29,137 nt of DNA from positions 1-29,137 of the IMG/VR virus record IMGVR_UViG_3300042402_001091; one strand, 5' to 3'. Source of the DNA: a virus. Shown piece by piece: positions 1 through 29,137 of the stretch. Position 1 is the stretch's first letter; every line of letters begins with the position of its first letter. The position numbers were made by a program, and so were the translations under genes. The notes below the pieces were generated by a model. The model ran no database searches. It worked only from the letters and a program-made list of their open reading frames with translations, and had not been told where the DNA came from.

Positions 1-87
1 CCGAGATTAATCACGGCTAAGATCCGGATTACTAAACATCGATCCTGAGTAAACTGCGTAAGTGCCTCGTGACTTCTTCTTGGTTAG
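1..87. repeat. left copy of 87-bp exact terminal direct repeat
   Basis: The first 87 bases are identical to the last 87 (29051-29137). The copy covers the 3' end of the terminase large-subunit gene and its stop codon. Joining the ends at this overlap leaves an intact gene end followed, 29 bases later, by the next gene's start. The simplest reading is an assembler overlap on a circular or circularly permuted genome of 29,050 bp rather than a biological terminal repeat. Confidence 0.95.
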
Positions 88-1284
88 ACAATGGTTAGCT
101 ATGGCTAGACTCATGACGATGTCATCTGACATTCCACTCGGTCCACTGTAGGCTATCTTACCCGTGGGCAACATCTTGTAGGTGAACGCGGATAGTTCTA
201 GGTGCATCTGAGGGTTAAGCTCTTTGGTTGGGATACGTATGTCTCCACGGGAGAAGGCCAGTTTAAGATCCTCGATGATGTTCATCTTGTTGTCTTGGGT
301 TGTCGTAAACTCGCCCACGTTGTTGGCACCGCAGATCTTCTGGAGTTGCTCATAGACAACCGAACCAATCGAGTTCTTCTCCACTAGGGTAAACGCGTTC
401 CACTTCTTAATCATGTTCGCTACCTTAGCAATGATCTGTTCCCAGGATGTTTGGTTCTCTCGGAAGAAGTCCACCACGTTACCATCCTGGTCGAATATAG
501 TTAGCACAGTGAAGTCATTAGCTATCGCAAGGTCAAGACCACCGAAGTACTTCTTGCCTGGTTCTGGACCTGGTCGATAGTACTGAATGAGTGCTGTCTG
601 GCCGAACTCGAACACAGATCCACCACCTTCGACAAACACGCCTAGATACTCTTGCTGGTACGATTTTTCTGGCAGGGTTAATCTAGCCATCTCCAACACA
701 CTTTGATCGAGGTACGGGTTGTCTAACGACGAAATACGATAGGATTGCCAGTCTTCTAGTTTAGGATCTTGACCGTAGTCATAGATGTCTCTGAACCAAT
801 TGGGTCCGTTAGGGGTACTAATGAACAGCACCTTCTTGCCTTTAATAAGTGTGGTTGGTCTAAGGATTTCGTTCCACAGATGTTCTGGGACATACGCAGC
901 CTCATCTAGTACCAAGATGCCTGACACAGTAAATCCCCTTAGGTTCTGGTTAGACTCTCCAGACACCATACGGATGGTCGAGCCATTCCAGAAGGTCATG
1001 ATTAACTCTGTCCCGTTAGCCCCAGTGATAAGTGGGTTGTTAACCCCACTAGCCTTAACTAGGTCGGTGAAGCATTTCTTACTCTGTGAGTATATTGGGG
1101 AGACAAGCACATTGTAGCTGTCTTTGTAGTTGATCGCGTAGTAGAGTAGTAGGTTGATTGCCAGTAACGTCTTACCACATTGCCTACTACTTACTAACAC
1201 ATGATGCCTAGCCTCACTGCCAAGGATGGAGTCTAGGACTTCTTGTTGTTTGGGATAAGGTTTAAAGTTGGTACTTATCTGCAT
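7..1284 (-). CDS. terL: terminase large subunit (packaging ATPase-nuclease)
   Basis: This 425-aa protein is the motor that drives DNA into the prohead and cuts the concatemer. The N-terminal ATPase shows a Walker A-like SSRQCGKT (32-39), a Walker B ILVLDE ending in the catalytic Glu (123-128) and a coupling motif STPNG (156-160). The C-terminal RNase H-like nuclease shows the acidic residues expected at GLDLAIANDF (Asp251), LVEKNSIGSV (Glu302) and MSDDIV (Asp387/388). The length is typical of the shorter terminases. Its start overlaps the end of the small basic gene upstream by 23 bp, and the small terminase gene lies one gene further up, so packaging genes form one translationally coupled block. 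Its stop lies inside the terminal repeat, and on the circular map the late structural genes begin immediately after it. Confidence 0.97.
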   Translation of the reverse strand: MQISTNFKPYPKQQEVLDSILGSEARHHVLVSSRQCGKTLLAINLLLYYAINYKDSYNVLVSPIYSQSKKCFTDLVKASGVNNPLITGANGTELIMTFWNGSTIRMVSGESNQNLRGFTVSGILVLDEAAYVPEHLWNEILRPTTLIKGKKVLFISTPNGPNWFRDIYDYGQDPKLEDWQSYRISSLDNPYLDQSVLEMARLTLPEKSYQQEYLGVFVEGGGSVFEFGQTALIQYYRPGPEPGKKYFGGLDLAIANDFTVLTIFDQDGNVVDFFRENQTSWEQIIAKVANMIKKWNAFTLVEKNSIGSVVYEQLQKICGANNVGEFTTTQDNKMNIIEDLKLAFSRGDIRIPTKELNPQMHLELSAFTYKMLPTGKIAYSGPSGMSDDIVMSLAIANHCLTKKKSRGTYAVYSGSMFSNPDLSRD

Positions 1285-1468
1285 CTGACCCGTTTAGTTC
1301 TAGGAATCCCGGACCTTTAATGCCATCTTGTATCATTAGGGAATTGTTGTACTCCTCCCTAGCCTTTCTAGCCTCAAGGTAAGCCTTAGTTAACCTTTTA
1401 CCTTCCTCTTTAATTCTAGCATTGCGGGCTGCTACCCGTGCTCTGTGTTCCTTAGTCTTCTTTCCCAT
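1262..1468 (-). CDS. small basic protein between the terminase subunits
   Basis: This gene encodes 68 aa when started at the ATG at 1468, which is preceded by the A-rich leader AAAGAAAACCAAA. The open frame extends further to 1543, but that extension lies inside the small-terminase gene and looks non-coding. The N-terminal 45 residues are highly charged, mostly Arg, Lys and Glu, and probably helical (KKTKEHRARVAARNARIKEE). The C-terminus is more neutral. It overlaps the small terminase by 17 bp and the large terminase by 23 bp, so it is embedded in the packaging operon. A nucleic-acid-binding packaging accessory is possible from the charge and place. No family is recognised. Confidence 0.75.
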   Translation of the reverse strand: MGKKTKEHRARVAARNARIKEEGKRLTKAYLEARKAREEYNNSLMIQDGIKGPGFLELNGSDADKYQL

Positions 1469-1766
1469 TTTGGTTTTCTTTATCAGCTGTGCTGAATGTG
1501 AATGATACGTTCTTGAATAGGTCCTCACCGTCGTTGCCAACAACTTCTTGTCTGGCCAACTTAGGCAGAATGTACTCCGACAACTTAAGCATTAACTCGG
1601 TTGCTTTAGCCGGGTCTTTCTCGGCTATCTTGCCCAACCACTGGGTCATGTTATCCAAGTTGTCCTCGAGTAGTTTCTGGTAGGCTTGCTTGATCTGGTT
1701 GGTCGTTTTGTTGGCAACCCCAGCTGGTCTGCCATTTACGTTGCCTGATTCTCCTGGTTTAAACAT
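1452..1766 (-). CDS. terS: terminase small subunit-like protein (DUF5681-type N-terminus)
   Basis: This 104-aa protein begins with FKPGESGNVNGRPAGVANKT, the Gly/Pro/Arg signature of the DUF5681 family, which is common in genes beside phage terminases. A helical segment follows (residues about 20-75, including an AEKDPAKATELMLKLSEYILPKL stretch split here by description only), then a polar tail. Small terminases recognise packaging sites and stimulate the large subunit. The identity rests on the N-terminal signature plus its place two genes upstream of terL. The start at 1766 follows the A/T-rich leader AACAACCCTAAACAA without a Shine-Dalgarno sequence. A regulatory role for this domain cannot be excluded. 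Confidence 0.8.
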   Translation of the reverse strand: MFKPGESGNVNGRPAGVANKTTNQIKQAYQKLLEDNLDNMTQWLGKIAEKDPAKATELMLKLSEYILPKLARQEVVGNDGEDLFKNVSFTFSTADKENQNGKED

Positions 1767-1785
1767 TTGTTTAGGGTTGTTATTT

Positions 1786-1998
1786 TCAATTTTTAATTAG
1801 CTCCATGTACTGGTCTCGTAACGAGTTGATCTTTGCACGACGACAACTAGGACAACCTGTGTCGGTCTCGTTAGTGTTGTTAATGCGGTTGTACAACGAA
1901 TAGATCTCTGCGAGATCCTGTGGGGTCCAGTAGTTCTTCATCCCGTTAAAGAATCGGGTTCCAAGACCAATGAGTTCTAGTTTTAAAGCATCTTCCAT
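1786..1998 (-). CDS. hypothetical 70-aa protein with a CPSC motif
   Basis: This 70-aa protein has a helical N-terminus (MEDALKLELIGLGTRFFNGM), then a segment rich in Tyr and Asn, and a single CPSC pair (about residues 49-52) followed by a basic helix (RRAKINSLRDQY). One CxxC cannot make a complete zinc site alone, but a dimer could. It overlaps the upstream 76-aa gene by 16 bp and ends 19 bp before the small terminase, so it belongs to the same transcript. Function is unknown; no family is assigned. Confidence 0.7.
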   Translation of the reverse strand: MEDALKLELIGLGTRFFNGMKNYWTPQDLAEIYSLYNRINNTNETDTGCPSCRRAKINSLRDQYMELIKN

Positions 1999-2213
1999 AC
2001 ACTTCCTACTTGTTTACGTATTTTACCTGTTTTAGGCATTTGTGTTTCGGAAACAAGCTTTCCGTACTCGTACTCTCTAACCACCACCATGTCTTCTCCA
2101 CACGCATTAACCCATTCATAAATCGGTTCCTCATACATTTCAAACGGCCCGAGTGCAGAACCGAATATGGGTTCGTCGCACTCTAGGCTATCGAATAACG
2201 CATCCTTATCCAT
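1983..2213 (-). CDS. hypothetical 76-aa acidic protein
   Basis: The first 60 residues are acidic and aromatic-rich (for example FEMYEEPIYEWVNACGEDMV), and the last 16 are basic (TGKIRKQVGSVWKML). The ATG at 2213 directly abuts the stop codon of the upstream membrane-protein gene, and its end overlaps the next gene by 16 bp, a tight operon arrangement typical of coupled translation. No recognisable domain or catalytic motif is seen. The polarised charge could suit a small protein-protein adaptor, but that is only a guess. Confidence 0.7.
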   Translation of the reverse strand: MDKDALFDSLECDEPIFGSALGPFEMYEEPIYEWVNACGEDMVVVREYEYGKLVSETQMPKTGKIRKQVGSVWKML

Positions 2214-2480
2214 TTAGAATAGCTTTTGTTGTATTTTATCTACCTCATTGGCAACAGCACCTGTTACTAGTGCTAGAAGTATGCTGTCAACAACTGGATA
2301 GTTATAGTGCAGCAAATTCAGGATCAGCGCTGTCCACGTCCCCAAGCACAGGTGGCAGTTCATTGGCTTTCTCCACAGCCTTAGGCTCTTTAGCAGGTTT
2401 TGATATGGCGGTAAGTTTATCAGCGTACTGATTGCTATCGCCAGAATTAGAGTTGTTAGTAGTTGATTCAGTAGCATCAT
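2214..2480 (-). CDS. DUF1360-like small membrane protein, overlapping the preceding gene out of frame
   Basis: This 88-aa protein has hydrophobic segments at about residues 3-24, 47-58 and 63-80, with a central RKPMNCHLCLGTWTALIL. The CxxC-Leu-Gly-Thr-Trp pattern at the start of a membrane segment recalls DUF1360-like membrane proteins, which carry a similar CxxCxxxW. Its first 179 bp lie inside the 105-aa gene (2302-2619) in another frame. A later ATG at 2363 exists, but the N-terminal hydrophobic segment fits the family layout, so the ATG at 2480 is preferred. The next gene starts immediately after its stop. Holin-like or membrane-modifying roles are possible; function is unproven. Confidence 0.72.
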   Translation of the reverse strand: MMLLNQLLTTLILAIAISTLINLPPYQNLLKSLRLWRKPMNCHLCLGTWTALILNLLHYNYPVVDSILLALVTGAVANEVDKIQQKLF

Positions 2481-2619
2481 CGTGTAAGATTTCTATTTTG
2501 TGATCTGGGTGAATGTTGAGCGAAGCTCTTAATTTGGTAACGGTTGCATCAAGTTTGGTTGATGGTGTTACGTAGGTTGCTGGAGTTCCGAAGAATCTCC
2601 AAGTGGTGTTGTTTGACAT
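2302..2619 (-). CDS. hypothetical 105-aa protein with a disordered tail
   Basis: The N-terminal 45 residues form an ordered-looking segment (for example TWRFFGTPATYVTPSTKLDA, then VTKLRASLNIHPDHKIEI). The C-terminal 60 residues are low in complexity, polar and acidic, as expected for a flexible tail. That tail is exactly the part overlapped by the downstream membrane protein in a different frame. It starts 3 bp after the sigma-like gene, with leader AAAACAAAAATAAAATAACTT typical of Bacteroidota initiation. No function is recognised. Confidence 0.7.
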   Translation of the reverse strand: MSNNTTWRFFGTPATYVTPSTKLDATVTKLRASLNIHPDHKIEILHDDATESTTNNSNSGDSNQYADKLTAISKPAKEPKAVEKANELPPVLGDVDSADPEFAAL

Positions 2620-2622
2620 AAG

Positions 2623-3117
2623 TTATTTTATTTTTGTTTTAATGTATGATCGCACCCGGTTAATCGTTAGACTAATCGAGGTTCGGGGTATGCTGGTGGC
2701 TCGGGATAAGCTGCTCATGGTGTGACCTTCAGTCACGTACATATTGAACAGATCCCTATCATACCAGTATAACCCATCCAGTTGTTGTCTGATCCTGGCT
2801 GCTAACTCTTCTAGATCAGGTTCAGATTCGTCTGGGATATCATTAGCTAAATATGAAATGTCCTCCGTGTTGTACAGCGATTTCCGATAAATTGTGTAAA
2901 ATTTTGATGTGGTGGACCGCCAACTATTAAGCATGGTGCGAATAACCCAGAACTGAGCACCTCCACTATCAACTATTTCCTGAACGTTTGGCTTGGTTAG
3001 CAACTGTTCCAGACTATAGTGTAGGAGTTCTTCGCTTAGGTCTGCGTTAGCACTTATTTTTTTAGCTGCATCCAATAGCGGAGTGTAGCTCGTGTTAGTC
3101 CATTCTGTTATCGTCAA
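2623..3117 (-). CDS. sigma-70/ECF-like transcription factor
   Basis: This 164-aa protein has the two-part layout of small ECF-type sigma factors. The N-terminal helical part (about 20-85) resembles region 2, with a FWVIRTMLNSWRS segment. A linker with an acidic stretch (DIPDESEPDLEELAARI) leads to a C-terminal helix-turn-helix like region 4 (about 110-160: DLFNMYVTEGHTMSSLSRA, then IPRTSISLTINRVRSYIK). Phages use such proteins to redirect host RNA polymerase to late promoters. No ATG precedes the conserved part. The start chosen is TTG at 3117; an in-frame TAG lies ten codons upstream, so only TTG or a rarer codon such as ATT at 3132 is possible. Its target could be the CATATTTAA motif upstream of late genes. 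A non-sigma HTH regulator is the alternative. Confidence 0.7.
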   Translation of the reverse strand: MTITEWTNTSYTPLLDAAKKISANADLSEELLHYSLEQLLTKPNVQEIVDSGGAQFWVIRTMLNSWRSTTSKFYTIYRKSLYNTEDISYLANDIPDESEPDLEELAARIRQQLDGLYWYDRDLFNMYVTEGHTMSSLSRATSIPRTSISLTINRVRSYIKTKIK

Positions 3118-3169
3118 GCGTTGTAGATCTATTTGAATCTATATATCCGCTTTGCAAAACTCCCTTTTT

Positions 3170-3508
3170 TTAGATGTCTGTCAGCGCATTGATTCTTTTT
3201 CTCATCTCCTTCACATCAGTGCTAAGGGTACCTGATTGCAGTACGGTGTAGTCCCAAATCGATTCCGCGTTGGAGAATTTTGAAAGAGGTCGCGAAGAGT
3301 GATCCCATCCACACTCTAGATAGTAGCACTGCACAACTTGACTTACCCGACTGATCATCACTCTAAAGCCTGATGGGTACACACACATAATGGTTTGGTT
3401 GTTGTCTTCCACTTTGATCCCTTTACTTTTAGCTAGTAGTTTAAAATCGTCCACAATTGGCGGGCAATCTTGATACCATGCAAAACTTTTTGTATTAGAC
3501 TTTGTCAT
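3170..3508 (-). CDS. hypothetical 112-aa protein
   Basis: This is a soluble protein of 112 aa with a mixed alpha/beta look: strands around residues 38-75 (for example QTIMCVYPSGFRVMISRVSQ) and a basic C-terminal helix (DVKEMRKRINALTDI). Four Cys residues are scattered without a metal-binding spacing. Its start overlaps the stop of the winged-helix gene by one base (TAATG), pointing to translational coupling inside the early or replication block. A gap of 52 bp separates it from the sigma-like gene. I do not recognise the family. Confidence 0.7.
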   Translation of the reverse strand: MTKSNTKSFAWYQDCPPIVDDFKLLAKSKGIKVEDNNQTIMCVYPSGFRVMISRVSQVVQCYYLECGWDHSSRPLSKFSNAESIWDYTVLQSGTLSTDVKEMRKRINALTDI

Positions 3509-3834
3509 TAGATCTCGCTGTATAAATCGAAGATGTCTCCGGGTTCACAAAATGATTCTGGTTCACCTGGTACTCTGACAGCCAGTTGTCTAGCAGTTCC
3601 GTTCGTAGGCCAGTGTATACGGATTATTTTTCTCCGGTCTAATGAAATGATTAGCTCTTGAACTTCGTGCTCGCTAAGGCCGGTTAAAATGCTTATATGA
3701 GCATTTGTACTGAACACACACTTACCTTCGTTTTGAAAACCTAGTATGTGACACACAACTACTCGTTCTTCTAGTGATTTTAGTCTTGGATCTCCCATCA
3801 CTTCGGGGTAGATCTTTAGGATTTTATAGCTCAT
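3508..3834 (-). CDS. winged-helix DNA-binding protein, replication-initiator-like
   Basis: This 108-aa protein reads like the N-terminal winged helix of phage replication initiators (HTH_36 or DnaD-type): an opening YPEVMGDPRLKSLEERVVVC, a helix-turn-helix around NAHISILTGLSEHEVQELII (residues about 46-65), then a wing with LDRRKIIRIHW. In this fold the second helix-turn-helix helix contacts DNA. It neighbours a DUF1376-like gene, which also occurs in phage replication modules, and overlaps the 73-aa gene upstream by 4 bp (ATGA). A role in replication initiation or early gene control is inferred. It is shorter than typical initiators and lacks the second domain. Confidence 0.6.
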   Translation of the reverse strand: MSYKILKIYPEVMGDPRLKSLEERVVVCHILGFQNEGKCVFSTNAHISILTGLSEHEVQELIISLDRRKIIRIHWPTNGTARQLAVRVPGEPESFCEPGDIFDLYSEI

Positions 3835-4052
3835 GATTCTATTTGTTGAAATTCAATTGGACTGGTCTTGTTGCCGATAGCGTTATCAATTCTTAATAAT
3901 TCCATTATGCCTTCTCTTACCAGCTCATTATTGTAAATGTGTACGACGCCGGGCAAATCTAGTCGGATCGTTATTTCTGAATGTACATCTATCTGGATAT
4001 TATTAACCCCGTCATGTATCCCACTTGTTTTTAAACTTATTTCGAATTCCAT
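3831..4052 (-). CDS. hypothetical 73-aa protein
   Basis: A 73-aa protein dominated by alternating hydrophobic and polar residues that suggest beta strands (NNIQIDVHSEITIRLDLPGV), followed by a short helix (NELVREGIMELLRIDNAI). It is tightly packed: its ATG overlaps the stop of the DUF1376-like gene by one base, and its TGA overlaps the next ATG in ATGA. This is one of the few TGA stops in the genome. No family is recognised. Its place suggests a replication or early accessory function. Confidence 0.65.
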   Translation of the reverse strand: MEFEISLKTSGIHDGVNNIQIDVHSEITIRLDLPGVVHIYNNELVREGIMELLRIDNAIGNKTSPIEFQQIES

Positions 4053-4543
4053 TAGATTGATTCTATTTCTTTATACAAATCGGCTAAGCTTTGGCCAGAG
4101 TCATGTTCTTGTTTAAATAAATGATTTGGGGTATTAGTCTCTATAGTATGACTAGCTTCTTTACTTATATCTTCATCTTTAAAGCGCGTGCTTTTGTTTG
4201 GCTTATCAGTTGGGTTATTTTTGGCTTTTGGTCGGCCACCCTTTTGGCCATTAAGTCGCTGTCTTTCGGCAAACTCTTCCCTTTCTAATTTAACCTGATC
4301 CATTCTTAAATTATACCACTTCCCATCTTCGTCCTGTTTAAATTTACTAAACACTTCTACGTCATCATCCTGAAGTACTCTAAGCATTTGGCTGTCAGTA
4401 AGATGTCCTGTTTGATGTTGCAAACACAGTAACCTAATGTACTTTCCTACTTGTTCATCGGTCATAAAATAAGTGCCAGCAATAAATTTTTCCGCGTACA
4501 TTAAAAATGCAGGATCTTTTTCTTTTTGTTTTTTAGTTGCCAT
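4052..4543 (-). CDS. DUF1376/YdaU-like replication-associated protein
   Basis: This 163-aa protein carries the DUF1376 pattern: DPAFLMYAEKFIAGTYFMTD near the N-terminus, then GKYIRLLCLQHQTGHL and a strand with WYNLRMDQVKLE. A basic GQKGGRPKAK segment and a disordered acidic tail follow. DUF1376 proteins occur in phage and prophage replication loci next to initiators and helicase loaders. The start is placed at the ATG at 4543, behind AAATAAACTATTTTAA. A longer frame from a TTG at 4579 would overlap the 50-aa gene and adds nothing conserved. Role in DNA replication initiation is inferred from family and context. Confidence 0.75.
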   Translation of the reverse strand: MATKKQKEKDPAFLMYAEKFIAGTYFMTDEQVGKYIRLLCLQHQTGHLTDSQMLRVLQDDDVEVFSKFKQDEDGKWYNLRMDQVKLEREEFAERQRLNGQKGGRPKAKNNPTDKPNKSTRFKDEDISKEASHTIETNTPNHLFKQEHDSGQSLADLYKEIESI

Positions 4544-4544
4544 T

Positions 4545-4697
4545 TTAAAATAGTTTATTTGATTTTTTATATTTGTCAAGCATAATCTTAACGTGATGAT
4601 CCAACCATTTTTTGTTTTCCACCTTATCTGGAACTGGTTTGGATTTAAGAAGCAACCTAATATAAGCTTCCTCTTTTTGTGTTAACTTCTGTTTCAT
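4545..4697 (-). CDS. small 50-aa basic protein
   Basis: ATG at 4697 to TAA at 4545-4547 gives 50 residues: a helical, Lys-rich N-terminal half (MKQKLTQKEEAYIRLLLKSK) and a second helix (WLDHHVKIMLDKYKKSN). The stop is followed after one base by the ATG of the DUF1376-like gene, a coupled arrangement that supports reality. The Bacteroidota-type box TACATTTG lies only 4 bp upstream of the ATG, so the transcript could be nearly leaderless. No family is recognised; charge suggests a DNA- or protein-binding accessory. Confidence 0.6.
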   Translation of the reverse strand: MKQKLTQKEEAYIRLLLKSKPVPDKVENKKWLDHHVKIMLDKYKKSNKLF

Positions 4698-4701
4698 GTT
4701 G

Positions 4702-4709
4702 CAAATGTA
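4702..4709 (-). promoter_or_regulatory. Bacteroidota-type promoter -7 box TACATTTG
   Basis: On the minus strand TACATTTG matches the Bacteroidota housekeeping -7 consensus TAnnTTTG exactly. Upstream, at the expected -33 distance, there is a T-run (TTTTTTTA) instead of a clean TTTG. It lies in the gap after the second HNH gene and directly before the 50-aa gene, a natural place to start an early or replication transcript. I saw no other exact match in the intergenic gaps. Confidence 0.5.
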
Positions 4710-4733
4710 GCATTGGTTTACGGGATAAAAAAA

Positions 4734-5297
4734 TTATTCATCGGAAACATCTGGCTTTAGTATTATCTCTTCGTAAGGTGCATCTACTAAAGTTGGCGGG
4801 GCGATGTCAACATATCTTGCGTAGTGACCTTTACAAACACGTCGACGCCCTTTAGTCTTAAGTGAAATGGCCGCACCTCTAATGCTATTGTAATGAACGC
4901 CAAGATAATCACCAGCTGCTCTTGAGTTTATAAAGATCTGTTTCTCTCCGGTCTCCACGTTTTCCAACTCTATGGGCATTGAACTAGATCTCTGACAGTT
5001 GTTTTTATGTGGCATGTACCGAAGATTAGCCACCGAGTTGTCCCGCTTATCCGAGTTCTTGTGATCAATAGAATCGTAATTGTTTGGGTTTTCGATAAAG
5101 GCTTTAGCCACCAACGAGTGTAGATTCTTAGTTATTCTTTTTAACCCGGGTGATTGTAGATGACAGAGCACATAGCCCGTTACCTTGTTTATGTGTAAGG
5201 TTACCGGTCTAACTTCTCCTCGGATAAAGCATCTGATGTTACCCAGATCACTAACCTCGTAACCGTAATACCCTTCTACTGGTCTCCATTTTTCCAT
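4734..5297 (-). CDS. HNH endonuclease (NUMOD4 - HNH - NUMOD1-like), active site intact
   Basis: This 187-aa protein has a NUMOD4-type start (WRPVEGYYGYEVSDLGNIRC), an HNH core at about residues 55-100 (LHSLVAKAFIENP then IDHKNSDKRDNSVANLRY), and a C-terminal DNA-binding part resembling NUMOD1 (IFINSRAAGDYLGVHYNSIR). The DH pair and the downstream Asn needed for metal binding and catalysis in I-HmuI-type enzymes are present. It should nick or cut DNA, probably as a free-standing homing endonuclease. Its ATG overlaps the stop of the previous HNH gene by one base (TAATG), making a tandem pair. Confidence 0.9.
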   Translation of the reverse strand: MEKWRPVEGYYGYEVSDLGNIRCFIRGEVRPVTLHINKVTGYVLCHLQSPGLKRITKNLHSLVAKAFIENPNNYDSIDHKNSDKRDNSVANLRYMPHKNNCQRSSSMPIELENVETGEKQIFINSRAAGDYLGVHYNSIRGAAISLKTKGRRRVCKGHYARYVDIAPPTLVDAPYEEIILKPDVSDE

Positions 5298-5860
5298 TAT
5301 TGTTCGTTATTTTGTGCGTCGAATTCCGACTTGGTCATTCTGATTTTCTGAACGCAATAGCCAAGTCTATCAGGTTTACCCTTGTGCGTGTAGATGTGAT
5401 AGTTTAGATTTGGGGTTTTGGCCACACCTCTAACCTGTTTCATGTGCGCTTCAGCTTCGTCCTGACATTTAAAATCCTCGTAGTTGTCCGGCGTGTCTTT
5501 GTGCCACACCCGGTAAATGTAAGCAGCCTTCTTTCTTACATTCGGATCATGCTCTATCCAAACCAAATTGCCCACCGTGTTATTTGACTTGTCGCCGTCC
5601 AAATGACCCACCTCCGTGTATTCCATTGGGTTGGGTATGAAAGCTTCAGCTACGAGCTTAGAAACACCCTTAGCGCGAAGCTTATTGCCTTGGTGCTCAT
5701 ATGTTAGCACGACGTACCGGTAACCTGCTGCTGTAATCTTTTGTTTTAGTACCCATTCGTCTCCGAATCTAAACTTGATTGTCTTGACTCTGCCCTGGTC
5801 GGAAACCAGATAGCGTGTTTCCAATCCCTTAACTGGTAACCAATTTTCTTGTTGTTTCAT
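5297..5860 (-). CDS. HNH endonuclease-like protein (NUMOD4 - HNH), partly altered active site
   Basis: This 187-aa protein opens with a NUMOD4 motif (NWLPVKGLETRYLVSDQGRV) and has an HNH core at about residues 65-105 (SKLVAEAFIPNPMEY then VGHLDGDKSNNTVGNLVW). The usual Asp before the catalytic His is Gly (VGH instead of DH), and the His normally before LVAEAF is Ser. The Asn residues are kept. It may therefore be weak or inactive. The C-terminus (about 110-187) is unlike the next HNH protein and probably holds the target-specific part. It is the first gene after the terminator at 5943-5969, so it likely has its own promoter in the gap. Confidence 0.87.
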   Translation of the reverse strand: MKQQENWLPVKGLETRYLVSDQGRVKTIKFRFGDEWVLKQKITAAGYRYVVLTYEHQGNKLRAKGVSKLVAEAFIPNPMEYTEVGHLDGDKSNNTVGNLVWIEHDPNVRKKAAYIYRVWHKDTPDNYEDFKCQDEAEAHMKQVRGVAKTPNLNYHIYTHKGKPDRLGYCVQKIRMTKSEFDAQNNEQ

Positions 5861-5877
5861 ATTATTTAGATTTTAAT

Positions 5878-5909
5878 ATTATATATCTAAATTGTATTTT
5901 TGTTTCAAA
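5878..5909 (-). promoter_or_regulatory. candidate promoter upstream of the HNH gene pair
   Basis: On the minus strand, after the terminator, a TTTG (5909-5906) is followed after 20 bases by TATATAAT (5885-5878), 17 bp before the ATG at 5860. The -33 TTTG fits the Bacteroidota pattern; the -7 box fits only partly (TA kept, TTTG replaced). A promoter is expected here because a terminator lies just upstream. Confidence 0.3.
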
Positions 5910-5921
5910 CCTTTAAAAGTC

Positions 5922-5939
5922 CGTACAAAAAAAAGTACG
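5922..5939. repeat. short palindrome CGTAC-A8-GTACG
   Basis: A 5-bp inverted repeat flanks eight A residues (T8 on the minus strand). It sits between the terminator at 5943-5969 and the candidate promoter. The minus-strand transcript would form a hairpin with a U8 loop; as DNA it could be an operator-like dyad. Function is unknown. Confidence 0.5.
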
Positions 5940-5942
5940 CAC

Positions 5943-5969
5943 AAAAAAAGGGATCGATTTCTCGACCCC
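5943..5969 (-). terminator. rho-independent terminator after the late operon
   Basis: On the minus strand GGGGTCGA - GAAA - TCGATCCC forms an 8-bp stem (one G-U pair) capped by a GNRA-type tetraloop and followed directly by seven T. It lies 54 bp after the stop of the degenerate HNH gene (6023) and ends the transcript that includes portal and connector genes. The 162-bp gap 5861-6022 otherwise holds the palindrome and the candidate promoter, and no gene. Confidence 0.85.
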
Positions 5970-6022
5970 TGGCAACTAATATTTAAAACAAATATGCAAC
6001 CTGGAAGGAGGTAACACAAGTA

Positions 6023-6541
6023 TTATATTTCTAGTGTGTCATAATGTTTCTCATACCATTCAGATTTTGCTTTCCAATGCTTCATACAAAGATCTGGAAT
6101 GTTAAGATCCTTAAAGTACTTGTAGATATTGAAGTGGGATGGTAGAATGGTTTCTCTTAATAGCATCTGTCTAACAGTTTCATCTCTAAAATCCTGCTCA
6201 CGTTTAAGACTAGCAGACCGTTCTTCGGACATTTCGATAGTTAAAATCACTTCTATGTTCTCCGGACGGAGATCGTATGGATTAGAATTACGGGGTTTAA
6301 TCCGACAGTAGCCAGGTAATATGGTGTTATTAAAGCATTCGTACACCAATTTCATTCTTTTTGGAGCATGAATACCTATTCTTTGTCGTTCGAAATAGTC
6401 ATCGTCTTCATCCAAACACCTAAGTTGTCCTAGGTTAGAGGCTTCAATAGGTAGAGTAGGGTGTAGTTTCCAGATCATTTCGTCTGGAGTTGGCGGGGTT
6501 ACACACTCGAATATATGAAAAAATTGCTCTTTATAAGCCAC
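6023..6541 (-). CDS. degenerate HNH-family protein, catalytic residues lost
   Basis: This 172-aa protein starts at a GTG (6541) behind AAAAATAAATTAA. Residues about 30-100 follow the NUMOD4-HNH layout: IEASNLGQLRCLDEDDDYFE, then RMKLVYECFNN in place of HrLVAeaFipNP, and NPYDLRPENIEVI in place of the closing nNrveNLr. The DH pair is replaced (CRIKPRN), so nuclease activity is unlikely. The C-terminal 70 residues are helical and charged. It follows a small membrane-protein gene by 5 bp and precedes a terminator, so it is the last gene of the late transcript. It may be a repurposed DNA-binding protein, or a decayed endonuclease. Confidence 0.65.
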   Translation of the reverse strand: MAYKEQFFHIFECVTPPTPDEMIWKLHPTLPIEASNLGQLRCLDEDDDYFERQRIGIHAPKRMKLVYECFNNTILPGYCRIKPRNSNPYDLRPENIEVILTIEMSEERSASLKREQDFRDETVRQMLLRETILPSHFNIYKYFKDLNIPDLCMKHWKAKSEWYEKHYDTLEI

Positions 6542-6546
6542 TTAAT

Positions 6547-6783
6547 TTATTTTTGATCGTTAGACTCTTTCTCTTCTTTCTTTAGTTTCCTAATTTCTAG
6601 CAAGTACTTTCTACTCACAAGGACTGATGCTACGATCGAAACCGTATAAAGTAACACCTTAAGACCTATCTCTATATTTGTCATTGATACTGCGATGGCT
6701 GCTGTGTTTAAATATGTCAGCGGATGGTTAGCCAGCCCATAAGCCACATAATTTATACTATCGGTTACTTGATCTTTTAGCAT
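6547..6783 (-). CDS. small membrane protein, holin-like
   Basis: This 78-aa protein has one or two membrane segments (about residues 20-34 and 35-57, the latter IEIGLKVLLYTVSIVASVLV) followed by a strongly charged C-terminal tail (SRKYLLEIRKLKKEEKESND). A short hydrophobic protein with a charged C-terminus matches the general holin plan, in which the protein forms membrane lesions at lysis. No endolysin is found beside it. It overlaps the 40-aa gene upstream by 26 bp. A structural or superinfection-exclusion role is the main alternative. Confidence 0.55.
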   Translation of the reverse strand: MLKDQVTDSINYVAYGLANHPLTYLNTAAIAVSMTNIEIGLKVLLYTVSIVASVLVSRKYLLEIRKLKKEEKESNDQK

Positions 6784-6880
6784 TTTCTAAATAGGTTTTT
6801 AGTTTAACTTCGTTGGCTTTAGATGACTTGTAAATCTTACTAAGCTTCACCTCCAACTTTTTAGAGTTGTTTTTGTTCAT
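6758..6880 (-). CDS. small 40-aa Lys-rich protein
   Basis: The ATG at 6880 gives 40 residues, nearly all polar and basic (MNKNNSKKLEVKLSKIYKSS then KANEVKLKTYLENAKRSSNR), ending in TAG. The stop of the connector gene is one base upstream of this ATG, supporting coupled translation. A longer frame from 6997 is just a shadow of the connector gene. It overlaps the next, membrane-protein gene by 26 bp. Function is unknown. Confidence 0.55.
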   Translation of the reverse strand: MNKNNSKKLEVKLSKIYKSSKANEVKLKTYLENAKRSSNR

Positions 6881-6881
6881 A

Positions 6882-7508
6882 TTAGGTTCCAGGTAAGTTG
6901 TAACAATCAGGACCGATGTAACTTCCATTAGCCCAGTAACCGAATCCAGCATAACCACCACCGTATCCCATACGTTGACGGCTTGCATAAGCTGCACTCG
7001 GTACCACGATGTTTGCTGTAAATGGAGATGTACGATCTGGAAGTTCTCCGTCTTTGCTAACTGCTTGATTGTAAAGTGGGTATTCTTGCGGGTGTGTGAT
7101 TAAGTGATTAACCATCTGACCTGCATAACTTTCTGCAATGTTCTTAATCTGAGATTGCAAGAACTTAAGTTCATCTAGATCTAAAGTTTCTGCGTTCTCT
7201 GAAGTGCCTTTCAGAATTCCTTTATTATAAGATCTGAATTGGATAAACGTGGTTGCCATATAGAAACCATAGTTACATAAATACGGACCAATAAAATTGT
7301 CTAGCAGATGTTCGTCTGATACTGTTAGAGTACCGTTTCTAACTCTATCCTTTAACGCATTGTAATATGTACCACCAAGATAGTGTGGCATCATAATGTT
7401 CTGTGCGTCCCAAACATAAGGTTGTAGGTCCGCCGGAGAAAGATTGGTATTAAGATTTGTGTAGCTCTTTAGTTTTTCCTCAGAGACAAAAAGTACGTCT
7501 AGTGCCAT
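6882..7508 (-). CDS. head-tail connector / head completion protein (DUF6712-like)
   Basis: This 208-aa protein has the helical layout of Bacteroidota phage head-completion proteins: an N-terminal FVSEEKLKSYTNLNTNLSPA with the usual start on a first helix, helices containing DNFIGPYLCNYGFYMATTFI, and a Gly/Tyr-rich C-terminus (RMGYGGGYAGFGYWANGS). Connector proteins sit below the portal and close the filled head. It lies 17 bp after the portal gene, as expected for such a protein. The family name is recalled from similar genes and not verified. Confidence 0.65.
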   Translation of the reverse strand: MALDVLFVSEEKLKSYTNLNTNLSPADLQPYVWDAQNIMMPHYLGGTYYNALKDRVRNGTLTVSDEHLLDNFIGPYLCNYGFYMATTFIQFRSYNKGILKGTSENAETLDLDELKFLQSQIKNIAESYAGQMVNHLITHPQEYPLYNQAVSKDGELPDRTSPFTANIVVPSAAYASRQRMGYGGGYAGFGYWANGSYIGPDCYNLPGT

Positions 7509-7525
7509 TTTTAATTTTTATTTTA

Positions 7526-8674
7526 TTAAGTAGTTGCAGTTTGTACTTCTTCAGCATCAAACAATTGTAAAGGTTCGATATAAAGTTTAGTGTTGTAACC
7601 GCTATAGTACATAAGTTTGTCCATTGGTTTTAACAACGCCTTAATATCTGGTTTAAGAACTGTTTTAACAAACGACTCGTAGCTAACTAAGATTTCATCT
7701 TTGTTAGATCCTAAACCGCTTCCGCCTTCATGATAAAGACCTAATAGCAACGGAGATGTGATACCGTGGCCAGTTAAGATACGGCTTGTGATTCTAGTTT
7801 CTAGATTCACATAGTAGTCGTCGTTGGCAGAATCTATCGGCGTTACCTCTGGTGCGTGTTCCTTATCGTCACTAAATGCACAGAAGAACTTACCTGCGTT
7901 CATCGTTCCAGCAAAACTAGAAGCTAATGAATCGTAGATCATTTTCTGATTCTCGATCGATGGTTGTCCATTTACAAAGCTTACGAAAAGACTTGGATTA
8001 AGTCCATTAGCAAGATTACTTAAGTGTAAGTTACTAACCTCAACGTCGATTGTGATGTCTTGTAAAGATCCAGAGTACGAAGGTAGTGGGTAGTAAGGAG
8101 ATCCAGGATGATAATCGAAGTAATAGAAAATCTGGCTTGGTGCTTGTAAAGCATCATTAGGATCAAATGCTTTGTATCTGATAGGTCTGTATTTCTTAAA
8201 TCTAGTCCAGTTGCTTGAATAGTAGTAGTGCTCTACTTTATCTGTTACCGGATCTATTTCTGCAGATCTAATCGCTGTGAAAGGCATGTGATAGAAACTA
8301 TGAATTCGGTCTCCAGTAGCATTCCAAACCACATTCAACGCAAATCCACCGTACAGTTCGTAGTCAGTCACAATTTTCTCGAACACATCGTTCCAAGTTT
8401 CCTCGTCGTTAGCTCGGTTAAGCACGTACTCCAATTCAGGATCCATAGTTCTTAAACCTTCTCCAAACACCCCAAGGATTTTAGACTGAAGAGCTCTTCT
8501 GTTAATTGCAGACTTGTTGTAAAGTTCTGTTACGTAGGATGGGTAAAGGTTGTCAGCACCATAGCTGATCCAAGGATACCCACGTACTTTAAATATTTCA
8601 GGTACTGTTGGGTTTGGAACAAAGTTGGTCTGATTGTTTTGTCCTGGTCCGTATGCGTCGAATTTGTATATCAT
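7526..8674 (-). CDS. portal protein
   Basis: This 382-aa protein forms the ring through which DNA enters and leaves the head. Support: an N-terminal YPWISYGADNLYPSYVTELY segment followed by SAINRRALQSKILGVFGEGL, typical of portals from Bacteroidota phages; a stem and wing-like middle with FEKIVTDYELYGGFALNVVW; and a C-terminal RILTGHGITSPLLLGLYHEG region like the portal crown. The length is slightly short for the family. It is followed by the connector gene. It is unusual that it lies about 6 kb upstream of terL, separated by HNH and replication genes, and downstream of the tail fibre. Confidence 0.85.
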   Translation of the reverse strand: MIYKFDAYGPGQNNQTNFVPNPTVPEIFKVRGYPWISYGADNLYPSYVTELYNKSAINRRALQSKILGVFGEGLRTMDPELEYVLNRANDEETWNDVFEKIVTDYELYGGFALNVVWNATGDRIHSFYHMPFTAIRSAEIDPVTDKVEHYYYSSNWTRFKKYRPIRYKAFDPNDALQAPSQIFYYFDYHPGSPYYPLPSYSGSLQDITIDVEVSNLHLSNLANGLNPSLFVSFVNGQPSIENQKMIYDSLASSFAGTMNAGKFFCAFSDDKEHAPEVTPIDSANDDYYVNLETRITSRILTGHGITSPLLLGLYHEGGSGLGSNKDEILVSYESFVKTVLKPDIKALLKPMDKLMYYSGYNTKLYIEPLQLFDAEEVQTATT

Positions 8675-8676
8675 AA

Positions 8677-8898
8677 TTAGTTATTAATGTTGTTGATATC
8701 TATCGTGTGTGGAACATAGTCAATTTCAGGTAAGTCCTTAACCCATAGATAATCTGGATTAGTTGTTTGCTCAGCTTCCTGAAGCGATATAAAACAATTT
8801 CCTTCTGCATCAATTGCAGGATTATAGAAATGGCTATCCCCGATCTGCACTCCAATTAAAGAGTTTTTTTGTTCTGTTGTTAATAGTTTTACTTTCAT
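8677..8898 (-). CDS. small hypothetical protein between fibre and portal
   Basis: This 73-aa protein has a compact pattern: MKVKLLTTEQKNSLIGVQIG, then a strand with FYNPAIDAEGNCFISLQEAE and an Asp/Asn-rich end. It starts 5 bp after the fibre gene and ends 2 bp before the portal gene, so it is coupled to both. Small proteins of this type beside fibre genes are common in Bacteroidota phages, but I cannot name a family or a role. Confidence 0.7.
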   Translation of the reverse strand: MKVKLLTTEQKNSLIGVQIGDSHFYNPAIDAEGNCFISLQEAEQTTNPDYLWVKDLPEIDYVPHTIDINNINN

Positions 8899-8903
8899 AT
8901 TAT

Positions 8904-11900
8904 TTAATTTTGTCTACCTAATGTTGTTTGGAATGCAGTTATTAATCTGTTTAGTGCTGTAGATTCTCCGGATGTTAAATGCGTTCCGAAAGATAAGAAT
9001 TCGTATAATTTTGGATCATATCCAGTAATTGATCCTGCATTATCTGTTGCCATAATTACCATACCAGCATTTACTAAACCAAATGTTTGAGCTGAAGAAA
9101 TTATAGAACTACCGTTTTTGTAAGCTGTGGTTGTTGAGCCATTGTTTGTTGCAATATAGTAACCTTTAGGTTCCACATTTGATGTTGTTTTCCAACCGCC
9201 TCCGAATTGGGTATAGAAAGTATCGTTTCCGAAATTAGCAATCATACCCCATTCTATATTTTGAGTTGAATTATACATACCCATTTGGAACTGTGCTCCT
9301 GTTTCGCTACTTGCTAAGTATACAGATAAGTGGGCATTGGTCATTGATAATGTATTTGGATTAAAGTAAACTTGTCCGTAACCATTACTTCCATTACCTT
9401 TAACTCCAGAAGAGCTATGAGTTATACCGCCGTTCCAAGTAATTCTATAAGCAGCATTAGTATCCTGTGGATCAATTAAGTTGTATTTAGTTGTTGTAGC
9501 TGTTCCCCCAACGAATGGATAAGCCGCATACATTTTATCCCAAATTCCATATGATTTAAGTCCTATAGTTAAGTTGTTAACAGCTGTTGTGATAGTAGCC
9601 CCGGTTATTCCAGTTGCTGTTAAGAATGCTTGAGCAGATGGTGTTATTTGTCCTACCGCTCTACCTAATGTAGTTTGGAAGGCTTCAATTATATCTACAT
9701 AATCAAAGTATTCAGCTTCAGTTAAAGGATCACCTATGTAATTAAATGCTATTGTTTGTAAAAGTGGATACTCTGGAGAAGAAATACGATAATTATTAGT
9801 AGTAACATTAGCTGATGTAGTGTTATTAGTGTTATTATTTATTAACGTTTTATCTAAATAAACTCTATGCGATGTGTATGAGATATTGCTCCAAGCATTT
9901 ACTCCATAAGTGTTAGCTGGAGGTGTCCATGTGCTTCTATAAGGTTCTCCTCCTGGATCTACTAGACCTAGACCAGTACCAAGTCCTAAATCTAAATAGC
10001 AACTATAAGTTGGATAATCTCCAGGTCCTGCCCAAGGATATTCTCTAACGTAAGGAATGCTTAGACCAATAGCAGTAGAATCAACATTATCTAGCACATA
10101 AGATCCCGCTGAAAAGAATGGTGACGTAGTCAAATCCGTCATTTGGAAATGTGTATCTATGTAATTTACTCCATTACCAGCTAATCCAAATTCACTAAAG
10201 TTAAATGGCCCGTAGAATGTAGCCCTAAATGCTGCATCCGAATCAACAGGATCCATCAAGTTGTACTTGAATGTCGATGAACTAGATCCGACGTAAGGAT
10301 AAACTACCTTCATCTTAGTCCAAATACCAGCTGCTTTCATATCAACAACTAAGGTATTAATAGCAGTTTCTATAGTTGGATCGGTGATACCAGTTGCTGT
10401 TAAGAATGCAACTGCATTTGGATCAAGTCCAGATGGTGCAGTAGCTCCAGTAGCTCCGCCTCCAGTTAGATCTCCAGAGAGATACCAAGTGTTAGCACTT
10501 GACTTAACAAGATTTGCTACTGAGTAATTTGTTCTAAGTACTCGATAGTTGTCTGCTGAGTTTATTACTGCTGGAGCTACTGCATCAATAATAACTGAAG
10601 AAACTCCGTCTCTAGCAACGTATAAGCTAGATCCTACTGGTAAATCAGCAGTAGCATCTGCTGGCACAGTTACTGTTAGGTTAAAAGTTGAATCAGCAAC
10701 AAAGAATTTGCTTGCGTCTGAAACGCCTAACGTGTAGTTTCCAGTTAGACCAACTGGTGTTAGTCCTCCAGCACCGGTAGCACCAGTAGCACCAGTTGCT
10801 CCGTTATTTCCAGCTGGTCCAGTTGCTCCATTGACACCTGAGGTACCTGAGGTACCAGATGAACCATCTACTCCTGATGTACCTGATGAACCATCAACTC
10901 CTGATGTACCTGATGAACCATCTATTCCGCTAGTTCCTGAACTTCCACTTATACCAGATGTTCCACTAGATCCTGCAGCTCCCGTTGCCCCAGTTTGTGT
11001 GTACATAACCTGAGTTAATGTAGCAATCACAGAAGGTATGCCCGGTCTAGTTGGGTTAGTGCCTGCTGGTTCAGCAGAGATCTGCATATTGGTGTCAGCA
11101 GAGTTCCAAGCAAGTTGAAGGTAATCTCCAGGATTTAAGCTTAGTACAAAGTTCCAAGCAGCAACTCCAAAGGTGTCGTTTCCTGGATCTTTAATCAATA
11201 TGCTTTTAGTGTTGCTCCATGCTTCTGCAACGCCATTCTTAACCAACCATATTTCATATTCATTATCCCCGTTGGAAGTTGTAGTGAACTGAGCAGAAAA
11301 CTGTAGGTTATAAGTTCCTGAATTGGAAACTGTTATCTTGCTTCCATCAACAATTGAAACTGCGTTGGCTTCTGCAACGGCACCAAGTGCCATGAAGTTA
11401 ACTGCTGTGGCTCCAGCATTTGTCTGATCTGTGGTGTCATAGAAAGAACCGTAAGCTCCTAATGCTCCACCAGGTCCTGTAGCTCCTGTTGCCCCAGCAA
11501 CTCCAGAACTACCAGCAACTCCCGTTGCTCCAGTAGCTCCAACAGATCCTTGTGCTGCTTTTAAATAATATCCCCTTACATAAGATGCATCTGCAGCATT
11601 AGTATTTTGGAAAGAAAGTAAAATGTAAACATCATTAGCCCAATTGATAGCATAAGAACTAAGAGCAACAGTACTATTAGTCCAATCCGTTTGTGCCGTT
11701 GTAGTTGGAAGATAACCTAAAGTTGCACTAGTTCCATTTTCAATTATAAAACTTCTATGGGTATGATTTTGTAAAGTAGTAGTTGCTGAACTAAGTGATC
11801 CTATCTGAGTTGCACCGCTTAAAGAATTACTTGTGTTGTATCTAATTCTGAAAGTGTTACCTGCAGCAGTACCAACTTTAGTTACCCAAGCATCAAATTC

Positions 11901-14837
11901 TAAATAAGTTCCGGTGGTATAGGTTCCGGCAGGAATGAAAATAGTCTCCGCAATAGTTTCGTTAGTTGTTCCGGTAACAGCAGATGATGATGAAGTCTTA
12001 CTAAAAGTTAAAGTAGATCCTCCAGGAAGACCTTGAGGTCCAGTTGCTCCAGTTGCTCCAACAACCCCGGAAGTACCTGACGAACCAGCTGCTCCGGTTG
12101 CTCCTAAAGCTCCTGATAATTCAATGATGTTGAAAGTACCAGAAGATAAGTTAACACTTGCTACGTTGTCTGCTGCTTGTACCGATATGTCTATCCAATA
12201 AGGAACTCCAGCAGTTAATCCTGCAACTATACCAGATAGCGAAAGAGTATAAGCATTAGCAACGTCCTGATTATTAGAGAAATTTGTGCTAGTGATAGTT
12301 GTACCTACTCCAGTTGCATTATCATTTGTTGAAGGTGCAGTTCCAGTTCCGTATTTTACAATTAACGTGTAAGAATCCTGTGGATTAAAATCGTTAATTA
12401 TGTTGTACGAAGTGTTATAAGTAATCGAAATAGGACTGGTAGTATCTGGAGTGTATGTGAATCCAAAACCAGCAAATCTAGGAGTTGTTAGCGGGAAACT
12501 AGCTCCTCCTGGATTTTTAGTTGCTAAACTACTAAAGTCATAAGACAAAGGTGCAACTGTAGGACTAATCCCGGATGTTCCTGAGGTACCGTTAGATCCA
12601 TTAGCTCCTGAAGATCCAGAAGATCCATCAGCTCCTGACGATCCTGAACTTCCAGAAGTACCTGAAGATCCGTTAGCTCCAGAAGATCCTGATGAACCTG
12701 ATGAACCTGATGAACCTGATGTTCCTGACGAACCATCTTGACCTGGTACACTAGTTTCTCCAAGTGCTATTGCTTGAATGTAACCTACTAAATCTGTAGT
12801 AATATATCCAGGAGTAAAAATATCATTAAATTGTATTCTAAATCCTGTAGTTGCTTTATTTACAATTGAAATGGAAGTAGATCCAGCAGAAGTTAAATCT
12901 ACCCAACCACTAATACCAGTAGATAGGGATTCATATTGAAAATCTACGGAATAATTTGTTGTATTAAATGGAACTGTAAAAGTCCAATCATAATAAACTG
13001 TATTAGTAGGATCGTCATAAATAAACATTCCTCCAGTAACACCAATATTCTTAGCAGTTAATCCAAGACCAATACCAGTTGCTCCTGTAGGTCCAACTAT
13101 AGAAAGTCCCGAAGTACCCGAAGTACCCGAAGATCCATCTTGACCTGGTACACTAGTTTCTCCAGCTGCTATACATTGAACGTATCCAGTAGCATAATTA
13201 GCTGGATTAAAATTGTCAAGTTGAGTAGCTATATAAAGTCTAAATCCAGTATTTGTTTTATTTGTAATATAAAATGGTATATCATTAAAACCTCCTAAAG
13301 ATTGAGAATATCCGGTAGGTCCTGCAATAGCTGGACTAAAAGTTGTCTGAACATCTATGCTATAATTTGCTGTATTAAAAGGTACTGCAAATGTAAAATC
13401 TTTATAAGAATTAGAATTATAAGGTCCAGGAGCTGTAATAAAAGTCCAAGGATCGGTCGAAGAATCGAAAGGAATAACTTTAGAAGTTAATCCAAGTCCA
13501 GTTCCAGTTGCCCCGTTAACCCCAGATGTTCCAGATGTTCCGTTAACCCCAGATGTACCACTAGTTCCATCAGTTCCTGATGTACCACTAGACCCAGATG
13601 TACCAGATGATCCTGCTGATCCGCTAGTTCCACTAGAACCTGAAGTTCCTGACGTACCACTAGTTCCTGAAGTACCGCTTGTACCACTAGTTCCATCAAC
13701 TCCACTTGTACCGGAAGAACCAGAAGTACCACTAGAACCACTTGTACCACTAGATCCACTTGTACCACTAGAACCAGAAGTACCTGATGTACCTGAAGTT
13801 CCTGATGTACCACTGCTTCCTGAACTACCTGAACTACCACTAGATCCTGAAGTACCAGAGGTACCACTAGTTCCGGATGTCCCAGATGTACCGCTTGTAC
13901 CACTACTTCCAGCAGTTCCTGAACTTCCACTGCTACCGCTAGATCCAGAGCTTCCTGATGTACCAGAACTTCCAGACGTTCCGCTACTTCCTGAGCTTCC
14001 GCTTGTTCCGCTACTGCCTGAACTACCTGAGCTACCGCTGCTTCCTGAAGTTCCAGAACTTCCACTAGTACCAGATGATCCAGAACTTCCACTAGTTCCT
14101 GATGAACCAGCAGATCCAGATGAACCACTTGAACCAGATGTTCCAGCAGATCCAGCTTGTGTGTAAGCTAAAGCCCCAACAGCTAACGCAACTGATGCTG
14201 TTGCAGGTTTGTTAGGCAACGTTCCAGCAGGTTGGAATAACGCCTTCATGTTGGTGTCGGTAGAACTCCAGTAAATCTCGTAGTAATCGTTGTCACTAGC
14301 ATTTACCTGGAAAACTTGGGTTGTAGCTTGAATAGCTCCTGTACCTAAAAGAGAGATTACTCGATTAGAACCAACCACGTTCGTACCTTGTCTAGCCAAC
14401 CAGATGTTGACTGTGTCATCTCCTGGATCTGTCTTAAAGAACTGGGCAACAAGTTGTATATTATAGACACCAGCGTTGGTGATGCGAATTCTAGAATTAT
14501 CTGTTACACTAACACCAAATCCACCAACAGTTGTGTTGTATCTGAAAGCATTTGCAGCAGATGGACTAGCATTAGTTTGTGTTACAGTGTCTAAGAAAAT
14601 ACCATAGAATGCGTTAACCCCACCAGGACCAGTAGGACCTGTGGCTCCACCACCTGATCCACCAGTGATACCTGTTACATTTCCTGTGAAATTAATAGTG
14701 GTTTCTGAAATTTCAAACGGTAATATAGTACCGAATCCATCAGTAACTGGTATTAAAACACTTCCAGTAACTCCTTGGGCACCGACGTTTAGTATTCCTC
14801 CGTAGGTGTTTTGTATTCTAGTATTGGTAAAATCCAT
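8904..14837 (-). CDS. giant modular tail fibre with collagen-like repeats
   Basis: This 1977-aa protein is 20% of the genome. Modules from the N-terminus (approximate window positions): a short GATGPTGPGG stretch; a jelly-roll, C1q-like domain A1 (14157-14621); a long Gly-X-Y stretch of Ser/Thr (13500-14153); domain B1 (13165-13500) and its relative B2 (12763-13050); a second Gly-X-Y stretch (12555-12745); a fibronectin-III-like domain (12120-12555); a beta domain (11555-12025); A2, clearly related to A1 (10990-11470); a third Gly-X-Y stretch (10780-10985); a further beta domain (10460-10770); and two related C-terminal ConA/LamG-like domains (9645-10440 and 8907-9640), both opening FLTATGIT and closing AFQTTLGR. 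Collagen-like triplets form trimeric shafts; the tandem C-terminal domains are the likely receptor binders. Confidence 0.9.
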   Translation of the reverse strand: MDFTNTRIQNTYGGILNVGAQGVTGSVLIPVTDGFGTILPFEISETTINFTGNVTGITGGSGGGATGPTGPGGVNAFYGIFLDTVTQTNASPSAANAFRYNTTVGGFGVSVTDNSRIRITNAGVYNIQLVAQFFKTDPGDDTVNIWLARQGTNVVGSNRVISLLGTGAIQATTQVFQVNASDNDYYEIYWSSTDTNMKALFQPAGTLPNKPATASVALAVGALAYTQAGSAGTSGSSGSSGSAGSSGTSGSSGSSGTSGSSGTSGSSGSSGSSGSSGTSGSSGSSGTSGSSGTSGSSGSSGSSGSSGTAGSSGTSGTSGTSGTSGTSGTSGSSGSSGSSGSSGTSGTSGTSGTSGSSGTSGSSGTSGSSGTSGSSGTSGVDGTSGTSGTSGTSGTSGTSGSSGTSGSAGSSGTSGSSGTSGTDGTSGTSGVNGTSGTSGVNGATGTGLGLTSKVIPFDSSTDPWTFITAPGPYNSNSYKDFTFAVPFNTANYSIDVQTTFSPAIAGPTGYSQSLGGFNDIPFYITNKTNTGFRLYIATQLDNFNPANYATGYVQCIAAGETSVPGQDGSSGTSGTSGLSIVGPTGATGIGLGLTAKNIGVTGGMFIYDDPTNTVYYDWTFTVPFNTTNYSVDFQYESLSTGISGWVDLTSAGSTSISIVNKATTGFRIQFNDIFTPGYITTDLVGYIQAIALGETSVPGQDGSSGTSGSSGSSGSSGSSGANGSSGTSGSSGSSGADGSSGSSGANGSNGTSGTSGISPTVAPLSYDFSSLATKNPGGASFPLTTPRFAGFGFTYTPDTTSPISITYNTSYNIINDFNPQDSYTLIVKYGTGTAPSTNDNATGVGTTITSTNFSNNQDVANAYTLSLSGIVAGLTAGVPYWIDISVQAADNVASVNLSSGTFNIIELSGALGATGAAGSSGTSGVVGATGATGPQGLPGGSTLTFSKTSSSSAVTGTTNETIAETIFIPAGTYTTGTYLEFDAWVTKVGTAAGNTFRIRYNTSNSLSGATQIGSLSSATTTLQNHTHRSFIIENGTSATLGYLPTTTAQTDWTNSTVALSSYAINWANDVYILLSFQNTNAADASYVRGYYLKAAQGSVGATGATGVAGSSGVAGATGATGPGGALGAYGSFYDTTDQTNAGATAVNFMALGAVAEANAVSIVDGSKITVSNSGTYNLQFSAQFTTTSNGDNEYEIWLVKNGVAEAWSNTKSILIKDPGNDTFGVAAWNFVLSLNPGDYLQLAWNSADTNMQISAEPAGTNPTRPGIPSVIATLTQVMYTQTGATGAAGSSGTSGISGSSGTSGIDGSSGTSGVDGSSGTSGVDGSSGTSGTSGVNGATGPAGNNGATGATGATGAGGLTPVGLTGNYTLGVSDASKFFVADSTFNLTVTVPADATADLPVGSSLYVARDGVSSVIIDAVAPAVINSADNYRVLRTNYSVANLVKSSANTWYLSGDLTGGGATGATAPSGLDPNAVAFLTATGITDPTIETAINTLVVDMKAAGIWTKMKVVYPYVGSSSSTFKYNLMDPVDSDAAFRATFYGPFNFSEFGLAGNGVNYIDTHFQMTDLTTSPFFSAGSYVLDNVDSTAIGLSIPYVREYPWAGPGDYPTYSCYLDLGLGTGLGLVDPGGEPYRSTWTPPANTYGVNAWSNISYTSHRVYLDKTLINNNTNNTTSANVTTNNYRISSPEYPLLQTIAFNYIGDPLTEAEYFDYVDIIEAFQTTLGRAVGQITPSAQAFLTATGITGATITTAVNNLTIGLKSYGIWDKMYAAYPFVGGTATTTKYNLIDPQDTNAAYRITWNGGITHSSSGVKGNGSNGYGQVYFNPNTLSMTNAHLSVYLASSETGAQFQMGMYNSTQNIEWGMIANFGNDTFYTQFGGGWKTTSNVEPKGYYIATNNGSTTTAYKNGSSIISSAQTFGLVNAGMVIMATDNAGSITGYDPKLYEFLSFGTHLTSGESTALNRLITAFQTTLGRQN
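10858..10926 (-). repeat. 27-bp tandem repeat (2.6 units) in the fibre gene
   Basis: Units at 10858-10884 and 10885-10911 differ by one base, and a partial third copy runs to 10926. They encode successive nonapeptides of the type GVDGSSGTS in the third collagen-like shaft. Length is a multiple of 9 bp, so gain or loss of a unit keeps both reading frame and the Gly-X-Y register. Confidence 0.85.
12733..13164 (-). repeat. pair of exact 30-bp direct repeats flanking module B2
   Basis: The bases 12733-12762 are identical to 13135-13164. Both encode the decapeptide GETSVPGQDG at the end of domains B1 and B2. The two copies are 402 bp apart (a multiple of 3), so recombination between them would cleanly delete or duplicate a B module in frame. 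The span given covers both copies and the module between. Confidence 0.9.
13500..14153 (-). repeat. long collagen-like Gly-Ser/Thr-Ser coding stretch
   Basis: About 218 residues of the fibre are Gly-X-Y triplets, nearly all GSS, GTS or GTSG-type combinations, with a few GVDG and GVNG interruptions near the end. Synonymous codons vary a lot (Ser as TCT, TCA, AGT or AGC; Gly as GGT, GGA or GGC), so the protein repeat is far more regular than the DNA. Confidence 0.9.
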
Positions 14838-14859
14838 TAGTTGTAAACTATTATTTAAG

Positions 14860-14868
14860 TTAAATATG
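14860..14868 (-). promoter_or_regulatory. CATATTTAA motif upstream of the tail-fibre gene
   Basis: On the minus strand GGAAATCATATTTAA precedes the ATG at 14837, with 22 bases between. The surrounding sequence is similar to that upstream of the 194-aa gene (shared TGTCAC, CATATTTAA, TAAATA and TAGTTTA blocks), which suggests a duplicated regulatory segment. Candidate late promoter box. Confidence 0.45.
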
Positions 14869-14889
14869 ATTTCCGGCTAAAGTGACAGA

Positions 14890-15474
14890 TTAATTATATG
14901 GTCCAGTTGGTCCAGTTATTCCAGCTTCCCAAACATTTTGTTGGTAGTTCATTTGGTTAGCCGTGTTATTCCAAACTCCATTAGCAGTGTAATAAACGTA
15001 AGACTCCAGTGTATCGTTAACTGACTGGTAAATCACAGGACCAGTTTCACCGGTTGGCCCTTGGTAAACCACTGCTTCTAGAATGTCGTTTCCTGATACA
15101 AACTGCTCAAAAAAAACCTCGGGCGGGTTCTGATCTTCCAAGATCATCTGACCGCTGTCGATAAGGTTACCCGTAGCAGGATCTAATGTAGCGTAATCTG
15201 TGTTCCAGATTTTGTAGTCCCAGTTGCCACTAGGATCAAGATAAACTATACCGTTGGCCGGATCTTCAACCGAAATGTTAGGCACCAAAGTGATTTGGAA
15301 CTTAAGGTATCTGCTATTTCTAGTTAGCACATATGGAATCACATACGTCCACAACTTAGTAAATCCTGACTGGAATCCTATCAAAAAATAATCTCCAAAT
15401 TCCTCCACGTCATTACTGATAGTATTGGCGTAAATAATGAATTCGTTACCAGTTTCTTGCTGTAGTTGGATCAT
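14890..15474 (-). CDS. structural protein with a short collagen-like end, fibre-associated
   Basis: This 194-aa protein opens MIQLQQETGNEFIIYANTIS and is rich in beta-type and aromatic residues up to about residue 135. Short collagen-type triplets (GPTGETGP at about 140, GITGPTGP at the very end) flank a YQSVNDTLESYVYYTANGVW segment. The same GPTG triplets open the neighbouring giant fibre, so this may be its adaptor to the tail or a companion fibre. It is preceded by the terminator of the tail-tube gene and a CATATTTAA motif, so it likely starts a new transcript. The first 130 residues resemble conserved Bacteroidota phage proteins of unknown function. Confidence 0.65.
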   Translation of the reverse strand: MIQLQQETGNEFIIYANTISNDVEEFGDYFLIGFQSGFTKLWTYVIPYVLTRNSRYLKFQITLVPNISVEDPANGIVYLDPSGNWDYKIWNTDYATLDPATGNLIDSGQMILEDQNPPEVFFEQFVSGNDILEAVVYQGPTGETGPVIYQSVNDTLESYVYYTANGVWNNTANQMNYQQNVWEAGITGPTGPYN

Positions 15475-15494
15475 TTATTATTAAACTATTTATA

Positions 15495-15503
15495 TTAAAT
15501 ATG
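15495..15503 (-). promoter_or_regulatory. CATATTTAA motif upstream of the 194-aa gene
   Basis: On the minus strand CATATTTAA lies 20 bases before the ATG at 15474, and 20 bp after the tail-tube terminator, where a new promoter is required if termination is efficient. It is directly followed by TATAAATA, the octamer of T4 late promoters, though that may be a coincidence in A/T-rich DNA. This is the strongest case for the motif being a promoter. Confidence 0.5.
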
Positions 15504-15523
15504 AAAGCCAAGAAATGTGACAT

Positions 15524-15552
15524 AAAAAAAGGCTAATCTATTAAGACTAGCC
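15524..15552 (-). terminator. rho-independent terminator after the tail-tube gene
   Basis: On the minus strand GGCTAGTC - TTAATA - GATTAGCC makes an 8-bp stem with one G-U pair, followed by seven T. It begins 26 bp after the tail-tube stop codon. It would limit transcription into the fibre genes relative to the abundant tube protein. Confidence 0.88.
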
Positions 15553-15577
15553 TTTTACTCTAAAAATTGAGAATCAA

Positions 15578-16105
15578 TTATGCAGTTACAATGGTGATAC
15601 CACTGATAGCTGATAGAGATGTGATCTCGTAAGCCATATCTGGCTCTTGAGCAGAAATTGTGATGCTGTATTGGTTAGCATCTCCAGGAGCAGTTCCTGT
15701 TACAGAAGTACCTGCAGAAATTACGCCTCCTCTATCTTTACCTACCAACCAGTAGTTATCGTTGTTATCTTGGAAGATAACTTTGATGTCTCTGTTTCTG
15801 CTTAGTAAAAGAAGTTGATTTCTTTTGTCTGCAGATAGTTTTTGTAGGTTAATAGTAAGAGCTTGATCGTAGAATGCAGTACCGTTTGTATTAGAGATGT
15901 TGAAAGTCTCAGTGAATGTAGCAGTATCCTTTGGTAGTTCGTACTGGTAGAAAGTTCCAGTAGCCCCAGTTAAACCAGTGATTTCGTTTTGTGCATTATA
16001 AGACACAGAAGAGATCACAACGTTAACACCAACATATGCTGCTTTTACACCACCAATGCTATCGATACAATCTAATGCTATTGCGGAAGTTAAATTACAA
16101 GCCAT
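15578..16105 (-). CDS. major tail (tube) protein
   Basis: This 175-aa protein has the alternating strand pattern of tail-tube monomers, which stack as hexamers around the tape measure: an N-terminal LDCIDSIGGVKAAYVGVNVV, a long loop, a central FTETFNISNTNGTAFYDQAL, a helix with LTINLQKLSADKRNQLLLLS, and a C-terminal PGDANQYSITISAQEPDMAY. It is bracketed by terminators (one after the capsid gene, one after itself), as expected for a very abundant structural protein. It lies outside the main tail module, next to the capsid gene. The leader AACAAAAAAACAAAATAATAAAATAAT has no Shine-Dalgarno site. Confidence 0.8.
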   Translation of the reverse strand: MACNLTSAIALDCIDSIGGVKAAYVGVNVVISSVSYNAQNEITGLTGATGTFYQYELPKDTATFTETFNISNTNGTAFYDQALTINLQKLSADKRNQLLLLSRNRDIKVIFQDNNDNYWLVGKDRGGVISAGTSVTGTAPGDANQYSITISAQEPDMAYEITSLSAISGITIVTA

Positions 16106-16137
16106 ATTATTTTATTATTTTGTTTTTTTGTTGTTTT

Positions 16138-16165
16138 AAAAAAGAACGGGCGGTTAAACCCGTTC
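16138..16165 (-). terminator. rho-independent terminator after the capsid gene
   Basis: On the minus strand GAACGGG - TTTAACCG - CCCGTTC forms a perfect 7-bp GC-rich stem followed by six T. It begins 15 bp after the capsid stop codon. The tail-tube gene starts 32 bp beyond it with no clear promoter between, so partial read-through is likely, giving a step-down in expression. Confidence 0.88.
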
Positions 16166-16180
16166 CTGTGTTAGGAGTGA

Positions 16181-17062
16181 TTATGCTCCAGCTGTGTATA
16201 CGAATTCTGATACTAATGCACCAAGACCCATACTGAATTTAGCCAACATTCTCATCTCTTGGTTGTCACGTGACCACCAAGCTTCGATTCTGTCTTGATC
16301 GTCTACCAATCCGCAAACAACGATTATGTGTTTAGCAGGACCGCAGTATACTTTAGGAGAAGATCCTAAACCACCTACTGGAATAGCAGTTACGTTAGTT
16401 CCAGGGATTATGATCGATTGACCTAAACCAGTACCAGTTGTTTGACCAGTTGAGTAGTGGAATAAGTTTTTACCAACGATAGAAGTTTGTAGGTATCTAA
16501 AGTTAGCGTAGCTCATGAACATCATCAAGTCGTCTCTAGAAGCAACAGCCAAAGGAAGTGCGTCGATAGTAGCGATTGCTTGATCGTAAGCGTTTGTAGA
16601 GTTCCAAGCTCCAGTTGGACCAGCAGCAGCACCGTTTGCAGTAGTGATTTGAGTGATCATTTGACCAGCAATTACAGATTCTGCATATTTTCTAGTCTCA
16701 AGAACCATTTGGTCAGCGATAACTTGCTCGAAAGGAAGTTTTTCTCCGAATGCAGTAGCATCCAATTGAGTAGACAACCAGTATTGTCTTAGATCTTCCA
16801 AGCAAAGAGATTGCTTCCAAGATTTAGTAGAGTTAGTGATCGCGATTTGAGTAAAGTTAGTAGATCCAGCTGAAGTCCATCCACAAGATGCGTCAGTGAA
16901 ACCAGCAGTCAAACCTAATACGTTCACAGATACGGTAGCCTCAGGATAACCAGGTCTTACGTCAAGATATTGCATAAGATCTGCACCAAGTACCGCTTTT
17001 TGAATTAAAATACCGCTATCTTCAAGGTTGAAGGTAGCAAGTGTAGCTAATGAAAATGCCAT
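16181..17062 (-). CDS. major capsid protein
   Basis: This 293-aa protein is assigned from context and composition: it follows the protease and scaffold-like genes and precedes a strong terminator, the usual setting of the capsid gene. The sequence is rich in Ala, Thr and Ser with few Lys, has a helical LEDSGILIQKAVLGADLMQY start, a helix with FEQVIADQMVLETRKYAESV like the HK97 spine helix, and a C-terminal beta region (for example KHIIVVCGLVDDQDRIEAWW) like the P and A domains. It is shorter than HK97 gp5 and has no long N-terminal delta domain; the separate scaffold gene would replace that. The leader AACAAAAATAAAATAACAAACT is typical of strong Bacteroidota initiation. Confidence 0.85.
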   Translation of the reverse strand: MAFSLATLATFNLEDSGILIQKAVLGADLMQYLDVRPGYPEATVSVNVLGLTAGFTDASCGWTSAGSTNFTQIAITNSTKSWKQSLCLEDLRQYWLSTQLDATAFGEKLPFEQVIADQMVLETRKYAESVIAGQMITQITTANGAAAGPTGAWNSTNAYDQAIATIDALPLAVASRDDLMMFMSYANFRYLQTSIVGKNLFHYSTGQTTGTGLGQSIIIPGTNVTAIPVGGLGSSPKVYCGPAKHIIVVCGLVDDQDRIEAWWSRDNQEMRMLAKFSMGLGALVSEFVYTAGA

Positions 17063-17090
17063 AGTTTGTTATTTTATTTTTGTTTTGTTA

Positions 17091-17687
17091 TTATTTAGTA
17101 AAGAAATTCTCAGATTTCAATTGTTGCAAAGCAGCAATTTTAGCTTCCAATGGATCCATAGCTTCGAATTCTCCTCTTGTTACTCTTGGAGCTTTTTCGC
17201 CACCAGCAGTTTTAGAGAATTTCTCATATTTAGATTTCATTGCGGCCATTTCAGTTTTAGTTTCAGCAACGTCTTTTTTGATTTCAGTAACGTCTTTTGC
17301 AATTTCTTCAACTGCCATTACCATTTTTTTCATTGCTTCGTTAACTGCGCCTTCTTTCTTAGCTATTTCTTCGGGAGTTTCAGAAGCAGGTACCATATCT
17401 TCAGCAGCAGCTTCAACTTCTACCTCAACTTTAGGAGCTTCAGTTTCTTTTTCTTCGATGCTTACGATTTTACCTTCTTGGTCAACCTCCACTTTAGCGC
17501 CTGATTCTAGTTCGTGAGTTCCTGCAGGAGCTGGAGACTTTGTTCCGTCGGCCGCTATCACAAATAACGGAAAGCCAGGTTCTAAGTTCTCTGCTTCAAC
17601 AACAGTACCGTCAACTAACTTTTCAGAAGCTAATTTAACTTCAAGGCCTAAGATAACCTTGATTTGGTTTAGTTTTTCTTTGAACAT
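17091..17687 (-). CDS. scaffold-like capsid assembly protein
   Basis: This 198-aa protein has an N-terminal beta-rich part (VDGTVVEAENLEPGFPLFVI), a long acidic, low-complexity middle (EAPKVEVEVEAAAEDMVPAS), and a long helical coiled coil (about 120-165, with MKKMVMAVEEIAKDVTEIKK) before a basic end. High charge, coiled coil and position between prohead protease and capsid genes match phage scaffolds, which guide shell assembly and are then removed. Many scaffolds are cleaved by the neighbouring protease; this is assumed here, not shown. A hairpin lies in its leader. Confidence 0.75.
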   Translation of the reverse strand: MFKEKLNQIKVILGLEVKLASEKLVDGTVVEAENLEPGFPLFVIAADGTKSPAPAGTHELESGAKVEVDQEGKIVSIEEKETEAPKVEVEVEAAAEDMVPASETPEEIAKKEGAVNEAMKKMVMAVEEIAKDVTEIKKDVAETKTEMAAMKSKYEKFSKTAGGEKAPRVTRGEFEAMDPLEAKIAALQQLKSENFFTK

Positions 17688-17716
17688 ACTTTTATTTTAT
17701 TTTTATTTGAATGTAT

Positions 17717-17734
17717 AGAGCTAAATATAGCTCT
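17717..17734 (-). promoter_or_regulatory. perfect 7-bp hairpin in the scaffold-capsid leader
   Basis: AGAGCTA - TATT - TAGCTCT (minus strand) lies in the 65-bp gap between the protease and scaffold genes, 29 bp before the ATG at 17687. No T-run follows, so it is not a usual terminator. Its loop reads TATATTTAG across the stem, close to the CATATTTAA motif seen before other late genes. It may stabilise or be a processing point for the abundant scaffold-capsid mRNA, or mark a promoter. Confidence 0.5.
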
Positions 17735-17752
17735 TGTTATATATGACATTTC

Positions 17753-19291
17753 TTAAAAGCCTTTTACGAGGTTAATTAGGTCTTCGTACATCTTTTTGTC
17801 TCTCATGTAGGTTTCGTACTCCTCTGTGGAAACGAAGTTACCCTGTAGGCTAAAGCCATTTAGTTCACCTGCTCTAACCTTTTTCCAGGTGTCCTGATTA
17901 GTTACCCTCATCTTCACCATCCATGTGCCTACCGGTACTCCTAGGTTATAAACCGAGTTAGCCTTATCACCCTCGTTCTCTACCACCCAAGATTCAAACA
18001 CATATGAACCAGCATTTATGTCATCCTTGTGTTGGATGTTGTTGTCTGCTAGTCTTTGCTCTCTCATAAACTTCTCGGCCATTTTCTTAACCACGTCCTT
18101 AGAGAATCGTACAAAGTAAATGTTTCCGTCGTCGTCTTTTCTTGGGATCTCCATTTCTGGAATAGCAACTGGACCAACTAGTTCTTTCTTGCTCTCATCA
18201 GCAAACATGTAGTTGCTCATCTTTTGTTCAGAAAGTTCTACATTTTTTAAAATGCTATCTGCTTTACGACCAACGTATTTTCCAGTTGGCTCCCATTTAC
18301 CTTCTACTTCTTCGTAGATTTCAATAATGAATCCAGGATCTTCTTCGGTGCCTTTTATTTGGAAATCCGTTCCGGGTACTGTTTTTGATCCATCTACAAT
18401 TTCTCTAATGCGTCCTCTTGGGTTTTGATCTGCAGTTTTCCAGCTAACTGCATCGCCAACTGCTAGTTCTGCCACAGTTGCAAATTCTTCTCCTGACAGA
18501 TAAGATTCTACAGTAGCCACGTGCTCATCCATGTAACCAATGTCGTGCACCATACCAACTCTAGCATCTATCTCGTTCATCACGTCTTTAAAGTCATCGA
18601 CCAATAACTTGATCCCGTCTACTTGGGCTTGTGTAGCCACGCCAGCTTCTACAACCTCTTTTTCAATTAGGAAAATAGCATCTGCCTGTAAAGCAGCAGC
18701 TCTTATCATTCCGATGGTGTCTTGATCTGGAGCCATTTGTACAAGATGTTTAAATGTTGCTATAGCACCTGGACAAATATAGAAATATTTAGTTGGATAC
18801 CCGAAAACATCTATGTTTAGTTCTTCTTCCAAAGCCACAGATTTTTCTACTAGGTCTTTCTTTTTCTTAGGAGTTTGCTGAGTGTAAGGAGCTAGACCGC
18901 CTGTGTTGATCTCCATGTTTGCTCTGATCCAACCACAAAGTTTGTTAGCAGACTCCTCGCTTAACCCTTTACCCTTTTGGTCGGATATGCATTCTTCCCA
19001 AGGGTAATCTGCAAACACATCATATACGAAAGCTTGCTTAGTCATGTTCTCGTAAGTGGAGATACAGATGGCAACTGCCTGATCCTGTTCTTTACCCTCG
19101 TCGATTAAAGTCGGTACACATCTGCCCATGTAGTCAGATTGGCTTTCACCAGCTTTAGGTTCCACGAATGCCTCTTTCTTAAAGTACATAAAGTTCTTTT
19201 CGATAGCCGGGTTATCCACTAGAGCAATGGCGTCTACGCCAGAGTCTTCTAGCTCGTCTATAATTTCTAAATCTATTATTTTCTTTTCCAT
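17753..19291 (-). CDS. XkdF-like prohead protease with extra domains
   Basis: This 512-aa protein ends in the XkdF/peptidase S78_2 pattern at about residues 370-485: VAIPEMEIPRKDDDGNIYFV, FSKDVVKKMAEKFM, NIQHKDD with His421, FESWVVE with Ser434, GVPVGTWMVKMRV and LNGFSLQGNFV. His and Ser are the expected catalytic residues for cleaving scaffold and capsid during head maturation. In front lie extra parts: two Cys-bearing helical motifs (SQSDYMGRCVPTLIDEGKEQ at 51-70, then a PWEECISDQ to KLCGWI segment at 97-122), a helical stretch (180-270), and an SH3/Tudor-like domain at about 272-350 (VGDAVSWKT, RGRIREIVDG, DPGFIIEIYEE) resembling DUF2945. It sits between the tape measure and the scaffold gene. 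Confidence 0.85.
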   Translation of the reverse strand: MEKKIIDLEIIDELEDSGVDAIALVDNPAIEKNFMYFKKEAFVEPKAGESQSDYMGRCVPTLIDEGKEQDQAVAICISTYENMTKQAFVYDVFADYPWEECISDQKGKGLSEESANKLCGWIRANMEINTGGLAPYTQQTPKKKKDLVEKSVALEEELNIDVFGYPTKYFYICPGAIATFKHLVQMAPDQDTIGMIRAAALQADAIFLIEKEVVEAGVATQAQVDGIKLLVDDFKDVMNEIDARVGMVHDIGYMDEHVATVESYLSGEEFATVAELAVGDAVSWKTADQNPRGRIREIVDGSKTVPGTDFQIKGTEEDPGFIIEIYEEVEGKWEPTGKYVGRKADSILKNVELSEQKMSNYMFADESKKELVGPVAIPEMEIPRKDDDGNIYFVRFSKDVVKKMAEKFMREQRLADNNIQHKDDINAGSYVFESWVVENEGDKANSVYNLGVPVGTWMVKMRVTNQDTWKKVRAGELNGFSLQGNFVSTEEYETYMRDKKMYEDLINLVKGF

Positions 19292-19295
19292 GTAG

Positions 19296-19304
19296 TTAAA
19301 TATG
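19296..19304 (-). promoter_or_regulatory. CATATTTAA motif upstream of the protease gene
   Basis: On the minus strand CATATTTAA ends 4 bases before the ATG at 19291, inside the 18-bp gap after the tape-measure gene. If it is a -10 type element the transcript would be leaderless or start within the gene; if it is a translation signal, spacing to other genes is inconsistent (4 to 22 bases). Confidence 0.4.
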
Positions 19305-19309
19305 TTTTA

Positions 19310-22186
19310 TTATAGGCGTGCTATATCTGCTATCTTTTTCTGAGCTTCTAGTTGGCTACTGATTTCTGAAGCTAACACGTATGTTTTAATGATTGGTTGG
19401 TTGGTACCTAATCTAGCTTCTGCTCCAGAAGATAGGTTGTTAGGTGCACCACTTCCGCTACCCATTGAGTTAATTCTTTGTAGTGTGGGTAGGAATTTGT
19501 TAGTAGCATCTCGGTTAACAACAAATTCTCCGCCTTCTAGTTCACCTAACGAAGTCATGACTCCACCTTCTGCATGTTTACGTCCCATTAGCAAACCACC
19601 ATTTCCGAATTTGGAACCTCCTCCGCCTCCTCCACCACCGCTACCTGTTTGTGTACCTGGAGGTAAACCTGCTGTACCTTTTACTGGAGGTGGGATAGCA
19701 GATGGTTGGAATTGCTGTGCTTGTATAATTTTTACGTTTGCATAACCAGCTGCTAATGCTGCTGCAGCTGCAATTGCACCAAGAGCAGGACCAACAATCG
19801 GAATACCTGCTAAAGATCTAAAAGCCTGAATAGCCGATTGAACCGCTCCGATAATAGCATTAGCAGTTTCAAATTTCTTTTGGTTTTCGAAATTCTTTTT
19901 TCTAACCGCGTCTTGCTCTAAAGCTATCTTATATTCTAAATCTGCAGTGGCTTCTTTGTTTAATCGAATAGCATTCTGAGTGTTATAATCATTAAGCTGT
20001 TTGTCAGCTTCTATTTGATTTAAAGCTTCCTGATTACCTTGTGCAGCTAGAACATCAGCTTCATACTTTTGTTGTTGAGCTAATTGGGTTTCTTCTAGTC
20101 CTCTTAGTTCATTAGCTTGGGCTTCTGTTTGTGCTGCGTATTTTCTATCAATTCTTGCTAGATCTTCAGCTTCTGCAGCTGCGCTTAGTGCAGAGAATGC
20201 ATCTAAAGCTGCTTGAGTAGCTTGGGCAAACCCATCAATCATTTCCTGATTTTTCTCAAGAAAGTTTAGAACTTTTTGTGCTTGAACTTCTGACCAGTTC
20301 TTCTCATCCTGTTTGTATTCAGTTGCTAAGTTGTCTATTAACTGACCGGTAAGTTTAAGAATTTCTGCATTTCTTTCTTTAGTAGATTCTTCAGATTCCC
20401 CAGCAACATTTTTTAGAAATTCTATTTGTGATCTTAATTGTTTCTCTTGTTCAGCTCTTATTGTCTCTGTGTATCTTGCTTCCGCAGCTACTTTTTCAGC
20501 ATCTGTTGCATCTTTGTTCGATAACACCAAGTATTTTTCTTCCTTAGCAGCATTCTCTATTTCTAGTAATTCTGATTCTTGACGAGCTTTTAAAGCTGCA
20601 AGAGCTTTATCGTTTTGATCTTTAGCAAATTCAGCATTTATTTTATCAATAGATGCTTGTCTTCTTTTTAATAAATCTTGTTGTACTTCATCAACTTGTT
20701 TTTCACCATCTACAATAGAGCTTACATATACTTGTATAGAACCTTCAAGAAATCCTTGTTCATCTACTCTTTGAGCTCTTCTTGCATCAAACCTATCTTG
20801 ATTAAATTTATCGTTTAATTCTATTAATTTATTCCACTTATCCTCTTCAGCTTTAACGAGTTCAGCATTCTTTTCCTCGTCAGTCATCACATAGTCCTTG
20901 TTGAACTGAGCTTGCTGTTCAAGAATTTGCTTTTGTTCTTTGTCTGCTATTTCTTGATATGCTTGTCTAAGAGCTTCGTTAGCATTTTCAAAAGCTTGCT
21001 TTCTTGCTTCGCCTTTTAGCTTTTCGTCTTTTTTAATTCTTTTGACCTCGTCCTCAAATGCTGCATTAGCAATCGCAGCTGCCTTTGTAGTCTCGTCTTT
21101 TATTGTTTGAATTCTTAGATCTCTTTCTTTCTTAAAAACTTCAGCTGCAGCATCTGCTTCAGCTTTAGCCCTTTCTCTAGCTGCTTTAGATCTTTCAGCT
21201 GCTGCTGCAGCTGCTTCTTTCTGTCTAGCAGCTTGTTCAGTATCTAATTTCTTTTGCTCTTTGTTAAACTGTCGTTGTTTACTAAAGTAAGCTTCTTCAG
21301 TGTTAGACAACTTAATCATTGCAGCATCTAAAGCATCCAAGTTTTCTTTAGATTCCCCATATAGTCTAATTGTTTCTCTGGCAGCAGCTACTCGCTTCTT
21401 AGCCAACTCAACCTCTTTAGCAGCTAAAGCTTCTTCGGCTTTTTTAATGTCAGCTAAAGCTTTTTTACGGTCCTCGTATTTAGCATTTGTATCAGATAGC
21501 AAATCCCTAGCCTGAGCAAGAGTTTTATTCTGTTGTGCTCTGGCTACCTCTAGATCCCCTTCGGCTTCCTCAATGGCATTTAAAGTTCCCGCCAATTCCA
21601 TACCTGCTTTGGCATTCTCCGCAAAGTCAATACCTAAAGCAGCTAATGCAGTGGTCACCGCATCGATAGCAGCCACCACACCGTCAATTAACAAGGCAGC
21701 AAACTCTCCGATAGTTTTAATAACTGGACCGATGATACCGGTAAAGGCACCCATGATCTTGTTAAGACCCATTTGAGCTTTCTCACTGGATTCTATACCT
21801 TTTTGGAAAGCTTTAAATACTACAACTAAAGCAGCAATGATAGCACCAACTGGAGTTGCTATGAATCTTAACGAAGCAGCGGTCATCGAATTGATACCAC
21901 CAATTACTCCACCGATAGGACCAGGTATTTCTGATAGGGATTTACCAAAGCCTTTTAAAGCCCCCATAGCCCCTTGAGGCTTTAACCCTTCAACACCTTC
22001 GGTCTGTAAGGTCCTTAGAGACTTTTTAGCAGTCTCAGATTCTTGGATCAGATTGCCAAAATTAGGATCATTGATGTTGCTATTAGCTATGGTTGCATCA
22101 AGTTTCTTTATTTGTTCTTGTATCCCCGCAATTGTATTAGCAGCTTGTTCGCCGTTTATTTTAAATACAAATTCTTTTTGAGCCAT
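19310..22186 (-). CDS. tail tape measure protein
   Basis: This 958-aa protein sets tail length and is carried in the tube lumen. It has hydrophobic segments near the N-terminus (about 107-127, TPVGAIIAALVVVF, and 150-190), very long Ala/Glu/Lys/Gln-rich coiled coils (about 200-790), a second hydrophobic region around 800-830, a run of eight Gly (850-857), and a C-terminal motif with EGGVMTSLGELEGGEFVVNR common in tape measures. At about 1.5 angstrom per residue it would suit a tail near 140 nm (an estimate from the general rule). It follows the two large tail-tip genes, opposite to the usual order, and precedes head genes. Confidence 0.93.
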   Translation of the reverse strand: MAQKEFVFKINGEQAANTIAGIQEQIKKLDATIANSNINDPNFGNLIQESETAKKSLRTLQTEGVEGLKPQGAMGALKGFGKSLSEIPGPIGGVIGGINSMTAASLRFIATPVGAIIAALVVVFKAFQKGIESSEKAQMGLNKIMGAFTGIIGPVIKTIGEFAALLIDGVVAAIDAVTTALAALGIDFAENAKAGMELAGTLNAIEEAEGDLEVARAQQNKTLAQARDLLSDTNAKYEDRKKALADIKKAEEALAAKEVELAKKRVAAARETIRLYGESKENLDALDAAMIKLSNTEEAYFSKQRQFNKEQKKLDTEQAARQKEAAAAAAERSKAARERAKAEADAAAEVFKKERDLRIQTIKDETTKAAAIANAAFEDEVKRIKKDEKLKGEARKQAFENANEALRQAYQEIADKEQKQILEQQAQFNKDYVMTDEEKNAELVKAEEDKWNKLIELNDKFNQDRFDARRAQRVDEQGFLEGSIQVYVSSIVDGEKQVDEVQQDLLKRRQASIDKINAEFAKDQNDKALAALKARQESELLEIENAAKEEKYLVLSNKDATDAEKVAAEARYTETIRAEQEKQLRSQIEFLKNVAGESEESTKERNAEILKLTGQLIDNLATEYKQDEKNWSEVQAQKVLNFLEKNQEMIDGFAQATQAALDAFSALSAAAEAEDLARIDRKYAAQTEAQANELRGLEETQLAQQQKYEADVLAAQGNQEALNQIEADKQLNDYNTQNAIRLNKEATADLEYKIALEQDAVRKKNFENQKKFETANAIIGAVQSAIQAFRSLAGIPIVGPALGAIAAAAALAAGYANVKIIQAQQFQPSAIPPPVKGTAGLPPGTQTGSGGGGGGGGSKFGNGGLLMGRKHAEGGVMTSLGELEGGEFVVNRDATNKFLPTLQRINSMGSGSGAPNNLSSGAEARLGTNQPIIKTYVLASEISSQLEAQKKIADIARL

Positions 22187-22201
22187 CTATTGTTTTTTAT
22201 T

Positions 22202-22210
22202 TTAAATATG
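22202..22210 (-). promoter_or_regulatory. CATATTTAA motif upstream of the tape-measure gene
   Basis: On the minus strand AGAAATCATATTTAA lies in the 29-bp gap between the 1162-aa gene and the tape measure, with 15 bases between the motif and the ATG at 22186. The longer core AAATCATATTTAA is shared with the copy before the fibre gene. Confidence 0.4.
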
Positions 22211-22215
22211 ATTTC

Positions 22216-25200
22216 TTAGATTTCTGGATAGTTATAGAAGAAATAAAAGTCCCAACCATTTCCAGTTCCAATAGTACCGAACGAAGGCGAGAAGTAAGTT
22301 GTTGCTCCTCCCGGCGTGTCGTAGTAGGTTGTAGAGATGTTACTTCCATTTCTATATAGGATTAACTGCACCCTGTTCGATGAAGTAACAGTAAACTTAA
22401 TCCTCACATAAGCATTAGGAGCAAATGGGGATTCCACTTGGATTGTGGAAGTTCCACTATAACTATAAGTGTTATTAGAGAACCAGTTTATGTTATCAAA
22501 ACTGATCTGCCATTCATAGGTTACCGAGGCCGTGAAAGGAGCAGTGTTAACCTGTGTCCTAATTCTAACCGGTTGGTTACGGTTAGCACAAGGTTCTGAG
22601 GTGTAGTTACAAGCCACTATAGAAGAGGATGTTCCGCCAATCACATAATGTGCATTAGCTCCATCTGAAATCCATCCGGTAGAACCTGTAACGAATCCAG
22701 TACCTCCTGTGAATCCTACCGGATCTGGTACAGCAGAACTTCCGCTTGGATCGTAGTAGAAAGCATTAGAAGAAACAAAAGTTGATTCGTCTTGGTACAT
22801 GGTGAATATTCCATCCGAACCAGTAACTCCAGATACGCAGCAAGCTGCTACTTTACTATTTGCTAAGGATCTTACCCCATTGAACGTAAGGTTATCACAA
22901 CCACAAGCTGAACAGTTAACCGCTTGAGTAACTGTGTGTCCATCCGTACCAACCTGAAGTGTTCCTCCAGTTGTTCCGTAGTAGAAGTTAGGTGTTAATG
23001 AGGTTCCGATGTTATCGGAGTACAAATTAGACGAAGCTGTGAATGTAGCAGAATCCCCGTAGATTGTAGTGGCTCTAGTTGTTGCACAGCAAGATCCACA
23101 TCCAGTAGTAGATACTGCTACAGTGTAAGGATAAAGTCCACCAATACTACAGTCACAAGCTGAAGTTAAAGTGGTTCCAACTAATGATCCAAAGTTACCA
23201 ACCTGATAAACTGTAGTGCCATCTGAGTAGAAACCAGCGTTAGCGTAGATACTACCTGTTCCGTTGGCGTAAAATACAGTGGCCGAACCTAAAGTTGGTG
23301 TGGTCGTGAAAAGTCTATATTCGTTTGGATCTGTACAACAAGCGGCTTGACAAGCTCCAGTTGGTCCATAACAAAGCTTAGGAAACTGATAATATGTGGT
23401 TCCAGAATTAGTTATGCTGTCTAAGTTAACCCCGATAGCCCCGAGCTTAATCAACTTAACCTTAACATTCTGTTTTTGTCCGAGGATAAAATCTTTGACC
23501 TCGATAGGTTGCCACCAACTATCTCTAATAAAGATAAAGTCATTAAACAGAAGTTCGCTGACATCTTTAGAATCTAAAGCAAATGTGGCTTCCATTACTC
23601 TAGAGTAAGGATCATAGGTGTTATCAAACCATTTTTCCCAGTAGTTACTGTAAGCTGTATTTGGGGTACGCCCATCGAAACTTGGACCAGCTAAAAGACC
23701 TCCGGCTGATGTTCCACCTTCTGTCCAGAATTGTGGAGGATTAGTCCAGCTAATATCCATTGCATTCGAATCATATGGATAACGATCGAATGATGAAAAG
23801 GCTGGATATTTAGTTTGCAAGAAAGAAAGACCTCCACTAGCTCCTAAAGTCCAAGGGAATGGACTAACATACCAAGAATATGGTGCATCCTGAAGTCCGT
23901 TATAGAATCCAATTCGGGGTTTAACCTGAATAGGTTGTCTTTGTGTCTCTGTGTCCTTAGCAAAATGAGGAACCAAGAAAGTATCTGCAAGACCAATTGG
24001 TGCTAGTGGTAGTGGTGCGAATAGTGATTTAATTTCTCTTTCACCTGTAATAATTTCGATATTGGAATCATTATTTAGCTGACCAAATGTTTGTTTGTAT
24101 TGCTGTTGATAACTGAAGTTGTAGATGTCTGCCTCTTCTGAATCTTTATATATAACTCGACGCGGTTGGGTAGCAAACAGTGGTTTAATGCTGATGGATT
24201 GGTTTTGATTTAGTTTATCCGTCCAGTCTAACTGACGTCCGCTTTTAACCCAATCTACCCATGGAGTTATTTTAAATTTATTAGGCACGTTTTTATCTGG
24301 CACCCACATCAATTTAAATCTATCGTTAACAGCCTTAATGAAATCTATTTGTTTATATTGGGCTGGTAGAATACCTGCAGGAACAATAACTAATGGTCCT
24401 GTAACTGTTAAGTAACCGCTGGCGATAGTTAACCCTTGGAAGTAGGTTGAAGTAGGAGATAGGGTAAAGACCATCCTTTGCCCTTCTAGACCAAAGAAAT
24501 TGAATTCAATATAATTAGCTTCTACCCCTCCGATAACCGATTTAACCGGTCCACTAGTAAAAGTTGCGCTACCGCTATTAAATGTAACATAAGCAGTTTG
24601 AGTTGCAATACTGTAATCTATTTGTCCATCGACGTCCGCCACCCAAGCAGTGACTGACATGTAACCAACAAACCAGTTAAAAATGTAATCGAACGTTTTT
24701 ATAAAATCCGCATTCAGGTACAATCTAAACGTGTATGTTCCGGTGTAAGGAATCATATAGGTACCATTGTTAAGGTTAACCGCATTAGCCGTGTCTGTCA
24801 CTACCGTTGACAAAACAAGTTTAGTGGGACTTACCGTTTCTAATCCCACAATCGGAATTCTTTGCCCTTGTCTAAAGTTTACGTTGGCAGTAACTTTAGC
24901 ATTTAGCAACGGCGAACTCACATTGGTCGAGATCATGTACAGGTTCTTAAACCAAGATCCCTCTAAGAAATCCGATTCGTAACTGAATCCTGCTTCTGAA
25001 AATATAGCATCCCAAATCACCTTTAACCTAATAGCCGGTTGAAATTGGTCTAGGTTTAACGGGTTAAAAACGTTAGTAAATCCTCGTTTAGATGTGGTGC
25101 CATTATAAACACTTAGCGTGTTCTGAAGTGGCTGGCCTTCTGACGGACCAGAAGTTCCATAGGTGTAACCCCATTCGGCCAGCGGGTAAACAATGTCACC

Positions 25201-25704
25201 GTTAAATAAACCTCCCGGGTTCCAAGAGTTGCTAAGGTTGTTGTAGTTTAGCGGGTGTCCGAGATAACTAAGGTTTAACTGCGAGAGATTATTAGGACCA
25301 ACCACAGAACCAAACGTACTGGTCTCGCCAAAGAAGCCAATCTCGTACTCAATCTTGCCCGTAGCAGCGTTAAGTATGATCCCGTTAAGCCTAATGTTAC
25401 CCGAGGCAAAATAAGCTCCGTTAACGTTGATGTAAGCTAAAGCTTTTTTAGTGGCATCGTAGTCAGTAGAGTTAACATTAAAAGCTGCTTTAAAAAACTT
25501 ACCGTTAATAGCGGTCTGTGGAACTTTAAAGTTCTGGGAGTAACTAGACGTGGTGGCAGTTGGTTCCTCGATGCTCTGCACACTAAGCGAGATCTTGATG
25601 GGTTCATAATCATATTGGTCTATCTCGATGTAATTCTGATAGTCTGCTGTGGCTCCCGGAAAAAGATCGCCTTGATATTGAGCAAAGAGTTGTACGTACT
25701 GCAT
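22216..25704 (-). CDS. large tail-tip / baseplate-like protein with Cys-rich repeats
   Basis: This 1162-aa protein opens MQYVQLFAQYQGDLFPGATA and for about 780 residues has the Tyr/Asn/Phe-rich, beta-type sequence of Bacteroidota siphophage tail-tip proteins. The C-terminal third holds three Cys-rich repeats of about 75-95 residues, each starting with a CC pair, continuing with a strand-loop-strand core such as YGDSATFTASSNLYSDNIGT, and closing on a final Cys; after them comes a beta-sandwich-like domain (about 1050-1162) with NTAPFTASVTYEWQISFDNI. It starts in a TAATG overlap with the 471-aa gene and is followed by the tape measure. A role in the tail tip and host contact is inferred from position. 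The Cys-rich part could bind the receptor or be disulfide-stabilised. Confidence 0.75.
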   Translation of the reverse strand: MQYVQLFAQYQGDLFPGATADYQNYIEIDQYDYEPIKISLSVQSIEEPTATTSSYSQNFKVPQTAINGKFFKAAFNVNSTDYDATKKALAYINVNGAYFASGNIRLNGIILNAATGKIEYEIGFFGETSTFGSVVGPNNLSQLNLSYLGHPLNYNNLSNSWNPGGLFNGDIVYPLAEWGYTYGTSGPSEGQPLQNTLSVYNGTTSKRGFTNVFNPLNLDQFQPAIRLKVIWDAIFSEAGFSYESDFLEGSWFKNLYMISTNVSSPLLNAKVTANVNFRQGQRIPIVGLETVSPTKLVLSTVVTDTANAVNLNNGTYMIPYTGTYTFRLYLNADFIKTFDYIFNWFVGYMSVTAWVADVDGQIDYSIATQTAYVTFNSGSATFTSGPVKSVIGGVEANYIEFNFFGLEGQRMVFTLSPTSTYFQGLTIASGYLTVTGPLVIVPAGILPAQYKQIDFIKAVNDRFKLMWVPDKNVPNKFKITPWVDWVKSGRQLDWTDKLNQNQSISIKPLFATQPRRVIYKDSEEADIYNFSYQQQYKQTFGQLNNDSNIEIITGEREIKSLFAPLPLAPIGLADTFLVPHFAKDTETQRQPIQVKPRIGFYNGLQDAPYSWYVSPFPWTLGASGGLSFLQTKYPAFSSFDRYPYDSNAMDISWTNPPQFWTEGGTSAGGLLAGPSFDGRTPNTAYSNYWEKWFDNTYDPYSRVMEATFALDSKDVSELLFNDFIFIRDSWWQPIEVKDFILGQKQNVKVKLIKLGAIGVNLDSITNSGTTYYQFPKLCYGPTGACQAACCTDPNEYRLFTTTPTLGSATVFYANGTGSIYANAGFYSDGTTVYQVGNFGSLVGTTLTSACDCSIGGLYPYTVAVSTTGCGSCCATTRATTIYGDSATFTASSNLYSDNIGTSLTPNFYYGTTGGTLQVGTDGHTVTQAVNCSACGCDNLTFNGVRSLANSKVAACCVSGVTGSDGIFTMYQDESTFVSSNAFYYDPSGSSAVPDPVGFTGGTGFVTGSTGWISDGANAHYVIGGTSSSIVACNYTSEPCANRNQPVRIRTQVNTAPFTASVTYEWQISFDNINWFSNNTYSYSGTSTIQVESPFAPNAYVRIKFTVTSSNRVQLILYRNGSNISTTYYDTPGGATTYFSPSFGTIGTGNGWDFYFFYNYPEI
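22600..23370 (-). repeat. three Cys-rich protein repeats in the tail-tip gene
   Basis: Repeat starts: CQAACC, GCGSCC and VAACC in the protein, each followed by a central segment with Tyr, Asp and a phrase like ATFxASSNLYxD or STFVSSNAFYYD, then VxQxxxxxC or VACN. The DNA copies are diverged, so the repeats are old. Confidence 0.75.
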
Positions 25705-27119
25705 TATAGATTTTGTTTTTGCTGTGTCTTAGTGATTGTGCAATCAATTGTTACTTGTACCAATTTAGTTTGTTTAACAAGTTTATATGTGTATTCTAGA
25801 TTGGTTACAGACAACGTGTAAGGAGTTGGATTATCCCCAATGTAAGCCCACACTGAAGGGGATTCGGGAATAGCTCCAAGGAAATCCACATACTCCTGAG
25901 TTAACCAGTTGGTCTGGATACTGAAATTGCTGGTTACCACCTTATTGAAAGATTTGCTACCTCCTAAGATCCAGTTACCAGTTTGGTCTGCTGAACCGTC
26001 CATGGCAACAGGATAAGTCCCGGTCCAGTTAAGGGTAGCCGTACCATAAACTTCTTCTGCGGAAGTTGTGGTCTTCTCATAGAACATATCGAAGTTGTAA
26101 TAGTCCCTGCCTCCTAGGTCATTTAACCAGCTTAACCTAACAACCGGGTAAAGGTCTTGGCACTGGGTGTCGAGGGTAAACCTAACCGTCTCCGAAGCCA
26201 CTACACCTAGGTTAGAGGTACCGGTGGCACTAGCCTTAACGTACGCCTTTACATCGTAGTAAGCAGCTGTGGGATAATCCTCGACAACTGCTAGATCTTT
26301 AGGTCCGCAAGCAACGGTTAGCAAGTCGTACTGAATGTTCTCGGTAGCCGACACATATAGGTTGGTTGCCTGAGGTCCACCGCCTGCACCTGTATTGTTG
26401 TAAAGGAACAGGGTGTCCAATAGTGTGCCAGCCGAGTTATAGATGGCAGCAGATACTAGTTGCACTACTGACTGGGCAGAGGTTGCCGCATCATCATACC
26501 AGTTTAGGAAACTTAGAGTGTGATGATCTATATCGGTAACCGTGATGCTGTTGCTGTCTCTCTTTAGGAACTTACCTAATCCACCAGCTGATGTTGGTCT
26601 CATAAGATAAGGGGAAAAATACCCATAAGGACCAGTTGCTGCCATGTTGTTAACACTGTTCTGATAAGGTAGTGCAGCCGGAATTACTCTGACTGGTTTG
26701 TCAAAGTTGTAAGCCCAAAGAAAGTAAGCAGGATCTCCGGTTACTCCAAAACCATTAAATGTGGTAATGGCTCCTCCAGATGGTCCAGAGTACTGTTCCC
26801 CAACTTTCAGAAACACAGAGGCTGCAATGCCATCCGAATTTCGATAATCTAAACTCCAACCCTCTTCCGCAGAGTAGTTGGTTAGATCTAGATAGGGTTG
26901 CACTATACTACTAACATCCACCATACAAACTCCAGAAGGATTTGGTTTCTGCAGAAGCCTATAAGTGGAAGCAGTTGCTCCAGTGGCAGCATTAATATAA
27001 ACATCAACCACGTAGTTGAAGTCAGTCTGTGTGTTCTGGTTGGACAGAAAACTCCAAACAACCGGATTGTATCCTGGCGACCAGATCTTTGGTTTGTAAT
27101 ATACGTTTGTGATTGGCAT
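25704..27119 (-). CDS. tail structural protein, distal-tail-like
   Basis: This 471-aa protein begins MPITNVYYKPKIWSPGYNPV, and the early part reads NPVVWSFLSNQNTQTDFNYV, with LLQKPNPSGVCMVDVSSIVQ further on; this resembles conserved structural proteins found just before the largest tail-tip gene in Bacteroidota siphophages. It is beta-rich throughout and without hydrophobic membrane segments. It overlaps the chaperone gene upstream and the 1162-aa gene downstream by one base each (TAATG), giving a strict coupled trio. A distal-tail or tail-tip adaptor role is inferred from position. Confidence 0.7.
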   Translation of the reverse strand: MPITNVYYKPKIWSPGYNPVVWSFLSNQNTQTDFNYVVDVYINAATGATASTYRLLQKPNPSGVCMVDVSSIVQPYLDLTNYSAEEGWSLDYRNSDGIAASVFLKVGEQYSGPSGGAITTFNGFGVTGDPAYFLWAYNFDKPVRVIPAALPYQNSVNNMAATGPYGYFSPYLMRPTSAGGLGKFLKRDSNSITVTDIDHHTLSFLNWYDDAATSAQSVVQLVSAAIYNSAGTLLDTLFLYNNTGAGGGPQATNLYVSATENIQYDLLTVACGPKDLAVVEDYPTAAYYDVKAYVKASATGTSNLGVVASETVRFTLDTQCQDLYPVVRLSWLNDLGGRDYYNFDMFYEKTTTSAEEVYGTATLNWTGTYPVAMDGSADQTGNWILGGSKSFNKVVTSNFSIQTNWLTQEYVDFLGAIPESPSVWAYIGDNPTPYTLSVTNLEYTYKLVKQTKLVQVTIDCTITKTQQKQNL

Positions 27120-27934
27120 TAGTTATCTTCTATATTTTTGTAATTCTTTTTTCTGCTCTGCAACCTCTTTCCTAACTTTATCAACTTTCCACGCAAGCCA
27201 ATTAAAAGCCGCCCGAATCTGGAGATGTGACGCTTCTTCGATCTTGAGCGGGTCTTCTCCTGCGAGCGTGATAAGAGTGCTAAACCATCCTCTTGCAGCT
27301 TTGTTAGGATCGGTTGTACCTTCTCTTTCATTTCTGGGGTTGTTGCCATCTCCTGAATCGTCTTGCTCAAAGAGTCCAGCGTAGCTCCTAAGGATCTGTT
27401 TCCTGAAAGCAAAAAAAAAGTTAAAGCCACTTTTGCTTTTGGTAACGAGAATTTTCTAAAGGCTTCTGCTCGATCTGCAAAGGTGTCTGAGTTGTAGTCT
27501 TCGATCTTGTATTTCTTACCTGACGAAGAGACGACAGGTCGATATAGAACTGCCATTGCTTCGTGTAGTCTGTGTTCAACGTTAGCAGAACCTAAGATGA
27601 TATCAAGGTCTGCGAATTCACCAACCGTGATTTTGTCCATGTCGATTAACCCGTAAGTAACCCCGTCTACCTCTACGGTCGGGCTAAAGGTGGAATCCTC
27701 GATAGTGATGTTGGTGTTGATCTGATTCTGAACTGTGATCCATAGGGCTAACCAGTTATCGTAGCTTAACGATCTTAGTCTGTCTACTGGACAGCCAGAA
27801 AGTTCTGACACCACTTTAAACCCGGTTAACTGATCGCTCAAGGTTAACTCTAGTTGCATGTCATAGTAGTCCTGGATGGTTAGATCCCTTACCTCGTACT
27901 TGTCCTTTCCTATCTGGAATGTTGTTGGCTTCAT
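27119..27934 (-). CDS. tail assembly chaperone, zero-frame form
   Basis: This 271-aa product is placed between neck proteins and the tail-tip/tape-measure genes, where lambda G/GT-type chaperones occur. Residues 1-175 look well formed (FQIGKDKYEVRDLTIQDYYD, VDGVTYGLIDMDKITVGEFA, EHRLHEAMAVLYRPVV). After the T9 tract (27411-27419, in codons 172-175) the zero frame continues LLSGNRSLGATLDSLSKTIQ, which is plausible, but from about residue 220 becomes Arg/Lys/Ser-rich (SRSQEKTRSRSKKRHISRFG), as shadow frames often are. The -1 frame from the same tract stays open to 27123 and encodes a more convincing domain. The stop overlaps the next ATG (TAATG). Confidence 0.8.
   Translation of the reverse strand: MKPTTFQIGKDKYEVRDLTIQDYYDMQLELTLSDQLTGFKVVSELSGCPVDRLRSLSYDNWLALWITVQNQINTNITIEDSTFSPTVEVDGVTYGLIDMDKITVGEFADLDIILGSANVEHRLHEAMAVLYRPVVSSSGKKYKIEDYNSDTFADRAEAFRKFSLPKAKVALTFFLLSGNRSLGATLDSLSKTIQEMATTPEMKEKVQPILTKLQEDGLALLSRSQEKTRSRSKKRHISRFGRLLIGLRGKLIKLGKRLQSRKKNYKNIEDN
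27123..27410 (-). CDS. -1 frame extension of the tail chaperone (GT-like C-terminus)
   Basis: Slipping back one base at the T9 tract lets translation continue for 95 codons from GCT (27410) to TAA (27125-27123), for a total of about 270 aa. The segment reads AFRKQILRSYAGLFEQDD, an acidic linker, then RGWFSTLITLAGEDPLKIEE and AFNWLAWKVDKVRKEVAEQK. A Trp-containing helix, a LAGED turn and a terminal charged helix with a W-x-A-x-K-x-D-K pattern fit the C-termini of tail chaperone T-type domains as I remember them. The -1 frame is closed by TAG 14 codons before the tract and has no ATG before this domain, so it can only be reached by frameshifting (or the true sequence differs by one T). Confidence 0.72.
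   Translation of the reverse strand, partial: AFRKQILRSYAGLFEQDDSGDGNNPRNEREGTTDPNKAARGWFSTLITLAGEDPLKIEEASHLQIRAAFNWLAWKVDKVRKEVAEQKKELQKYRR
27411..27419 (-). promoter_or_regulatory. T9 slippery tract with U-UUU-UUG heptamer
   Basis: Minus-strand codons here read ACT TTT TTT TTG CTT. The end of the tract is a canonical X-XXY-YYZ heptamer with all U and a final G, which permits simultaneous -1 slippage of both tRNAs. It lies exactly where the reading switches to the well-formed -1 domain. A nine-base homopolymer is also a typical place for sequencing or assembly indels. Confidence 0.7.
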
Positions 27935-27940
27935 ATTGTG

Positions 27941-28315
27941 TTATTTAAAAGCTTCTTCTATTGCTGCTTCTGTTTGTCTAGCAAGTTCATCTTCTAGCAT
28001 CTTTTGTATCTGTACGTCGTCACTGGAATAGATGCTGCTCCAGTTCTGAGCTTGTATTCCCCCTTGGCCTTTTACGTAACCTCGGTAACTATCTAACTCT
28101 GCAGGTTGACCATAGTTCCCATTATAGTAAGGTCCCGTTCCATAATTAGTAAAAACACCGTAGTCGTCGTAGACCAAATAGACCTGTTCGTTATCGACTA
28201 CAACTCTCAATGACTTCTTTAGCTTACCGGTCTTAACCGGCATCTGTAGGAGTACTCTGGTTTCTATAACCTGAGCAACCTCTCTAAGCACGTTACTAAA
28301 GTCAAACTCTGCCAT
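27941..28315 (-). CDS. HK97 gp10-like neck / tail-completion protein
   Basis: This 124-aa protein shows the HK97 gp10-like pattern: an N-terminal helix (FSNVLREVAQVIETRVLLQM), PVKTGKLKKSLRVVVD with the hallmark P-V-K-T-G-x-L-x-x-S, then strands (VYLVYDDYGVFTNYGTGPYY) containing the Y-G-x-F-x-x-x-G-T pattern, and a C-terminal helix (LARQTEAAIEEAFK). Such proteins sit at the head-tail joint or help to complete the tail end. It overlaps the upstream gene in a TAATG and ends 6 bp before the chaperone gene. Confidence 0.85.
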   Translation of the reverse strand: MAEFDFSNVLREVAQVIETRVLLQMPVKTGKLKKSLRVVVDNEQVYLVYDDYGVFTNYGTGPYYNGNYGQPAELDSYRGYVKGQGGIQAQNWSSIYSSDDVQIQKMLEDELARQTEAAIEEAFK

Positions 28316-28794
28316 TATTCAAACGCTGCCTCACATAGATTTAATGGTGACTTAACAATCACCGTGATTTCCGCCGCCCATCCAGTTAGGTTGTTATTAA
28401 ACCTTTCCACGAATGGAGTGGTTGGGATAGGTGTGTTTACCACCAATTGAACTGTGTCCCAAGCTGTTAGGTAGATCCTCGAGATTAGATCCTGTAGGAT
28501 GTCGTGACAATCGCTTAACCTGTTAACCTCTAACGGCTCTTGGTTCTTGGAGATGTCCATGACAAGCAGCGAGAATCTAAATGTGGTCTTACCTCCGCCA
28601 TCGATCTCGCCCGATCTGTGCACGAGGAAAACTAATGGGTATTGGGTTGGCGTAGCCAGATTGGTTTGCACATCGATGTCTGAGATCATTCCTGATCCAA
28701 ACTGATGCACGGCCATGTGACTCATAGCTAACGTCTCGAAGTAGTTAACCACGTCCTTATAAGTTCTGATCGGTCCTGAATTTGCTAATGGCAT
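28315..28794 (-). CDS. tail terminator-like protein
   Basis: This 159-aa protein has a start helix (TYKDVVNYFETLAMSHMAVH), then strands (QYPLVFLVHRSGEIDGGGKT and FRFSLLVMDISKNQ), a helix with RLSDCHDILQDLISRIYL, and a final strand GWAAEITVIVKSPL, an alpha/beta layout like lambda gpU-type tail terminators. These cap the tail tube and contact the neck. Position between the membrane-protein gene and the gp10-like gene agrees. It starts and ends in one-base overlaps (TAATG) with its neighbours. Confidence 0.6.
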   Translation of the reverse strand: MPLANSGPIRTYKDVVNYFETLAMSHMAVHQFGSGMISDIDVQTNLATPTQYPLVFLVHRSGEIDGGGKTTFRFSLLVMDISKNQEPLEVNRLSDCHDILQDLISRIYLTAWDTVQLVVNTPIPTTPFVERFNNNLTGWAAEITVIVKSPLNLCEAAFE

Positions 28795-29021
28795 TATTGT
28801 TTGGTTTTATTAAATATTTTCTCTATCACAGTTAACCCTAAGCCTCCTCCGACTAGGAGAAGTAACCCATCAAAAATAAACTCCGGTACCATGTGGTTAA
28901 CCGAGTTAACCGTGCTAACCCAGGCTAGTAGGATAACGTTCACCAGCGTAAACAAAGCTGCAAACCTTTTTGAGGATGCCTCGTTGTTGCTGGAGATGAG
29001 TTCTTTTAGGAATTGTTTCAT
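28794..29021 (-). CDS. small two-helix membrane protein, holin candidate
   Basis: This 75-aa protein has a charged N-terminus (MKQFLKELISSNNEASSKRF), membrane segments at about 21-37 (ALFTLVNVILLAWV) and 47-67 (EFIFDGLLLLVGGGLGLTVI), and a short basic tail. Two segments with N- and C-termini on the same side match class II holins. It is the first gene after terL on the circular map (29 bp after the terminase stop), preceded by CATATTTAA 4 bases before the ATG. Its N-terminal motif SSKRFAAL recalls small proteins found with Bacteroidota phage structural genes. No endolysin is adjacent. Confidence 0.6.
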   Translation of the reverse strand: MKQFLKELISSNNEASSKRFAALFTLVNVILLAWVSTVNSVNHMVPEFIFDGLLLLVGGGLGLTVIEKIFNKTKQ

Positions 29022-29025
29022 GTTG

Positions 29026-29034
29026 TTAAATATG
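29026..29034 (-). promoter_or_regulatory. CATATTTAA motif upstream of the first late gene
   Basis: On the minus strand CTAATCATATTTAACAACATG, written here as its parts CTAAT, CATATTTAA and CAAC before the ATG at 29021. It is in the only gap between the terminase gene and the structural block, a natural start of a late transcript. Confidence 0.45.
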
Positions 29035-29050
29035 ATTAGTCGTCTAGTTG

Positions 29051-29137
29051 CCGAGATTAATCACGGCTAAGATCCGGATTACTAAACATCGATCCTGAGT
29101 AAACTGCGTAAGTGCCTCGTGACTTCTTCTTGGTTAG
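29051..29137. repeat. right copy of the 87-bp terminal direct repeat
   Basis: Identical to bases 1-87. It begins at the CCGAGATTAATC that contains the stop region of the terminase gene. Removing one copy gives a circular 29,050-bp map on which every gene is intact. Confidence 0.95.

Follow-up and report, generated by a model that had tools for sequence, protein, structure and literature searches.

The window analysed here, the whole 29,137-nt stretch of the virus record IMGVR_UViG_3300042402_001091, carries on its minus strand (27934..27119(-)) a tail-module gene that probably gives two products in the manner of the G/GT pair, with RNA polymerase slipping at a run of nine T's and both alternative C-terminal tails under selection. 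For the homologues at large we lean slightly towards a broader reading, in which G/GT-like pairs throughout a lineage of tailed phages arise by polymerase slippage at a strictly kept 9-T (10-T) site, not by ribosomal slippage; a functional second tail would have evolved in the zero frame of the same nucleotides, and one gene would yield two full-length proteins that differ in their C-terminal domains, their ratio being fixed in transcription. The features of the gene and its surroundings are as follows.

27941..28315, minus strand: upstream neighbour, HK97-gp10/Neck1/tail-completion-like (phrog_5, E 1.1e-6; PF04883, E 0.009).
27420..27934, minus strand: shared N-terminal domain of about 171 codons, present in both products, tail-assembly-chaperone-like (ORF, homologue identity, AF2 model, phrog_32199).
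27456..27458, minus strand: TAG, 12 codons before the run, at which the −1 frame is closed.
27411..27419, minus strand: T9 run (U9 in the mRNA), putative slippage site (T9 or T10 in 111/111 distinct loci).
27388..27390, minus strand: stop closing the +1 frame shortly past the run.
27123..27410, minus strand: −1-frame C-terminal domain, 95 codons and stop, accessible through an added U or by shifting −1, giving a fusion of about 270 aa (conserved motif, no start codon).
27119..27410, minus strand: zero-frame C-terminal tail, 96 codons and stop, product of 271 aa (openness, constrained −1-silent sites, predicted helices).
25704..27119, minus strand: downstream gene of 471 aa whose ATG overlaps the zero-frame stop (ORF; corresponds by position only to the ~474-aa phrog_35281 protein in phage P12024L).
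22216..25704, minus strand: 1162-aa structural protein, phrog_38559 (E 6.3e-14; same order in P12024L).
19310..22186, minus strand: 958-aa tape-measure-like protein (phrog_1506, E 0.0022).

The zero-frame ORF encodes 271 aa, and the T9 on its coding strand (27419..27411(-)) is the longest A/T run of the whole window. In the zero-frame register this run holds U_UUU_UUU (27419..27413) in addition to U_UUU_UUG, the heptamer named in a preliminary description of the sequence. Past the run the zero frame is open for 96 codons (stop 27121..27119) and the −1 frame for 95 (TAA, 27125..27123), the two stops lying 4 nt apart with the zero-frame stop farther away. No ATG, GTG or TTG occurs in the −1 frame across its 111 codons, from the TAG at 27458..27456 to the TAA. 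The preliminary description had thus read the run, the 95-codon opening, the missing start and the product sizes (271 and about 270 aa) correctly; its 97 open zero-frame codons are 96, and the upstream closure of the −1 frame, which it set 14 codons before the run, lies 12 codons before it. A gapped search for the exact context of the window, allowing run lengths from 7 to 11, matched only L002, a separate 7222-bp IMG/VR record with an identical site, and found no other run length, T8 and T10 included, the two variants to which the description had drawn attention.

Homologous loci were collected with profiles of the N-terminal domain (A1) and the −1 domain (A2), giving 160 locus entries from IMG/VR plus one Bacteroidetes MAG. 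The window protein itself found L003, which is 59% identical over residues 1-269 with both frames conserved, and further loci that are more distant. Both domains were present in 168 loci and always lay in separate ORFs and different frames (168/168), and a homologue that continues in a single frame was never seen. The C-terminal domain was in the −1 frame in 166 of the 168, the remaining two being one contig present twice (L005/L042). In that contig (L005:4414-4649) 13 nt present in L004 are missing past the T9, which puts the domain in the other shifted frame, either as a variant or through an assembly fault. Removal of duplicates left 111 distinct loci, which still include near relatives and are not independent; among them the −1 frame is used in 110, and the run is T9 in 107 (two of these read by eye, outside the scan) and T10 in 4, with no T7 or T8. 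The result was unchanged when loci were sampled by the N-terminal domain alone; the search itself therefore did not favour the run. The first proposal, of programmed access to the −1 frame and two real C-termini, is supported.

The N-terminal domain is 67% identical to that of L003 and 32-35% identical to other homologues, and its AF2 model has pLDDT mostly above 85. The −1 domain is plainly conserved, with 59% identity to L003 and a core of the form W-G-W...LAxGD in 65 aligned homologues, and is predicted to be mainly helical with moderate confidence. Conserved Phe-Phe in both frames accounts for 6-7 T's of the run, a point against the reading of polymerase slippage.

The homologues differ in codon register. 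The T9 begins at the second codon position of the zero frame in 71 loci, at the third in 25 and at the first in 9, and an in-register U_UUU_UUU is found in every T9 whatever its phase, in the window as in the homologues. This heptamer uses seven T's; the two surplus T's occur on both sides, 3' or 5' according to register, and the total is still 9 (rarely 10). On a tree built on both domains with the T run left out, the register changed at least six times, three of these changes being required by branches with good support; the length of the run changed three times, staying within 9-10. Homopolymer length, the property to which RNA polymerase responds, is conserved; codon register is not. A ribosomal −1 slip is served by one heptamer, seven T's in a fixed register. 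Because length is kept while register shifts, RNA-polymerase slippage explains the site better than a ribosomal slip, and the heptamer slippage of the preliminary description is not supported in the form proposed, nine T's being conserved whatever the register.

Several findings suit slippage by the polymerase. According to PMC5009743, the RNA-DNA hybrid in RNA polymerase is 9-10 bp, and in vivo slippage in bacteria at nine A's or T's has high efficiency and adds nucleotides. One added U leads into the −1 frame, the frame used in 110/111 loci. In other genes of these phages, A/T runs are depleted relative to synonymous shuffles, with ratios of 0.47 for runs of 9 and 0.31 for runs of 10, and runs of 11 or more are absent (0 vs 8.5 expected); the depletion deepens smoothly from 6 upward, and it may have other causes. 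Baranov et al. (PMC1088944) took under-representation of such runs as their indicator. Among the homologues the median distance from the run to the first +1-frame stop is 3 codons, and the stop trap expected there if U8 transcripts matter was too weak to count (closure within 8 codons in 96 observed vs 84 expected).

The strongest rival, which we regard as rather unlikely, is that the ribosome shifts by −1 on U_UUU_UUU (or U_UUU_UUG) in the classical programmed way known from lambda G/GT, with an unusually long zero-frame tail. The heptamer stands in register in every T9 of any phase, and the equivalent gene of lambda and most long-tailed phages uses ribosomal frameshifting, as stated in PMC5009743. 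However, the two T's beyond the seven persist whatever the register, and none of the 111 loci has T7 or T8. Nor did any locus carry, in place of the T run, another heptamer such as the G_GGA_AAG of lambda. A downstream stimulatory structure was likewise not visible, RNA structure past the run showing no excess over 109 loci (mean z −0.3). Judged from the sequences, transcriptional slippage is probably the main route; a ribosomal slip could also take place at every T9, and both may act.

Under the preferred reading of polymerase slippage, RNA polymerase at the 9-T run (nine template A's) would slip at the weak rU:dA hybrid on part of the transcripts, adding one U to give U10. The U9 mRNA would be translated into the 271-aa protein with the zero-frame tail, and the U10 mRNA into a protein of about 270 aa in which the same first ~170 residues are followed by the conserved −1-frame domain. 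By analogy with lambda, the zero-frame product would be the G-like chaperone and predominate, with the fusion as its less abundant GT-like form.

The zero frame past the run was examined by an openness test in which the −1 protein was held fixed and synonymous codons were redrawn. In the window and L003, the only two with a tail of this length, it is open for 96-97 codons vs about 27-30 expected (P = 0.003 each). It is open for more than 20 codons in 109/109 loci vs 39.9 expected and for more than 35 codons in 96/109 vs 25.3 expected. In a simulation calibrated on the N-terminal part, the zero frame of L003 stays open, given the window sequence, with P = 0.0012, and the zero-frame identity of L003 to the window is 41/92 vs 34.4 expected (P = 0.039). 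Divergence at fourfold sites of the −1 frame pointed the same way, being 0.34 in the overlap, 0.47 in the −1-only part and 0.55 in the N-terminal part of matched pairs; a second example gave 0.15, 0.33 and 0.35, respectively. Suppression at silent sites is strongest over the first 30-40 codons past the run and fades beyond 40. Dual coding of the ~290 nt past the run, one of the two options left by the preliminary description, is therefore supported by the zero-frame openness and the reduced −1-silent divergence, most strongly over those first 30-40 codons, which look functional; the rest of the long tail in the window and L003 is open beyond chance, and its function is less certain.

The other option, that one frame encodes the real product and the other is a by-product open by chance, appears improbable. 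It would agree with zero-frame amino-acid identities only modestly above expectation (0.22-0.39 vs 0.175-0.31), with the weaker constraint farther along the tail and with the zero frame of the L092 clade, which is open about as expected. Chance openness does not account for the excess seen at the 20-codon threshold in every locus (109/109 vs 40), for the P values of the window and L003 or for the reduced silent divergence in the overlap, and the conservation of the −1 domain speaks against that frame being the by-product.

The constraint in the overlap could alternatively belong to an RNA element and not to a zero-frame protein, a reading that we rate marginally lower still. In its favour, silent-site divergence is held down most in the ~100 nt nearest the run. 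Yet the same interval has no excess RNA structure (mean z −0.3), stops would not be excluded from the zero frame by an RNA element, and the protein model has a predicted helix spanning the run and the first 35 tail residues with pLDDT ~80-88. The AF2 model of the zero-frame product contains predicted helices at 164-197 and 200-233, the first running through the T run and the second following it; pLDDT remains ~80-88 to about residue 210 and is lower after, reaching 48-82 in the final part of the window's tail. The stretch of strongest suppression agrees with the confident part of this model. A PDB fold search with the zero-frame product gave no match.

An artefact of sequencing or assembly in the homopolymer, or decay of the gene there, is refuted by the homologues: a T9 is a typical error site and L005 has its deletion just after the run, but the same arrangement recurs in 168 loci and in the cultured phages P12024L and P12024S, and a one-frame homologue is never found.

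The identity of the gene as a tail chaperone, the name given in the preliminary description, is plausible from position, organisation and weak family matches, and falls short of proof. Among 62 homologues, phrog_32199 was matched in 58, and the chaperone family PF10109 (Phage_TAC_7) in two, weakly (best E 0.0059). A match to the phrog_166 'tail protein' (E 5e-4) and a BFVD match to one annotated chaperone (E 0.016, prob 0.93) were also weak, and PDB profile searches gave no meaningful match. The organisation plausibly resembles lambda G/GT in its common N-terminal domain, frameshifted second domain and place in the tail module; neither sequence nor fold places it firmly in that family. The window has, in order, the Neck1/HK97-gp10-like gene, the T9 gene, the 471-aa gene, the 1162-aa phrog_38559 gene and the 958-aa tape-measure-like ORF; the 471-aa and 1162-aa genes stand where the preliminary description had the tape-measure module follow directly. 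In P12024L, the large terminase is followed by the T9 gene, phrog_30964, phrog_29822 (Neck1-like), phrog_35281 and phrog_38559, with a tape-measure-like ORF farther on. The T9 gene adjoins the terminase in many loci, and in L145 a tape-measure match (E 1.3e-4) lies close downstream of it.

Ribosomal recoding has a textbook example in the G to GT ratio of tailed phages, and the frameshift in the lambda tail assembly chaperone, in the family of Xu, Hendrix and Duda, is among the closest known systems. The present gene shares with lambda G/GT an apparent tail-module setting, the common N-terminal domain and the −1 fusion to a second domain, whereas lambda uses the ribosomal heptamer G_GGA_AAG and the homologues here keep nine T's whatever the register. 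For G/GT, frameshifting by the ribosome is well documented (PMC5009743). Frameshift sites in the SEA-PHAGES set are followed by an in-frame stop after 26 nt on average (PMC10274946), compared with ~290 nt and dual coding here. Parallels for the site come from bacteria. Thermus thermophilus dnaX also has nine T's in its coding region, at which polymerase slippage adds nucleotides (PMC5009743); its alternative product is truncated (PMC1088944), in contrast to the conserved domain gained here. In bacterial IS elements and Shigella mxiE/spa13, a conserved A/T run likewise joins two overlapping ORFs, with slippage in Spa13 giving a 112-aa extension; these are not phage tail genes, and the available portions of the two sources describe no long dual-coded zero-frame tail (PMC1088944, PMC5009743). 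Slippage at nine A's or T's is thus known from dnaX, IS elements and Shigella secretion genes and is apparently new in a phage tail-chaperone-like gene, a literature search with most subscription journals outside its scope having found no report of it. If a widespread lineage does use transcriptional slippage here, selection would keep the ratio and not the mechanism. A run of conserved length in a drifting codon register would provide a clean natural test, and a dual-coded region of ~290 nt is a long example for a DNA phage.

Cultured members of this phage lineage infect marine Bacteroidota. The Nonlabens (Persicivirga) phages P12024L and P12024S have a homologous gene (phrog_32199) with a T9 and the −1 domain, differing from the window in a zero-frame tail of only ~26 codons, a position next to the large terminase gene and annotation as two hypothetical proteins. 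These are gp40 and the 55-aa gp41 (L169:8001-8695 and L170:4001-4695), of which gp41 corresponds to the 3' portion of this gene's −1 frame. Such genes are split or overlooked by gene callers, and here the −1 part was annotated as a separate small protein. A tblastn search with the window protein against named phages gave no match, and P12024L/S were reached only from more distant members. No clear homologue was detected in phages 11b and P12002L. Flavobacterium phage 6H (L171:10352-10927, AGN89393) encodes a distant N-terminal-domain homologue (HMM E 3.4e-5) for which a matching −1 domain was not found, and may represent a lineage that predates the T9 site or another solution. In L101 (1167-2618), the −1 ORF extends for 418 codons past the run, the C-terminal domain apparently being fused to a further extension of ~340 aa. 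Elsewhere in the window, 17753-19291 encodes a 512-aa protein with a TUDOR-like domain and an XkdF-type head maturation protease domain, and 8904-14837 encodes a 1977-aa collagen-repeat tail-fibre-like protein.
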